A DNA stretch of 64,000 nt, from assembly GCA_902586435.1 (NCBI GenBank), contig CACIHJ010000002.1:1-64000 (forward strand). Reading direction: 5' to 3'. Position numbers and translations under genes: made by a program. Of this stretch, positions 1 to 64,000 are shown one piece after another (position 1 is the first letter of the stretch; each line of letters opens with the position of its first letter). Under the pieces are notes generated by a model, which was given only the letters and a program-made list of their open reading frames with translations, did not search any database and was not told the origin of the DNA. Origin of the DNA: an uncultured Bacteroidota bacterium (GTDB taxonomy: Bacteria; Bacteroidota; Bacteroidia; Flavobacteriales; Flavobacteriaceae).

Positions 1-1567
1 TAAAGGTGAAAATAATGAAGAAAGTACAATTAAGGGAATTAGTCATATTGAGAAAATTTCTCTTATTAACTTTGAAGGTTCTGGTATGGTTGGAGTTCCG
101 GGCTTTTCAAAAAGATTTTTTGGAGCCCTTTCTGAAAGGGGTATAAATGTTATAATGATAACACAGGCTTCATCTGAATTCTCGATATGTGTTGCAGTTA
201 AAGAGTCTGATGCAAATAATGCAAAAATTTCGATTGATAAAGAGTTTGAGTATGAAATCTCACAAAGAAAAATTAATGAGTGTCAAATAGAAAATTCTTT
301 ATCAAATATTGCTATAGTTGGAGATAACATGAAGAATAAAAAGGGAGTTAGCGGAAAGTTATTTAGTACTTTAGGAAATAATAATATCAATATTAGAGCA
401 ATTGCTCAAGGAGCATCAGAAAGGAACATATCAATAATCATAGATGAGAAAGATAATACAAAAGCTTTAAATTCATTACATGAGGCATTCTTTGAGAATA
501 ACTGTAAAAATTTACACTTATTTATAACAGGGGTAGGAAATGTGGGATCAAATCTAATTAGACAAATATCTGATCAAAAAAAATCTCTAGAAGAGAGTCT
601 GGGTTTAAAAATAAAGGTTATGGCATTATCCAATTCAAAGAAAATGCTACTGAGTGATACTGAAATAGATCTCACTGATTGGAAGTCTAAATTAGATTCT
701 AGTAATATAAAATCTGATAATGATAGGTTTTTAGAATTTTCAATAAAACAAAACCTAAGAAACAGCCTATTCATTGATAACACTGCTAATTCTGATATAA
801 CAGTTAACTATAATAAGTATTTGAAAAACGGAATAGGTATTGTAACATGTAATAAAATTGCTTGTTCAAGTGAATTAGAAAAATACCTTAATCTAAAATC
901 ATTATCAAGAACACATAATGCCCCATTCCTTTATGAGACTAATGTTGGAGCAGCATTACCTATAATAAATACTTTAAATAATCTAATCAATTCAGGAGAT
1001 CAAATTACAAAGATTGAAGCTGTATTATCTGGCACGTTGAATTATATTTTTAATACTTTTAATAAAGAAAATTCTTTTTATGAAGTTGTTAAGAAAGCTG
1101 TTGATCTTGGCTATACAGAGCCAGATCCAAAAATTGATTTATGCGGAATTGATGTATCTAGAAAAATATTAATTCTTGCTAGAGAGAGTGGAAAAAAGAT
1201 TGAGTTTAGTGATGTGCAAAATATATCATTCCTTCCTGATGAATCAATTAATACAGAGTCTAAAGAGGAGTTTCTTGAATCAATAAAAAATAATAATGAT
1301 CACTTTAATAAAATGCTAGATAAAGCTTTAAAAAATAAATCAAGATTAAAATATGTTGCTAGTCTAATTGACGGGAAGGCTTCTGTTAGTCTAAAAGAAA
1401 TAAATGAAGATCATCCTTTCTATAATCTTCAGGGTAGTGATAATATAACAGTTTTTCATACAGATCGCTACAAAGAATCTCCTCTTGTAGTTAGAGGTGC
1501 AGGAGCTGGAGGTGAATTTACAGCATCAGGAGTTTTTGCTGATATAATTAAAGCTAGTAAAAAATGA
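1..1567 (+). CDS. thrA: Bifunctional aspartokinase/homoserine dehydrogenase (3' part)
   Basis: The frame is open from base 2, so the gene is cut by the window edge; the kinase domain lies outside and what remains is the end of the enzyme. The visible part starts in the regulatory ACT region (VGVPGFSKRFFGAL; a second repeat with GVSGKLFSTLGNNNINIRAI). The homoserine dehydrogenase follows, with the NAD-binding loop FITGVGNVGSN near base 520 and the catalytic-domain signatures SGTLNYIFNTF and GYTEPDPKIDL. It catalyses the first and third steps of threonine and methionine synthesis in the cytoplasm. The stop codon overlaps the thrB start (ATGA), so thrA-thrB-thrC form one operon. The promoter and any leader lie outside the window. 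Confidence 0.95.
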   Translation, partial: KGENNEESTIKGISHIEKISLINFEGSGMVGVPGFSKRFFGALSERGINVIMITQASSEFSICVAVKESDANNAKISIDKEFEYEISQRKINECQIENSLSNIAIVGDNMKNKKGVSGKLFSTLGNNNINIRAIAQGASERNISIIIDEKDNTKALNSLHEAFFENNCKNLHLFITGVGNVGSNLIRQISDQKKSLEESLGLKIKVMALSNSKKMLLSDTEIDLTDWKSKLDSSNIKSDNDRFLEFSIKQNLRNSLFIDNTANSDITVNYNKYLKNGIGIVTCNKIACSSELEKYLNLKSLSRTHNAPFLYETNVGAALPIINTLNNLINSGDQITKIEAVLSGTLNYIFNTFNKENSFYEVVKKAVDLGYTEPDPKIDLCGIDVSRKILILARESGKKIEFSDVQNISFLPDESINTESKEEFLESIKNNNDHFNKMLDKALKNKSRLKYVASLIDGKASVSLKEINEDHPFYNLQGSDNITVFHTDRYKESPLVVRGAGAGGEFTASGVFADIIKASKK

Positions 1568-2490
1568 TGGACACTATAAAAGTTTTTTCTCCTGGGAGTG
1601 TAACAAACCTATCATGTGGATATGATATTCTTGGGTTTTGTCTTGATAAAGTTGGTGATACTATAATAGTTAAAAAGATACCTGAACAAGGTTTAAGAAT
1701 CTCATCAATTGATAAGTATGACCTTCCCTTGAGTATTGATGAAAATGTTGCTGGAATTGCTGCAAAAGCTATGATAAGTGAGGTGAAAATAAGTCATGGA
1801 TTAGATATAAAAATTGAAAAAGGAATTAAACCTGGAAGTGGTATTGGAAGTAGTGCTGCAAGTTCAGCGGGTACAGTATTTGCAATTAATAAGATTATTG
1901 GCTCACCCTTTTCTAATAGAGAATTAATCAGGTTTGCAATGGAAGGTGAGAAATATGTTAGTGGCTCCTACCATGCAGATAATGTTTCACCAATTTTATT
2001 GGGAGGTATAACATTAGTTAGATCAGTGAAAGATTTAGATATAATCAAGTTACCAAATCCAAAAGATCTTATTGCAACTATAATTAGGCCAGAAATTGAA
2101 ATTAAAACATCAGATTCAAGGAAGGTTGTCAAATCAAAAGTTACAATTGATAAAATGGTTAGACAATCTGCTAATTTGGCTGCATTTATATCAAGTTTAT
2201 ATACTGAAGATTATAACTTAATGTCAAATTCTATAGTTGATGAGATAATTGAACCAGATAGAGCTCTTTTAATTCCTGAATATTATAATATTAAACAAAT
2301 TAGTTTGAAAGCTGGAGCAATAGCATGTGGTATCTCTGGTTCAGGACCTGCAATATTTTCTCTTTCAAAAAGTGATAAAGTAGCTAATGATATTCTAGAT
2401 AAAATGTCATCTCACTTTGATAATGTTAATATTAATTATAATGGCTTTGTTTCAAAAATAAATTCAGAGGGTGTTAAAGTTATTGATTGA
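1564..2490 (+). CDS. thrB: Homoserine kinase (GHMP family)
   Basis: The 308-residue product phosphorylates homoserine with ATP, the fourth step of threonine synthesis. The GHMP phosphate-binding loop PGSGIGSSAASSAG lies near residues 95-110 and the C-terminal glycine motif CGISGSGPAIFSL near 258-270. An N-terminal VFSPGSVTNLSCGYDILGF segment matches the usual substrate-binding start of the family. The length is normal. The start overlaps the thrA stop by four bases and the stop TGA shares its last base with the thrC ATG, so translation is probably coupled. Two adjacent ATG codons at 1564 and 1567 are equally possible starts. Confidence 0.95.
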   Translation: MMDTIKVFSPGSVTNLSCGYDILGFCLDKVGDTIIVKKIPEQGLRISSIDKYDLPLSIDENVAGIAAKAMISEVKISHGLDIKIEKGIKPGSGIGSSAASSAGTVFAINKIIGSPFSNRELIRFAMEGEKYVSGSYHADNVSPILLGGITLVRSVKDLDIIKLPNPKDLIATIIRPEIEIKTSDSRKVVKSKVTIDKMVRQSANLAAFISSLYTEDYNLMSNSIVDEIIEPDRALLIPEYYNIKQISLKAGAIACGISGSGPAIFSLSKSDKVANDILDKMSSHFDNVNINYNGFVSKINSEGVKVID

Positions 2491-3797
2491 TGAGATACAT
2501 TAGCTTAAATCATAATTCACAGCCTGTAGACTTCAAAACAGCTGTAATGAATGGCTTAGCTCCTGATAAGGGACTATATTTTCCAGAAGAAGTAATTAGT
2601 CTTCCAAAAAAAATTACTGATAATATTAAATCAATAGATGATCATGAATTGTGTTACGAAGTTATTAAAGGATATATAGGCGAGGATTTCTCTAAAGAAG
2701 AATTAATTCAAATTATTAAAAAAACAATAGATTTTAAGATTCCGTTAAATAAGATTGGAGATAATCAAATATATTCTTTAGAACTATTTCATGGTCCAAC
2801 TCTTGCTTTTAAAGATATTGGCGCAAAATTTCTGGCATTATGTATGGATAAAATAAAAAATGATTTTAAATCAAAAGGAATCACCGTTTTAGTTGCCACT
2901 TCAGGAGATACAGGTGGAGCTGTTGCAAAAGGGTTTGAAGGTTTAGATGGAATTAATGTATGTATTCTTTACCCTAAAGGAAGAATAAGTGAAGTTCAAG
3001 AAAAGCAAATAACTACAAATGATAAAAATATAATTGCTTTTGAAGTTAATGGGGATTTTGATGATTGCCAAAAAATGGTAAAAGATGCATTTAATGATCT
3101 TGAAATAAAAAGTAAAATTACATTGACATCAGCTAATTCAATAAATATTGCAAGATGGCTACCCCAAATGTTTTATTATTTTTTAGCAATAAAAAAAATG
3201 GATAATGAAAATGATAATATTTTTTCTGTCCCAAGTGGAAATTTTGGTAATATATGCGCAGGTATTCTAAGTAAAGAAATAGGGTTAAATATAAAGTTAT
3301 TTCTAGCCTCTACAAATATTAATAAAACAGTTCCTGAATATTTAGAATCAGGTATATATAGTCCTGAAAAAACAAAGCCAACAATTTCAAATGCTATGGA
3401 TGTATCAGACCCAAGCAATTTTGTTAGAATTCAAAAAATATATAACAATGATATCCAAAAAATAAAGAAGATCATAAAAGCTTTTAGCTTTAATGATAAT
3501 CAAACAAGGGAGGCTATTAAAGATGTTTACAATAGAAATAATTATTTAATGGATCCTCATAGTGCTATTGGTTATCTTGGTATTAAGAGTTATCTGTCAA
3601 ATAATTCAACAAATTCAAGTGGCATTTTCTTATCAACTGCTCATCCAATAAAATTTAAAGAACAAGTAGAAAAGAGCATAGGAAAGGAAATTCCTATGCC
3701 ATCAAGATTGAAGGGTATTATGGAGAAAAGTAAGAGAAGTATTGAGATTAAAAGCTATAATGATTTAAAAGATCAACTACTAAGCAAGGTTAATTAA
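2490..3797 (+). CDS. thrC: Threonine synthase
   Basis: This PLP-dependent lyase converts phosphohomoserine to threonine. The PLP-lysine segment is LFHGPTLAFKDIGAKF, followed by the cofactor phosphate region ATSGDTGGAVAKGF; the C-terminus carries STAHPIKFKEQVE, typical of the family. I chose the ATG at 2490, which overlaps the thrB TGA (TGATG), rather than the in-frame TTG three bases upstream; this gives 435 residues, a normal length. It is the last thr gene; gcvT follows after four bases and may be cotranscribed. Confidence 0.95.
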   Translation: MRYISLNHNSQPVDFKTAVMNGLAPDKGLYFPEEVISLPKKITDNIKSIDDHELCYEVIKGYIGEDFSKEELIQIIKKTIDFKIPLNKIGDNQIYSLELFHGPTLAFKDIGAKFLALCMDKIKNDFKSKGITVLVATSGDTGGAVAKGFEGLDGINVCILYPKGRISEVQEKQITTNDKNIIAFEVNGDFDDCQKMVKDAFNDLEIKSKITLTSANSINIARWLPQMFYYFLAIKKMDNENDNIFSVPSGNFGNICAGILSKEIGLNIKLFLASTNINKTVPEYLESGIYSPEKTKPTISNAMDVSDPSNFVRIQKIYNNDIQKIKKIIKAFSFNDNQTREAIKDVYNRNNYLMDPHSAIGYLGIKSYLSNNSTNSSGIFLSTAHPIKFKEQVEKSIGKEIPMPSRLKGIMEKSKRSIEIKSYNDLKDQLLSKVN

Positions 3798-3801
3798 ATA
3801 T

Positions 3802-4887
3802 ATGAAACAAACACTTCTTTTTAATAAACACTCCCAATTAGGCGCAAAAATCTCTGATTTTGCTGGATTTCAAATGCCAATTAGTTATTCTTCTGTTAAT
3901 AAAGAACACTTACATGTTAGGGAAAGTCTTGGAATATTCGATGTATCTCATATGGGGGAGATTTTTATTTATGGGAAAAACTCTGAAAATCTTTTACAAA
4001 GAATTTGCAGTAATGATATTTCAAAGCTAATTCCAGGAATGGCTCAATATAACTGTATGACAAATTTTAAAGGAGGAATTATTGATGATCTGATTGTTTA
4101 TAAAATTGAAATAGATAAATATATGCTAGTGGTAAATGCCTCAAATATTCAAAAAGATTATGAGTGGGTTTTATCGCAAAATAAAGAGTTTAATGCAACT
4201 ATAATTGATGAGTCTAATAATTATTCACTTCTTGCAATCCAAGGTCCCAAGGCAATTGATTATTGTCAAAACTTTACAAATGTGGATTTAAATAGTATGA
4301 AGAACTTTTCACATTCAATATCAACATTTGCTAACTGTAATAATATTCTTTTATCTAAAACTGGATATACTGGTTCTGGAGGATTAGAAATATATATTCC
4401 TAATGAATGTGTAGTGGATATATGGGACCATCTTTTCAAATTCAATAAAAATGAAACTTTAATGCCAATAGGTTTAGCAGCCAGAGATACATTAAGAATC
4501 GAAATGGGATACTGTCTATATGGTAATGAGATTAATGAGAACATATCTCCTATTGAGGCTGGATTAAACTGGATAACTAAACCTGAAACTGAATGTATTG
4601 GCTCTGAAATTTTTAAAAAACAAATTAATAATGGAGTTAAAAAAAAGTTAGTTGGATTCAAACTTAAAAACAGAGGTATTCCTAGATCGGGATATAAAAT
4701 TTATGATTCTAGGGATAAAGAGATTGGAATTACCACTTCGGGAACTTTTTCCCCTGTTTTAAAAATAGGAATTGGTTTAGGATATATAAACTTTGAATCA
4801 TTAGGAACTGTTAAGGATATCCATATTAAAATTAGAGATGAATTTATTGAATTAGAAATTATAAAACCCCCATTCATTGAAATATAA
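3802..4887 (+). CDS. gcvT: Glycine cleavage system T protein (aminomethyltransferase)
   Basis: GcvT transfers the methylene group from the aminomethyl-H protein to tetrahydrofolate and releases ammonia. The 361-residue protein has the family start (LFNKHSQLGAKISDFAGFQM), the FDVSHMGEI motif near residue 47, the GGIIDDLIVYK folate-site region and the C-terminal RSGYKIYD..ITSGTFSP-type segment. The other glycine cleavage genes (gcvH, gcvP) are not in the window. It follows thrC by four bases and precedes the yebC-type gene by two, so a long plus-strand operon is likely; glycine and threonine metabolism are linked, but I see no shared regulatory site. Confidence 0.95.
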   Translation: MKQTLLFNKHSQLGAKISDFAGFQMPISYSSVNKEHLHVRESLGIFDVSHMGEIFIYGKNSENLLQRICSNDISKLIPGMAQYNCMTNFKGGIIDDLIVYKIEIDKYMLVVNASNIQKDYEWVLSQNKEFNATIIDESNNYSLLAIQGPKAIDYCQNFTNVDLNSMKNFSHSISTFANCNNILLSKTGYTGSGGLEIYIPNECVVDIWDHLFKFNKNETLMPIGLAARDTLRIEMGYCLYGNEINENISPIEAGLNWITKPETECIGSEIFKKQINNGVKKKLVGFKLKNRGIPRSGYKIYDSRDKEIGITTSGTFSPVLKIGIGLGYINFESLGTVKDIHIKIRDEFIELEIIKPPFIEI

Positions 4888-4889
4888 AT

Positions 4890-5597
4890 ATGGGAAGAGC
4901 ATTTGAATTTAGAAAAGCCAGGAAATTAAAAAGATGGTCAAATATGGCCAAAACATTCACTCGAATTGGAAGGGAAATTGTAATAACAGTTAAAGAAGCT
5001 GGCCCAGACCCATCTTCGAATTCTAGACTAAGGGCAGTTATTCAGAATGCAAAAAATGCTAATATGCCCAAAGATAATATTGAGAGAGCAATCAAAAGGG
5101 CTAGTGAAAACAGTAATGATGATTTCAAAGAGATTCTACTTGAAGGTTATGGTGCTCATGGAATTGCTGTATTAATTGAGGCAGCAACAAATAATAATAA
5201 TAGGACTGTTGCAAATATTAGAAGTTATTTTAATAAATGTGATGGAAATCTAGCTACTTCTGGTTCTGTCGAATTTCTATTTGATCGAAATTGTTATATA
5301 GAGATTAGTAATAATAGTATTGATATAGAGGAACTAGAATTAGAATTCATAGACTATGGGCTATTAGAGGTAACTAAATCAGATGATTTAATAACTCTAA
5401 TTTCAAAATTTGAAGATTTTGGTTTAATTCAAAAGGAATTGGAGAAAAGAAATATAGAAATAATTTCAAGTGAATTTGAAAGATTGCCAAAAATAAGAAA
5501 AAGCCTAAACGAAGAACAAAAACTTAAAATAGATAAGTTAATAGATTTAATTGATGAAGATGATGATGTTCAGAATGTTTACACTGATCTTGAATAA
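4890..5597 (+). CDS. YebC/PmpR family protein
   Basis: The 235-residue protein opens with the family signature MGRAFEFRKARKLKRW and contains NAKNANMPKDNIERAIKRA and EGYGAHGIAVLIEAATNN, the hallmarks of YebC/TACO1 proteins. Family members have been described as transcription regulators and, more recently, as ribosome-associated factors that help translate proline-rich stretches; the sequence cannot decide which applies here. It lies two bases after gcvT and ends four bases from the convergent acyltransferase gene, with no obvious terminator between them. Confidence 0.92.
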   Translation: MGRAFEFRKARKLKRWSNMAKTFTRIGREIVITVKEAGPDPSSNSRLRAVIQNAKNANMPKDNIERAIKRASENSNDDFKEILLEGYGAHGIAVLIEAATNNNNRTVANIRSYFNKCDGNLATSGSVEFLFDRNCYIEISNNSIDIEELELEFIDYGLLEVTKSDDLITLISKFEDFGLIQKELEKRNIEIISSEFERLPKIRKSLNEEQKLKIDKLIDLIDEDDDVQNVYTDLE

Positions 5598-5601
5598 ATA
5601 G

Positions 5602-6129
5602 TTATTTTCTTGAATCAATACCTGAAACTTGATCTTTTAAGAATCTAAAATCTTTCTCTATATCTCCAGAAGTATAAAACGCTTTATTTAAAATCACAGT
5701 TTTATTTTTATAATTAAAAGATGTCATCATTATAGGAGTTTTTGATTGATGGGCAATGTAATAAAAACCTGTCTTCCATTTCTCAACTTTCCTTCTAGTA
5801 CCTTCTGGAGCAATTGATAAATGATTGATTTTATTGTTATTAATCAATTCTACAACAGTTTCGACATAATTATTATTAATTCCCCTATCAATAGGTATTC
5901 CCCCCCAAAATTTAAATATTATGCCTGTAAAAGGATTAAACAACTCTTTTTTTCCAAGAAATTTAATTCTTTTATTAAGGATAGTTCTAGTTAGGACAGC
6001 TACAATAAAATCAAAATAGCTAGAGTGAGGGACAACAGCTACAATTAACTTTGGAGTATCTGGATATTCACCTTTTATAGTCCAACCCATAAGTTTAAAA
6101 AAAATTACACGAGCTAAAGGCTTTTTCAT
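5602..6129 (-). CDS. 1-acylglycerol-3-phosphate-type acyltransferase (short PlsC-like)
   Basis: The product has 175 residues. The acyltransferase HX4D motif is present as HSSYFD near residue 36, followed by the lysine/glycine block FLGKKELFNPFTG and the acceptor-site motif APEGTRRKVEKWKTGF. These are blocks I to III of the PlsC superfamily in compact form. It probably acylates a lysophospholipid or a related lipid at the inner face of the membrane; the real acceptor cannot be read from sequence. Its ATG overlaps the stop of kdsB (ATGA), so it is the second gene of a two-gene envelope-lipid operon. Confidence 0.82.
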   Translation of the reverse strand: MKKPLARVIFFKLMGWTIKGEYPDTPKLIVAVVPHSSYFDFIVAVLTRTILNKRIKFLGKKELFNPFTGIIFKFWGGIPIDRGINNNYVETVVELINNNKINHLSIAPEGTRRKVEKWKTGFYYIAHQSKTPIMMTSFNYKNKTVILNKAFYTSGDIEKDFRFLKDQVSGIDSRK

Positions 6130-6833
6130 TGTCTTTTTAGGTATTCTTCTGCTCTAATTAAGTCTTCAGGAGTGTCAATAGATATAGCAGAAAAATCTGT
6201 TTTAAACATCTTAATTTTTTTTCCATTTTCTATATACCTTAGGCATTCAATTTTTTCCTTCTTTTCCATTAAAGTTTTTTCCATTTTTGAAAACTCTATT
6301 AGAGTTTCTTTTCTAAAAGCGTATACTCCTATATGCTTATAGTTATTTAAATGAGAATTCATAGGAACTCTTGAGAAATTGATTGAATAATTATCTTTAT
6401 CAACAATAACTTTTACATTATTTGAGTCATTTAACTCATTCTTATCTTTAAAGTCTCTCATTAAAGAAGCCATTTGAACTTCTTTATTATTAAAACCATT
6501 TAATAACACTTCAATTGACAATCTATCTATAAAGGGTTCATCACCTTGCAGATTTACAATAATATCATGTTTAAGATCAATAGCTACTTCAGCTATTCTA
6601 TCTGTTCCAGACTCATGATTTGAAGAAGATTTCAGATATTTTCCATTAATAGATTTCATTAAATCTATTATTTGATTATTGTGAGTTACAACAAAAACAT
6701 CATCAAAAAGATTAGCTCTAATGGCTGATTGGTAGGTCCTAATAATAACAGGGACTCCTGATAGCTTTTCTAACAATTTTCCATGAAATCTCTTTGATTC
6801 AACTCTAGCTGGAATTAATGCAATCTTTTTCAT
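6126..6833 (-). CDS. kdsB: 3-deoxy-manno-octulosonate cytidylyltransferase
   Basis: This enzyme makes CMP-Kdo, the activated sugar for the inner core of lipopolysaccharide. The nucleotide-binding start IPARVESKRFHGKLLEKL, the VVTHNNQI segment, and NLQGDEPFI are diagnostic; the C-terminal end SIDTPEDLIRAEEYL is also typical. The length of 235 residues is slightly below the usual 245-250. It is cotranscribed with the acyltransferase gene that overlaps its 3' end. Its 5' end faces the divergent gene at 6923 across 89 bases. Confidence 0.94.
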   Translation of the reverse strand: MKKIALIPARVESKRFHGKLLEKLSGVPVIIRTYQSAIRANLFDDVFVVTHNNQIIDLMKSINGKYLKSSSNHESGTDRIAEVAIDLKHDIIVNLQGDEPFIDRLSIEVLLNGFNNKEVQMASLMRDFKDKNELNDSNNVKVIVDKDNYSINFSRVPMNSHLNNYKHIGVYAFRKETLIEFSKMEKTLMEKKEKIECLRYIENGKKIKMFKTDFSAISIDTPEDLIRAEEYLKRQ

Positions 6834-6870
6834 TTAAAATCTTTTTCTAATATAATTCATTTATTAATAG

Positions 6871-6900
6871 TTTTACGAATAAAAAAAAATTGTAGATTTG
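6871..6900 (+). promoter_or_regulatory. Bacteroidota-type promoter for the 6923 operon
   Basis: TTTT at 6871-6874 is followed after 18 bases by TAGATTTG at 6893-6900, matching the -7 consensus TAnnTTTG. The expected transcription start is about 15 bases upstream of the ATG at 6923. Confidence 0.6.
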
Positions 6901-6922
6901 TTATTATCAAAAAAAAAACAAG

Positions 6923-7579
6923 ATGGATAAAAAACGTGGACTTGAACTATTCTTATGGATACTAAGTATCTTCTTTGCTTCTCAAATATATAGCTCAATT
7001 AATGGACCTATAAAATTTAATAAAGTAAAAAATGAAAGGTATGCTTTAGTTATTGATAGGCTAAAAGATATTCGTAATGCTCAAATTGCACATAAAGACG
7101 TTAATGGATACTATGCTAATAATTTTGATAGTCTTGTTAGTTTCATTGATAATGGTCAATTTACACTTATTGAAGAAAAAGATTCCTCTTATTTAGCATA
7201 TGATAGAATCTACAGAATTGATATGCTTAGAGAAGTAAAAATTGTTCGTGAACTAGGAAAAGTTTCTGTAAAAGACTCGTTATTTAAGGATAATAATTCT
7301 TACAAGGAAATGGCTTATGTTCCAATTAAAGGAGTAGAAGATAAAAAGTTTTCAATTACCGCAGATGTTATTGATAAGAATGGATATGAAGCACATGTTT
7401 TTGAAGTAAAAGTAAAAAAGGATATTATTCTCCATGATCAAAATAAAGATCTTCTAAAGCAAGAAAATAAAGTAGTATCTGTAGACGGAGTTAATGGATC
7501 TGAATTAGTACTTGGGTCAATGACTGAGGTTAGCACAAGCGGAAACTGGCCTACAATTTTTGATGCAAAAAAGAAATAA
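6923..7579 (+). CDS. Conserved membrane-anchored protein, pseudopilin-like N-terminal half
   Basis: I do not recognise a named family for this 218-residue protein. Residues 7-25 (LELFLWILSIFFASQIY) form one membrane segment, after a short basic start MDKKRG, so the rest is probably periplasmic. The region RLKDIRNAQIAHKDVNGYYA followed by NFDSLVSFI resembles the stretch after the N-terminal helix in type II secretion pseudopilins (a helix ending in an alanine/glutamine-rich turn, then a G-Y pattern). The C-terminal half is predicted by eye to be beta-rich. It shares 17 bases with the downstream DUF3822 gene, so the two products are likely made together. Function unknown. Confidence 0.75.
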   Translation: MDKKRGLELFLWILSIFFASQIYSSINGPIKFNKVKNERYALVIDRLKDIRNAQIAHKDVNGYYANNFDSLVSFIDNGQFTLIEEKDSSYLAYDRIYRIDMLREVKIVRELGKVSVKDSLFKDNNSYKEMAYVPIKGVEDKKFSITADVIDKNGYEAHVFEVKVKKDIILHDQNKDLLKQENKVVSVDGVNGSELVLGSMTEVSTSGNWPTIFDAKKK

Positions 7580-8288
7580 AAATAACTCTTCTAAAAAGAT
7601 AGAAGTTCATCAATTCAAATCTAATTTTTTTATTGGAGATGATAATAATTTTAAAATATTAAATCTAAAGTCATTTTCTAAAGCTGACTTAAACAATGAA
7701 AGTGTCATTATAATTCATTTCAATAGACCTCCTGTAATTGTTCCAAATAAATTATTTATCAAAGATAATCTTAATAAATACCTATCTACAAACTATGAAT
7801 TATCAAATAATTTAAGTGTTAGTTATGATGAGACGTATAATAAATTACTTTATATAGTTTATGAAAAGAAAAAAAACTTAGAGAGTCTGTTAGATAAAAA
7901 TGGTATCGAATATATATCTATTAACTATTTTACAGTTTTATATGAATACTTAACAGCTCTAAAGAAAAATGATGAAATGTCGATATATATAAATCTTAGA
8001 AATAGTCTATTTGATATAATAATATATAATAAAGATGAATTCCTTTATTTTAACACATTTAACAAAAAAAACAAAGAAGAGTTCCTCTATTACTTGTTAT
8101 ATGTTCTAAAGAATTTTCAAGCAGATGTAAATTCTACAAAAATCAATTTCCTGGGTAAATTTGAAGAGTTTAATGAGTATTATGAATATACTGGGCTTTA
8201 TGCAGAATTAATCTTTATTAAAAATAATACTCAAATAATAAATAACATTAAACATCAGTCTCCTTTTTTCTTAAATTCTATAATTTGA
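7563..8288 (+). CDS. DUF3822 family protein
   Basis: The 241-residue product sits directly upstream of rsmD, the usual position of the DUF3822 gene in Bacteroidota, and shows the expected pattern: VIIIHFNRPPVIVPNKLF near residues 50-70, then a second half starting IEYISINYFTVLYEYL and MSIYINLRNSLFDIIIYNKD. The two-lobed layout suggests an actin/PilM-like fold, but no clear nucleotide-binding motif is visible. I start it at the ATG at 7563 rather than the in-frame TTG at 7560. It overlaps the upstream gene by 17 bases and the rsmD TTG by four. The role is unknown. Confidence 0.75.
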   Translation: MQKRNKNNSSKKIEVHQFKSNFFIGDDNNFKILNLKSFSKADLNNESVIIIHFNRPPVIVPNKLFIKDNLNKYLSTNYELSNNLSVSYDETYNKLLYIVYEKKKNLESLLDKNGIEYISINYFTVLYEYLTALKKNDEMSIYINLRNSLFDIIIYNKDEFLYFNTFNKKNKEEFLYYLLYVLKNFQADVNSTKINFLGKFEEFNEYYEYTGLYAELIFIKNNTQIINNIKHQSPFFLNSII

Positions 8289-8830
8289 AAATAATTTCAG
8301 GTTCTAAAAAAAGTTATATAATTTCTGCACCAAAGAATCTTCCTGTAAGACCTACTTCTGGATTAGTTAAAGAATCATTGTTTAATATACTTAGCAATTA
8401 TTTTAATTTCAATAAGGTTAAAGTTTTAGATCTTTTTGCAGGGACCGGGAATATCTCTTATGAATTTGTATCAAGAGGATGTAAAAGTGTTGATTCAGTT
8501 GATATTAATTCAAGATGCACCCGTTTTATAAGGAAAAAATCTTTAGAATTAGGTCTAAAAATAAATGTTTTAAATCTTAGTGCAAGTAGATTTCTAAATA
8601 AAAGTCAGTCAAAATATGATATAATATTTGCAGATCCTCCATATCAATTTACTATAGAAGAGTATACAGATTTAATAGATTCAATATTTGATTTAGCTAG
8701 TTTAAGTAGTGAAGGTCTTCTAGTTATTGAACATGAGAAAAAAATTCAATTTAGTAAACATGATATGTTTTATTTTAATAAGAAGTACGGGGGAACAATG
8801 CTAAGTTTCTTTAAAAAAGCAAGCCTATAA
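8285..8830 (+). CDS. rsmD: 16S rRNA (guanine-966 N2)-methyltransferase
   Basis: RsmD methylates G966 of 16S rRNA with S-adenosylmethionine during small-subunit assembly. The start MKIISGSKK, then LPVRPTSGLVKESLFNIL, the SAM loop LDLFAGTGNISYEFVSRG and the catalytic motif IFADPPY (residues about 114-120) are all diagnostic. The only start that keeps the conserved KIISG beginning is TTG at 8285, which overlaps the DUF3822 stop (TTGA). The last 12 bases, including the stop codon, lie inside the RNase P RNA gene on the other strand. Confidence 0.94.
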   Translation: MKIISGSKKSYIISAPKNLPVRPTSGLVKESLFNILSNYFNFNKVKVLDLFAGTGNISYEFVSRGCKSVDSVDINSRCTRFIRKKSLELGLKINVLNLSASRFLNKSQSKYDIIFADPPYQFTIEEYTDLIDSIFDLASLSSEGLLVIEHEKKIQFSKHDMFYFNKKYGGTMLSFFKKASL

Positions 8831-9098
8831 GCCGGATTCTGTCTAGTCTTATCATTTATCTAGGCATTTTATTACTAAAATGCTCAATCCACCTACCCTT
8901 CTGTATAAGGCGAGCAACCTTAATTTACAGATATACTTGGTGTTTCACCATGCAGAGTTTACAAGATTCCACTACAGCCTAACTGTACATACTTTCTGTT
9001 GCACTATTCCTATCTAACGATGTCGGGAGTTACCCGATGCATTGCTCTATGGTGTCCGGACTTTCCTCTGTATAAAAGACAGCGATAAGACGGCTTGC
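8819..9098 (-). ncRNA. rnpB: RNase P RNA, class A
   Basis: Read on the minus strand, the RNA contains GAGGAAAGUCCGGAC (5' strand of P4), GUGCAACAGAAAG (conserved core), GGGUAGGUGG (the L15 loop that binds the tRNA CCA end) and ACAGAAUCCGGCUUAU (3' strand of P4). The ends pair as helix P1: GCAAGCC (from 9098) with GGCUUGC (8825-8819). This fixes a length near 280 nt, compact compared with about 377 nt in E. coli. It is the catalytic part of the ribozyme that trims tRNA 5' ends. Its 3' end overlaps the end of rsmD by 12 bases. Confidence 0.95.
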
Positions 9099-9103
9099 AA
9101 GTA

Positions 9104-9111
9104 CAAATATA
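9104..9111 (-). promoter_or_regulatory. -7 promoter element of rnpB
   Basis: On the minus strand this reads TATATTTG, a perfect -7 element. Its distance to the first base of helix P1 (9098) is five bases, so transcription should begin exactly at the mature RNA 5' end, with little or no 5' leader. A clear TTTG at -33 is not seen. Confidence 0.65.
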
Positions 9112-9152
9112 AATATTTGTTAATAATTAAATACTAAAATCATATAATGACC

Positions 9153-9183
9153 TTTAATTAGTTTTACTCAATTTCTATATTTG
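9153..9183 (+). promoter_or_regulatory. dnaX promoter
   Basis: TATATTTG (9176-9183) is a perfect -7 element; TTTA at 9153-9156 is a degenerate -33 element with a 19-base spacer. The start codon at 9191 is only seven bases beyond the -7 box, so the dnaX mRNA should have a leader of only a few bases. Confidence 0.6.
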
Positions 9184-9190
9184 TTAAACT

Positions 9191-10813
9191 ATGAATAAAG
9201 ACTTTTCAGCATCAGCATTAAGATATAGGCCACAGAAATTTCAAGAAGTTATAGGTCAGGATGCTATTGTTAAGACTCTTTTAAATGCAATAAAAAATGA
9301 TAGTATTGCTCAAGCACTACTTTTTTGTGGTCCAAGAGGTGTTGGAAAGACTACATGTGCAAGAATCCTTGCAAAAGAAATAAACAAAGTAGAAGCAGAT
9401 TATGACTATAATATTTTTGAACTAGATGCAGCAAATAATGCTGGAGTAGAAGATATAAGAACACTTATTGATCAATTTAGAATTCCTCCTCAAATAGGAA
9501 AGTATAAAGTATATATAATTGATGAAGTACATATGTTATCTAAACAAGCATTCAATGCATTTTTAAAATCTCTTGAAGAGCCACCTAATCATGTAATATT
9601 TATTCTAGCAACAACAGAAAAAAATAAAATAATTCCAACAATTTTATCTAGATGTCAAATTTTTGAATTTAAAAAAATTGATCAAATACAAATAGAGGAA
9701 TCGTTAAAAAAGATATGTAAGGAAAATAAAATTGATTTTGAAGATGAGGCATTAAACCTAATAGCTAGTAAATCTGATGGAGCAATGAGGGATGCTTTAG
9801 TTATGTTTGATAGATTGGTAACATTTACTAATGGAAAGCTATTACTAAATGAAGTATCTATTAATCTTAATACATTAGATTTAGATACTTATTTTAATTT
9901 TTCAGATTTAATTTCATTAAGCTCTATACCTGATATATTATCAAAATATAATGAAATTGTTAATAAAGGTTTTGACGGATTAAGTTTTATCAGTGGATTA
10001 TCAAGACATTATAGAGAAATACTTATTTCAAAATTCGCAGATAGTCAAAAAATTTCAATTTACAGTGATTCTATAAAATTAAAATATGAAGAATTTGGCA
10101 AAAAAATAGAAATTGACGAAATAATTGGAATTATAGATATAATTAATGATTGTGAGATAAATTATAAAAAGATAACTGATGAGAGAATCCATGTTGAATT
10201 ATGTTTATTAAGACTTGCCTCCTATAAAGAGGACAAAAAAAAAAACTTTCTAATATCAACTAAAGATTTTATATCTATTGTTGATACTGCAAAGAACAAA
10301 ACTGAAGTTTTTACTGAAAAAAAAGATAACAAGCTTTTCGATCTACCAAATAACCAAAAAACTATTTCTACATTTTCATTAGCAAGTATTGATTTTAAAA
10401 ATTCAATTTCAAATGATAAAGAAATTGAAGAAGTTATTCTTCCAAATAAAAGTTTTTCAAGATATGATCTACTAAAAAGCTGGAAAAACTTTTGTGAAAT
10501 CCAAGAAGAGAATGGGAATGTTAATATATCTTCTGTTCTAAAAATGAATGAACCATCATTAGAGAAGGAAAATATAATTATTAAAACAGTTAATCAAATT
10601 AATAAAAAGGAAATTGAAAGTATTAGAGATGATATACTGAGTTACCTTAAGAAAGAGTTGGAGAATCACTCTATAAATTTAAAAGTTATAATAGAGAAGA
10701 GTACTAAAAAAAATGGCATTAAATCTTTAAATAATGAAGAAAAAATAAAGTCCATGATAGAGTCAAATCCAAAGATTAAATCGTTAATTGAAGAGTTTAA
10801 CCTAAAATTCTAA
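9191..10813 (+). CDS. dnaX: DNA polymerase III gamma/tau subunit
   Basis: This AAA+ clamp-loader subunit has Walker A CGPRGVGKTTCARILA (residues 46-61), Walker B IIDEVHMLSKQAFNAFL, the sensor region LATTEKNKIIPTILSRCQIF and a variable C-terminal tail of about 180 residues. The four-cysteine zinc module that normally follows Walker A is absent: only about 13 residues separate ARILA from NIFELDAANN, and they contain no cysteine. Other flavobacterial DnaX proteins appear similar, so this is probably a lineage trait. I see no internal slippery heptamer with a clear stop that would give a short gamma form. The 3' end overlaps the convergent ppx gene by 12 bases. Confidence 0.94.
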   Translation: MNKDFSASALRYRPQKFQEVIGQDAIVKTLLNAIKNDSIAQALLFCGPRGVGKTTCARILAKEINKVEADYDYNIFELDAANNAGVEDIRTLIDQFRIPPQIGKYKVYIIDEVHMLSKQAFNAFLKSLEEPPNHVIFILATTEKNKIIPTILSRCQIFEFKKIDQIQIEESLKKICKENKIDFEDEALNLIASKSDGAMRDALVMFDRLVTFTNGKLLLNEVSINLNTLDLDTYFNFSDLISLSSIPDILSKYNEIVNKGFDGLSFISGLSRHYREILISKFADSQKISIYSDSIKLKYEEFGKKIEIDEIIGIIDIINDCEINYKKITDERIHVELCLLRLASYKEDKKKNFLISTKDFISIVDTAKNKTEVFTEKKDNKLFDLPNNQKTISTFSLASIDFKNSISNDKEIEEVILPNKSFSRYDLLKSWKNFCEIQEENGNVNISSVLKMNEPSLEKENIIIKTVNQINKKEIESIRDDILSYLKKELENHSINLKVIIEKSTKKNGIKSLNNEEKIKSMIESNPKIKSLIEEFNLKF

Positions 10814-11707
10814 TTTAACACCCACACTCTTATAATAGACCTCTTTAATCATTCCATCAACTAATCCAACTTTTGGGACATATACCTTGTTAGAGCCAGA
10901 CCATTCCATAGTTTTTAAGAATATTTTTAATGCTGGAACTATAACATCTGCTCTATCTGGATTAAGATTATACTCTAATATCCTCTCTTCAAAATTTATT
11001 TTTGACAGATTATTTAATAATGTTATCATTGAAAAATATGAAATTGGTTTTCCTGTTTTAGTTTTAGTTAAATACTGAATCTTATTAATATTTCCTCCTG
11101 TTGCATATAGTCTTAGTTTAAAATCAGGATCCAAGTGATCTTTCATCCAAGTTTTTATTTCATCCCATACATCATCTGTATTTCCTTTATTTAAGTCTCT
11201 AACAGTACCAATATTGAAAGACTTTGATATAGTCTTTTCTCCATTTTGAACAAAACTTAATTCAGTGCTTCCACCACCAACATCAACATATAAATTTTTT
11301 CTAAAAGGATTATTTTTTTCAATAGGTTTTGCATTTGAAATAATTCTTGCTTCCTTTAGACCATCAATTATTTCAATTTCAATTCCTGTATCATTCTTAA
11401 TCTTAGATATAATAATATCAGAGTTTTTAGCTTCTCTTAGCGCAGAAGTCGCGTATGCAAGATAATATTTTACATTATGAACCTTCATTATATACTTCAT
11501 TGAATTAATTGCATTAATTAGAGTTTGAATTTTATTTTCTGAAATAGACTTATTTTTAAATGAATCTTCCCCAAGTCTGAGAGGAAGCCTTAAATAGCTG
11601 TTTTTTTGAAAATGCAGTTCTCTATTATTACTTTTTATAACATAAGAGATCAACATTCTTACGGCATTTGAACCAATATCTATAGCAGCAATTTTATTTA
11701 AATCCAA
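10802..11707 (-). CDS. ppx: Exopolyphosphatase, Ppx/GppA family
   Basis: The 301-residue protein has the ASKHA phosphate loops AAIDIGSNAVRMLIS at the N-terminus and YVDVGGGSTELSF near residue 140. It has only the Ppx/GppA phosphatase domain and lacks the C-terminal HD extension of E. coli Ppx. It should remove terminal phosphate from polyphosphate, or pentaphosphate from pppGpp; the gene order (two bases after ppk) favours polyphosphate. The start is TTG at 11707; the next ATG would delete the first phosphate loop. Its last 12 bases are shared with the convergent dnaX end. Confidence 0.88.
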   Translation of the reverse strand: MDLNKIAAIDIGSNAVRMLISYVIKSNNRELHFQKNSYLRLPLRLGEDSFKNKSISENKIQTLINAINSMKYIMKVHNVKYYLAYATSALREAKNSDIIISKIKNDTGIEIEIIDGLKEARIISNAKPIEKNNPFRKNLYVDVGGGSTELSFVQNGEKTISKSFNIGTVRDLNKGNTDDVWDEIKTWMKDHLDPDFKLRLYATGGNINKIQYLTKTKTGKPISYFSMITLLNNLSKINFEERILEYNLNPDRADVIVPALKIFLKTMEWSGSNKVYVPKVGLVDGMIKEVYYKSVGVKLEF

Positions 11708-11709
11708 AC

Positions 11710-13749
11710 CTATGTATTAATCCTATAAAAATAATCATAAGTATCCCATTGAGATCTAACCTTTTTATTTTTGTTTTCAACAAATTCATTCTGTTTATTA
11801 AGATTAATAAGTCTAGACTTAACATTATCATTTAAACTTATTTGGATGGTATCCAGTATTTGTTTTTTTAGATCTTCTTGATATATAGGGCAGGCAACCT
11901 CAACTCTATTATCTAGATTTCTTGTCATAAGATCAGCAGAAGATATATAAACTTTTTTATTCCCACCATTTTCAAAAATATAAACTCTTGGGTGTTCTAA
12001 ATATTTATCAACTATACTTATAACCTCTATATTTTTACTTAAATTTTTAATATTAGGAATTAAACAGCATATCCCACGAACAATTAATTTTATTTTAACT
12101 CCAGAATTACTTGCTTCATATAATTTATCGACAAATCTATGGCTTGTCAAGCTGTTTAATTTTAAAATTATCTGTGACTTTTTACCATTGACAGCATTAT
12201 CTATTTCTTTATCAATTAATGAAAAAAGTAATGATGATGTATAGTGAGGTGAGACGATTAAGTGTTTGTATTTTTGTATCTTATAATTAACCTTTAAGAA
12301 TTCAAAAACCTTACTCACATCTTTAAGGATTCCTTGATCTGAAGTAAATAGAGTATAGTCTGTATATACTTCTGCGGTAGATTCATTAAAATTTCCTGTA
12401 CTTATAAATCCATAAAATTTCTTTTTATTATTATCCCTTCTCTCAATTAGACATATTTTAGAATGAACTTTTAAACCTTTAACACCAAAAATTAATTCAA
12501 CTCCAGCTAATTTCAACATTTCAGCAATCCTAATATTATTTTCTTCATCAAATCTCGCTTGAAGCTCTATTTGAACTAGAACTTTTTTTCCATTTTTTGC
12601 TGCATTAATTAATGAACTAATAACATTAGAGTTTTTAGACAGTCTATACAAAGTTATTTTTATTGATTTAACATTTGGATCAATAGCAGATTGCCTTAGG
12701 AAAGCAACTAAATATGAAAATGAGTGATAAGGAGTATACATAAGAAAATCTTTTTTGGAGATTTGTGTCAGCAGGTTAGCTTCAATATTCAGCTTTGAAA
12801 TATTTAATGGTTTCTTTTTTTTATATAACAAATCATCCCTTGATAAATCTGGGAAACCCATATAGTCTCTTCTTTGGTGATACCTAGCACCTGGTATTAA
12901 ACTATCATTTGAAGTAATTTTTAATTTTTTTATAATAAAATCTAGAGTAGATTCTGAGATATCTTTATCATAAACTAACCTAACTGGATTACTGTATTTT
13001 CTTTTTCTAACGTATTCAGATATTTTTTTTATATAACTTTTTGACATGTCAATGTCATCAATATCCATTTCTGCATCCCTTGTAATTTTAACCATATGGG
13101 TATCAATACTATCATAATTGTAGTAACTAAAAATTATTTTTAAATGATACCTAATTATATCATCTATAAGCATTATATATTGTTTTTTAGATTCTTTAGG
13201 AAGAACAACAAATCTACTTATGTTTTTTGGTATTTCAACAATAGCATGGATATCCTCATGTTTCTTAAAACTCATTTTGGTAATTAAGAATGCTTTATTA
13301 TCGGTAAAATCATATTTCTTTCTTTTGGAGAGTATAATTGTTACCAAAGCTGGACTAATTTCTCTTAAGAAAAAATCTTTTAAAAATTCTTTTTGGGATT
13401 GTTTTACTTCATTTTCATTAATAAAATGAATACCCTCGTTTTTTAATGATAACTGAATTGAGTCTAATATCTTAGAGCTCTTAGTCTGTAACTTGATAAC
13501 CTTACTTGTGATCTGATCTAAAAGATTTATTGCATTTTTGTTTATACCATTACCTTTATCAACTTCTGACTCAGCAATTCTTTTAACAGTTGCATATCTA
13601 ACTTGGAAAAATTCATCTAAATTATTTGAAAAAATCCCAAGAAACCTTAATCTTTCAATTATAGGAACTTTTTTATCAGATGCTTCTTGTAGTACTCTTG
13701 CATTGAAATCTAACCAGCTAATCTCTCTATTTAAATATTTATTTTTCAC
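11710..13749 (-). CDS. ppk: Polyphosphate kinase 1
   Basis: PPK1 builds polyphosphate from ATP. The N-terminus KYLNREISWLDFNARVLQEA, the RYHQRRDYMGFPDL segment, the catalytic histidine block GLKVHSKICLIERR and ISTGNFNESTAEVYTDY are diagnostic. I place the start at GTG 13749, which overlaps the sixA TGA (GTGA) and gives 679 residues starting at the conserved KYLNREISW; an in-frame ATG 54 bases upstream would add 18 non-conserved residues inside sixA. It is the centre of a sixA-ppk-ppx operon for phosphate-polymer turnover. Confidence 0.95.
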   Translation of the reverse strand: MKNKYLNREISWLDFNARVLQEASDKKVPIIERLRFLGIFSNNLDEFFQVRYATVKRIAESEVDKGNGINKNAINLLDQITSKVIKLQTKSSKILDSIQLSLKNEGIHFINENEVKQSQKEFLKDFFLREISPALVTIILSKRKKYDFTDNKAFLITKMSFKKHEDIHAIVEIPKNISRFVVLPKESKKQYIMLIDDIIRYHLKIIFSYYNYDSIDTHMVKITRDAEMDIDDIDMSKSYIKKISEYVRKRKYSNPVRLVYDKDISESTLDFIIKKLKITSNDSLIPGARYHQRRDYMGFPDLSRDDLLYKKKKPLNISKLNIEANLLTQISKKDFLMYTPYHSFSYLVAFLRQSAIDPNVKSIKITLYRLSKNSNVISSLINAAKNGKKVLVQIELQARFDEENNIRIAEMLKLAGVELIFGVKGLKVHSKICLIERRDNNKKKFYGFISTGNFNESTAEVYTDYTLFTSDQGILKDVSKVFEFLKVNYKIQKYKHLIVSPHYTSSLLFSLIDKEIDNAVNGKKSQIILKLNSLTSHRFVDKLYEASNSGVKIKLIVRGICCLIPNIKNLSKNIEVISIVDKYLEHPRVYIFENGGNKKVYISSADLMTRNLDNRVEVACPIYQEDLKKQILDTIQISLNDNVKSRLINLNKQNEFVENKNKKVRSQWDTYDYFYRINT

Positions 13750-14228
13750 TTTTTTATATTGTTTGAGTAAAAAATTGGTTTTAGACCATGAATATCTGAC
13801 CATTTCTTAGAATCAAATTTCATTGAAAACCATCTTGCAGTTGGCAAATTTAGAATTTTATTTTTACAAAAGTAATTTGAAATTTCTGTATATGCAGGAT
13901 TATGACCAACTAAAGTAACATTTGAATAACTATTATCTATATGTCTTATAAACTCAAATACTTCACTATAGCTAAATGTATATAAATCTTCACAAACACT
14001 AATCCTATCAGTGTCTATAGACAAACGGCGTAATAAAATCAAACAGGTATGAATAGCTCTATTTGCAGGACTTGTAAAGAATTTTTCTGTTGAAATAAAC
14101 TGATCTTTTGATTGGTCCGCAATTTTTTCTATTTTATCAATTCCAAACTGCTTTAATGGCCTATCAATATCAGACACATTATAATCCCATGAAGATTTTG
14201 AGTGTCTTAAAAAGGTAATAGTCTTCAT
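13746..14228 (-). CDS. sixA: SixA-like histidine phosphatase
   Basis: The 160-residue protein has the branch-1 histidine phosphatase motif FLRHSKSSWD at its start and the second histidine in VTLVGHNPAY; FTSPANRAIHTCLIL is also typical. SixA-type enzymes remove phosphate from phosphohistidine proteins; in Bacteroidota the gene often accompanies ppk, and it may act on phosphorylated intermediates or small phosphates. It starts one base after the pdxH stop and its stop overlaps the ppk GTG. The substrate is not shown by the sequence. Confidence 0.85.
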   Translation of the reverse strand: MKTITFLRHSKSSWDYNVSDIDRPLKQFGIDKIEKIADQSKDQFISTEKFFTSPANRAIHTCLILLRRLSIDTDRISVCEDLYTFSYSEVFEFIRHIDNSYSNVTLVGHNPAYTEISNYFCKNKILNLPTARWFSMKFDSKKWSDIHGLKPIFYSNNIKK

Positions 14229-14867
14229 CTATGGAGATAAAATTTTAGTCACCCATTTATTCTTAATCAAACTGCATATAACTCTATTGTGTAGTCTGTT
14301 TTCCCTACCTTGCCAAAATTCTATTTCATCAATTAATATTTCTATTCCACCCCAATGCACTGGCCTTTTTAATTCAGAATTTTTATTTTCTTTTAAAAAT
14401 TCATTATACCTTCTTAGTAATTCATTATAACTTGAGATTATTTGACTTTGATTTGAAATTATAGCTGCAACTTGACTGTTAAACGGTCTTGATCTAAAAT
14501 ATGCATCAGAGTAATTTGATGAGCATTTTTTTGCAATACCTTTAAAAATTACCTGTCTTTCTAAAGCGGGCCAATAAAATGATGCGCAAATATTTGGGTT
14601 ATCTTTTATTGCTTCTCCTTTTTTACTTTTATAATTTGTGAAGAAGATTAAACTTCTGTCTTTAATTTCCTTCAAGAGAACTACTCTTGATGAAGGAAAA
14701 TCATTTTTATCAACAGTAGATACTGTCATAGCATTTGCTTCAATTATTTTATCAAATTTATCAGCTTCTTTAAACCATTTAATAAAAAACTTCATCGGTT
14801 TATTTCCAATCTCATCTATACTTAATGAATCTTTATCGTATAATCTTCTATGTTTAAACAGTTTCAT
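14229..14867 (-). CDS. pdxH: Pyridoxamine/pyridoxine 5'-phosphate oxidase
   Basis: PdxH is the FMN enzyme that makes pyridoxal phosphate. Diagnostic segments are SRVVLLKEIKDRSLIFFTNY, KGEAIKDNPNICASFYW, FRSRPFNSQVAAIISNQS and the C-terminal substrate loop FWQGRENRLHNR. At 212 residues the length is normal and the C-terminal P (ILSP) is conserved. It overlaps the pyrB 3' end by 14 bases and adjoins sixA, so it is part of the same minus-strand operon. Confidence 0.95.
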   Translation of the reverse strand: MKLFKHRRLYDKDSLSIDEIGNKPMKFFIKWFKEADKFDKIIEANAMTVSTVDKNDFPSSRVVLLKEIKDRSLIFFTNYKSKKGEAIKDNPNICASFYWPALERQVIFKGIAKKCSSNYSDAYFRSRPFNSQVAAIISNQSQIISSYNELLRRYNEFLKENKNSELKRPVHWGGIEILIDEIEFWQGRENRLHNRVICSLIKNKWVTKILSP

Positions 14868-15804
14868 GACTTTTTGAAATATTCATTTTTGATGCTAATA
14901 AGTAGATAATTGCCATTCTAACGGCAACTCCATTCTCTACCTGGTCTAAAATAATCGAATTATTTGATTCCACAATATCAGATTTAATCTCAACACCCCT
15001 ATTAATTGGTCCAGGATGAAGAATTAAAATATCTTTTTTTAACTTATTTATCCTTTTTTTATCAAGGCCATAGAGAAGAGAATATTCTCTATCATTAGGA
15101 AAATAAGATTTTTCCATTCTTTCATGTTGGACTCGCAACACATTAACTGCATCACACCAGGACAAGGCTTTATCCAAATTAGTTTCAACGGATAAACCCA
15201 AAGACTCTATTTCCCTTGGAATTAGACTTAAAGGACTACATATTTTTATTTTAGCATTTAGTAGCTTCAAAGCATATATATTTGATAAAGCAACTCTAGA
15301 GTGAAGTATATCACCAACTATAAGTATTTTCCTACCATCTAAATCTCCTAATCTTTCTTTTAATGAATATACATCAAGCAGCGCTTGTGTTGGGTGCTCA
15401 TTAGTTCCATCACCAGCATTTACAATACATGAATCAACATTCTTGGATAGCAATAAAGCAGCACCTGGGTTAGGATGTCTAATAACTATCATATCTACCT
15501 TCATTGCTAAAATATTATTTACTGTATCTATTAATGTCTCACCTTTTTTAATTGATGAGGATGAGCTTGAGAAATTAATTACATCTGCACTAAGTCTTTT
15601 CTCTGCTAACTCAAATGATAATTTTGTTCTAGTACTATTCTCAAAGAAAAGATTGGCAATAGTTATATCCCTTAGACTTGGAACCTTCTTAATTGGTCTA
15701 TTAAGAACTTCTTTAAAATGATCTGCTGTATCAAATATTAAATCAATGTCTTGTTTTTTTATATATTTTATTCCTAATAAATTATTTACACTTAATTGTC
15801 CCAT
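14854..15804 (-). CDS. pyrB: Aspartate carbamoyltransferase catalytic subunit
   Basis: PyrB joins carbamoyl phosphate and aspartate in the second step of UMP synthesis. The carbamoyl-phosphate motif FFENSTRTKLSFELAEKRL lies near residues 52-70, HPTQALLDVYSL near 137-148 and the aspartate-binding end LHPGPINRGVEI near 263-274. The 316-residue length is normal. No pyrI (regulatory subunit) gene is adjacent, so the enzyme is probably unregulated by nucleotides in the E. coli manner. It follows pyrR by two bases. Confidence 0.95.
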   Translation of the reverse strand: MGQLSVNNLLGIKYIKKQDIDLIFDTADHFKEVLNRPIKKVPSLRDITIANLFFENSTRTKLSFELAEKRLSADVINFSSSSSSIKKGETLIDTVNNILAMKVDMIVIRHPNPGAALLLSKNVDSCIVNAGDGTNEHPTQALLDVYSLKERLGDLDGRKILIVGDILHSRVALSNIYALKLLNAKIKICSPLSLIPREIESLGLSVETNLDKALSWCDAVNVLRVQHERMEKSYFPNDREYSLLYGLDKKRINKLKKDILILHPGPINRGVEIKSDIVESNNSIILDQVENGVAVRMAIIYLLASKMNISKSHETV

Positions 15805-15806
15805 TT

Positions 15807-16343
15807 TTATTTTTCAATATATACAACATTATTAGCTTTATTATTTCCCCAAACAACATTTACTTTATCATCATCTATAGTATCAATTTTTGCTCCAAAA
15901 TAGTTTGCCTCTATAGGAAGTTCTCTTTTAAATCTTCGATCTATAAGCACCATTAATTCAATAGATTCTGGTCTGCCATAACTATCAATTGATGACATTG
16001 CTGCCCTGATGCTTCTTCCTGTAAAAAGAACGTCATCAATTAATACTACCTTTTTACTTTCTATTGAAATTTCAATTTTAGATGGATTAATATTAATTAA
16101 TTTTTCATTTCTTCTAAAATCATCTCTGAAAAAAGAGTAATCAAGATTTCCTGAAGTGATTTTTTTATCTGGGTGATTTTTACTGAAAACATTTAATAGC
16201 TTTTGTAATAAATATATTCCCCTAGGTTGAAGGCCAATTAATACAGTATTGCTAAAATCATGATGGTTTTCAATCAATTGACATACAAGTCTATTAATAA
16301 TTATATCAATCTGATTAGCATTTAAAAGAACTTTTTTTTGCAT
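15807..16343 (-). CDS. pyrR: PyrR: pyrimidine regulator / uracil phosphoribosyltransferase
   Basis: The 178-residue protein has the type I phosphoribosyltransferase PRPP loop VVLIDDVLFTGRSIRAAM near residues 98-115 and the PyrR features IGLQPRGIYLLQKL and VLIDRRFKRELPI. PyrR binds pyr mRNA in Firmicutes and also has weak UPRT activity. Here the promoter lies only about 16 bases before the ATG, so there is no room for an attenuator leader in front of this operon; the protein may act on other targets or only as an enzyme. It is first in the pyrR-pyrB-pdxH-sixA-ppk-ppx gene string. Confidence 0.93.
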   Translation of the reverse strand: MQKKVLLNANQIDIIINRLVCQLIENHHDFSNTVLIGLQPRGIYLLQKLLNVFSKNHPDKKITSGNLDYSFFRDDFRRNEKLININPSKIEISIESKKVVLIDDVLFTGRSIRAAMSSIDSYGRPESIELMVLIDRRFKRELPIEANYFGAKIDTIDDDKVNVVWGNNKANNVVYIEK

Positions 16344-16359
16344 GATTTTTGTATAAATA

Positions 16360-16389
16360 CAAAAGTATAAATTTTAAATTCAGGTAAAA
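16360..16389 (-). promoter_or_regulatory. pyrR operon promoter
   Basis: On the minus strand, TTTT (16389-16386) is followed after 18 bases by TACTTTTG (16367-16360), a perfect -7 element. The -33 position coincides with the U-tract of the rpsA terminator. The ATG at 16343 is 16 bases beyond the -7 box. Confidence 0.55.
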
Positions 16390-16413
16390 AAAAACCCTTC
16401 AAAATTTGAAGGG
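16386..16413 (-). terminator. Intrinsic terminator after rpsA
   Basis: A perfect hairpin with arms CCCTTCAAA and TTTGAAGGG (16395-16413) is followed on the minus strand by nine T residues (16394-16386). It begins 13 bases after the rpsA stop and is the only strong rho-independent terminator I find in the window. Confidence 0.92.
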
Positions 16414-16426
16414 AGTAAAAAGTTTA

Positions 16427-18259
16427 TTATTTGTCTTTCTTTTTTGACTTTGTAGCTTTAGCCTCTTTTACCTCTTCCTTATCATCTTTACTTTTTGACT
16501 TTGTAGCTTTAGTCTTCTTTACCTCTTCTTTATCATCTTTACTTTTTACTGAACTGTTATGAGTTAATAGATGAGATGCTAGAACTCTTTTAAATTCTCT
16601 ATTAAACTCTATTATAACAAAATCCGCTGATTCACCTTCTGTTAGCTTAGAACCATCAGACTTTTCTAGATGCCTATATGGAACAAAGGCTGAAAGATCT
16701 TCATTAAAATTTATTATTGCACCTTTTTCAACAATTTCAGCAATTTTTGAATTATGAAGACTGTCAACAGCAAAATCTTTTTCATATATATCCCAAGGGT
16801 TATCCTTTGTTTGTTTATGACCAAGACTTAATTTCCTACCTTCTATATCTAGGTCAAGAACAATTACATCAATCATATCATCTATGGATAAAAATTCTGA
16901 AGGATGTTTTATTTTTTTAGACCAAGAAAGATCAGAAATATAAATTAATCCATCTATTCCTTCTTCTAACTCAATAAAAACTCCAAAATTTGTAAAGTTT
17001 CTAACTTTACCTGAGTGTTTTGAACCAACAGGGAACTTTTTAGTTATATCAGTCCAAGGATCCTGAGTTAATTGCTTGATTCCTAATGACATTTTTCTTG
17101 AATCTCTATCTAAAGTCAATACAACGGCTTCAATTGAGTCACCAACATTAACAAAATCTTGAGCGGACCTCAGATGAGTAGACCAAGACATTTCTGAGAC
17201 ATGAATCAAACCTTCTATTCCATCTTTTATTTCAACAAAAGCACCATAATCAGCAATAACTACTACTTTTCCTATAACTTTAGAACCTTCTTGAATATCA
17301 TCCCCTAGGTTTTCCCAAGGATGATCAGTTAATTGTTTTAAACCAAGCTGAATTTTGGATTTATCATCATCAAAATCTAAAATCACAACTTTAATAGTTT
17401 GATCAAGTTCAAGAACTTCATTAGGGTGATTAATTCTAGTCCACGATAAATCAGTAATATGGATTAATCCATCAACTCCACCAAGGTCAATAAAAACTCC
17501 GTAAGATGTCATATTTTTTACACTTCCTTCTAGAACCTGGCCCTTTTCAAGCTGACCTATTATCCCTTTCTTTTGTTTTTCTAAATCAGCTTCAATTAAA
17601 GCTTTATGAGAAACTACAACATTTTTAAATTCATGATTAATCTTAACAACTTTGAAATCCATATTTTTATTAGTGTATTGATCATAATCTCTAATAGGTT
17701 TAATGTCAATTTGAGATCCAGGTAAAAATGCTTCAATTCCAAATACGTCAACAATCATACCTCCCTTTGTTCTGCATTTAACATAACCTTGAACAATTTC
17801 ACTTTTATCATGGGCATCATTAACTTTATCCCATGCTTTGATTGTTCTTGCTTTTTTATGAGACAAAATTAATTGTCCCGTTTTATCTTCTCTAATATCA
17901 ACAATAACTTCAACTTTATCACCAACTTTTAAGTCCGGGTTATACCTAAACTCATTTCTGGATATAACACCTTCTGATTTAGCATTTATATCAATAATAA
18001 CATCTCTTTCTGTTAAATGGATTACCTCTCCTGAAATTATATTGTCATCTGAGGTATCAACAAAATTAGCTTGAACAAGTTTTTCAAATTCTTTAATCTG
18101 CTTTTCATCAATCTTATCAATTCCTTCTTGATATTGATGCCAGTTAAAACTATTTAAGAATTCATCACCATTATCATCAACTAATGTTGCTTTTTTTGAA
18201 ACAGGTTTTTTAGAAGATTTAACATTTTCATCTGTTTCAGATTTATTTTTTTCAGTCAT
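16427..18259 (-). CDS. rpsA: 30S ribosomal protein S1
   Basis: S1 binds mRNA on the small subunit. The 610-residue protein contains six S1 (OB-fold) repeats at about 74-137, 155-225, 240-310, 325-397, 412-485 and 498-560, with repeats 3-5 closest to the canonical pattern (YGVFIDLGGVDGLIHITDLS, then related copies). An acidic N-terminal extension and a lysine-rich C-terminal tail with a tandem 17-residue duplication flank them. I start at ATG 18259, not the TTG at 18268. A perfect promoter ends only six bases before the ATG, so the mRNA should be nearly leaderless, unlike the long regulated leader of E. coli rpsA. A strong terminator follows. Confidence 0.95.
   Translation of the reverse strand: MTEKNKSETDENVKSSKKPVSKKATLVDDNGDEFLNSFNWHQYQEGIDKIDEKQIKEFEKLVQANFVDTSDDNIISGEVIHLTERDVIIDINAKSEGVISRNEFRYNPDLKVGDKVEVIVDIREDKTGQLILSHKKARTIKAWDKVNDAHDKSEIVQGYVKCRTKGGMIVDVFGIEAFLPGSQIDIKPIRDYDQYTNKNMDFKVVKINHEFKNVVVSHKALIEADLEKQKKGIIGQLEKGQVLEGSVKNMTSYGVFIDLGGVDGLIHITDLSWTRINHPNEVLELDQTIKVVILDFDDDKSKIQLGLKQLTDHPWENLGDDIQEGSKVIGKVVVIADYGAFVEIKDGIEGLIHVSEMSWSTHLRSAQDFVNVGDSIEAVVLTLDRDSRKMSLGIKQLTQDPWTDITKKFPVGSKHSGKVRNFTNFGVFIELEEGIDGLIYISDLSWSKKIKHPSEFLSIDDMIDVIVLDLDIEGRKLSLGHKQTKDNPWDIYEKDFAVDSLHNSKIAEIVEKGAIINFNEDLSAFVPYRHLEKSDGSKLTEGESADFVIIEFNREFKRVLASHLLTHNSSVKSKDDKEEVKKTKATKSKSKDDKEEVKEAKATKSKKKDK
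16446..16547 (-). repeat. Tandem 51-bp duplication in the rpsA tail
   Basis: Two adjacent copies of 51 bp (16446-16496 and 16497-16547) differ at four positions. They encode two 17-residue lysine/glutamate-rich units around SKDDKEEVK..KATKSK. The frame is kept. The few differences suggest a fairly recent duplication. Confidence 0.9.
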
Positions 18260-18265
18260 AGACGG

Positions 18266-18296
18266 CAAAAATATAATTAATTAGCGTATTGACAAA
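18266..18296 (-). promoter_or_regulatory. rpsA promoter
   Basis: On the minus strand TTTG (18296-18293), a 19-base spacer and TATTTTTG (18273-18266) match the Bacteroidota consensus fully. The ATG at 18259 follows the -7 box by six bases, so the predicted 5' leader is only one or two bases. Confidence 0.75.
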
Positions 18297-18319
18297 GATT
18301 ACAGAGAAATTTTAGTAAA

Positions 18320-18976
18320 CTATTTTTCAATTATACTGAGAACTTTTTCAAATACCTGATCTATTGAAAGATCTGATACATCAATAGAATGTGCGTCGTA
18401 AGCCTTTTTAAGAGGGGCAATCTTTCTTGTTGAATCAGTGGTGTCCCTATAATTAAGGTTATCAAGAACAGAGTCATAATTAATATCATCTTTATTTATT
18501 TCAGAAAATCTTCTTTTTGCTCTAATTTCAGGTTTAGCATATAAAAAAAACTTAAAATCTGCATTGGGAAAAACAACAGTTCCTATGTCTCTTCCATCAA
18601 TAACAGTAGATTGGTTTTTTGAGAACTCTCTTAGATGCTTGTATACATGTTCTCTAACAGTTTTTTCCTTAGCAAAATCACTTACAATTTCAGAAATACC
18701 AATAGATCTGATATCATTTGAAACATCTTCATCATTTAAATAGATTGAATTTTTTCCATCATTATATTTAGAATTAAGAGATATTTTGTTTAAATCGTTT
18801 TTATTAATTCTATTAGCAGTAGAAATTCCCTTTTTTTTAAAAAATAAGGTTATTGCTCTATAAAAAGCTCCGCTATCTAGATAGGAATATCCAAAATAAT
18901 CAGCAACTTTTTTGGCTTGTGTACTTTTTCCACTAGACGCTTCTCCATCTATTGCAATAATCATATTTTTCAACAT
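18320..18976 (-). CDS. cmk: Cytidylate kinase
   Basis: Cmk phosphorylates CMP and dCMP. The P-loop IIAIDGEASSGKSTQAKKVA is at the N-terminus, YLDSGAFYRAIT follows, and the substrate motif VIDGRDIGTVVFPNADFKFFL and RRFSEI lid region are present. The length of 218 residues is normal. Starts at 18976 or 18964 (MIIAIDGEA) are both ATG; the second matches the family start better, the first is 15 bases after the lon stop. cmk lies between lon and rpsA on the same strand, but rpsA has its own promoter. Confidence 0.94.
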   Translation of the reverse strand: MLKNMIIAIDGEASSGKSTQAKKVADYFGYSYLDSGAFYRAITLFFKKKGISTANRINKNDLNKISLNSKYNDGKNSIYLNDEDVSNDIRSIGISEIVSDFAKEKTVREHVYKHLREFSKNQSTVIDGRDIGTVVFPNADFKFFLYAKPEIRAKRRFSEINKDDINYDSVLDNLNYRDTTDSTRKIAPLKKAYDAHSIDVSDLSIDQVFEKVLSIIEK

Positions 18977-18991
18977 TTTCTTTGAAAAGAG

Positions 18992-21445
18992 TTACAATTT
19001 AAAAAATTTTGAGTTTGGAACCTTTCTATTAGTAATAGAATAGTCAATAACCTCAAACATATTCTTCACATATATAAACTTAATCCCCCTCAGATAAACT
19101 TTTTTAATCTCTTCTATATCTTTTTTATTTTCAATACTTAAAATTATTTCTTTAATATTAGCTCTTTTTGCAGCAAGTATTTTCTCTTTTATACCCCCAA
19201 CAGGAAGCACTTTTCCTCTTAAGGTGATTTCACCAGTCATCGCAATATTTTTCTTAACTTTTTTTTGGGTAAATAAGGACACTAGAGATGTTAACATTGT
19301 TATACCAGCACTCGGACCATCTTTTGGGGTTGCACCCTCTGGTACATGTATATGAATATTAAACTTACTAAAATCAATATTATCTATTCCTAATTCTTTA
19401 GCATTTGACTTTATGTATTCCATAGCAATAATCGCTGATTCTTTCATTATTTTACCCAAGTTTCCAGTAATATTTAGATCACCCTTCCCAGGAGAGACTG
19501 AAGATTCAATGAAAAGGATTTCTCCTCCAACAGAGGTCCAAGCAAGACCTGTTACAACACCTGCAACTAGATTATCTTCATACGTATCTTTGAAATATTT
19601 TTTGGGCCCCAATGTATTTGTTAGATAATTTTTATCATTTATGCTGACCGCTTTCTCTTTAGATACTATGTTTTTTGCTTTAGACCTTATTAGCTTAGCT
19701 ATTTGCTTCTCTAGATTTCTAACACCAGATTCTCTTGTATAATTAGAAATAATTTGTTTGATTATAGTTTGATTTAGTTTAAAATCACTGACTTTTAAAC
19801 CATGCTCTTTTAATTGTTTATTAATTAAGAACTTTTGGGCAATTGAAGTTTTTTCCTCGGTTGTATAACCAGTTACATTTATTAACTCCATTCTATCAAT
19901 TAAAGCTGGGTGTAGGTTAGATAGGCTATTTGCAGTCGCTATAAACATAACCTTGGATAAATCATATCCAACCTCTAGGAAGTTGTCATGGAATGAATTA
20001 TTCTGTTCTGGATCCAATAGTTCTAATAATGCAGATGCTGGATCACCTTGTGAACTAGATGAAAGTTTATCAATTTCATCTAAAACAAATACAGGATTTG
20101 AAGTTCCTGCTTTCTTAATACTTTGAATTATTCTTCCTGGCATAGCTCCTACATAAGTTTTTCTATGACCCCTTATTTCAGCTTCATCTCTCATCCCTCC
20201 TAACGAAACTCTCACATATTTTCTGTTTATAGATCTTGCTATAGATTTCCCAAGAGATGTCTTCCCAACCCCAGGAGGCCCATAAAGACATAAAATAGGA
20301 GATTTCATATCATTTCTAAGTTTAAGAACAGCCAGATATTCAATTATTCTTTTTTTAACCTCGTCTAATCCAAAATGATCCTTATCGAGAATCTTTCTTG
20401 CATTCTCTAAGTCAAAATTATCTAATGAGAATTCATCCCAAGGTAAATCTACTAATAAGTCAATATAGTTTCTTTGAACTGAATACTCAGCTAATTGAGG
20501 GTTCATTCTCTTTAACTTAAATAATTCTTTATCAAAGTGATCTTTAATCTCTTTTGACCATTTTTTTGATTCTGCTTTTTCAACTAGTTCTTCTATTTCT
20601 TCTTGATATGATGTCTCTCCTAGTTCTTCTTGAATAGTTTTCATTTGTTGATGAAGATAGTATTCTCTCTGCTGCTGATCTATATCACTTCTAACTTTAG
20701 ATTGGATATCATTTTTTAGTGCAAGTTTCTCATATTCTAAGTTCAGTTTTTTTAAACATTCTGTTGCTCTATCTTGAACATTAGTCATCGAAAGGAGTTC
20801 TTGCTTATCCATAATCCCAATATTCATATTTGATGAAACAAAATTTATTAGAAACGATGAACTATTTATGTTTTTAATTGCAAAAGAAGCCTCAGATGGA
20901 ATATTAGGGTTTTCTTTTATAATTTTTAAGGCTACATCTTTAATTGCATCAATAGTTGCAGTGAATTTGTTTGATAATTTCTTTGGCAATTTATCAATTA
21001 TATCAACAACAGTAGCTTGAATATATGGCTCTTCTTTAACAACTGTTTTAATTTTAAATCTTTTTTTCCCTTGAATAATTATTGTTGTGTTTCCATCAGG
21101 CATTTTGAGAACCCTAAGGATCTTTGCAACAGTCCCTAGATGATATATATCATCAATTCCAGGGTTCTCAGTAGATTTTTTCTTTTGAGCGACAACACCA
21201 ATAAGTTTGTTTGACTTATTAGCATCCTGAATAAGTTTTATTGACTTATCTCTACCAGCATTAATTGGTATTACTACCCCTGGAAATAGAACTGTATTAA
21301 TAAGAGGTAAAATAGGAAGTACCTCAGGTAGTTTTTCTTTTTCAAGAGCCTCTTCATCTTCAGATGTCATTAATGGAATAAATTCAGAATCAGCTTCTAA
21401 ATCATCAAGTGACACATTGTCCAAATTATTGAATTTTAAACTCAT
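18992..21445 (-). CDS. lon: ATP-dependent Lon protease
   Basis: The 817-residue protein has the N-terminal LON substrate domain (LPEVLPILPLINTVLFPGVV), a helical linker, the AAA+ module with Walker A GPPGVGKTSLGKS near residue 390, and the C-terminal protease domain with catalytic serine in DGPSAGITM (about 711) and lysine in GGIKEKILAAKRA (about 755). It degrades damaged and regulatory proteins in the cytoplasm. The C-terminal end runs some 20 residues past the usual domain boundary. The upstream region carries two inverted repeats, one of which (GACATTTTGTC) is shared with the dnaK upstream region. Confidence 0.96.
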   Translation of the reverse strand: MSLKFNNLDNVSLDDLEADSEFIPLMTSEDEEALEKEKLPEVLPILPLINTVLFPGVVIPINAGRDKSIKLIQDANKSNKLIGVVAQKKKSTENPGIDDIYHLGTVAKILRVLKMPDGNTTIIIQGKKRFKIKTVVKEEPYIQATVVDIIDKLPKKLSNKFTATIDAIKDVALKIIKENPNIPSEASFAIKNINSSSFLINFVSSNMNIGIMDKQELLSMTNVQDRATECLKKLNLEYEKLALKNDIQSKVRSDIDQQQREYYLHQQMKTIQEELGETSYQEEIEELVEKAESKKWSKEIKDHFDKELFKLKRMNPQLAEYSVQRNYIDLLVDLPWDEFSLDNFDLENARKILDKDHFGLDEVKKRIIEYLAVLKLRNDMKSPILCLYGPPGVGKTSLGKSIARSINRKYVRVSLGGMRDEAEIRGHRKTYVGAMPGRIIQSIKKAGTSNPVFVLDEIDKLSSSSQGDPASALLELLDPEQNNSFHDNFLEVGYDLSKVMFIATANSLSNLHPALIDRMELINVTGYTTEEKTSIAQKFLINKQLKEHGLKVSDFKLNQTIIKQIISNYTRESGVRNLEKQIAKLIRSKAKNIVSKEKAVSINDKNYLTNTLGPKKYFKDTYEDNLVAGVVTGLAWTSVGGEILFIESSVSPGKGDLNITGNLGKIMKESAIIAMEYIKSNAKELGIDNIDFSKFNIHIHVPEGATPKDGPSAGITMLTSLVSLFTQKKVKKNIAMTGEITLRGKVLPVGGIKEKILAAKRANIKEIILSIENKKDIEEIKKVYLRGIKFIYVKNMFEVIDYSITNRKVPNSKFFKL

Positions 21446-21460
21446 ACTTTAATTTATTAA

Positions 21461-21471
21461 GACATTTTGTC
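21461..21471. promoter_or_regulatory. Palindrome GACATTTTGTC upstream of lon (candidate operator)
   Basis: GACA-TTT-TGTC has the same arms and spacing as GACATTATGTC upstream of dnaK. On the lon strand it reads ATGACAAAATGTC and lies 15 bases before the lon ATG, in the predicted leader or promoter. It is a candidate site for a stress regulator. Confidence 0.45.
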
Positions 21472-21480
21472 ATTATAAAA

Positions 21481-21512
21481 GTTTATATACCTTGTTTGTT
21501 AGATATATAAAC
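21481..21512. promoter_or_regulatory. 9-bp inverted repeat upstream of lon
   Basis: GTTTATATA (21481-21489) and TATATAAAC (21504-21512) are perfect inverse complements separated by 14 bases. The region is very AT-rich, so this may be partly compositional, but the position 36-67 bases before lon suits an operator. Confidence 0.3.
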
Positions 21513-21544
21513 TATATATAAAAATGCCATATATATAAAGTCAA

Positions 21545-21570
21545 AAGGTATGCCAATAAAACTATACCTT
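21545..21570 (-). terminator. Weak hairpin at the end of the MFS gene
   Basis: AAGGTAT and ATACCTT arms (seven bp, 12-base loop) overlap the stop codon of the transporter and are followed by TTGACTTT on the minus strand. The U-run is broken, so termination would be partial. Confidence 0.35.
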
Positions 21571-22872
21571 AACTTTAGGAACTCTGAGTAGTAAGATAGC
21601 TCCTAAAAGGAAGAAAAACATAAAGATTAAAACTGAAAATCTAACATTACCTGTGATTTGAGCTGCCACTGCATAAAGAATCATCCCTATCACTATGCCA
21701 ATTTTTTCAGTTACATCATAAAAACTAAAAAATGAGGTTGTGTCTTTTGACTCAGGAATAAACAAAGAATATGTAGCTCTTGCTATTGTCTGTGTACCCC
21801 CCATTAATAATCCAACAAATCCAGCAATTAGATAAAATTCATTTGGAGTATTAATAAAATAGGCATACCCACATACAAGTGACCAAGAAGCGATTGCTAT
21901 TGTTAATACAATTATATTTCCAAACTTTTCTGCAGCCTTAGTAAATAGGATAGCACCAAAAATTGCAATTATTTGTATTAGTATTATACTGATTATTAAT
22001 CCTGTAGTTTGCTCAGCTGATGATGACCATTCTATTTCAGTAACTCCGAAATATGATGCAATAAACAATACTGTCTGGAGAGAAAAAGAAAATACAAAGA
22101 AAGCTGTAAGAAATCTTGTAAATTTTTTACTTGACCTAATTACTTTATAAACTCCTTTTAACTCTCTAAATCCATTCCATATTACATTTTTTGGAAGCTT
22201 AACTCCTTTATTTCCTTTAGGTAAATGATAAAATGAATATTGACTGAATAATAACCACCAAAGACCAACTAAAACAAATGAGTATTTCATTGCTTGAACT
22301 TCCGAGCTTAAGTTAAGCTGCTCATAATATGTAATCATTATAAGATTAATAATTAGAAGTATAACACTTCCTATATACCCCATTGTAAAACCTTTTGCAC
22401 TAACCATATTTGTTTGATCTGGATAAGTTATATCAGGTAAATATGAGTTATAAAATACTAGACTCCCCCATAAACCGATTAATGCTAAAACATATAACAA
22501 TAATCCAAACTGAATAGTTTCCAATTCAAACCAATATAGCCCTATACAAGAAAAGGATCCGAGAAAAACAAAAAACTTCATAAATGTCTTTTTGTTACCA
22601 AGGTAATCAGCAATACCACTAAGAAAAGGAGATAAAAATGCAACAATCATAAAAGAAGCAGCAGAGACTAAACTAATTATTGTGTCTTTATTAAGATCAA
22701 TATTAAATAAAATAATAGAGTCTGTATTTGCAAAAATATATTCAGAATAGTAGATTGGAAAAATTGCGGTAGAGATTACAAGAGAATATACTGAATTAGC
22801 CCAATCATATAAAGTCCACGCACCAATTAACTTTTTACTTCCTTTAGGCAATGGATTTTTTCTATTAAACAT
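21562..22872 (-). CDS. MFS transporter, UMF1-like
   Basis: The 436-residue protein has about 12 hydrophobic segments. The start KKLIGAWTLYDWANSVYS is the hallmark of the UMF1 branch of the major facilitator superfamily (related to yeast Atg22), as is LMGGTQTIARATYSLFIPES in the second half, the family's conserved loop. The substrate is unknown; amino-acid export has been proposed for Atg22 but not shown for bacterial members. It lies upstream of lon on the same strand with 116 bases between them, including a weak hairpin, so lon probably has its own promoter. Confidence 0.88.
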   Translation of the reverse strand: MFNRKNPLPKGSKKLIGAWTLYDWANSVYSLVISTAIFPIYYSEYIFANTDSIILFNIDLNKDTIISLVSAASFMIVAFLSPFLSGIADYLGNKKTFMKFFVFLGSFSCIGLYWFELETIQFGLLLYVLALIGLWGSLVFYNSYLPDITYPDQTNMVSAKGFTMGYIGSVILLIINLIMITYYEQLNLSSEVQAMKYSFVLVGLWWLLFSQYSFYHLPKGNKGVKLPKNVIWNGFRELKGVYKVIRSSKKFTRFLTAFFVFSFSLQTVLFIASYFGVTEIEWSSSAEQTTGLIISIILIQIIAIFGAILFTKAAEKFGNIIVLTIAIASWSLVCGYAYFINTPNEFYLIAGFVGLLMGGTQTIARATYSLFIPESKDTTSFFSFYDVTEKIGIVIGMILYAVAAQITGNVRFSVLIFMFFFLLGAILLLRVPKVKV

Positions 22873-22918
22873 ATGACTAATTGATTACCCAAAGTAATAA
22901 AATAAAATAAAAGATATT

Positions 22919-22926
22919 TATATTTG
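22919..22926 (+). promoter_or_regulatory. -7 promoter element of msrB-lpdA
   Basis: TATATTTG is a perfect -7 element 16 bases before the msrB ATG. No TTTG is found at the -33 distance, so the promoter may be weak or activator-dependent. Confidence 0.5.
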
Positions 22927-22942
22927 TCAAAAAATATTCTTT

Positions 22943-23437
22943 ATGAAAAAATTTATTGTATTAGGAATAATATTCTTTATGAATACTTTTTTTATAAATT
23001 GTCAAACTTTTAATACTAATCAAAACAATAACGAAAAAATAGAGTTTAAAGTGAAAAAAAGTGAAAAAGAGTGGAAAGAACAGTTAACACCTCAAGAATT
23101 TGATATTCTTAGAAATAAAGGGACTGAAAGACCTTATACAGGAGCTTATAATATGCACTTTGAGAAAGGAATTTATGAGTGTAAAGGTTGTGGTCAAGCT
23201 TTATTTAAGAGTGATAATAAGTTTGTTTCTGATTGTGGCTGGCCAAGTTATGAAAGTGCTATACCTGGAGCTATAGTTTACAAAGAAGATAGAAGTCTAG
23301 GGATGGTAAGGACTGAAATAATTTGTTCAAATTGCGGAGGTCATCAAGGCCATGTGTTTGATGATGGTCCAACTGAAACTGGAAAAAGATATTGTGTTAA
23401 TTCTGCAAGTATAAATTTTATAAATAATAAAAAATGA
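22943..23437 (+). CDS. msrB: Peptide methionine-R-sulfoxide reductase, predicted lipoprotein
   Basis: The 164-residue protein begins with a hydrophobic signal (FIVLGIIFFMNTFF) ending in INC with Cys20, a loose lipobox acceptable in Bacteroidota. The MsrB domain follows: zinc pairs C80/C83 and C128/C131, the FVSDCGWPSYESAI region and the catalytic cysteine C151 in KRYCVNSASINF. It reduces R-methionine sulfoxide, here probably in the periplasm and anchored to a membrane. The gene overlaps lpdA (ATGA), which is odd because lipoamide dehydrogenase is cytoplasmic; the link is probably only transcriptional. Confidence 0.92.
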   Translation: MKKFIVLGIIFFMNTFFINCQTFNTNQNNNEKIEFKVKKSEKEWKEQLTPQEFDILRNKGTERPYTGAYNMHFEKGIYECKGCGQALFKSDNKFVSDCGWPSYESAIPGAIVYKEDRSLGMVRTEIICSNCGGHQGHVFDDGPTETGKRYCVNSASINFINNKK

Positions 23438-24825
23438 AGAAAAGCTATGATATAATTGTTCTAGGTAGTGGACCTGGTGGATATGTTGCTGCAATAAGGG
23501 CAAGTCAATTAGGTTTAAAGACTGCAATTATTGAAAAAGAAAGCCTAGGAGGAGTTTGTTTGAACTGGGGATGTATTCCAACTAAAGCATTATTAAAGTC
23601 TGCTCAAGTTTTTGAATATCTCAAAAATGCAGATCAATATGGGCTTTCAGCTAGTAAAATAGATAAGGATTTTACATCTGTTGTTAAAAGAAGTAGATCA
23701 GTTGCTGATGGAATGAGCAAAGGTGTTAATTTTTTAATGAAAAAAAATAAAATTGATATAATTAATGGTTTTGGGAAATTACTTCCAGAAAAAAAAGTTT
23801 CTGTAGAAATTGAAGGCAAAAAAAGTACTTATAGTGCAGAAAACATAATAATTGCTACTGGTGCTAGGTCAAGGGAAATTAATTCAATTAAACAAGATGG
23901 TAAAAAAATAATTGGTTATAGAGAAGCAATGGTCCTTTCCAAACAACCAAAAAAAATAATTATAGTTGGCTCTGGCGCTATCGGAATTGAATTTGCATAT
24001 TTTTATAATGCAATGGGAAGTGAAGTTACAATTGTAGAATACCTTGATAGAATTTTACCAGTTGAAGACACTGATATTTCTAACCAACTTGCAAAAAGCT
24101 TTAAAAAATCTGGTATTAATCTATTAACCAGTTCTGAAGTTATCTCATCAGATACAAAAGGAAAAGGAGTAAAAGTACAAGTTAAATCTTCAGGTCAAAT
24201 TTCAGAATTAGATGCTGATATTGTCATTTCAGCAGTTGGAATTAAAAGCAATATTGAAAATATAGGACTTGAAGAAACGGGTATTGCAGTTGATAATGAT
24301 AAAATTCTTGTTGATGAATTTTATAAGACTAATATTCCTGGATATCATGCTATTGGGGATATCGTTAGTGGTCAAGCACTAGCTCATGTAGCTTCTGCTG
24401 AAGGGATCTTATGTGTTGAAAAGATTGCTGGACATGATGTTGAGGCAATAGATTATAAGAATATTCCTGGTTGTACATACTGCTCTCCAGAGGTAGCATC
24501 AGTTGGCTATACTGAAAAAGAAGCTATAGATAAAGGTTATTCTATAAAAGTTGGAAAGTTTCCTTTTTCTGCATCAGGTAAAGCTCAGGCTAGTGGTAAA
24601 CCAGATGGCTTTATTAAAGTAATATTTGATGAAAAATATGGAGAATGGCTTGGCTGTCATATGATTGGTGATGGTGTTACAGATATGATTGCTGAAGCAG
24701 TTTTAGGCAGAAAGCTTGAAACCACTGGCAAAGAGATATTAAAGGCAGTACATCCCCATCCAACAATGAGTGAAGCATTAATGGAATCTGTAGCTGATGC
24801 ATATGATGAAGTTATACACCTTTAA
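23434..24825 (+). CDS. lpdA: Dihydrolipoyl dehydrogenase (E3)
   Basis: The 463-residue flavoprotein reoxidises lipoamide in 2-oxoacid dehydrogenase complexes and the glycine cleavage system. FAD binding is seen in IIVLGSGPGGYVAAI, the redox-active pair C42/C47 in GGVCLNWGCIPTK, the NAD fold in IIVGSGAIGIEFAYF and the C-terminal catalytic histidine in HPHPTMSEA. All key residues are present. The start overlaps msrB by four bases. The 3' end overlaps aroQ by 14 bases on the other strand. Confidence 0.95.
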   Translation: MKKSYDIIVLGSGPGGYVAAIRASQLGLKTAIIEKESLGGVCLNWGCIPTKALLKSAQVFEYLKNADQYGLSASKIDKDFTSVVKRSRSVADGMSKGVNFLMKKNKIDIINGFGKLLPEKKVSVEIEGKKSTYSAENIIIATGARSREINSIKQDGKKIIGYREAMVLSKQPKKIIIVGSGAIGIEFAYFYNAMGSEVTIVEYLDRILPVEDTDISNQLAKSFKKSGINLLTSSEVISSDTKGKGVKVQVKSSGQISELDADIVISAVGIKSNIENIGLEETGIAVDNDKILVDEFYKTNIPGYHAIGDIVSGQALAHVASAEGILCVEKIAGHDVEAIDYKNIPGCTYCSPEVASVGYTEKEAIDKGYSIKVGKFPFSASGKAQASGKPDGFIKVIFDEKYGEWLGCHMIGDGVTDMIAEAVLGRKLETTGKEILKAVHPHPTMSEALMESVADAYDEVIHL

Positions 24826-25249
24826 TTTTATTATCCTTAATTAAACTTTCAACTGCAAGTCTATAGCTATCAAGACCAAATCCTACAATAATCCCATCTA
24901 CTACAGGAGATAAAAATGATTTGTGTCTAAATGATTCTCTAGAGAAAGTATTTGAAATGTGGACTTCTATTACCCTTGATTTAATGGATTTAACAGCATC
25001 TGCAATACCAACCGATGTATGAGTAAATGCAGCTGCATTAAGTATTATTCCATCTGAAGAGTCACCCATATCTTGAATTTGATTAATTAACTCACCCTCA
25101 ATATTCGATTGATAATAATCAAAATCAATATCAGGAAAGCTTAAAATCATTTTTTCAAAAAAGTCTTCAAAAGAAGTTGACCCATAAACATCAGGTTCTC
25201 TTTTACCTAATAAATTTAAATTTGGCCCATTAATTATACTAATCTTCAT
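24812..25249 (-). CDS. aroQ: 3-dehydroquinate dehydratase, type II
   Basis: The 145-residue enzyme removes water from 3-dehydroquinate in the shikimate pathway. The active-site start INGPNLNLLGKREPDVYG, SNIEGELI, NAAAFTHTSVGIADAV and EVHISN are all type II signatures; the catalytic tyrosine (Y in DVYG region) and histidine (EVHISN) are present. It is a single-gene unit between lpdA (convergent, overlapping) and xerD (divergent, 80 bases apart). Confidence 0.95.
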   Translation of the reverse strand: MKISIINGPNLNLLGKREPDVYGSTSFEDFFEKMILSFPDIDFDYYQSNIEGELINQIQDMGDSSDGIILNAAAFTHTSVGIADAVKSIKSRVIEVHISNTFSRESFRHKSFLSPVVDGIIVGFGLDSYRLAVESLIKDNKIKGV

Positions 25250-25329
25250 ATACTATAAATTTAATATTTTAAGATAATATTTCACCAAGTTTTGTAATTA
25301 AAGATTATTTTTAAAAATATAATACTGTT

Positions 25330-26226
25330 TTGGACTGGAATCAAGCTATAGAAGAATATAAATCATATTTAAAAATAGAAAGAGGCTTAAGCATTAATTC
25401 TATATCCAGTTATGAGAATGATGTTATATCATTAAAAGATTATCTCTTGAATAATCATGTTAAAGAATCACTAATAGATTGTAGTTCGGAAACCATAAAT
25501 TCTTTCATATATAGCTACTCAAAGAAGAATAGCTCTAGATCACAAGCAAGAAAGATATCAGGACTTAAGAGTTTTTTTAAATTTCTTGTATTTGAGGGAT
25601 ATCTAAAAACATCTCCGATGTCAAATATTGATTCTCCTAAATTGGGTAGAAAACTTCCTGATATCTTAAATGTTGAAGAAATTTCAAAAATGATTAATTC
25701 TATTGATGAAAAAGAAAACTTCGGTCAACGAAATAAAACAATAATAGAGATTCTATACGGAACAGGTATTAGAGTTAGTGAATTAATTGAATTAAGGATT
25801 TCAAATATATTTTTTAAAGAAAACATAATTAGAGTATTAGGTAAAGGTGAAAAAGAGAGATTTGTTCCACTTGGGATTAAAGCTAAAAAAAGTATTAATG
25901 ATTATATAAATACTAAAAGGAGTCTTCAAAGGATAGATGAATCATCAAATGATATTCTTATATTAAGTAAGTATGGTAAGAAATTGACAAGACATATGAT
26001 TTTTACTTTAATCAGAAATATTTCTAAAAATTGTGGTATAAATAAAAAAATCAGCCCACACACATTTAGGCATTCATTTGCATCTCATCTTTTAAAAAAT
26101 GGTGCTGATCTTAGAAGTATTCAATTAATTCTTGGACATGAAAATATTACTACAACAGAGATATATACTCACTTAGACTCAAAGCACTTATTAACTATAA
26201 TGAAAAAATACCATCCAAGAAAGTAG
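25330..26226 (+). CDS. xerD: Tyrosine recombinase XerD/XerC type
   Basis: The 298-residue recombinase resolves chromosome dimers at dif. An N-terminal core-binding domain (about 1-100) is followed by the catalytic domain with R in GTGIRVSELI, K in GKGEKERFVP, HTFRHSFASHLL, LGHENITTTEIYTHL and the nucleophilic tyrosine in IYTHL. The start is TTG at 25330; an in-frame stop lies 18 bases upstream and the next ATG would cut the core-binding domain. The stop is directly adjacent to the stop of the convergent response regulator. I read it as the housekeeping Xer and not a mobile-element integrase because the flanks are core genes. Confidence 0.9.
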   Translation: MDWNQAIEEYKSYLKIERGLSINSISSYENDVISLKDYLLNNHVKESLIDCSSETINSFIYSYSKKNSSRSQARKISGLKSFFKFLVFEGYLKTSPMSNIDSPKLGRKLPDILNVEEISKMINSIDEKENFGQRNKTIIEILYGTGIRVSELIELRISNIFFKENIIRVLGKGEKERFVPLGIKAKKSINDYINTKRSLQRIDESSNDILILSKYGKKLTRHMIFTLIRNISKNCGINKKISPHTFRHSFASHLLKNGADLRSIQLILGHENITTTEIYTHLDSKHLLTIMKKYHPRK

Positions 26227-26928
26227 CTAGTTATCAACAGTTAACCTAAAGCCTTCTCCATGGATATTTATTATTTTAATTTTTTTATCAGTTTCTAGAT
26301 ATTTTCTAAGTTTAGCTATATATACGTCCATGCTTCTTGATGTAAAATAGTTGTCATCTCGCCATATTTTATTAAGGGCAATATCTCTTGGGAGTAGATC
26401 ATTTAAATTTAAAACAAGCATTTTTAATAACTCATTCTCCTTTGGTGAAAGCTTTATTGGTTCATGACCATCATAGTTAAGCATCCTAAGCTTTGAATTA
26501 AAATTAAATTTACCAAAGCTGAACTCATAAACACTTGATGAATCGGACTTTAGAAGGTTTTTCCTGCTAAATAATGATTTTATTTTAGCCAATAATATTT
26601 CTGAATCAAAAGGTTTAGTAAGGTAATCATCTGCTCCAATCTTATAACCTTTTAATACATCTTCTTTAAGAGTTTTTGCTGTTAAAAAAATTATAGGTAT
26701 CTGATCATTTTTTTCTCGTATTTCTTTTGCTAATGTAAACCCATCTTTATAAGGCATCATTACATCGAGGATACATAGGTCATATTCTGATCTAGTAAAC
26801 TTTTCATAACCTTCAATTCCATTTGACGCTAAATCAACATTATATTTATTGATAGAAAGGTATTCTTTTAGAATTCTTCCAAAATTTGAATCGTCCTCAA
26901 CTAAAAGTATTTTTTTATTGGTCTTCAT
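26227..26928 (-). CDS. Response regulator, OmpR family
   Basis: The 233-residue regulator has a receiver domain with acidic pocket VEDD (11-13), phosphoacceptor D55 in LCILDVMMP, and K in YLTKPFD, followed by an OmpR-type winged helix (about 135-232) with SRSMDVYIAKLRKYL. The gene starts four bases after the histidine kinase stop and is cotranscribed with it. The pair resembles the RprXY type of Bacteroidota by architecture. Its regulon is unknown; an 11-bp-phased direct repeat upstream of the kinase is a possible autoregulatory site. Confidence 0.92.
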   Translation of the reverse strand: MKTNKKILLVEDDSNFGRILKEYLSINKYNVDLASNGIEGYEKFTRSEYDLCILDVMMPYKDGFTLAKEIREKNDQIPIIFLTAKTLKEDVLKGYKIGADDYLTKPFDSEILLAKIKSLFSRKNLLKSDSSSVYEFSFGKFNFNSKLRMLNYDGHEPIKLSPKENELLKMLVLNLNDLLPRDIALNKIWRDDNYFTSRSMDVYIAKLRKYLETDKKIKIINIHGEGFRLTVDN

Positions 26929-26932
26929 TTAA

Positions 26933-28516
26933 TTAAATATTTTTGAATTCTATAGAGAATTTTGTTCCAACGCCTTTTTCACTATCTACTTTAATAATAC
27001 CATTGTGAAAGTCAACTATTTTTTTAACGTATGATAGTCCAAGTCCATGACCTTTTATATTATGAATATCACCATTTTGCTCTCTAAAAAACTTTTCAAA
27101 AATCATTTTTTGAGTTGATTTGTCCATACCTATACCTTTATCTTCAATACATAACTGAATTTTATCTTCTACAGTATTTGATGTAAAATTAATTACCGGC
27201 GAATTTTTCGAGTACTTAATTGCATTATCAAGAATATTGATTATAATATTTTCAAGATGATTCTTATTTCCATTGATATATCTATTTATTGCATTTAATT
27301 TTAAATTAATCTTTCCTTTTTTACTCCCTATCAAAAGTTTTACATGTTCTGTAGCATCCTCAATGACTTCATGAAGATCAATACTATCCATTTTAAGAGG
27401 GTTAGAACTTTTTTCAAGCTGAGATATTCTTAAAATATTTTCAACCTGAGAAAGCATTCGAGAATTCTCTTCTCTAATCATTCCTAGATATGAATTTGTT
27501 TTTTCAGTTATATTATTTTTTTCATTACTAGAAATTGAATCAAGTGCAAGATTTATAGTTGCTATTGGTGTTTTAAATTCATGAGATATATTATTGATAA
27601 AATCATTTTTAATTTCTGATAATTTTTTCTGTCTTAGTATTTGGTACAAAGCACCCGTGGATAAAATTATAATAACTAGTGTTAACAAGAATGATAATGA
27701 TGCAATTCCTATTATACCTGATAAAACATATTCTCTTTTTTCTGGAAATGAGACAACAAGATCATATTTAATATTACTTAGCTGATCGTCAAAAAAAGGT
27801 ATTGTATATTTTGGTCCTGATTGAACTTCAAGATAATTATTTGATTTAATCTTTGTTGATAACCCATTGCTATAAATACCAAATTCATATGGAGTGGTAA
27901 TATCTCTTTCCTGAAAGCTTTGTTCTAATAATACTTGAATTTCTCTAGAAGTAGTTCTTTTATGAATTGGAAGAGATGATGCATACTCCTCAAATGCAGA
28001 TTTATATTTTTCAAATTTAAAGACATCTATATCTTGAACACTTTTGATTTTGGAAATTGAAGAGTTTAATGTGTTTTCTCTTCTATCAAAAATATTTTTA
28101 TTTAAAATTGTTGTTTTAACAGCTTTATAATCTTTAACCTTTTGATTATTTTCTGGATTACTCACAAGATTATCAGGAATACTAATATTATAGTCTTCTT
28201 CGAGAATCCCATAAGCAAAAAATGTAGATAAGTTTGTAGATTGATCTTCATCTAGAAAAAGAAAAACATCAGTAAAATTTGATTCATTTGGCGCACCTAC
28301 AGAGTCTATTAACATTTGGTATGCATTAACATAATCATTCAACTCTCTATTTTTAACCTCTAATGAAACTTCTCTTAAGGATGTATTGACAGAAAGGGAA
28401 AATTCTTCCTCTTTGTTTTCCCAAGAAGAATATATCCAATAACCTTGAAGGAAAATTATTCCAATTAGAGATATGGACATAAGTGCAACAAGTGATATAT
28501 AAAATTTTCTACTCAC
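26933..28516 (-). CDS. Sensor histidine kinase, two membrane segments, no HAMP
   Basis: The 527-residue kinase has membrane segments at about 7-29 and 266-290 enclosing a periplasmic domain of about 235 residues with no family I recognise. The cytoplasmic part has the HisKA box ISHEFKTPIATINLALDS (H near 310), the N box NAIKYSKNSP, and the G boxes DKGIGM and GHGLGLSYVKKIV. No HAMP linker lies between TM2 and HisKA; QKKLSEIKNDFINNISHEF follows directly. The start is GTG at 28516. Coupled with the response regulator downstream. The input signal is not visible, but the large periplasmic domain points to an envelope signal. Confidence 0.92.
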   Translation of the reverse strand: MSRKFYISLVALMSISLIGIIFLQGYWIYSSWENKEEEFSLSVNTSLREVSLEVKNRELNDYVNAYQMLIDSVGAPNESNFTDVFLFLDEDQSTNLSTFFAYGILEEDYNISIPDNLVSNPENNQKVKDYKAVKTTILNKNIFDRRENTLNSSISKIKSVQDIDVFKFEKYKSAFEEYASSLPIHKRTTSREIQVLLEQSFQERDITTPYEFGIYSNGLSTKIKSNNYLEVQSGPKYTIPFFDDQLSNIKYDLVVSFPEKREYVLSGIIGIASLSFLLTLVIIILSTGALYQILRQKKLSEIKNDFINNISHEFKTPIATINLALDSISSNEKNNITEKTNSYLGMIREENSRMLSQVENILRISQLEKSSNPLKMDSIDLHEVIEDATEHVKLLIGSKKGKINLKLNAINRYINGNKNHLENIIINILDNAIKYSKNSPVINFTSNTVEDKIQLCIEDKGIGMDKSTQKMIFEKFFREQNGDIHNIKGHGLGLSYVKKIVDFHNGIIKVDSEKGVGTKFSIEFKNI

Positions 28517-28558
28517 TTTTTTTTTTTACAAAATTCGGAATTTAAATTTAAAAAAATC

Positions 28559-28575
28559 TTAATGCAATGTTAATG
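28559..28575 (-). promoter_or_regulatory. Direct repeat CATTAA, 11-bp period (candidate regulator site)
   Basis: CATTAA occurs twice with five bases between (minus strand CATTAA-N5-CATTAA), giving an 11-bp period, 43 bases before the kinase GTG. Tandem half-sites at 11 bp are typical of OmpR-family binding. Confidence 0.35.
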
Positions 28576-28578
28576 TAT

Positions 28579-29163
28579 TTATATACTATTTAATATACTA
28601 TTATGAATTTTAAGAACTTTATTTGAAATTTCTTCTAAATTAATATTATCAATTATAAAATCACATTGATCAATTTTATCATCATCTGCAATTTGATTAT
28701 TTATTCTGTTTATTGCATCTTGTCGATTACACTTATCTCTTTTAATTATTCGTTTAACCCTATCCTCTTTTGGAGCTCTTACTAATATTATTTTATCAAA
28801 TTTATTTTGAGTTCCTGTTTCAAAAATTATTGCAACTTCTTTTATGATATATATATCTTCTAAACCTTTACAGTAATTCTCGAAATGCCTATTTACATAG
28901 GGGTGGACAATCGAATTAAGTAGTTCTAACTTTTGCTTATCTGTAAAGACAATAGTTGATAATTTCTTTCTATCCAGTTTTGAATTAATATAGATACTAT
29001 CTCCAAAAGAATTTTTTATTTTTTTTATTAGGCCCTTATCTGAATTCATTAATTTTTTAGCCTCATCGTCAGCTTGATAACAAGTAATCCCTAACTCTTT
29101 GAAATAATTAATAACAGTCGATTTACCAGAACCTATTCCCCCAGTTAATCCTACTAATATCAT
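28579..29163 (-). CDS. coaE: Dephospho-CoA kinase
   Basis: CoaE phosphorylates dephospho-CoA in the last step of CoA synthesis. The P-loop VGLTGGIGSGKSTVINYF opens the protein, and CYQADDEAKKLM, IVHPYVN and RDKCNRQDAINRINNQI follow the family pattern. The product has 194 residues, normal length. The start overlaps fabI (ATGA). coaBC lies further up the same strand, so two CoA genes share one gene string. Confidence 0.95.
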   Translation of the reverse strand: MILVGLTGGIGSGKSTVINYFKELGITCYQADDEAKKLMNSDKGLIKKIKNSFGDSIYINSKLDRKKLSTIVFTDKQKLELLNSIVHPYVNRHFENYCKGLEDIYIIKEVAIIFETGTQNKFDKIILVRAPKEDRVKRIIKRDKCNRQDAINRINNQIADDDKIDQCDFIIDNINLEEISNKVLKIHNSILNSI

Positions 29164-29975
29164 TTATTATTTAGTTTATCAATTATTTCTTGACTAACCC
29201 CAACATTTGAGAATCCACCATCATTGAAGAGGTTCTGCAGTGTAACTTTCCTTGTATAATCACTAAATAACGAAATAGTATAGTCAGCACACTCTTCCGC
29301 ACTTGCATTACCAAGTGGAGAAGTTAACTCAGCATAATTTAAGAAATCATCTAAACCTTTAACCCCCTTACCAGCAGTTGTTAGAGTTGGAGATTGAGAT
29401 ATAGTGTTAACCCTAACCTTTTTTTCCTTTCCAAAATAATAACCAAAACTCCTTGCTATAGACTCTAAATAGGCTTTATTATCAGCCATATCATTATAAT
29501 TTGGAAAAGTTCTCTGAGAAGCTATATATGTTAAAGCTACAATACTACCCCATTCATTCATAGCATCTAATTTAAAAAGTGTCTGCATTAGCTTATGAAA
29601 GGAAACTGCAGATACATCCCAGCCTTTGGTCATCCAATCATGGTTCAAATCGGTATACTCTTTTCCTTTTCTTACATTAACTGACATCCCAATTGAGTGA
29701 AGAACAAAATCTAATTTAGAGCCTAAATCATTCATTGCCTTCTCAACAAGATTTTCAAGATCTTCTATACTTGTTGCATCAGCAGGAATAACTTTTGATT
29801 CTGTTTGTTCAGCAAGTTTTTCTATATCCCCCATTCTTATGGCAACAGGAGCATTTGTTAGGATAAACCTACCCCCTTCATTGTAGATCTTATTAGCTGT
29901 AACCCAAGCAATTGAAGTTTCATCAAGAGCTCCAAAAATTATACCTTTTTTACCTTTAAGAATAGAGTTTGACAT
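29160..29975 (-). CDS. fabI: Enoyl-ACP reductase (NADH)
   Basis: FabI completes each round of fatty-acid elongation. The 271-residue SDR protein has the cofactor start KGIIFGALDETSIAWVTA, the LHSIGMS segment and the active-site Y-x6-Y-x7-K arrangement in LTYIASQRTFPNY followed by NDMADNK. It carries the SQSPTLTTAGKG substrate loop. The essential residues match the triclosan-sensitive class. It lies 23 bases after recN and overlaps coaE. Confidence 0.94.
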   Translation of the reverse strand: MSNSILKGKKGIIFGALDETSIAWVTANKIYNEGGRFILTNAPVAIRMGDIEKLAEQTESKVIPADATSIEDLENLVEKAMNDLGSKLDFVLHSIGMSVNVRKGKEYTDLNHDWMTKGWDVSAVSFHKLMQTLFKLDAMNEWGSIVALTYIASQRTFPNYNDMADNKAYLESIARSFGYYFGKEKKVRVNTISQSPTLTTAGKGVKGLDDFLNYAELTSPLGNASAEECADYTISLFSDYTRKVTLQNLFNDGGFSNVGVSQEIIDKLNNK

Positions 29976-29998
29976 TACTTTTTTTTATAAAGATACAC

Positions 29999-31651
29999 TT
30001 AATTCAGTAACTGATTAGCAAGTTCTTTGGCAGATTTATTTAGCTTTTTACCCGATAACATTTCTGCAATTTCATCCACTCTATCAGACTTATTTAAGAG
30101 TTTAATATTTGTTACTGTTCTGGTTTCATCTTCATGCTTAAAGACTTTAAAATGACTATCTCCCTTGGATGCAACTTGCGGAATATGAGTTATTGTTAAA
30201 ACCTGCATATTTTTAGACATATTATACATTAGATTAGCCACTTTCGAAGAAACAATTCCAGATACACCACTATCAATTTCATCAAAAATTATAGCTGACA
30301 ACTTTTTGTATTTTGATAGAATACTCTTGATTGACAACATAATCCTTGATATTTCTCCTCCCGATGCAATATTTTTTAACTCATTGAAACCAGTTCCTTT
30401 ATTGCTTTTAAAAAGTAAATCAATTAAAGAATTACCATTATTTAGTAATTCTTTAGATTTAGTTATATCTACTTTGATTTTTGAATTTTCCATTCCTAAA
30501 TCGCTAAAATTATTATTCATTTTCTCTGTAAAAACTGGAATTGCTTTTTCTCTACCATTGTGAAGTTTATTAGCAATTGTATAGAGGCTTTTAATAATTC
30601 CCTCTCTTTTTAAACTTAATTTTGATATTATGTTGTCGAAATTTTTATGATCATCAATTTTCTTTAATAAATCATTCTTTATTTCAATCAATTCATAAAT
30701 TGAATTAACCCTATGCTTGTTTTGCAATGAGTAGATTGAGTCTAAACTTTCCTTTAAAATATTTGATTTGGTATCCTTAGATTCAAGATTTTCTATGTAT
30801 GATTCGTAATCACTTGTGAGATCAGTTAAATCATTCTTTATTTCAATAAATTTTTTTCTAAAACTCTCAAGTTTAGATGAATTTTCTGAGATCTTATTTA
30901 TCTCTTTTATATAAAATGAAAGCTTATCATTTATTCCTATTTCATCATTATTTATTTCATTAATAACATTTACAGATATTGTTAAGGTTTCTTCAAGATT
31001 ATCCAATTCTTTAACCTGATCTTTAAGTTCATCTATATTTATGCCTTCAAGATTAAGACCTTCAAATTCCTTAAGTAAATATTTATCATAATCACTTTGT
31101 TCATCAAGGTTTAGTTTATTCTGTTCAATTTTTTCAATTTCTTTCTCAATTTCTTTTAAATCGTTATATTCATTTTTGTAATCTAGTACTAACTTTTCAT
31201 TATTTGCTAGAGAGTCTAAAATCATATATTTAAAATTATTATCTAATAGACTTAAATTATTATTCTGGGAATGAATGTCTATTAAGGTATTCCCAAGTTT
31301 TGAAAGAACATCAAGATTAACAGGAGTATCATTAATAAAAGCTCTAGATTTACCTGAGGGAATAACTTCTCTTCTCAGAATGGTCTCTCTTTCATAATCT
31401 AAACTATTAAGTTCAAAAAATGACTTAAGATTGTACTCGGTTGTATCAAATATGGCTTCAACAAAACATTTGATATTTTTGTTTATTATTTTTGAATTAT
31501 CAACTCTTGAGCCTAAGACTAGTGAAAGGCCACCTAAAAGTATAGATTTCCCAGCACCTGTCTCGCCAGTAATAGATGTCATTCCAGGCTTAAAAGACAT
31601 TTCAATAGAATCAATTAAAGCATAGTTATTTATCTTTATTTCTTTAAGCAT
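29999..31651 (-). CDS. recN: DNA repair protein RecN
   Basis: The 550-residue SMC-like ATPase acts at double-strand breaks. Walker A is SITGETGAGKSILLGGLSLV at the N-terminus, a long coiled coil spans about 150-370, and the signature FNELKNIASGGEISRIMLSI with Walker B SAIIFDEIDSGVSG lies near 440-480. The end LSGKKLNKSAKELANQLL is typical. It overlaps coaBC by 16 bases. The gene for a DUF4835 protein that I recall between coaBC and recN in many flavobacteria is absent. Confidence 0.95.
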   Translation of the reverse strand: MLKEIKINNYALIDSIEMSFKPGMTSITGETGAGKSILLGGLSLVLGSRVDNSKIINKNIKCFVEAIFDTTEYNLKSFFELNSLDYERETILRREVIPSGKSRAFINDTPVNLDVLSKLGNTLIDIHSQNNNLSLLDNNFKYMILDSLANNEKLVLDYKNEYNDLKEIEKEIEKIEQNKLNLDEQSDYDKYLLKEFEGLNLEGINIDELKDQVKELDNLEETLTISVNVINEINNDEIGINDKLSFYIKEINKISENSSKLESFRKKFIEIKNDLTDLTSDYESYIENLESKDTKSNILKESLDSIYSLQNKHRVNSIYELIEIKNDLLKKIDDHKNFDNIISKLSLKREGIIKSLYTIANKLHNGREKAIPVFTEKMNNNFSDLGMENSKIKVDITKSKELLNNGNSLIDLLFKSNKGTGFNELKNIASGGEISRIMLSIKSILSKYKKLSAIIFDEIDSGVSGIVSSKVANLMYNMSKNMQVLTITHIPQVASKGDSHFKVFKHEDETRTVTNIKLLNKSDRVDEIAEMLSGKKLNKSAKELANQLLN

Positions 31652-32844
31652 CTTTTTATAATTTGTTCAAAAATATCTTTTGAAACATCATCCTTACTCT
31701 TCTTTTTGTATTCTACTCTATCACCTCTAGAAATAAAAGTAATTTTATTTTCATCACTAGAAATTGGAGAAAAATCAGAGATACAGTTTAGAATAATTGC
31801 ATCTAAATTTTTAGCATTTAATTTTTTATTAGCATTTCTAATAAAATTTTCGGTTTCAAGAGCAAATCCAACTAGATATTGATTAGTTTTATTCTTTCCA
31901 AGGTAAGATAATATATCAATTGTAGGCTCAAGCTCAATACTTTCAATTTCACCATTTTTCTTGATTTTACTATCCTTATAAGATTTAGGCTTGAAATCTG
32001 AAATTGCAGCAGCAGATATAATAATATCTGAATTTTTATAACTTTTTTTAACAATCTCAAACATCTCATCTGAAGATTCAACTCTAACAGATTCAATACC
32101 CTCTAATTCCATCTGAATGTTGGTGGGACCAATTACTAATTTAACAATAGCTCCAAGTTTTTGAGCATTTTTTGCTAAATGATAACCCATTTTACCGGAA
32201 GAATTATTCCCAATAAACCTAACTGGATCAATTTTCTCATATGTTGGTCCAGCAGTAATTAGGACCCTTTTCCCATTTAGAGGAAGGGTATTTAAAATCT
32301 CTGATTCAATAAATTTTACAATTTGTTCTGGTTCAAGCATTCTTCCTTCCCCCTCTAGTCCGCTAGCTAAAGATCCAATTCCTACAGGTAAAACATGATA
32401 TCCATTTTTACTAAGTTTTTTAAGATTCTCCTTGTTTGATTTATTATTATACATGTCTAAATCCATTGCTGGAGCAATAAACACTGGACTAGAACATGAT
32501 AAGAAGGTTGCTAGTAAAAGATTGTCACACTTAGCATTTGCCATAGAAAAAATTGTATTTGAAGTAGCAGGAGCAATAATCATAAGATCTGACCATTTAG
32601 CAAGTTCTATATGATCATTCCATATGGGATTATCTTTGTCTTCTTTGGTAAATGAAGATAAAACTTCGTTTTTTGATAGTGTTGAAAGGGTCAGCGGACT
32701 GACAAAATCCTTAGCACTTGGAGTCATTATAATTCTGATAGAGCACTTTAATTTAAATAAAAGTCGAACTAAAAGTGGGATCTTATATGCTGCTATTCCG
32801 CCAGAAATACCTATTAATATATTTTTATCACTTAAAACACTCAT
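31636..32844 (-). CDS. coaBC: Phosphopantothenoylcysteine decarboxylase/synthetase
   Basis: The bifunctional 402-residue enzyme makes 4'-phosphopantetheine from phosphopantothenate and cysteine. The CoaC part has the FMN start ILIGISGGIAAYKIPLLV, the active-site histidine in WNDHIELAKWSD, and the substrate cysteine in ANAKCDNLLLATF; the CoaB part begins at KRVLITAGPTYEKIDPVRF near residue 190 and includes IGNNSSGKMG. It lies 12 bases after rpoZ in the bamD-rpoZ-coaBC-recN string. Confidence 0.95.
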   Translation of the reverse strand: MSVLSDKNILIGISGGIAAYKIPLLVRLLFKLKCSIRIIMTPSAKDFVSPLTLSTLSKNEVLSSFTKEDKDNPIWNDHIELAKWSDLMIIAPATSNTIFSMANAKCDNLLLATFLSCSSPVFIAPAMDLDMYNNKSNKENLKKLSKNGYHVLPVGIGSLASGLEGEGRMLEPEQIVKFIESEILNTLPLNGKRVLITAGPTYEKIDPVRFIGNNSSGKMGYHLAKNAQKLGAIVKLVIGPTNIQMELEGIESVRVESSDEMFEIVKKSYKNSDIIISAAAISDFKPKSYKDSKIKKNGEIESIELEPTIDILSYLGKNKTNQYLVGFALETENFIRNANKKLNAKNLDAIILNCISDFSPISSDENKITFISRGDRVEYKKKSKDDVSKDIFEQIIKRCLKK

Positions 32845-32855
32845 ACTCTAGTGTT

Positions 32856-33191
32856 TTATTTGTCTTCAGACTCCTCAGCAGTATCTCTATAATAAACTTT
32901 ACTCTCTAGCCATTCTTGAATAGCAATGGCATATGGCTTTGGGAGCCTTTCATAAAACCTAGAAACTTCTATTTGTTCTTTGTTTTCAAAGATCTCTTCA
33001 AGATTATCATTATGAGTAGCAAATTCATCTAATTTATCATGAAGTTCCTTTTTAATCTCACTGTTAATCTGACTTGACCTTTTTGCTATTATTGATATTG
33101 CTTCGTAGATATTGTCTGTTGGTTTCTCAATCTCACTTCTATCATAAGTCTTTGTGGTACTAGAAGCATTAGAATTTCTGTATTTATTCAT
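32856..33191 (-). CDS. rpoZ: RNA polymerase omega subunit (Bacteroidota Rpb6-type)
   Basis: The 111-residue protein has TDNIYEAISIIAKRSSQINSEIK in its first half, the Bacteroidota form of the omega/Rpb6 core (short motifs NIYEA and IIAKR), and a longer C-terminal part with LPKPYAIAIQEWLESKVYYRD. The position between bamD and coaBC is the usual one. It supports assembly of RNA polymerase. It starts nine bases after bamD. Confidence 0.88.
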   Translation of the reverse strand: MNKYRNSNASSTTKTYDRSEIEKPTDNIYEAISIIAKRSSQINSEIKKELHDKLDEFATHNDNLEEIFENKEQIEVSRFYERLPKPYAIAIQEWLESKVYYRDTAEESEDK

Positions 33192-33200
33192 AGTCTTTAT

Positions 33201-33986
33201 TTAGTTAATTATTTTTTTTGCATTATTTAATTTATATGATAAGTCCTCTAAAAATATAGTCTCTGGGTAATATTTTAAAAAATTAACAAGAGATCTCTCA
33301 AGTTCCGTAACTCTTTCCAATATTTTAGATTCTATACTATTTATAGCAATTTCATATGTAGATAACCATCTGTAATATAGAGCTTCTTCCCGAAAGATAG
33401 TCCCTGGGTTATCTGCCATAAAATTATCTAGAGATTTAATTGCAGAATTATAGTCTCTAATAGTATAATATTGCTTAGAGACTTCAAAATCTTTTTTCTC
33501 AATTTTATTTTGAAGCTGTTCAATTAATTCAATTGCCTCTGATACATATTCAGAATTTGGATATCTATTAACAAAAACCTGAAGTTTTTCAATTGCAGTA
33601 TTTGTATCGTCTTGATCTAAACTATAGGCAGGAGATAACATAAAATATGATTTACCTTCCATAAAATAAGCATCAACAATTCTTTGACTGTTTGGATATG
33701 ACTTTATAAAATTTTCAAACTGAATAGCAGCTAAATAATATGATTTAGTTTCAAAATATGAATTTGCGAAGAAGAATCGAAGTCTCTCTCCTTGAGGTTT
33801 TCCACTGTAGCTTGGCATGATTTGCTCAAATAGAGCATTAGCCCTCCTAAACTCTCCATTATCATAATATTCTTCAGCAGCAGTATATTTATCTACTTCA
33901 TTCTCTGTGCTATTAAGTAATTTTTGATAATCATTACAGGAAATGCATATAAGAGATAATATTAAAATACTAAAGAGCCTAATCAT
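33201..33986 (-). CDS. bamD: Outer membrane assembly lipoprotein BamD
   Basis: The 261-residue protein starts with a lipoprotein signal (LFSILILSLICISC, lipid Cys17) and then TPR-like repeats: YTAAEEYYDNGEFRRANALF, GERLRFFFANSYFETKSYY, and FENFIKSYPNSQRIVDAYF. This is the BamD pattern; it works with BamA to insert outer-membrane proteins, among them the TonB-type receptor at 50 kb. It has its own promoter inside the end of ligA and leads the bamD-rpoZ-coaBC-recN-fabI-coaE string. Confidence 0.92.
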   Translation of the reverse strand: MIRLFSILILSLICISCNDYQKLLNSTENEVDKYTAAEEYYDNGEFRRANALFEQIMPSYSGKPQGERLRFFFANSYFETKSYYLAAIQFENFIKSYPNSQRIVDAYFMEGKSYFMLSPAYSLDQDDTNTAIEKLQVFVNRYPNSEYVSEAIELIEQLQNKIEKKDFEVSKQYYTIRDYNSAIKSLDNFMADNPGTIFREEALYYRWLSTYEIAINSIESKILERVTELERSLVNFLKYYPETIFLEDLSYKLNNAKKIIN

Positions 33987-34021
33987 TTTGCGAATGTATA
34001 AATTATATAAAATATAATTGA

Positions 34022-36879
<2,858 letters not shown>

Positions 36880-37356
36880 CTATAATGATTTTATCATCCA
36901 AATTGGACAAGCAGAATGTCCTGTATTCCCCATGGGGTAATTAATATATTCAAAACCATACTTTAAATATAACATCTGAGCATCTAACATATTTGGCATT
37001 GTTTCTATATAGCATAAGTTAAATTTATTTTCTTTTGCAAAATTCAAACACTTTTGAATCATTAAAGAACCTATTCCCCTGCCTCTTATAGATGAGTCAA
37101 AATACATTTTCTGAAGCTCACATATCTCATATGCCTCATTTTTTAATTGAGATATTCCTGCACCACCTTTAATTGCGGCATCTTCTTCAATAATAAAATA
37201 TTTAGATCTTGGAGAATTATATGTTTCATAAATACAATCAATTTCAGGATCTTCAAATGCAGTTCCTTTTTTTGGAACACCCATCTCAATAAGTATTTTT
37301 CTTAATAAGGCTGCTAATTCAAAATTGTCAGTTTTTTTTACTTCTCTAATCTTCAC
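36880..37356 (-). CDS. GNAT family N-acetyltransferase
   Basis: The product has about 158 residues with the acetyl-CoA motif A region MYFDSSIRGRGIGSLMIQKC and the C-terminal motif B LYLKYGFEYI. The substrate is unknown. The start is either GTG 37356 (KIREVKKTDNFE) or the TTG at 37362; no ATG is available near the conserved beginning. It is divergent from ribD, with a large inverted repeat in between. Confidence 0.85.
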   Translation of the reverse strand: MKIREVKKTDNFELAALLRKILIEMGVPKKGTAFEDPEIDCIYETYNSPRSKYFIIEEDAAIKGGAGISQLKNEAYEICELQKMYFDSSIRGRGIGSLMIQKCLNFAKENKFNLCYIETMPNMLDAQMLYLKYGFEYINYPMGNTGHSACPIWMIKSL

Positions 37357-37367
37357 TATCAAAATAA

Positions 37368-37413
37368 ATTTAATCTAAATTTACAATAGATTTAATAAAT
37401 ATTTAGATTAAAT
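37368..37413. promoter_or_regulatory. Perfect 13-bp inverted repeat between GNAT gene and ribD
   Basis: ATTTAATCTAAAT (37368-37380) and ATTTAGATTAAAT (37401-37413) are exact inverse complements with a 20-base spacer. The right arm includes the A and T of the ribD ATG; the left arm begins 11 bases before the GNAT start region. It may be an operator in the divergent region or an RNA hairpin covering the ribD start. Confidence 0.7.
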
Positions 37414-38446
37414 GAGTAACGACAATTTTTTCATGCAAAGATGCTTGGATCTTGCAATAAAGGGTATTGGTAAAACATATCCCAATCCACTTGTAGGATG
37501 TGTTATCGTTTTGAATAATAAAATTATTAGTGAGGGATGGCATAAATCATACGGAGGGATCCATGCTGAAGCCGATGCAATTAATAAAGTAAAAGATAAG
37601 AGTACATTAAAAAATTGTTCATTATATGTAAATCTCGAGCCTTGTAATCATCATGGAAAAACTCCTCCGTGTACAGATTTAATTTTAAAATATGGAATAC
37701 AAAAAGTAATAATTGGGATTAGAGACCCAAATAAAAATGTAACTGGAAGCGGTATTGAATATTTAAAAAGAAATGGCTGTAATGTTAAGGTTAATATTTT
37801 AAAAGGTGAATGTAATTTTATAAACAGAAGATTTATAAAGTTCTGTAAATATAAAAGACCATATATAACATTAAAGTGGGCCGAGAGCAATGATGGCTTT
37901 ATAGGCCCAGTTAAAGATAAATTAAATTTAGGAAGGATTAAATGGTTGTCTAATGAAAAGTCAAGAGCACTATCTCATAAATGGAGAACAGAAGAACAAT
38001 CTATTCTAGTTGGAGTGCAAACAGTAATTGATGATAATCCTCAGCTAACCTCTAGGTTCCATAAAGGCGAGAACCCTATTAGGATAATAATTGATCCTAA
38101 ATTGAGAATACCTCTAAAATCAAAAGTATTGAACAACGAATCTAAATCAATAGTTCTCTCAAGTTCAAAAAATAAAATTGATGGGGTAAACATTATTACA
38201 AATGATTTTGATAATAAAGAGTCTATAATTAATACAATTTATAATCTAGGGATCCAGTCAGTTATTGTTGAAGGAGGAAGTAAGACTCTACAATTTTTCA
38301 TAGATAATAACTATTGGGATTGCATAAGAGTTTTTAAGACAAGTAAAGAATTAAAAAAAGGTACGCCTAGACCAAATTTTAAGATAAGAGATACTGATTA
38401 TAAAATGATAGGAGATGACAAGCTATACGAACTGTTTAAGAATTAA
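37412..38446 (+). CDS. ribD: Riboflavin biosynthesis deaminase/reductase
   Basis: The 344-residue enzyme catalyses the deamination and reduction steps of riboflavin synthesis. The deaminase domain has zinc motifs GGIHAEADAINK and NLEPCNHHGKTPPCTD; the reductase domain has TLKWAESNDGFIG, SILVGVQTVIDDNPQLTSR and VIVEGGSKTLQFFID. Both are complete. There is no FMN riboswitch in the 50 bases upstream. The start codon is the end of a 13-bp inverted repeat. The end overlaps the convergent thioesterase gene by 11 bases. Confidence 0.95.
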   Translation: MSNDNFFMQRCLDLAIKGIGKTYPNPLVGCVIVLNNKIISEGWHKSYGGIHAEADAINKVKDKSTLKNCSLYVNLEPCNHHGKTPPCTDLILKYGIQKVIIGIRDPNKNVTGSGIEYLKRNGCNVKVNILKGECNFINRRFIKFCKYKRPYITLKWAESNDGFIGPVKDKLNLGRIKWLSNEKSRALSHKWRTEEQSILVGVQTVIDDNPQLTSRFHKGENPIRIIIDPKLRIPLKSKVLNNESKSIVLSSSKNKIDGVNIITNDFDNKESIINTIYNLGIQSVIVEGGSKTLQFFIDNNYWDCIRVFKTSKELKKGTPRPNFKIRDTDYKMIGDDKLYELFKN

Positions 38447-38837
38447 AAAATTTTTCTTTAATTTCTAATGGACACTTTCTGGGTTTTTTTGTTTTTGGAT
38501 TATAGAATGCAAGCTTAGTAACTCCCTTACATATCCCAACTTTTTTGTTATTTATAATCTGATAACTAAATTCAATCTTCGACATTGGCTCTTTCTCACA
38601 TTCTACTTGAACTTTAAACTCATCTCCAAAAAAAAGAGGATTCATATATGAAATTGAGCATTCAACAACAGGCAACCAAATATTTTTTTTTTCTAATTCA
38701 ACATATCTTATATCTAAAAAATCAAACCACTCTATCCTTGCCATTTCAAAATATTTTAAATAATTACTATGATGAACGAAACCCATTTGATCTGTTTCAT
38801 AGTATCTAACCTTATTCATTTTCGTTATGTACCTCAT
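38436..38837 (-). CDS. Acyl-CoA thioesterase, YbgC-like 4HBT family
   Basis: The 133-residue hot-dog protein has the catalytic signature RYYETDQMGFVHHSNYLKYF and FEMARIEWFDFLD, typical of the YbgC/4HBT group. It hydrolyses acyl-CoA thioesters; the acyl group is unknown. Starts are ATG 38837 or the internal ATG at 38819 (MNKVRYYETDQ), which matches the usual family start better. Its 3' end overlaps ribD and its 5' side faces dnaA. Confidence 0.88.
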   Translation of the reverse strand: MRYITKMNKVRYYETDQMGFVHHSNYLKYFEMARIEWFDFLDIRYVELEKKNIWLPVVECSISYMNPLFFGDEFKVQVECEKEPMSKIEFSYQIINNKKVGICKGVTKLAFYNPKTKKPRKCPLEIKEKFFNS

Positions 38838-38917
38838 AAACTTCTTAATTTATTGAAAGATTTTATAAAAATTCCTACACGTCTATCTCACCTTATTTTA
38901 TGAAAAAAAAAATTAAT

Positions 38918-38976
38918 AATCAATAGTCTAATTGATTTTTTTTTCTTTTTTTTTCTTTTTTTTTAATTCATATTTG
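38918..38976 (+). promoter_or_regulatory. dnaA upstream region: phased T-tract and -7 element
   Basis: The 203-base gap before dnaA holds a small hairpin AATCAAT/ATTGATT (38918-38937), then T9-C-T9-C-T9 (38936-38964) with a 10-base period, then CATATTTG (38969-38976), one mismatch from the -7 consensus. The dnaA ATG follows 64 bases later. I find no DnaA box. Confidence 0.5.
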
Positions 38977-39040
38977 TTCAAACAATCTAAAAACCCATAG
39001 AATTCAGTTTATAAATGTCATTAAAACAAGTTAATAAAAA

Positions 39041-40468
39041 ATGAGTCAAAGTCCTTCATCAGTTTGGAATAACTGTTTATCATTTATTGAAGATAATATT
39101 CAGCCTCAAGCATATAATACTTGGTTTAAGCCTATAATACCTGTAAAGGTATCCGATAAAGTATTAAGCATTCAAGTCCCAAGTAAGTTTTTCTATGAAT
39201 GGTTAGAAGAGCATTACATAAAGATACTAAAACTTGCATTGACAAAAGAATTAGGTAAAGATGCTAGGCTTGTATACATTATAAAAATGGAAAATACATT
39301 TGGCAATAAAGCACCTTTTACTGAAAAAATACCTAGCTCAAATAACACTAGTGTAAAATCTCAAAATGTTGAAACTCCATTTACAAGCTTTACCAGTGAA
39401 TTGAAAAATCCTTTTGTAATACCTGGTATTAGGAACCTTCAAATAGAGTCACAGCTTAATCCAAATTATACCTTTGATAATTTTCTTGAAGGAGACTCAA
39501 ACAGGCTAGCTAGATCAGCTGGATTAGCAGTTGCTAGTAAGCCAGGGGGAACTTCATTCAATCCCTTGTTGATATATGGAGGAGTTGGTCTTGGAAAGAC
39601 TCATCTTGTTCATGCAATTGGGGTGAGTATTAAGAAGAGATATCCTGACAAAACTGTTTTATATATTTCTGCAGAAAAATTTACACAACAATATATTGAT
39701 TCAGTTAAAAAAAATAATAGAAATGATTTTATACACTTTTACCAAGTTATCGATATATTGATTGTTGATGATGTTCAGTTTTTATCTGGTAAATCTGGAA
39801 CTCAAGATGTGTTCTTCCATATATTTAATCATCTTCACCAGAATGGTAAACAAGTTATATTGACATCAGATAAGGCTCCAATTGATATGCAAGATATTGA
39901 ACAAAGACTTCTTTCTAGATTTAAATGGGGGCTTTCTGCTGAACTTCAAACACCTAATTTTGAAACTAGGATTTCAATTCTTAAAAATAAATTATTTAGG
40001 GATGGAGTTGAGATTGATGATGAGGTGACTGAATATGTTGCAAAAAATATAAATTCAAATATTAGAGAATTAGAAGGTGCTATTATTTCCCTTATAGCTC
40101 AATCCTCATTTAACAAGGTAGAGATTACTCTTAGTTTAGCTAAAGATGTTATAAATAAATTTGTTAAAAATAATAGAAGAGAAGTTTCAATAGACTACAT
40201 ACAAAAAGTTGTATCAGATTATTTCCAAATGGATGTAGAAACTCTCCAATCAAAAACTAGAAAAAGACATATTGTTCAAGCAAGACAAATTGCAATGTAT
40301 TTTGCAAAGAAATTCACAAAAGCATCTCTTGCAAGTATAGGAACTCAGATTGGAAGAAGAGACCATGCAACAGTTCTTCATGCTTGTAAAACAGTTGACA
40401 ATTTAAGTTTTACTGATAAGCAATTTAGAAAATATGTTGAAGATTTAAATCAAAGACTTACTGTCTAA
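39041..40468 (+). CDS. dnaA: Chromosomal replication initiator DnaA
   Basis: The 475-residue protein has the N-terminal interaction domain (VWNNCLSFIEDNIQPQAYNT), a linker, the AAA+ domain with Walker A GGVGLGKTHLVHAIG near 178 and LIVDDVQFLSGKSG, and the C-terminal DNA-binding domain with the signature ASIGTQIGRRDHATVLHAC. All domains are complete. It ends four bases from the convergent mltG gene. It starts at ATG 39041, with a 203-base AT-rich upstream region. Confidence 0.97.
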   Translation: MSQSPSSVWNNCLSFIEDNIQPQAYNTWFKPIIPVKVSDKVLSIQVPSKFFYEWLEEHYIKILKLALTKELGKDARLVYIIKMENTFGNKAPFTEKIPSSNNTSVKSQNVETPFTSFTSELKNPFVIPGIRNLQIESQLNPNYTFDNFLEGDSNRLARSAGLAVASKPGGTSFNPLLIYGGVGLGKTHLVHAIGVSIKKRYPDKTVLYISAEKFTQQYIDSVKKNNRNDFIHFYQVIDILIVDDVQFLSGKSGTQDVFFHIFNHLHQNGKQVILTSDKAPIDMQDIEQRLLSRFKWGLSAELQTPNFETRISILKNKLFRDGVEIDDEVTEYVAKNINSNIRELEGAIISLIAQSSFNKVEITLSLAKDVINKFVKNNRREVSIDYIQKVVSDYFQMDVETLQSKTRKRHIVQARQIAMYFAKKFTKASLASIGTQIGRRDHATVLHACKTVDNLSFTDKQFRKYVEDLNQRLTV

Positions 40469-40472
40469 AATT

Positions 40473-41501
40473 CTACCTATATATTTTTTTACTATTTAAC
40501 CATCTGGTATACACTCTTCTATTCTTATTGTGTTGTCTAAGAGTTGAAGCAAATAGATGATATCCAGGGTTATAAGGATCAGCAACAAAAAATATATAAT
40601 CATGACTCCTAGAATTTAAAACTGCATCAATAGAAGAGATATCAGGCATCGATATTGGGCCAGGCGGTAATCCTTTAATCTTATATGTATTATATGGAGA
40701 TTCAAGTTTTAAGTCTCTATACAGAACCCTCCTTATTATTGTATCAAAATTATTATAATAACTTTTAATTGAATAGATTACTGTTGGGTCAGCCTGAAGT
40801 CTCATTTTTTTCCTAAGCCGATTAAGATAGACACCTGCTATAATTGGTCTTTCATCCAATTTAATACTCTCTTTCTGAACTATTGATGCTAAAACTATTA
40901 CTTCTTTTTTAGACAAATCAATTGATTTTGCTTTTTTAGCCCTGTCTTCATTCCAAAAATCATTATACTCTTCCAGCATTCTATTTCTAAAATTATTTGG
41001 CTCCACATTCCAGAAGAACTCATAAGAGTTAGGAATATAAATTGACATAGAATTCATCTCATTAAAACCATTATCTTCTAAAAAACTTTTTTCAAGAAAA
41101 GCATTTAATAAAGAAACACTGTCTGCTAATATCTGTTTAGAAACTCTTCCGGCTAGATCATGGATTCTTTCTTGATTATTGAAAGTTACCGTTAAGGGAG
41201 TATTATTAAATTTTAATGAATTAATAATTTCTTTATTCCCAGCACCCTTTAATATGTTAAATCTTCCTGATTTAATATTTTCAATATAATCCATTCTTTT
41301 AGCAGCCTTTAAAAAAGTCTTCGGTGATTTAATCTTTTTATTAATTGTATCTAAAATACTAACTATACTATCAGATGAGTTTATATATATAAATGTTGAA
41401 TCTCCTTTAAAATTTGTGTTATCTCTATGCATTAGATTATAATATCCAAATAGTAATATTATAGATGCGATTGTAATAGAAATTAATATTGCCTTTTTCA
41501 T
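40473..41501 (-). CDS. mltG: Endolytic murein transglycosylase MltG
   Basis: MltG cuts nascent glycan strands near the inner membrane and influences chain length. The 342-residue protein has one N-terminal membrane segment (AILISITIASIILLFGYYNL), a LysM-like part, and the YceG domain with the catalytic glutamate in VLASIVQKES and the family block YNTYKIKGLPPGPIS. It overlaps the GNAT gene (four bases). Confidence 0.93.
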   Translation of the reverse strand: MKKAILISITIASIILLFGYYNLMHRDNTNFKGDSTFIYINSSDSIVSILDTINKKIKSPKTFLKAAKRMDYIENIKSGRFNILKGAGNKEIINSLKFNNTPLTVTFNNQERIHDLAGRVSKQILADSVSLLNAFLEKSFLEDNGFNEMNSMSIYIPNSYEFFWNVEPNNFRNRMLEEYNDFWNEDRAKKAKSIDLSKKEVIVLASIVQKESIKLDERPIIAGVYLNRLRKKMRLQADPTVIYSIKSYYNNFDTIIRRVLYRDLKLESPYNTYKIKGLPPGPISMPDISSIDAVLNSRSHDYIFFVADPYNPGYHLFASTLRQHNKNRRVYTRWLNSKKIYR

Positions 41502-42016
41502 TCACCTAAAATTTTTTGATAAAGTAGCTCATCAAAATATCTGTTGTTATAGAATACCCAATCTTTTTTATTTCCAACTTTCATATAACCATGTTTTTCA
41601 AAGAGCTTAACACTCTCATTATTTTCTGATGAAATATTAGCATAAAGCTGATGGATAGGGATATGTTTTGCGACATAGTCTTCTATCAAATTTAATGATT
41701 TTGAACCCAAGCCTTTAGCCCTGTATTTTTCAAAAATAATTATCCCTACTCCTACTCTTCTATTTACCATATCGTATTTAAATAAGTCAATAAAGCCAAA
41801 TGCTAAATTATCTTTATTACTTAAAACTAGTCTAAGCTGCCCATGTTCAACAATATCAAGATGTGAATTCTCAATAAATTTTTTCAGACTATGTTTAGAG
41901 AATGGGGAAGATGTATTTGAATATTTCCATAAGGACTTGTCATTCTCAATATCATATAATAAGTCTAAATCATCTGGCTCAAGAGCTCTTAGTATATATT
42001 GATTTATATTATCCAT
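41498..42016 (-). CDS. GNAT acetyltransferase, RimJ/RimL-like
   Basis: The 172-residue protein has YILRALEPDDLDLLYDIEND at its start, acetyl-CoA binding IFEKYRAKGLGSKSLNLIED and NESVKLFEKHGYMKVG near the C-terminus. This layout is common in RimJ/RimL-type acetyltransferases of protein N-termini or small amines; the target is unknown. I start it at ATG 42016, not the TTG nine bases upstream. It overlaps mltG. Confidence 0.85.
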   Translation of the reverse strand: MDNINQYILRALEPDDLDLLYDIENDKSLWKYSNTSSPFSKHSLKKFIENSHLDIVEHGQLRLVLSNKDNLAFGFIDLFKYDMVNRRVGVGIIIFEKYRAKGLGSKSLNLIEDYVAKHIPIHQLYANISSENNESVKLFEKHGYMKVGNKKDWVFYNNRYFDELLYQKILGE

Positions 42017-42079
42017 GTTAAACAATCGTTAAAAAAAAATCATTCAAAGGCATAATATATTATTTTTACAAATAAAAAA

Positions 42080-43225
42080 ATGAAATCTACATTAAAAATT
42101 ATAATTGTTTCATTAACATGTTCAATCATTTCAATTATATTCTATTCAATCTTTTCAAATAGTATATCAACAGAAGAAAATGAAAATGATCAAGCATTTA
42201 TTGATTATTCAGAAAGCTTTATAAATACTTCTGGTATTAATAGTATTCAATATTCTAGTAATGTTGGTTCCCCTGATTTAACTTTTGCAGCAAAAAAATC
42301 AATTAATGCTGTTGTTCACGTTAAAAATACATCTATAGTTAACGAAAGTGACTCTTGGGCTTTGCAGTTTTTTTATGGAGATGAGTCAAGAAAAAGAGTT
42401 GGTACAGGATCTGGAGTTATTATATCTCCTGATGGATATATAATTACAAATCATCATGTTATAGAGAATTCAAGTGAAGTAATTGTTACAACAAATGATA
42501 ATAAAGAATATGAAGCAATAATAGTTGGTTCAGATGAGGTTACGGATGTAGCAGTTTTAAAGATAGATTCTAATGAAAAATTTGAATATATTTTATTTGG
42601 TGACTCTGAGAATACTCAAATTGGGGAGTGGGTTCTTGCAGTTGGTAATCCATACAATCTAAATTCTACAGTTACAGCAGGAATTATTAGCTCCAAATCA
42701 AGAGATCTAAATGAGTATGATCAGATAAATCAATCATTTATCCAAACTGATGCTGCAGTTAATGTTGGTAATAGTGGTGGTGCACTTGTTAATATAAATG
42801 GTGAATTAATTGGTATAAATACAGCTATTCAATCCATGACAGGGGGATTTGTTGGATATTCTTTTGCAATCCCAAGTGATATAGTAAGAAAAATATTTGA
42901 AGATATTCTTGAGTATGGAGATGTCCAAAAAGGATTATTAGGGGTTAGAGGAATAGCTTTAAAGTCCTCATATTCCAGGCAACTTAATTTAACTGATACT
43001 GAGGGTTTCTATATTGATATTATAGAGCCAGGATTTGGAGCAGATCTTGCAGGACTAAAAAAGGGTGATATAATTAAAGAGATTGATGGAATAAAAATTA
43101 ATAAATTTTCAGACTTATCCGGTCATCTCTCAACTAAAAGACCTGGTGATAAAGTAAATGTTATTTACTCTAGAGAAAATAAATTAAATAGAACAACCGT
43201 AACTCTTAAAAAAGTTGATAACTAA
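42080..43225 (+). CDS. HtrA/Deg-type serine protease, one PDZ domain
   Basis: The 381-residue protein has an N-terminal membrane anchor (LKIIIVSLTCSIISIIFYSI), the trypsin fold with triad H126 (NHHVI), D156 (TDVAVL) and S232 (VGNSGGALVN), and one PDZ domain at about 290-375 (GADLAGLKKGDIIKEIDGI). This is DegS-like, with one PDZ rather than the two of DegP. It probably works in the periplasm, anchored to the inner membrane, on misfolded envelope proteins. The stop overlaps the trmD start by one base (TAATG). Confidence 0.92.
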   Translation: MKSTLKIIIVSLTCSIISIIFYSIFSNSISTEENENDQAFIDYSESFINTSGINSIQYSSNVGSPDLTFAAKKSINAVVHVKNTSIVNESDSWALQFFYGDESRKRVGTGSGVIISPDGYIITNHHVIENSSEVIVTTNDNKEYEAIIVGSDEVTDVAVLKIDSNEKFEYILFGDSENTQIGEWVLAVGNPYNLNSTVTAGIISSKSRDLNEYDQINQSFIQTDAAVNVGNSGGALVNINGELIGINTAIQSMTGGFVGYSFAIPSDIVRKIFEDILEYGDVQKGLLGVRGIALKSSYSRQLNLTDTEGFYIDIIEPGFGADLAGLKKGDIIKEIDGIKINKFSDLSGHLSTKRPGDKVNVIYSRENKLNRTTVTLKKVDN

Positions 43226-43902
43226 TGAGGATTGATATTTTAACCCTATTCCCTGAAATTTTTGATAGCCTAAATTCTTTTTCGATCATTGACAAAGCTA
43301 TCAAATCAAAAAAGGTAAATATAGTAACTCATAATCTCCGAGACTATGCCGATAACTCTAGACATGTTGATGATAGTCCTTATGGTGGTGAGGCTGGAAT
43401 GATTATAAAAATTGAACCTATTGATAACTGTATAGAAAAGCTAAAAGAAAAAAATGATTACGATGATATAATTTATCTTACCCCTGATGGTGAGATTCTA
43501 AATCAAAAAATTTCAAATAATTTATCTTTAAAGAAAAATCTTATCCTTTTATGTGGTCACTATAAAGGTATTGATCATAGAGTGAGAGATCATCTAATAA
43601 CAAAAGAGATTTCAATTGGAAATTATGTTTTATCAGGAGGTGAACTTCCAGCGGCCATTTTATGTGATTCTATTATTAGACTTATCCCAGGTGTTATAGG
43701 AGATGAATCATCAGCATTATCAGATAGTTTTCAAGATAATATTGTTTCTGCCCCAATATATACCAGACCAGCAAATTACAAAGGGTTAAAAGTACCTGAC
43801 ATTCTTATTTCAGGTAATCAGAAAGAAATAGAAAAATGGAAAGACCAGGAGTCTGTTGAAAGGACAAAATTACTTCGCCCAAAACTCTTTGATAATCTTT
43901 AA
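43225..43902 (+). CDS. trmD: tRNA (guanine-37 N1)-methyltransferase
   Basis: TrmD makes m1G37 in tRNA, preventing +1 frameshifts. The 225-residue SPOUT enzyme starts MRIDILTLFPEIFDSLN, has DDSPYGGEAGMIIKI and the trefoil-knot SAM site EISIGNYVLSGGELPA. It starts one base before the htrA stop ends, so the two are coupled. rplS follows after 62 bases with its own promoter. Confidence 0.95.
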   Translation: MRIDILTLFPEIFDSLNSFSIIDKAIKSKKVNIVTHNLRDYADNSRHVDDSPYGGEAGMIIKIEPIDNCIEKLKEKNDYDDIIYLTPDGEILNQKISNNLSLKKNLILLCGHYKGIDHRVRDHLITKEISIGNYVLSGGELPAAILCDSIIRLIPGVIGDESSALSDSFQDNIVSAPIYTRPANYKGLKVPDILISGNQKEIEKWKDQESVERTKLLRPKLFDNL

Positions 43903-43918
43903 AAAAGGTTTACTTTTG
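43888..43918 (+). promoter_or_regulatory. rplS promoter
   Basis: TTTG (43888-43891), a 19-base spacer and TACTTTTG (43911-43918) match the Bacteroidota consensus. The -33 box lies inside the end of trmD. The ATG at 43965 is 46 bases downstream. Confidence 0.75.
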
Positions 43919-43964
43919 CAACTGAATTTATTGGAATTCACCAAACATTTAAAAAACTATTTTG

Positions 43965-44309
43965 ATGGAGTCTATAGTTACCAAAGTAAACGAAAAATTA
44001 ATTGAAAAAAATGATTTTCCTTCATTTTCATCAGGAGACACTATTACAGTATACTATGAAATTAGAGAGGGAGATAAAGTTCGTACCCAATTTTTCAAAG
44101 GTGTTGTTATTCAAATAAAAGGTAGAGGACAATCAAAAACATTTACAATAAGAAAAATGTCTGGTACTATTGGTGTCGAAAGAATTTTCCCTCTAAACAT
44201 GCCTGGTTTAAAAAAGATTGAAGTTAATAAAGGCGGTAAAGTCAGACAATCCAGAATATATTATTTTAGAGAATTGACAGGTAAAAAAGCTAGAATTAAA
44301 GAAAGATAA
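43965..44309 (+). CDS. rplS: 50S ribosomal protein L19
   Basis: The 114-residue protein has the L19 signatures FSSGDTITVYYEIREGDK, RTQFFKGVVIQIKGRG and SGTIGVERIFPLNMP. It sits at the subunit interface. I start at ATG 43965; the in-frame TTG three bases upstream is less likely. It has a strong promoter of its own and icd follows after nine bases, so rplS and icd may be one transcript. Confidence 0.96.
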   Translation: MESIVTKVNEKLIEKNDFPSFSSGDTITVYYEIREGDKVRTQFFKGVVIQIKGRGQSKTFTIRKMSGTIGVERIFPLNMPGLKKIEVNKGGKVRQSRIYYFRELTGKKARIKER

Positions 44310-44318
44310 TTTACTATT

Positions 44319-45551
44319 ATGTCAAAAATTAAAGTAGCCAACCCCATTGTTGAAATTGATGGTGATGAAATGGCAAGAATCATTTGGAAATATATTAAAA
44401 ATGATTTAATCCTTGACTATGTAGATTTGGATATCAAATACTTTGATCTTAGTATAAAATCAAGAGATAAAACAGACGATCAGATTACAGTTGATGCAGC
44501 AAATGCAATTAAAAAATATAATATAGGTATCAAGTGTGCTACAATTACTCCAGATGAGGATAGGGTAAAAGAATTCTCTTTAAAAAGAATGTATAAATCC
44601 CCCAATGGAACAATAAGAAACATCGTAGGAGGAACTGTTTTTAGAGAACCAATTATTGTAAAGACCATTCCTAGATATGTTCAAGGTTGGACAAGACCAA
44701 TTTGTATTGGAAGACATGCTTTTGGTGATCAATACAGAGCAACTGATATTGTGACTAAGGGCAAGGGTAAATTAACAATGACATTTACACCAGAAGATGG
44801 AGGGAAACCAGAATCATGGGAAGTATACAATTTTAAAGAGGATGGTGTAGCTATGTCGATGTATAATATAGATTCTTCTATCTATGGATTTGCAAGATCA
44901 TGTATGAATAGAGCGTTGGATAAAAAGTGGCCTCTTTATTTATCAACAAAGAATACAATTCTTAAAGCTTATGACGGAAGGTTTAAAGATATATTTCAAG
45001 AGGTGTATGATAATGAATTTAAAGATAAATTTGAGAAAGAAAATATTTCCTATGAACATAGGCTAATAGATGATATGGTTGCAGCAGCAATTAAATGGAA
45101 AGGTGGTTTTGTTTGGGCTTGTAAAAATTATGATGGAGATGTACAATCTGATATAGTAGCACAAGGATTTGGTTCCCTAGGACTAATGACATCAACATTA
45201 GTTACACCTGACGGGCAAACTATGGAGTCTGAAGCTGCTCATGGTACAGTAACAAGACATTTTAGACGTCATGAAAAAGGGGAAGAGACTTCTACTAATC
45301 CAATCGCTTCTACTTTTGCATGGACAAGAGGCCTTATGCATAGAGGTAAGTTGGACAATAATCAAGAACTTATTGATTTCTGTAAATTACTAGAAAGTGT
45401 TTGTATAGAAACAATTGAAGAAGGAAAAATGACAAAAGACCTTGCATTGTTAGTCTTTAGAGATGATATGGTAAGTTCAAATTACCTTACAACTGAACAA
45501 TTCTTTGAAGAATTAAAAAGTAATCTAGAAAGAAAAATAAAAGGAGCCTAA
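44319..45551 (+). CDS. icd: NADP-dependent isocitrate dehydrogenase (eukaryote-like type)
   Basis: The 410-residue enzyme makes 2-oxoglutarate from isocitrate. It begins [20 protein letters not shown] and has [32 protein letters not shown] and the metal-binding [18 protein letters not shown]; this is the dimeric type II family shared with eukaryotic IDH1/2, distinct from E. coli Icd. It lies between rplS and murQ. Confidence 0.95.
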
Positions 45552-45552
45552 T

Positions 45553-46368
45553 ATGGATTTTATCAAGATAACAGAGCAAGATTCTAATCATAATGATTTA
45601 GAGAAAAAATCTGTAAAAGATCTAGTTGAGTCTATGCATAAGGAGGATAACAATGCATTAGATGCTGTGCAAAAGGTCCTTCCAGAAATAACTAAGCTTA
45701 TTGAAGAAATTGCTGTAAAAATGAACAAAGGTGGGAGATTATTCTACATTGGAGCAGGCACTAGTGGTCGATTAGGAGTCTTAGATGCATCAGAATGCCC
45801 TCCAACATTCGGTACTCCTCCAGAAAAAGTTGTTGGACTTATAGCTGGCGGTATTCCTGCTTTATATAGTTCTATTGAAATAGCTGAAGATAGCTCTAGC
45901 CAGGCATGGGATGATCTAAAGTCTAATAATATAACTTCTAATGACTTTGTTATTGGTATTGCTGCTTCTGGAACAACACCATATGTTGTTGGGGGACTTA
46001 AGGATTGTAAAGAAAATAACATACCAACTGCATGTATAACGTGCAACCAAGGAACTCCTCTATCTAAACATAGTGATCATAAGATTGAAGTAATTGTTGG
46101 TCCTGAATTTGTAACTGGAAGCTCTAGACTAAAAGCAGGTACAGCCCAAAAATTAATCCTAAATATGGTGTCAACTATATCAATGATTCTTCTTGGTCAT
46201 GTAAGAGACAATAAAATGGTTGACATGCAACTAACAAACTCAAAATTAAATAAAAGAGCTAGAGAAATTGTAATGAAAGAACTTAATGTTGATAGGAAGA
46301 AGGCCGATGAACTAATTATTAGACATAAAAACGTTCGTTCAGCAATTGATAATTTTAATAATGAATAA
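45553..46368 (+). CDS. murQ: N-acetylmuramic acid 6-phosphate etherase
   Basis: MurQ cleaves the lactyl ether of MurNAc-6-phosphate in cell-wall recycling. The 271-residue SIS-domain protein has RLFYIGAGTSGRLGVLDASE and the AASGTTPYVVGGL sugar-phosphate site; GPEFVTGSSRLKAGTAQK is diagnostic. An unusual AAGGAG sits about ten bases before the start inside the end of icd, the closest to a Shine-Dalgarno that I noticed. It is followed by an overlapping small membrane gene. Confidence 0.94.
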   Translation: MDFIKITEQDSNHNDLEKKSVKDLVESMHKEDNNALDAVQKVLPEITKLIEEIAVKMNKGGRLFYIGAGTSGRLGVLDASECPPTFGTPPEKVVGLIAGGIPALYSSIEIAEDSSSQAWDDLKSNNITSNDFVIGIAASGTTPYVVGGLKDCKENNIPTACITCNQGTPLSKHSDHKIEVIVGPEFVTGSSRLKAGTAQKLILNMVSTISMILLGHVRDNKMVDMQLTNSKLNKRAREIVMKELNVDRKKADELIIRHKNVRSAIDNFNNE

Positions 46369-46588
46369 TTATTTAAAAAAGGGGTTTAAACAAGTAATCA
46401 TCGGCATTAGTCTTTGCTTTATAGGTCCTGTAGTAATCTCACAATCATTCAAGAATCAAGATCATCCTTTTTTTGTAATAGTTCTTGTAATTGGTTGTAT
46501 TATATCTTTCCTTGCAGTTTATTATGGCTACAGAGGTATTTCAAATATCCTTAATGGAACTCTAGGACCAAAAAATAAATTAAACTAA
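46361..46588 (+). CDS. Small two-TM membrane protein (DUF6095-like)
   Basis: The 75-residue product has two hydrophobic segments (about 10-28 and 38-57) with QSFKNQDHPFF between them and a YYGYRGISNIL end. From memory this matches the DUF6095 type that follows murQ in flavobacteria. Start ATG 46361 overlaps the murQ end by eight bases; an in-frame TTG lies 15 bases upstream. The function is unknown. Confidence 0.7.
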   Translation: MNNYLKKGFKQVIIGISLCFIGPVVISQSFKNQDHPFFVIVLVIGCIISFLAVYYGYRGISNILNGTLGPKNKLN

Positions 46589-46613
46589 TTTTGTAGGTAA
46601 CACTAATAATTAT

Positions 46614-48563
46614 ATGATAAAAGTTAGTTTCCCAGATGGTAATACAAAAGAGTTCGAGAAAGGAACAAAGGTTATTGATATTGCTAAAAGTATTAGTGAA
46701 GGTCTAGCAAGAAAAGTAATATCAGCATCTTATAACTCAGAAGTCATTGAATTAAGCACAGGATTAAATGATGATGGAGATATTAAACTTTTTACATGGG
46801 ATGATGATGAAGGTAAAAAGGCTTTTTGGCATTCATCTGCTCATATTTTAGCTCAGACAATAAAAGATATTTATCCAATGTCAAAATTAACTATTGGCCC
46901 AGCAATTGAAAGTGGTTTCTATTATGATGTTGATTTTGGAGGAGATAATCCATCAGAGAATGATTTTAAAAAAATTGAAGAAAAATTTCTAGAATTTGCT
47001 AGAGAAGATAATGAGTTTAAAATGCGCCATTTAAGTAAATCAGACGCATTAGAATTCTACAAAAAAGAAAAGAATCAGTATAAGATTGAGTTAATTGAAG
47101 ATTTAGAGGATGGCACAATAACATTTTGCGATCATTCTAATTTTTCTGATTTATGTAAAGGTGGTCATATACCCTCTACTGGGATAGTAAAATCTGTAAA
47201 ACTTTTGAATATAGCTGGAGCATATTGGAGAGGTGATGAAAAAAACAATCAGTTAACGCGTATATATGGTATCTCTTTTCCAAAACAAAAAATGTTGACT
47301 GAATACCTTGAGTTAGTTGAAAAAGCAAAAGAAAGAGACCATCGAAAGCTTGGAAAAGAACTTGAATTATTCACATTTTCAAGTAGAGTTGGAAATGGCC
47401 TTCCCCTTTGGTTACCAAATGGGACTGAGCTTAGAGATAGGCTTCAAAGATTTCTTGAAGATGCCCAAAGAAAGGCTGGGTACAAAAAAGTAATGACTTC
47501 TCATATTGGTTCAAAAGAACTATATGAAACATCTGGGCATTATGAAAAGTATGGTGCAGATAGTTTTCAACCTATACTTACTCCTAATGATAATGAGACC
47601 TTTATTTTAAGACCTATGAATTGCCCTCATCATTGTGAAATATATAACTCTAAACCTCAAAGCTATAGGGACTTACCACTCAGACTTGCAGAGTTCGGCA
47701 CTGTTTATAGATATGAACAAAGCGGAGAATTACATGGTTTAAGTAGAGTTAGAGGGTTCACAGTAGATGATGCTCATATATTTTGTACTCCTGAGCAAGT
47801 TGACTCAGAGTTTAAAAACACTATTGACCTTGTTCTATATGTATTTAGGTCTTTAGGTTTTGAAAACTTTTCTGCTCAAGTTTCCTTAAGAGATGATAGC
47901 AAACCAGAAAAATATATTGGATCTAAGAAAAATTGGGAAATTTCAGAAAATGCAATAATAGATGCTGCAAAGGAGAAAGGTCTTAGCTATAAAATAGAAT
48001 ATGGAGAAGCAGCATTTTATGGACCAAAACTTGATTTTATGGTAAAAGATGCTCTTGGTAGGAGCTGGCAACTAGGGACAATTCAAGTTGATTATAATCT
48101 TCCTGAAAGATTTGAACTTTCCTATAAAGGCCCTAAAAACGAGGATTTAAGACCAGTTATGATTCATAGAGCCCCATTTGGAAGTATGGAAAGATTTGTA
48201 GCTATACTTCTTGAACATACAGGTGGATTATTCCCATTATGGTTATCCACTACTCAAATTGAAATATTAGTTGTAAGTGAAAACTATAAAAATTATGGTC
48301 AAAAAGTTTTAAATATCTTAGAAAATCACGAAATTCGCGCCCACCTAGATGATAGGAATGAAACTGTAGGTAAAAAAATTAGGGAATCTGAAATAAATAA
48401 GATTCCTTATATGATTATAATAGGAGAGAATGAAGAGAAGAATGAGACGGTTTCAATTAGAAAACATAAGGAAGGAGATTTAGGTGAAATGAAAATTGAT
48501 AAATTTTTGGATATTTTCAAAAAAGAAATTTCTGATAGTATACCAGAATTTAATATTAACTAA
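46614..48563 (+). CDS. thrS: Threonyl-tRNA synthetase
   Basis: The 649-residue class II synthetase has an N-terminal TGS domain (about 1-60), the editing domain ([12 protein letters not shown]-like [16 protein letters not shown]), the catalytic core with zinc ligand in [13 protein letters not shown] and motif 3 [19 protein letters not shown], and the anticodon-binding end with [15 protein letters not shown]. Complete. It leads the thrS-infC-rpmI-rplT cluster. I see no leader hairpin for the E. coli-type autoregulation in the 25 bases upstream. Confidence 0.96.
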
Positions 48564-48568
48564 AACAG

Positions 48569-49132
48569 ATTGTTATAGCTATAAGAAGAAAAAAAAATAG
48601 GAGAGGTGGAAGAAGAGTATTTAGAGAGGATCCTCACAAAATAAACTCCAAAATAACAGCCCAGGAAATAAGGCTTGTTGGTGATAATGTAGATGTAGGT
48701 GTTTATTCTGTTAACGATGCTCTTAGAATGGCAAGAGGACAAGAATTAGATCTTGTTGAAATTTCACCAAAAGCATCTCCTCCTGTATGTAAAATTTTAG
48801 ATTATAAGAAATTTTTATATGAGCAGAAGAAAAGGGACAAAGCACTTAAGTCGAAAGCAACTAAGATAGTAGTTAAGGAGATTAGATTTGGACCTCAAAC
48901 AGATGAACATGATTATCAATTTAAAAAGAAACATGCAGAAAAATTTTTAAATGAAGGTGCAAAATTAAAAGCATTTGTTTTTTTTAAAGGAAGATCGATA
49001 ATATTTAAAGAACAAGGACAGATTCTTCTTTTAAGATTAGCTCAAGAGCTAGAGGAAATTGGAACTGTAGAGCAAATGCCAGAATTAGAAGGAAAGAGAA
49101 TGATAATGTTTATAACACCAAAAAAGAAATAG
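48569..49132 (+). CDS. infC: Translation initiation factor IF-3, non-canonical start
   Basis: IF-3 proofreads start codons and keeps subunits apart. The frame runs from 48560 to 49132 and contains the conserved N-terminal half ([40 protein letters not shown]) and [19 protein letters not shown]. The first ATG (48728) would remove this N-terminal domain. No ATG, GTG or TTG lies between an in-frame stop at 48557 and that ATG. The start must be ATT (48569) or ATA (48575, giving [11 protein letters not shown], like the usual IF-3 beginning). ATT or ATA starts are known for infC and underlie its autoregulation, because IF-3 rejects them. Spacing to thrS is five bases. Confidence 0.9.
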
Positions 49133-49137
49133 GAATA

Positions 49138-49335
49138 ATGCCAAAAATGAAAACAAAATCCAGTGCAAAGAAAAGATTTAAAGTAACTGGATCAGGAAAG
49201 ATTAAAAGGAAGCATGCTTTCAAAAATCATATTTTGACAAAAAAATCAAAAAAGAGAAAACTAAGACTAACTCATTTTGGACTTGTTCATGATAGTGATA
49301 AAGAAAACATTAAAAGACAATTAAGATTAAAGTAA
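49138..49335 (+). CDS. rpmI: 50S ribosomal protein L35
   Basis: The 65-residue protein has the L35 pattern [40 protein letters not shown] and ends with NIKRQLRLK. It binds the large subunit. It lies five bases after infC and one base before rplT, in the standard infC-rpmI-rplT order. Confidence 0.96.
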
Positions 49336-49336
49336 A

Positions 49337-49681
49337 ATGCCTAGATCAGTTAATTCGGTAGCATCAAGAGCTAAGAGAAAGAAAATATTAAAACAAGCTA
49401 AAGGGTACTTTGGCAGAAGGAAAAATGTTTGGACAGTTGCAAAAAATGCAGTTGAAAAAGGATTAGTTTATGCATACAGGGACCGAAGAAATAAAAAACG
49501 AAACTTTAGAGCATTATGGATAGTTAGAATAAATGCAGCTTGTAAAGAACATGGTCTTTCTTATAGCGAATTTATGGATAAAGCAAAGAAAAAGAATATC
49601 ACTCTTAATAGAAAAGTTCTTGCTGATCTTGCGATGAATAACCAGAATGCATTTGAAGCAATAGTAAAAGCTGTTAAATGA
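49337..49681 (+). CDS. rplT: 50S ribosomal protein L20
   Basis: The 114-residue protein has the L20 signatures [40 protein letters not shown] and [20 protein letters not shown]. It nucleates 50S assembly. In some bacteria L20 autoregulates the infC-rpmI-rplT unit; no pseudoknot is evident in the short junctions here. Its stop overlaps the start of a tiny ORF by four bases. Confidence 0.96.
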
Positions 49682-49797
49682 CAACTCTATTAATCATAAC
49701 TATTCTTTCATTTATTACTGGTATAGATCTCACAAAGACTATTATAAAGTTTACTAAACGATTCAATCGGGATAAAAAAGATAATAGATCGAATTAG
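49678..49797 (+). CDS. Tiny predicted membrane protein after rplT
   Basis: A 39-residue frame starts at ATG 49678 overlapping the rplT stop (ATGA). It encodes one hydrophobic helix ([15 protein letters not shown]) and a strongly basic tail with [14 protein letters not shown]. The overlap and TM-plus-basic design speak for a real gene; its small size and lack of known relatives speak against. The gap to the next gene holds 114 bases with a promoter. Confidence 0.45.
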
Positions 49798-49837
49798 TTA
49801 AATAGTTATTATTCCATATATTTTTAAAGAAAGATAA

Positions 49838-49869
49838 TTTCAGTCTAAATGATAATTAGATTACCTTTG
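49838..49869 (+). promoter_or_regulatory. Promoter for the TonB-type receptor
   Basis: TACCTTTG at 49862-49869 (followed by CA, the common flavobacterial form) is a perfect -7 element; TTTC at 49838-49841 is a loose -33 with a 20-base spacer. The ATG at 49912 lies 42 bases downstream. Confidence 0.6.
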
Positions 49870-49911
49870 CATTTAATTAGAATAGTTACTAAATAATTAT
49901 CCCTACTAAAA

Positions 49912-52431
49912 ATGAATTATTTTAACAAAATTATTTTTCTAACTTCCCTTTTACTTTTCACAAACACTTATAGTCAAAATAGACAAGGAGGAGACAGAGA
50001 TGCTATGATGGCTCAATACCAAAACATGAACTTTAATGTTTCAGGAAAAGTAATAGATGTAGATACGGGGGAGGCTCTAGAATATGCTACTATAACTCTA
50101 TCTAACCAATTAAACAAAGATGAAATAACTGGAGGTATTTCTGATGAAAACGGAAACTTTTCAATTGAAGTGAAACCAGGGATGTATAATATTAAAATAG
50201 ATTATATATCATTTGAACCTTTCTTAAAAGAAAAAGTTGTTGTTAGAAGCGATCTATCTCTTGGTGAAATTAAATTAAGCATTGATGTTAATTTATTAGA
50301 AGAGGTTGAGGTAAGAGCTGAAAGAACTGAAGTTGAAATAAGGTTAGATAAAAAGATATATAATATTGGTCAAGATATTACAGTACGAGGAGGAAGTGTA
50401 AGTGATGTTTTAGCTAACATCCCATCTCTAGATGTTGATATTGATGGAAATATATCATTAAGAGGTAATAGTAATGTTAGAATATTAATAAATGGAAAGC
50501 CATCAGGTCTAGTAGGATTATCCGGTCCTGAAGGTTTGAGATCTATTCCCTCTGAATCAATTCAGCAGGTTGAGGTTGTTACCTCTCCATCTGCAAGATA
50601 TGAAGCTGAAGGTACAGCAGGTATTTTAAATATTATTCTAAAAAAACAAGATCTATTAGGGTTTAATGGTAATATAAATTTTAATCTAGGTATACCTGAG
50701 CAATTTGGTACAAACGGAAGCTTTAACCTAAGAAATAATAAGGTAAACTTTTTTAATACTACTTCTATAAGAAACTCTACTGGTAATGGATATGGATTTT
50801 CTGAGACAAGATACTCTAGTCTGATAATTGATGAGAGAAACGATTGGGAATCAGATGACTATAATTTCTTTACAACATTTGGAGTGGAATATTATTTTGA
50901 TGATAAGACATCTATAATACTTAGCACTGTATATAAAGAAGGTGATGATGATAGTTTTCTTACAAATATTGTTAAGGATATTTCAAGTGGTTCTGTGAGA
51001 TCAATTAATGATAGGCTAAGAGATGAAGCAGAAGAGGAATTATCTAACGAATATGCGCTAGACTTTTTTAAAGATTTTGATAAAAAAGGGCATACATTGA
51101 GTGCCAGAATTTCATTTGAGAATAATGATGATGATGGTGTTGAAGATATTGAAGATTTTTCTTCTTTCCCAAACAGATCTAACTCATCATATGAAAAAAT
51201 AACCAATCTTGATGAGCAAAGTAGATTCCTTGCTCAGATTGATTACGTTTATCCAGTAGATGAAAATACTCAATTTGAATTAGGATATAGAGGAAGAAAA
51301 GTAGATAGAAAAACTGATTATGATGTTTCATATCTTATAGATGGAAGATATAACTCAGACCCTAATTTATCTAATATTTTTGCTTATGAAGAATCTGTGA
51401 ATGCATTTTATAGCCAATATGGTAAAAAGGTAGATAAACTCTCTTATCTTCTTGGTTTAAGATTTGAAGACTCCAGACAAGAAATAGATCAAAGAACAAC
51501 TAATCAGTTTGAGATAAAAAAATATTCTGATTGGTTCCCAACACTAAATCTTGCATATGAATTCTCAAAGATGGAATCAATTACTTTTGGATACAGTAAA
51601 AGAGTTAGACGACCTAGAGGCTGGAATATTAATCCATTTCCAAGAAGAAATTCGGTTACTAGCGTAAGAAGAGGAAATCCATTTTTAGACCCAACATTTA
51701 CTAATTCTTTAGAAATAGGTTACTTAAAGAGGTTTGATAAGTTTACTATTAATGGAGAGGTATTTTACAGCAATTCAAAAAAGAACAATGTTAGTATTAC
51801 AGAAGAAACAGGAGAACTTGTTACAGTTACAGGTGGAAGAGGTGATGAAACAAATCCAACTCTTCAAGTTCCAGTTTTAGAGTCCTACCCTATCAACTTA
51901 TCTGAGAATACTAGATTTGGCGCCGTATTGAATCTAACCTATACACCATCTAGAAGTGTTAGATTAAATGGAAGTTTTACTTTAAATAATAATAAGATAA
52001 GAGGAGAATATAAAAATCAAAATTTTGATTCTGATAACAATAGTTGGAATGCGAGATTTTCAGGTTTTGTTAAGCTACCTCTTGATATTAGCTGGCAATT
52101 ATTTGGGTACTTTAGAGGACCAAGTGAAACAGCTCAATCTAGGAATAAAGGGTTTGGAACTGTTACTTCTGCATTCCAAAAAGAGATTTTCAATAAAAAA
52201 GGAACAATATCATTTAAAGTTAATGATGTATTTAATACTGGAAAATGGAGATATGAGTCCTTTACTGATTCATTCTTTAGAGAAGGTGAAGGGCAGTGGC
52301 GCCAACCTTCATATGTTCTAACACTCTCATATAGATTTAATGACAAAAACAATAGAAAATCTAGAAGACAAAGGTCGAATGATTTAAACTTTGGAGGTGG
52401 CGAAGATGAGGGTGAAATTTTTAACCCTTAA
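49912..52431 (+). CDS. TonB-dependent-receptor-like outer membrane beta-barrel protein
   Basis: The 839-residue protein has a signal peptide (IIFLTSLLLFTNTYSQ), a carboxypeptidase-regulatory-like beta domain at about 43-130 (FNVSGKVIDVDTGEALEYAT), a plug domain with VSDVLANIPSLDVDIDGN and EGTAGILNIILKKQ, and a barrel of the outer-membrane beta-barrel type 3 group to about residue 810 (LTLSYRFNDK). A basic then acidic tail (RKSRRQRSNDL, GGGEDEGEIFNP) follows the barrel. No SusD partner is adjacent, so a SusC role is unlikely. The ligand is unknown. The 3' end overlaps a tiny convergent gene by 11 bases. Confidence 0.88.
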   Translation: MNYFNKIIFLTSLLLFTNTYSQNRQGGDRDAMMAQYQNMNFNVSGKVIDVDTGEALEYATITLSNQLNKDEITGGISDENGNFSIEVKPGMYNIKIDYISFEPFLKEKVVVRSDLSLGEIKLSIDVNLLEEVEVRAERTEVEIRLDKKIYNIGQDITVRGGSVSDVLANIPSLDVDIDGNISLRGNSNVRILINGKPSGLVGLSGPEGLRSIPSESIQQVEVVTSPSARYEAEGTAGILNIILKKQDLLGFNGNINFNLGIPEQFGTNGSFNLRNNKVNFFNTTSIRNSTGNGYGFSETRYSSLIIDERNDWESDDYNFFTTFGVEYYFDDKTSIILSTVYKEGDDDSFLTNIVKDISSGSVRSINDRLRDEAEEELSNEYALDFFKDFDKKGHTLSARISFENNDDDGVEDIEDFSSFPNRSNSSYEKITNLDEQSRFLAQIDYVYPVDENTQFELGYRGRKVDRKTDYDVSYLIDGRYNSDPNLSNIFAYEESVNAFYSQYGKKVDKLSYLLGLRFEDSRQEIDQRTTNQFEIKKYSDWFPTLNLAYEFSKMESITFGYSKRVRRPRGWNINPFPRRNSVTSVRRGNPFLDPTFTNSLEIGYLKRFDKFTINGEVFYSNSKKNNVSITEETGELVTVTGGRGDETNPTLQVPVLESYPINLSENTRFGAVLNLTYTPSRSVRLNGSFTLNNNKIRGEYKNQNFDSDNNSWNARFSGFVKLPLDISWQLFGYFRGPSETAQSRNKGFGTVTSAFQKEIFNKKGTISFKVNDVFNTGKWRYESFTDSFFREGEGQWRQPSYVLTLSYRFNDKNNRKSRRQRSNDLNFGGGEDEGEIFNP

Positions 52432-52579
52432 GTTTTTTTAAGATTATTTCTTTAATCTTCATATAGACATAACTAGATGCCCAATAAGGTGCTACAATTG
52501 CAAGGAAAATAAGGAGCCAGAAGCCTAGTGTAAATATTGCTAAAAACGCTAAAAATCCAAGGTATTGCTGAAACTCCAT
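52421..52579 (-). CDS. Tiny membrane protein (52 residues)
   Basis: The frame begins with ATG 52579 and encodes MEFQQYLGFLAFLAIF, then a continuous hydrophobic stretch TLGFWLLIFLAIVAPYW and a basic end MKIKEIILKKLKG. It has a promoter (TTTG-N19-TAATTTTG) in the right place, which makes a real gene likely. Its last 11 bases overlap the receptor gene. The function is unknown. Confidence 0.6.
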   Translation of the reverse strand: MEFQQYLGFLAFLAIFTLGFWLLIFLAIVAPYWASSYVYMKIKEIILKKLKG

Positions 52580-52586
52580 ATATTTG
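52579..52586 (+). promoter_or_regulatory. -7 element for fumC
   Basis: TATATTTG is a perfect -7 element 45 bases before the fumC ATG. It overlaps the start of the divergent tiny gene. No clear -33 TTTG is present. Confidence 0.4.
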
Positions 52587-52598
52587 TACTATAAAAGA

Positions 52599-52629
52599 CA
52601 AAATTAATTTATTTTAATTAAATTACAAA
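52599..52629 (-). promoter_or_regulatory. Promoter of the tiny membrane gene
   Basis: On the minus strand TTTG (52629-52626), 19 bases, TAATTTTG (52606-52599). This is a full consensus match. The gene's ATG follows 19 bases later. Confidence 0.7.
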
Positions 52630-52631
52630 TA

Positions 52632-54029
52632 ATGAATTATAGAATTGAGAAAGATACTTTAGGAGAAGTTAAAGTTCCAAAAGATAAATTATGGGGAGCT
52701 CAAACTGAAAGATCTAGACAAAACTTCAAGATTGGTAATGAAGCTTCTATGCCAATTGAAATAATTCATGCCTATGCTTTGATAAAAAAATCTGCAGCTC
52801 ATTCAAATTTTGATTTAGGAATACTCTCAAAGAAAAAATTAAATCTTATAAATAAAGTATGTAATGAAATATTAAATGGAGAGCATGATGATCAATTCCC
52901 TCTTGTTATATGGCAAACAGGATCAGGAACACAAACTAACATGAATGTTAATGAGGTTATTGCTAATAGAGCTCATATAATAGAGAAAAAGAGTTTAGTA
53001 AAGGACAAAAAAACACTATCACCTAATGATGATGTAAACAAATCTCAATCATCAAATGATACTTTTCCCACAGCCATCAATATTGCTGCTCTTAACATTA
53101 TAAAAAATAATACACTCCCTAACTTAAGAAAATTAAGAAATAGTTTAGAAAAAAAGTCAAAGCAATTTAAAAATATAGTTAAAATTGGCAGGACACATAT
53201 GATGGATGCAACTCCAATAACATTAGGACAAGAGTTCTCAGGATATGTTTCACAAATCGATCATGGAATAGAAACTATAAATAATTCTTTAAAACATCTA
53301 TCTGAGCTTGCTATAGGTGGAACCGCAGTTGGAACTGGGCTTAACACACCTAAAGGATACTCAAAAAAAATTATTAACTACATATCAAAATTTAGTGGAT
53401 TAAAATTTAATCAAGCTGAAAATAAATTTGAAGCAATTGCAAGTCATGACTGTATAGTTGAATCTCATGGAGCCCTTAAAACTGTTGCTTCGTCAATTTT
53501 TAAAATCTCAAATGATATAAGGCTTTTAGGATCTGGACCAAGATCAGGTATTGGAGAATTAATACTTCCAGCTAATGAACCAGGTAGCTCGATTATGCCT
53601 GGTAAAGTTAATCCTACTCAATGTGAAGCTATATCAATGGTTTGTGTAGAAGTAATGGGAAATGATTTTTCTACTACGATAGCTGGAGCTAGTGGTCATC
53701 TTGAACTTAATGTTTTTAAACCTCTTATTGCAAATAATATTATTGAATCATCAAGAATTCTTGGAGATGCATGTTTAAGTTTCTCCGAAAAATGTATAAA
53801 TGGAATAAAGCCAAACAAAAAACAAATAAAAAAATTTGTAAGTAACTCATTAATGCTTGTTACTGCATTAAACACAAAGATAGGATATTACAAGGCTGCT
53901 GAAATTGCTAATAAAGCATATGATGAAGACACTACATTAAAAGAGGCGGCAATAGCCTTAAATTATTTGAACGCTAAAGAGTTTGATAAAATAGTCGATC
54001 CCAAAAAAATGACTAATAATGGAGGTTAA
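52632..54029 (+). CDS. fumC: Fumarate hydratase, class II
   Basis: The 465-residue TCA-cycle enzyme interconverts fumarate and malate. Signatures are [56 protein letters not shown] and the superfamily signature [15 protein letters not shown]. Complete and iron-independent by class. The GNAT gene overlaps its end by 11 bases. Confidence 0.95.
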
Positions 54030-54489
54030 GATAATACCTTTTGAATCAAAATACGCAGAACATTTTTACTTGTTAAATTACGATTGGTTAGATGAATATT
54101 TTTATGTAGAGCCTTATGATGAAAAGGTTCTTAAAAATTGCAAAGAAGAAATAATAGATAAAGGAGGCTTCATATTTTTTGCTTTATATCAAGACGAAGT
54201 AGTTGGTACTATGGCTCTTCTTCCAAGAGATGATAGTGTTTATGAATTAAATAAAATGGCAGTAAAAAAAGAATTAAGAGGAAAAGGTATAGGTAATAAA
54301 CTTATTCAATTTACTATTGACTTTTGCAAAGAAAAAAAATTCAAATCAATAATTTTATATTCAAATACGGTGCTTAATAACTCTATTTACCTATATAAAA
54401 AATATGGATTTAAAGAAATTAAATCTAAAGGAGATCCTCCATATAAGAGAAGTGATATAAAAATGGAGATGCAGCTAGTTTATTCTTGA
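54019..54489 (+). CDS. GNAT family N-acetyltransferase
   Basis: The 156-residue protein has the acetyl-CoA loop [19 protein letters not shown] and the motif [12 protein letters not shown]. The start ATG 54019 lies in the fumC end. The substrate is unknown. The third GNAT gene in the window; the three differ clearly in sequence. The 3' end overlaps CPBP by 15 bases. Confidence 0.86.
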
Positions 54490-55380
54490 TACTAACTTGT
54501 CATACCAACCTTTCCATGAATATTTTTTTGCGTACACAAAGAGTAAAATTGGATAAACTATCAATGGAACTATAAAATTAAGTGCTGTTAGTGCTGGATC
54601 AGATATATCCCTCAAAATAGATTCAGTTTCAAATACCGTCCAACTTGAAGTTAATAGGAGTACTATAAATAGATTGTTAGCAGCATGAAAACCTATAGCT
54701 AATTCAAGTCCTTCATCCATTAGGGTCATTATACCAAGGACAAAACCATAGGCTAGATATTGAACCATAATCAAGTATCCCAGTGCTTCAACTTCAGGAT
54801 TCAATAAATGCAGTCCTCCAAAAATAATAGAAGTAAAAAGCAGACCCATCAAGCGACTATTAAATAATCCTCCAAAACCTTGCATTAGGTATCCTCTAAA
54901 TACAAGTTCCTCAACAGTAGTTTGAACTGGTATAAGGAAAATTGCAATAACAGATAGAATTAAAAATTCTTTTAGCTTAAAGTTTAGTTCATAGTTTTCT
55001 GGTGAAATAAAATAACCTATAATAACAAATGTAGTTACTATTGATCCCCAAAGTAAAAAAGAAAAGATTATTCGATTATAATCAACCTTTTTCCTCATCG
55101 TTACAATAGTCTTAAAAGATAACTCATGAAGCTTCGTTACAACTAACCATATTCCAGGAACAGTGATAAGCGAAGATAAGAGTATAAGAAATAACCTAAG
55201 ATTAGATGGGATGGATTTTAAAATATCCATAGGATTCGAATCAGGCTCAAGAATAATATCAGTAGGAATTGCAAAAATAAGCGGAATCTGACCTATCTGA
55301 TTAAAAACAATAATAATAAAAGATCCCAATAAATAGTATCCAAAAGCTTTTTTTCTGTATGTTAATTTATCAAGAAACAT
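54475..55380 (-). CDS. CPBP family intramembrane metalloprotease
   Basis: The 301-residue membrane protein has about eight hydrophobic segments and the CPBP/CAAX-type motifs EELVFRGYLMQGF (EExxxR), GGLHLLNPE (H) and GFHAANNLF (H and N). Family members cleave prenylated or other membrane proteins, or are involved in bacteriocin immunity. The start shares one base with the stop of the PAS-prenyltransferase gene upstream, so the two are cotranscribed; a functional link to prenyl chemistry is tempting but unproven. Confidence 0.88.
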   Translation of the reverse strand: MFLDKLTYRKKAFGYYLLGSFIIIVFNQIGQIPLIFAIPTDIILEPDSNPMDILKSIPSNLRLFLILLSSLITVPGIWLVVTKLHELSFKTIVTMRKKVDYNRIIFSFLLWGSIVTTFVIIGYFISPENYELNFKLKEFLILSVIAIFLIPVQTTVEELVFRGYLMQGFGGLFNSRLMGLLFTSIIFGGLHLLNPEVEALGYLIMVQYLAYGFVLGIMTLMDEGLELAIGFHAANNLFIVLLLTSSWTVFETESILRDISDPALTALNFIVPLIVYPILLFVYAKKYSWKGWYDKLVSRIN

Positions 55381-56717
55381 TATTGAAAGCTACCTAAGAT
55401 TATCATATAAATAAATGAGAATAACATATGAAAGTATATAGTCTGGATATTATATTTCACTAAAGTTCGTTTATCATAATTTTTCATTAAACCAAAAAAT
55501 AGAAACAGGCCATTAATTATTACTATTGGAACTAGATAATAAAGAATTTTATCAGTTGTTCTGTTAGCTATCTCAAAAAGAGATACTGTTGCTATTAATA
55601 AATTTAAACCATAAATCCATCTTGAATTTTTCTTTCCTAGGAATACAACTAGATTGTTTTTTCCAACCTTTTTATCAGATGTATAATCAGGATATTGATT
55701 TATAAATAAAATATTAGTTGTTAATAATCCTAGTGGAACTCCTATCAAGATTAAATTATAAAATTCTTGAGAATATAATAGAATAGTATCACTTGATATT
55801 GCAAATCCAGTTCCCAATGTAAGAAGAGGACCAAATGCTAGAAAAATTGACAACTCACCAAGACCATATAGTGATGATAGCTTAATTGGTTTAGCTGTAT
55901 AGAAATATCCAATAAAAATTCCTATTGCTGCAATTATGACTGAGTTTATTGCATTTGAATTAGATCCAGTATTCATATAACTTGCATATAGAATCGCAAG
56001 AGCAGTCATAAGCCCTAAAATAAACATTGTATTAGCCAAGCTTTTTGTTCCCTTTAATGTTATTAATCCAAGTTCTATTGCCCTACTCCCTCCTGAGAGT
56101 TGAGCACCTTTTAAAACAGAAGAATTCATTCCCGCATTAAAATACTCTGTATTAGCTTCATCAGTTCCATCAGAAACATCGTAATAATCATTATATAGAT
56201 TAGAAAACAAATGGAAAAAGAGTATACCAAATGTAGTTAGAAGCAATGATATTGGACTAAATAGATTATCTCCTATACCTGCATAATATGATGCAACTGA
56301 AAAGATCGGAAATAAAGAAGCAGAAGCAAAACCAACTCTTGTAATTGCAACACCTTTAATAATTTTTGTAAGAAAATTTATTTTAATATTAACTTCTTCA
56401 GAAATCTCTTCAGTAATTCCACAATATCCAGTTTGAGGATTATTTTTTCCATTTGCAAAATTTGGAGTTATCTGAATTTTAGCAGCAAATTGGCTACCAT
56501 CTTTTCTAATAAAATTTGTTTTAGTAGTATGTTCTCCAGTTTGATTAGCACTTTTAAGCCAACCTAGAACATTTTGAAGAACAATCTCTCCTGGAGAAAA
56601 AATAGATACTCTTTTAATACCTACTAAATCCTTAGAATCATAACCAAACATTTGAATAGCTCCATCATTAAGATTTGTGATTAAACCTTCCATATCGCAT
56701 ATAATAACACTTTTCAT
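55380..56717 (-). CDS. PAS domain fused to MenA-like prenyltransferase
   Basis: The 445-residue protein joins two unrelated parts. Residues 1-112 form a PAS domain (IICDMEGLITNLNDGAIQMF, GYDSKDLVGIKRVSIFSPGE, FIRKDGSQFAAKIQITP, GYCGITEEISE). Residues 118-445 form a multi-pass UbiA-family prenyltransferase with both aspartate motifs, FSNLYNDYYDVSDGTD (172-186) and NQYPDYTSDKKVGKNNLVV (340-357), the latter followed by the MenA-like order VVFLGKKNSR. It should attach a polyprenyl chain to an aromatic acid, most likely in menaquinone synthesis, with PAS sensing ligand, redox state or light. The gene is contiguous, with no frameshift. A MenI-like thioesterase lies upstream. Confidence 0.85.
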   Translation of the reverse strand: MKSVIICDMEGLITNLNDGAIQMFGYDSKDLVGIKRVSIFSPGEIVLQNVLGWLKSANQTGEHTTKTNFIRKDGSQFAAKIQITPNFANGKNNPQTGYCGITEEISEEVNIKINFLTKIIKGVAITRVGFASASLFPIFSVASYYAGIGDNLFSPISLLLTTFGILFFHLFSNLYNDYYDVSDGTDEANTEYFNAGMNSSVLKGAQLSGGSRAIELGLITLKGTKSLANTMFILGLMTALAILYASYMNTGSNSNAINSVIIAAIGIFIGYFYTAKPIKLSSLYGLGELSIFLAFGPLLTLGTGFAISSDTILLYSQEFYNLILIGVPLGLLTTNILFINQYPDYTSDKKVGKNNLVVFLGKKNSRWIYGLNLLIATVSLFEIANRTTDKILYYLVPIVIINGLFLFFGLMKNYDKRTLVKYNIQTIYFHMLFSFIYMIILGSFQ

Positions 56718-56739
56718 AAATTAATTTTTAATTAAAGCG

Positions 56740-56747
56740 CAAATATA
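56740..56747 (-). promoter_or_regulatory. -7 element of the PAS-prenyltransferase gene
   Basis: On the minus strand TATATTTG, 22 bases before the ATG at 56717. It gives this pair its own promoter, separate from the thioesterase gene. The -33 region has no clear TTTG. Confidence 0.5.
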
Positions 56748-56789
56748 ATAGAGTAATCTTTTTTAATGAAATAATTAATAAAAAAGATA

Positions 56790-57197
56790 TTAAAGGGTTA
56801 GTGTGGTTAGTTTAGCAAATGATATATCTTTTCCATCTTTGTCTGTAATAGAAATTTTCCAAAGCTGCATTGTCCTTCCTAATTTTATTGCATCTGCTCT
56901 GGCAAACACTTCTCCTGATTCTATTCCCCTAACATGGTTAATAGATAATTCAATACCCCTTAGCATCTGATTATCTTTTTTTGCAAAAACTGCTGAGGCT
57001 GCACTTCCAACTGTCTCAGCTAAAGCTGCTGTAGCACCGCCATGAAGAACACCAGCAGGCTGATGGAGATCTGGAGTCACATTCATTTTAGCAACTAGAT
57101 AGTTCTCCCCTACTTCAATAAATTCTATGCCAAGTTTAGTGCTTAAGGTTCCTTGATTTCTGGAGTTTACTTTACTTAATACTAGTTCTTTATCCAT
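56790..57197 (-). CDS. menI: MenI/YdiI-like hot-dog thioesterase
   Basis: The 135-residue protein closely follows E. coli YdiI (DHNA-CoA thioesterase) in its signature: LHQPAGVLHGGATAALAETV with Glu61 as the expected catalytic acid, GIELSINHVRGIESGEV and LGRTMQLWKISI. It would release 1,4-dihydroxy-2-naphthoate from its CoA ester, the substrate of MenA, which fits the downstream MenA-like gene. Related PaaI-type thioesterases remain a possibility. It follows dnaK by seven bases. Confidence 0.75.
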   Translation of the reverse strand: MDKELVLSKVNSRNQGTLSTKLGIEFIEVGENYLVAKMNVTPDLHQPAGVLHGGATAALAETVGSAASAVFAKKDNQMLRGIELSINHVRGIESGEVFARADAIKLGRTMQLWKISITDKDGKDISFAKLTTLTL

Positions 57198-57204
57198 TTA
57201 ACGA

Positions 57205-59112
57205 CTACTCTTTGACCTCTTCAAAGTCTACATCTTGTACATCATCACCTTCTGATTTTTTATCCCCGCCTGAAGAAGATTTTTCATCAGTTTGAGATTC
57301 TGGATTTTCAGCTTGAGCTTTGTACATTTCTTCAGACGCATTTTTCCAAGCTTCATTTATTTCATTTAATGAAGATTCTATTTTTTCAAGATCCTTAGAT
57401 TCATGAGCCTTCTTTAATTCTTCTAGAGCTGATTCAATAGGTTTCTTTTTATCGTCTGAAAGTTTATCTCCAAATTCTTTTAACTGTTTCTCAGTTTGAA
57501 ATATCATTTGGTCTGCACTATTATATTTATCTACTTCATCTTTTGCTTTTTTATCAGCCTCAGCATTTGCCTCAGCATCTTTCTTCATCTTCTCTATTTC
57601 CTCTTCTGTTAAACCAGATGAAGCTTCAATCCTTATATCTTGAGACTTATTAGTTGCTTTATCTAATGCACTAACCTTTATAATACCATTTGCATCAATA
57701 TCAAATGTTACCTCAATTTGAGGAACACCCCTAGGCGCTGGAGGGATTCCATCAAGATGAAACCTACCTATGGTTTTATTATCTTTTGCCATTGGTCTTT
57801 CCCCTTGTAATACATGAATTTCCACTGATGGTTGATTATCCGCAGCAGTTGAAAATACTTGAGATTTTTTTGTTGGTATAGTTGTATTTGCTTCAATTAA
57901 CTTGGTCATAACATCACCCATTGTAGCAATTCCTAATGATAATGGAGTAACATCAAGCAATAAAACATCCTCAACATCTCCCGAAAGCACTCCACCTTGA
58001 ATTGCAGCTCCTACTGCAACAACCTCATCAGGATTAACACCTTTAGATGGCTTTTTTCCAAATAATTTTTCTACTTCTTTCTGAATGATTGGAATTCTTG
58101 TAGACCCTCCTACTAAAATTACCTCATCTATATCTGATTTTGATAAACCTGCATCCTTCATTGCTTTTTTAACTGGCTCTAAAGACCTTTTAACTAAATC
58201 ATCAGATAGTTTTTCAAACTTAGCCCTTGTAAGAGTAGTAACAATATGCTTAGGGCCAGATGAAGTAGCAGTAACATATGGTAAATTAATTTCAGTCTGA
58301 GTTGATGAAGATAATTCAATCTTTGCTTTTTCTGCAGCCTCTTTTAATCTTTGAAGAGCCATAGGATCTTCTCTTAGATCAATTTGTTCTGATTTTTTAA
58401 ATTCTTCAGCTAAAAGGTCAATTATCACTTGATCAAAATCATCACCACCTAAGTGAGTATCACCATTGGTTGCAAGTACTTCAAATACTCCATCCCCTAG
58501 TTCAAGAATTGAAATATCAAAAGTACCACCTCCTAAATCATATACTGCAATTTTTTTATCCTTTCCTCCTTTATCCATTCCATAGGCTAAAGCAGCTGCA
58601 GTTGGCTCATTGATAATTCTTTCAACCTTTAATCCTGCAATTTCTCCTGCTTCTTTTGTTGCTTGTCTTTGTGAATCATTAAAATATGCAGGAACTGTAA
58701 CAACAGCGGAAGTAACAGTCTGCCCAAGATAATCTTCAGCAGTTTTCTTCATTTTCTGAAGAACCATTGCAGATAATTCCTGAGGAGTATATAACCTTCC
58801 ATCTATATCAACCCTTGGGGTATTGTTATCTCCTTTTGATACTTTATAAGCAACCGTTTTAACTTCTTTAGAAGATTCTGAATACTTATTCCCCATAAAC
58901 CTCTTTATTGAGGAAATAGTTTTTGTTGGATTTGTTACAGCTTGTCTTTTAGCTGGGTCACCAACCTTGATTTCACCATCTTCAACAAAAGCAACTACAG
59001 ATGGTGTTGTTCTTTTTCCTTCAGCATTTGGTATAACTACAGGCTCACTACCCTCCATTACAGAGACACATGAATTCGTAGTTCCTAAATCGATTCCTAT
59101 AATTTTACTCAT
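57205..59112 (-). CDS. dnaK: Chaperone DnaK (Hsp70)
   Basis: The 635-residue chaperone starts [18 protein letters not shown] (ATG 59112); a longer frame from 59142 adds ten residues and is not needed. The ATPase domain has [14 protein letters not shown] and [10 protein letters not shown], the linker [14 protein letters not shown] and the substrate domain ends in a disordered acidic tail [12 protein letters not shown]. No grpE or dnaJ gene is adjacent. The upstream region has no standard -7 box for the gene, no CIRCE element, and a 15-bp palindrome whose 11-bp core GACATTATGTC matches one before lon. Confidence 0.97.
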
Positions 59113-59165
59113 AATTTTATATTTTTTAAATACTAATGACAAGCATTATGCCAATGCATGTATAG

Positions 59166-59180
59166 ATGACATTATGTCAT
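59166..59180. promoter_or_regulatory. Palindrome ATGACATTATGTCAT upstream of dnaK (candidate operator)
   Basis: A perfect 15-bp palindrome with core GACATTATGTC. Extra half-sites TGACA (59137-59141) and TGTCA (59184-59188, 59210-59214) surround it. It lies 53 bases before the dnaK ATG and 43 before panB, so either gene could be the target. Confidence 0.5.
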
Positions 59181-59181
59181 G

Positions 59182-59211
59182 TTTGTCATTAATTAATTTA
59201 CATTACTTTTG
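59182..59211 (+). promoter_or_regulatory. panB promoter
   Basis: TTTG (59182-59185), 18 bases, TACTTTTG (59204-59211): a full consensus match. The panB ATG is 12 bases beyond the -7 box, leaving a leader of about seven bases. Confidence 0.75.
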
Positions 59212-59223
59212 TCAAAAAAATTC

Positions 59224-60039
59224 ATGATAAGCCAATCTAAACATGACAGGGTTACAATAAAGGTGCTAGAAGAAATGAAAAGCAACAATGAAAAAATTTC
59301 TATGCTTACTTCATATGATTATAGTTTTGCAAAGATAATTGATAGCGCAGGGATTGATATAATATTAGTTGGCGATTCTGCTTCAAATGTTATGGCTGGA
59401 CATGAAACTACGCTGCCAATTACTTTAGATCAAATGATTTATCATGCAAGCTCAGTTGTTAGAGCTGTAAAAAGAGCATTGGTTGTTGTAGATCTGCCAT
59501 TTGGAACTTATCAAGCAGATTCTAAAGTAGCATTAAAATCAGCAATAAGAATTATGAAAGAATCAGGAGCACACGCTGTAAAACTAGAAGGCGGTAAACT
59601 TGTAAAAGATTCAATAGAAAGAATTCTAAAAGCTGGTATTCCTGTGATGGGCCATTTAGGACTAACTCCACAATCAATCTATAAGTTTGGAACATATAAT
59701 GTTAGAGCAAAAGAAGAAAAAGAGGCAAAAGTTTTAATAGATGATGCATTATTACTTGAGGAAATTGGTTGTTTTTCTTTAGTCCTTGAAAAAATACCTA
59801 ACATACTCTCTAAAGAGGTGCTAAACAAAACAAAAATTCCAATTATAGGTATTGGTGCTGGATCAAGTCTAGATGGCCAAGTTCTTGTCTCACATGACAT
59901 GCTTGGTATGAACAAAGATTTCAGCCCTCGATTCCTTAGAAGATACCTTGATCTAGACTCGTTAATTAGCAATGCTGTTAAAAAATACTCAAAAGATATA
60001 AAAAGCGGGAACTTTCCTGATAAGAAAGAACAATATTAA
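59224..60039 (+). CDS. panB: 3-methyl-2-oxobutanoate hydroxymethyltransferase
   Basis: PanB makes ketopantoate, the first committed step of pantothenate synthesis. The 271-residue protein has [53 protein letters not shown] and [17 protein letters not shown], all family signatures. I start it at ATG 59224; a TTG at 59209 would overlap its promoter. panC and panD are not in the window. It lies one base before the pseudouridine synthase gene. Confidence 0.95.
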
Positions 60040-60040
60040 A

Positions 60041-60727
60041 TTGCATCTAGACGACCATAATATCATCTTTGAGGATAATCATCTAATTATTATAAATAAG
60101 CCTGCTGGATTATTAGTTCAAGGAGATAATACAGGAGATAAAAGCTTAATTGATTTAGTTAAAGAGTATCTAAAAATTAAATATTCTAAGAAAGGAAATG
60201 TGTTCCTAGGATTAGTCAATAGAATTGATAGGCCAACATCTGGAATTGTAATTCTTTCGAAAACCAGCAAAGCACTCTCAAGGATGAACTCTATTTTTAA
60301 GAACAGGGAAATTAAAAAGTTATATTGGTGTATTATAAGCAAAAGCTTCCCTAAAGATCATGGGACATTAACTGGATGGTTTAGAAAAAATTCAAAACTA
60401 AATAAATCTTTTGTTTACGATAAAAAAGTAAACAATTCAAAGTTAGGTTCGTTAAAATATAAAAAAATTAAAGATTTTAAAAGATATAGCCTATTTGAGG
60501 TAAACCTTGAAACAGGTAGACATCATCAAATTAGAACACACTTCTCAAAACTTGGCTATCCAATTGTTGGTGACTTAAAATATGGTGCTAAAAGATCATT
60601 GAAAGACGGAAGTATACATCTTCATTCAAGAAGGATTATATTTCAACATCCGATAAAAAAAGTTAAAATCGACCTTATTGCTAAACCTCCTAAGAATGCT
60701 TTATGGACTGCTTCTCTTTTCGATTAA
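60041..60727 (+). CDS. RluA-family pseudouridine synthase
   Basis: The 228-residue enzyme has IIINKPAGLLVQGDNTGDKS, the catalytic motif NRIDRPTSGIVILSK with Asp63 and the end GRHHQIRTHFSKLGYPIVGD. Most members read HRLDRxTSG; here His is Asn60 and Leu is Ile. No S4 domain is present. It modifies uridine in rRNA or tRNA; the site cannot be told. The start is TTG 60041, directly after panB. The 3' end overlaps the next, convergent gene by 38 bases, the longest overlap in the window. Confidence 0.88.
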   Translation: MHLDDHNIIFEDNHLIIINKPAGLLVQGDNTGDKSLIDLVKEYLKIKYSKKGNVFLGLVNRIDRPTSGIVILSKTSKALSRMNSIFKNREIKKLYWCIISKSFPKDHGTLTGWFRKNSKLNKSFVYDKKVNNSKLGSLKYKKIKDFKRYSLFEVNLETGRHHQIRTHFSKLGYPIVGDLKYGAKRSLKDGSIHLHSRRIIFQHPIKKVKIDLIAKPPKNALWTASLFD

Positions 60728-62261
60728 GACTAATGGCTTTCTCTCTAATAATATGCCTAAGCGGTTTTGCTTTAATTTTGCTTTCTAGATAAGACAAAAC
60801 ATCCAAGTATAAAAAAGATCTTTTCTCATAAGGATCATCTTCAAACTTTTTAAGCTCTTTATATAAGTTCTTCAAGCTATCTTTTATATCATGAGGGTAA
60901 ATATTTTCAAGACTTCTAACATATTTTAATAACGCCTTCTGCACTTCATGTAGATCGTTCATTTTTAAAAGGTATTTATATGTATCTCTAATTATTTTAT
61001 CTAAATGATAATCATATCCCGCTTCATAGTGTGCCATTAAATTTAATATCCTCGTAAAACATTGAAGGTCTTCTCTCATCTTAACATTTTTATCTTTAAT
61101 GATCTTATCCAGGTAAACTATACATTTTTCATAGTCATCTAAAGCAAAGTACATGCAACCTATTTTATAATAAAGAAGCATGATATGAGTAGGATCAATT
61201 AGATCTTTATTTTTTTTGATACCTTCTAAAACATCAGGAATAATATTCAAGCTTTCTTCAAAGTTACCTTCCAAAGCATATAGATTAAACAAATTATTGT
61301 ATTTATACAAAAAACTCAATGAAGAAGTATTCTGATTTTTTTGGAAATCATTACTTTCAATATTGTTGATTAATTGGATAAGTGTCTTCTTAAATTTTAC
61401 AGGATACTTTATAAGGGTTAAAGCTTCTAAAAGATAATTAGTTCCCTTTAAATAAAAAACGGGGTGTATATTTATCATTTCAGGATTTTTTTCAAACATA
61501 GCAACCCATTTTGAGGCATACTTATAACTAGATAAAAAGTCTTGTGTTATTAAACTATACCAAACCCAAGCTTTATAATAAAGGATTTGCTCCTTAAATC
61601 CTAGATTATCAATTTTCATCTTAGGCATTCTAGAATAAAAGAACTTGGTTAATTTTTTATAATCCTCATCACTTTTAACATAACCAACTTTTATAAGCTT
61701 TTCATATAATTTTAGAGAGATATTTGAGAGTCTACTTGAAATATCATTCTGTTTTCTCAAATAATCAGATTGAGTTGTCAATTCTTTAGTTCTGTTTGAC
61801 ATACTTCTAGTAATATATTGAGACTCTATAAGCTTTTCAAACTCTACAATTTCATATGCAGAAGTCTTTTCATCATACTTATAGGCAATATTTTTAGCCT
61901 TTTCAAGAGCCTTTAAACTTTGTTTATAGAGACCTTTTTGATATAATATAGTAGCAAAATCAATTTGACTTCTGATTTTAAGTCTAATATTTTTATGGAC
62001 TGGATTTAACCTTAGACTAATTAATATTTGCTTGTATAAATGGGCCTTTAAATTAGATAATTGCTGTTTAGAAACTATACCTTTCTCTAGGATTATTTTC
62101 TCATCATAATTATCCATTTTCTCTAATTGATTAAATAAGTTTAAAAACTTTGAATCCTCATTAGAGTGCATTCTTCCAACAAATAATTTGAATTGCCTCT
62201 TTTCTGATTTAGTTAATGACTTAACCAAAACAAATAAGTTATCTTTTACATCATTAGTCAT
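60690..62261 (-). CDS. Conserved helical-repeat protein of unknown function
   Basis: I do not recognise this 523-residue protein. It is rich in charged helices of about 34-40 residue spacing (LYKQSLKALEKAKNIAYKY, LKKTLIQLIN-like and KIGCMYFALDDYEKCIVYL), suggesting TPR-like repeats. The N-terminal region DNLFVLVKSLTKSEKRQFKL is the most ordered. No membrane segment or signal peptide is visible, so it is probably cytoplasmic. Upstream, TACATTTG (62320-62313) and TAGATTTG (62361-62354) are candidate -7 elements. The 3' end overlaps the pseudouridine synthase gene. Confidence 0.75.
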   Translation of the reverse strand: MTNDVKDNLFVLVKSLTKSEKRQFKLFVGRMHSNEDSKFLNLFNQLEKMDNYDEKIILEKGIVSKQQLSNLKAHLYKQILISLRLNPVHKNIRLKIRSQIDFATILYQKGLYKQSLKALEKAKNIAYKYDEKTSAYEIVEFEKLIESQYITRSMSNRTKELTTQSDYLRKQNDISSRLSNISLKLYEKLIKVGYVKSDEDYKKLTKFFYSRMPKMKIDNLGFKEQILYYKAWVWYSLITQDFLSSYKYASKWVAMFEKNPEMINIHPVFYLKGTNYLLEALTLIKYPVKFKKTLIQLINNIESNDFQKNQNTSSLSFLYKYNNLFNLYALEGNFEESLNIIPDVLEGIKKNKDLIDPTHIMLLYYKIGCMYFALDDYEKCIVYLDKIIKDKNVKMREDLQCFTRILNLMAHYEAGYDYHLDKIIRDTYKYLLKMNDLHEVQKALLKYVRSLENIYPHDIKDSLKNLYKELKKFEDDPYEKRSFLYLDVLSYLESKIKAKPLRHIIREKAISLNRKEKQSIKHS

Positions 62262-62388
62262 TGTATTAAATTTTTATTTAAAATACTGGTTATTAATCTA
62301 TTAAATCAATTACAAATGTAACGAATATTGTAATAATTAATGGTTTTTTTCATCAAATCTATAGATATGTAATAAATTCGTGTACAAG

Positions 62389-63549
62389 ATGAAAGATCTA
62401 GTAAAAATATTTGATACAACATTAAGAGATGGAGAACAAGTACCAGGTTGTAAACTTGATACTAAAGATAAATTAAAGTTAGCTATACATCTTGATAATC
62501 TTGGAGTAGATATACTTGAGGCAGGTTTTCCAATCTCTAGTCCTGGTGATTTTGAATCTGTTGTAGAAATTTCAAAAAATATTAAAAACGCATCAGTGTG
62601 TGCTTTGAGTAGAGCAAATGAAAAAGATATTGAAGTAGCCGCTGAATCTCTTAGGCATGCAGTAAAACCTAGAATTCATACAGGAATAGGGACTTCTGAT
62701 ATTCATATAAAATACAAATTTAACTCAAACAAAGATTCAATAATTGAATTAGCAAAAAAATCAGTTTCTTATGCCAAAAGATTTGTAGAAGATATAGAGT
62801 TCTATGCTGAAGATGCAGGTAGAACTGAAAATGAATTTCTTGCAAAAGTCTGTGAAGAGGTTATTAAATCAGGGGCAACAGTACTTAACATACCTGATAC
62901 AACTGGCTACTGTTTACCAAGTGAGTATGGGGAAAAGATTAATTTTTTAAAAGAAAATGTGGAAGGGATTAATGATGTAACCATTTCATGTCATTGTCAC
63001 AATGATCTTGGACTGGCTACTGCAAATTCAATCTCTGGAGTAATCAATGGTGCGCGACAAATAGAGTGTACAATTAATGGTATTGGAGAAAGAGCGGGTA
63101 ATACTTCTTTAGAAGAGGTTGTAATGATAATGAGACAACATCCTAATCTTAATCTGGATACTAATATAAATTCAAAATTACTTTATAACACAAGTCAAAA
63201 AGTTTCAGAATTAATGGGCATGCCTGTTCAACCTAACAAGGCTGTTGTTGGTTCTAATGCTTTTGCACATAGTTCTGGGATTCATCAAGATGGAGTTATA
63301 AAGAAAAGGGAGACATATGAAATTATTGATCCTAAAGATGTTGGTGTTGATAAATCTTCTATTATACTAACTGCGAGAAGTGGAAGAGCAGCCCTTGCAT
63401 ATAAGATGAGAGAGATTGGTGTAGAATTAACTAAGGTTCAACTCGACTCTGTTTATCAAGAATTCCTTACTTTAGCTGACATTCAAAAAGAAGTTTCAGA
63501 AAAAGATTTACCAATTATTTTAGAAAAACAAAATATTAAGTATGGGTAA
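62389..63549 (+). CDS. leuA: 2-isopropylmalate synthase, short form
   Basis: LeuA condenses acetyl-CoA and 2-oxoisovalerate, the first step of leucine synthesis. The 386-residue protein has the signature [20 protein letters not shown], the metal site [15 protein letters not shown] and [16 protein letters not shown]. It ends after the catalytic and linker domains; the C-terminal regulatory domain that binds leucine in the longer (about 510-residue) enzymes is missing. The short form is common in flavobacteria. I start at ATG 62389, not the GTG at 62380. Overlaps leuC by eight bases. No T-box or leader peptide is clear in the 127 bases upstream. Confidence 0.93.
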
Positions 63550-64000
63550 GACATTATTTGACAAAGTTTGGGATAATCATGTTATAAGTAAAATTGAAAA
63601 TGGCCCAGATGTATTATTTATTGATCGTCACTTTATTCATGAAGTAACAAGTCCTGTTGCATTTGTTGGGCTTAAAAGCAGAAATTTAAAAGTTTTATTT
63701 CCAGATAAAACTTTTGCGACAGCAGACCATAACACTCCAACTATAAATCAACACTTGCCAATTAAGGATGTATTATCTGCTCAACAAGTAAAAACTTTAG
63801 AAAAAAATTGCGAAGAACACGGTATAGATTTTTGGGGACTAGGACATAAAATGAACGGAATTGTCCATGTTATTGGACCAGAAAACGGTATAACTCAACC
63901 AGGATTGACTATAGTCTGTGGTGACTCACATACTTCAACTCATGGAGCCTTTGGAGCTATTGCATTTGGAATTGGGACTTCTGAAGTTGAGATGGTTCTT
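63542..64000 (+). CDS. leuC: 3-isopropylmalate dehydratase large subunit (5' part)
   Basis: The first 153 residues are in the window; the gene runs off the end. It starts [15 protein letters not shown] and has [28 protein letters not shown] and [18 protein letters not shown], the first aconitase-family iron-sulfur cysteine region. It isomerises 2-isopropylmalate with LeuD. The start overlaps the leuA stop by eight bases, so a leuA-leuC operon continues past the edge. Confidence 0.95.

Follow-up and report, generated by a model that had tools for sequence, protein, structure and literature searches.

A helically phased palindromic site beside sigma-54 heat-shock promoters of Bacteroidota and its candidate activator encoded near groESL

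The palindrome found at lon and dnaK in the 64,000-nucleotide stretch of DNA considered here (the window), from an uncultured member of the Flavobacteriaceae, is very probably (a probability of roughly 0.8) the activating sequence of sigma-54-dependent promoters serving protein quality-control genes, where it is predicted to be bound by bEBP-A, a dedicated sensor-less enhancer-binding protein encoded near groESL. The regulon would comprise dnaK, grpE-dnaJ, groESL and lon, to which relatives would add htpG and hsp20. The evidence, as read from sequence, is provided by the site, the promoter, the phasing of the two, the set of genes served, synteny and the co-loss of RpoN and its enhancer-binding protein in endosymbionts.

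Results

Palindromes at lon and dnaK lie beside predicted sigma-54 promoters

The first-pass annotation of the window had described a palindrome shared by the upstream regions of lon and dnaK, and both the positions and the distances given were confirmed. The lon copy, GACATTTTGTC, spans positions 21461-21471, with 15 bases separating the site from the ATG of lon (18992..21445, minus strand, ATG at 21445; NCBIfam TIGR00763). The dnaK copy, GACATTATGTC, spans positions 59168-59178 inside ATGACATTATGTCAT (59166-59180), 55 bases 5' of the ATG of dnaK (57205..59112, minus strand, ATG at 59112; NCBIfam NF001413 and TIGR02350). Within the window, the pattern GACATNWTGTC was found at two places only, namely, lon and dnaK, as compared to a mean of 0.08 in shuffled sequence, which never reached the observed count. 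The observation is thus correct and far above chance. Overlooked at that stage were a third copy, GACACATTGTC, at positions 21411-21421 within the first codons of lon, another copy 50 bases 5' of grpE-dnaJ elsewhere in the genome, and the sigma-54 boxes that adjoin the palindromes.

In the genome from which the window derives (1.02 Mb in 24 contigs, 84% complete), GACANNNTGTC was detected at seven sites, as compared to 4 for the reversed control pattern. Two of the seven correspond to lon, one to dnaK and one to grpE, with the remaining three falling in open frames. Read on the minus strand, the putative enhancer of dnaK is the perfect palindrome ATGACATAATGTCAT (59166..59180), within which the 13-mer TGACATAATGTCA (59167-59179) ends 13 bp from the -24 box. 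In those genus relatives that possess the dnaK enhancer sequence, dnaK is almost always the next gene downstream.

Alignment of the regions upstream of dnaK in these relatives revealed a second and equally conserved element, TTGGCATAATGGTTGTC, just 3' of the palindrome, and, judged by its sequence, this element is built and spaced like a sigma-54 -24/-12 promoter. In the window, the predicted sigma-54 promoter of dnaK, TGGCATAATGCTTGTC, lies at 59138..59153 (minus strand; predicted transcription start at ~59127), while that of lon, TGGCATACCTTTTGAC, which is conserved in genus relatives, lies at 21540..21555 (minus strand; predicted start at ~21529). These read TGGCAT-N5-TTGTC (dnaK) and the same with TTGAC (lon), in agreement with the TGGCAC-N5-TTGC type. 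When the whole genome was searched for TGGCAYN5TTGWC, exactly two matches, at lon and dnaK, were obtained, as compared to one for the reversed control. Upstream of grpE in relatives, TGACATTTTGACA is followed after 11-13 bp by TGGCAGTACTTTTGC, by all appearances a textbook sigma-54 promoter that closely matches the -24/-12 consensus, and upstream of groES in the genome itself, TGCCAAAGTGTCA is followed after 12 bp by TGGCACAGTTTATGA. The genome accordingly contains pairs of site and box with gaps of 13 (dnaK), 11 (grpE) and 12 (groES) bp, as well as a gene encoding RpoN (PF04552, E 2.1e-50). The lack of a -7 box near lon and dnaK, remarked upon earlier, is explained by these promoters being of the sigma-54 type.

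At lon, the sites lie downstream of the predicted promoter. The reported palindrome corresponds to the first putative downstream enhancer, TGACAAAATGTCT (21460..21472, minus strand), in the predicted 5' UTR at ~+58 to +70; in the genus, a site is conserved here, its distance from the GG being either 87.5 or 77.5 bp. The second, GGACAATGTGTCA (21410..21422, minus strand), lies inside lon codons 8-12 and is likewise conserved, with corresponding distances of 137.5 or 126.5 bp. Between species groups, both sites have moved by 10-11 bp, i.e., about one turn. Given how sigma-54 enhancers can act from downstream, as with RocR in Bacillus, the lon sites would by analogy fit an enhancer role, although the case is weakest here.

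The site precedes heat-shock genes in many Bacteroidota

To determine the distribution of the pairing, one genome from each of 84,980 species was scanned with the pattern TGACATNATGTCA-N(6,30)-TGGCAY-N5-TTG. This yielded at least 119 stretches, and 80 loci were analysed among the matches listed. Of these 80, 79 precede heat-shock genes, the first gene downstream, among the matches listed, being dnaK in 66 cases, htpG in five, hsp20 in four, grpE in two, and lon and groES in one each, with htpG and hsp20 recognised by reading protein sequences; one gene (locus L195) was unidentified. Although gaps of 6-30 bp were permitted, only gaps of 11-13 and 22-25 bp appear among the matches listed. Enrichment at other chaperone or protease genes, proposed in the first-pass annotation as a check on its suggestion, was thus borne out, with grpE-dnaJ, groES, htpG and hsp20 also carrying the site, an outcome that combines the all-species scan with the groES and grpE loci of the genome itself.

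All but two of the matches listed are titled Bacteroidota. In the first exception, a Chlorobiaceae metagenome-assembled genome (L196, positions 6795-6844), enhancer and promoter precede hsp20, such that the system may extend outside Bacteroidota. The second, labelled Thalassobius, an alphaproteobacterium (L215), contains a Bacteroidota-type heat-shock promoter and probably reflects a misbinned contig or contamination. At L195, from an uncultured Croceitalea (positions 4537-4575), no recognisable gene was seen within 400 bp downstream.

Across the phylum, the strict palindrome could not serve as a signature, as it was found together with the box in only 5 of 395 genomes. A more general form, TGNCA-N3-TGNCA, was instead derived from endosymbiont groES and phylum dnaK promoters, and was present in 20 of 33 promoters having TGGCA-N6-TTG; 23 rearranged control words were found in none. 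When 90 dnaK upstream regions from the phylum were considered, TGGCA-N6/7-TG was detected within 320 bp in 41 (Markov shuffles: mean 3.5, maximum 7), and the box together with a site (score of at least 8/10, within 47 bp) in 16 (shuffles: 0.08, maximum 1). Because the TGGCA box is absent from the other 49 of the 90 regions, control of dnaK via a sigma-54 box is not universal. In family f5 (L392 and L394), the 320 bp examined upstream of dnaK contain no TGGCA box.

Sites are held on one face of the helix relative to the promoter

The distance from site to promoter can be described as 12 + n x 10.5 bp. Within 97 bp, gaps of 12, 22-23, 33, 43-44, 54-55, 65-66, 76-77, 86-88 and 95-96 bp were seen, with 10, 15 and 62 bp as outliers. 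With the period set at 10.5 bp, the 38 sites of 33 promoters gave a Rayleigh R value of 0.83, and the 30 sites with a gap above 18 bp, taken alone, gave 0.85. This R was not reached in any of 100,000 random placements, although the resulting probability overstates the number of independent events, since the sequences share ancestry. A gap of 12 bp places the dyad ~21 bp, or two turns, from the GG. The sequences thus indicate that the site is kept on one helix face relative to the promoter, and shifts by whole turns between lineages argue for constraint beyond inheritance alone.

RpoN and a single enhancer-binding protein are kept or lost together in endosymbionts

Comparing the presence of RpoN with that of the motif proved uninformative phylum-wide, as RpoN is nearly universal (388 of 395 genomes). 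Use was instead made of a natural experiment, namely, the endosymbiont family that includes genome G051 and comprises 68 genomes of 0.2-1.3 Mb. RpoN was found in 55 of these, each containing exactly one enhancer-binding protein, and was not found in the other 13, of which 12 also contain no such protein. The remaining RpoN-less genome, G111, does present a frame, but was rejected as an exception, as a contig ends nearby and the short frame may reflect an assembly break. With two fragmented g34 assemblies left out, 11 single-contig genomes are without both RpoN and an enhancer-binding protein.

Of the 20 endosymbiont groES loci considered, 16 have in-phase sites upstream of the gene (gaps of 23, 32-35, 42-44 and 53 bp; R 0.84) and 19 have a TGGCA box. 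In-phase sites also precede grpE-dnaJ in five reduced endosymbiont genomes and in G112, and endosymbiont genomes of 0.34-0.64 Mb have retained sites. Where read, the gene for the single enhancer-binding protein lies near groESL, with a putative site before groES or grpE. In G126, neither site nor box was found upstream of groES (L422, on a contig of 309,299 bp), while RpoN and the single enhancer-binding protein are kept.

bEBP-A is the candidate activator

Sigma-54 promoters require an enhancer-binding protein. The genome under study encodes two strong PF00158 proteins. The first, bEBP-A (G000 C1:57611-58906, locus L275), contains an AAA+ domain (PF00158, E 4e-65, residues 17-183) with the Walker A sequence GESGVGKE and a GAFTGA loop at residue 92, and ends with an HTH_8 domain (residues 387-423, E 3e-11). 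Proteins of this kind are ~380-445 residues long, have no N-terminal sensor domain and present a linker of ~115 residues between the AAA+ domain and the Fis-type HTH. In all orthologs checked, an [AS]FTGA loop is present and the recognition helix, LGISERTLYRKIK, is identical. The gene order miaB-bEBP-lptE-TPR-secG-groES-groEL, with miaB, lptE, TPR and secG named from sequence and the F. psychrophilum annotation, is kept in most members of the order examined and is shortened in reduced endosymbiont genomes. In family f5 (L283 and L285, in G040 and G053), as well as in G047 and G055, groES is not adjacent to the enhancer-binding protein gene.

The second, protein B (C15:16133-17299, i.e., L276:8134-9300, minus strand), the only other strong enhancer-binding protein of the genus, is a receiver-bearing NtrC-like protein that has no HTH and in which, in its own genus, GSFTSA replaces GAFTGA. 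It is unlikely that the palindrome serves as an enhancer for another enhancer-binding protein, or for a ring in which bEBP-A and protein B are mixed. In most members of the family, protein B is encoded near grpE-dnaJ, and its receiver could import a signal. Given its lack of an HTH and its degenerate loop, however, protein B would be expected neither to bind the site nor, alone, to activate sigma-54, and was rejected as the site binder, while endosymbionts retain bEBP-A only. Protein B may act together with the activator, or may have lost its sigma-54 function. Because bEBP-A is the sole strong enhancer-binding protein with both an intact loop and an HTH seen in this partial genome, it is the likely binder.

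About equally unlikely is a reading in which a separate HrcA- or HspR-like repressor uses the palindrome as its operator, which would then lie near sigma-54 heat-shock promoters by coincidence. Elsewhere, heat-shock genes are often under repressor control, and a repressor could act from the position of the lon copies, 3' of the promoter. Against this, sites lie from a gap of 12 to ~96 bp upstream of the box and nearly always in phase, as would be expected of an activator that touches polymerase, and those endosymbionts that retain sites keep a single enhancer-binding protein. The absence of CIRCE stated in the first-pass annotation also held, as TTAGCACTC-N9-GAGTGCTAA was matched at no more than 13 of its 18 letters in the window and at 12-13 of them at the groES and grpE loci, leading to CIRCE being rejected. 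Chance resemblance, or inheritance without function, is hardly credible: related genera supply many of the matches and the pattern is short, yet reversing the full palindrome leaves almost no matches, the 23 control words for TGNCA-N3-TGNCA gave zero against 20, sites move by whole helical turns between species while being retained in the smaller endosymbiont genomes, and phasing and gene specificity already contradict such a reading.

Discussion

Sigma-54 control of heat-shock genes in Bacteroidota has been described. In F. psychrophilum, sigma-54 (SM4) promoters were mapped in 2021 at groESL, lon, dnaK, grpE-dnaJ and htpG, with the SM4 heat-shock genes forming one co-expression cluster whose activators were left unassigned, it being said of activators only that three PF00158 proteins exist; as a class, the sigma-54 promoters of this species responded most strongly to blood agar (PMC9723704). 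A PSSM survey of Bacteroidota from 2025 likewise reported sigma-54 promoters to be enriched at GroEL, GroES, IbpA, GrpE and DnaJ, as well as at DnaK, HSP90 and proteases (PMC12316311). The same genes and the same -24/-12 class are seen here, to which an enhancer and a candidate activator are added. The main texts of the two papers contain neither an enhancer site, a palindrome nor an assigned activator, and no report of the site, the phasing or the activator was found in the openly accessible literature, to which the search was confined. As such, four things are new relative to the open literature: the palindromic site, the helical phasing, a candidate activator and the pattern among endosymbionts. 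The earlier statement that heat-shock control in Bacteroidota is poorly known accordingly applies to site and activator, yet not to sigma-54 dependence, already published (PMC9723704; PMC12316311), while the undescribed stress regulator then suggested finds support when recast as a predicted sigma-54 enhancer-binding protein.

In architecture, bEBP-A resembles PspF-type proteins, with an N-terminal AAA+ domain, a GAFTGA-type loop, a C-terminal Fis-type HTH and no receiver, but differs from these in its long linker, in its gene lying beside groESL, in its predicted chaperone regulon and in a predicted enhancer as close as a gap of 12 bp (centre near -45). Its score against TIGR02974 (260, as compared to a cut-off of 444) places it outside the PspF family, and all of its NCBIfam scores fall far below equivalog cut-offs. 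HrcA/CIRCE, HspR/HAIR and RpoH likewise coordinate dnaK, grpE, groESL, lon and clp-type genes, yet these are repressors or a sigma-70-type factor, whereas an ATP-driven sigma-54 activator would act here.

How such a system could work can be proposed. Dimers of bEBP-A would bind TGNCA-N3-TGNCA and, on the side of the helix shared with the -24 element, assemble into a ring whose use of ATP would open sigma-54 RNA polymerase. Having no sensor domain, bEBP-A is probably kept inactive in trans by a protein under normal conditions, possibly docked on the ~115-residue linker, with misfolded proteins drawing the inhibitor off and so releasing the activator. The obvious candidate for the inhibitor would be a chaperone of the bEBP-A regulon itself. 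Analogous restraint is exerted by PspA on PspF and by DnaK on sigma-32. Binding by bEBP-A, activation, a heat or misfolded-protein signal and chaperone feedback are the steps we infer, of which restraint in trans is the least certain.

The authors of the Walczuchella genome paper found it unusual that flavobacterial endosymbionts of insects should have retained RpoN, and suggested a role in nitrogen use (PMC3971599). Control of chaperones would offer an alternative answer to the question raised there. On balance, it seems somewhat probable that much of Bacteroidota handles heat shock via sigma-54 and a chaperone-checked activator encoded beside groESL that acts on phased TGNCA-N3-TGNCA sites, and that endosymbionts keep RpoN for this reason.

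In the literature searched, chaperone induction in Bacteroidota has no named regulator. The present analysis puts forward one candidate protein, together with a defined DNA site and its precise geometry. Enhancers phase-locked to the promoter, some as near as two turns from the -24 element, would also be useful for studying contact between activator and polymerase. Together, enhancer and activator may account both for heat-shock control in this phylum and for the presence of RpoN in tiny insect symbionts.
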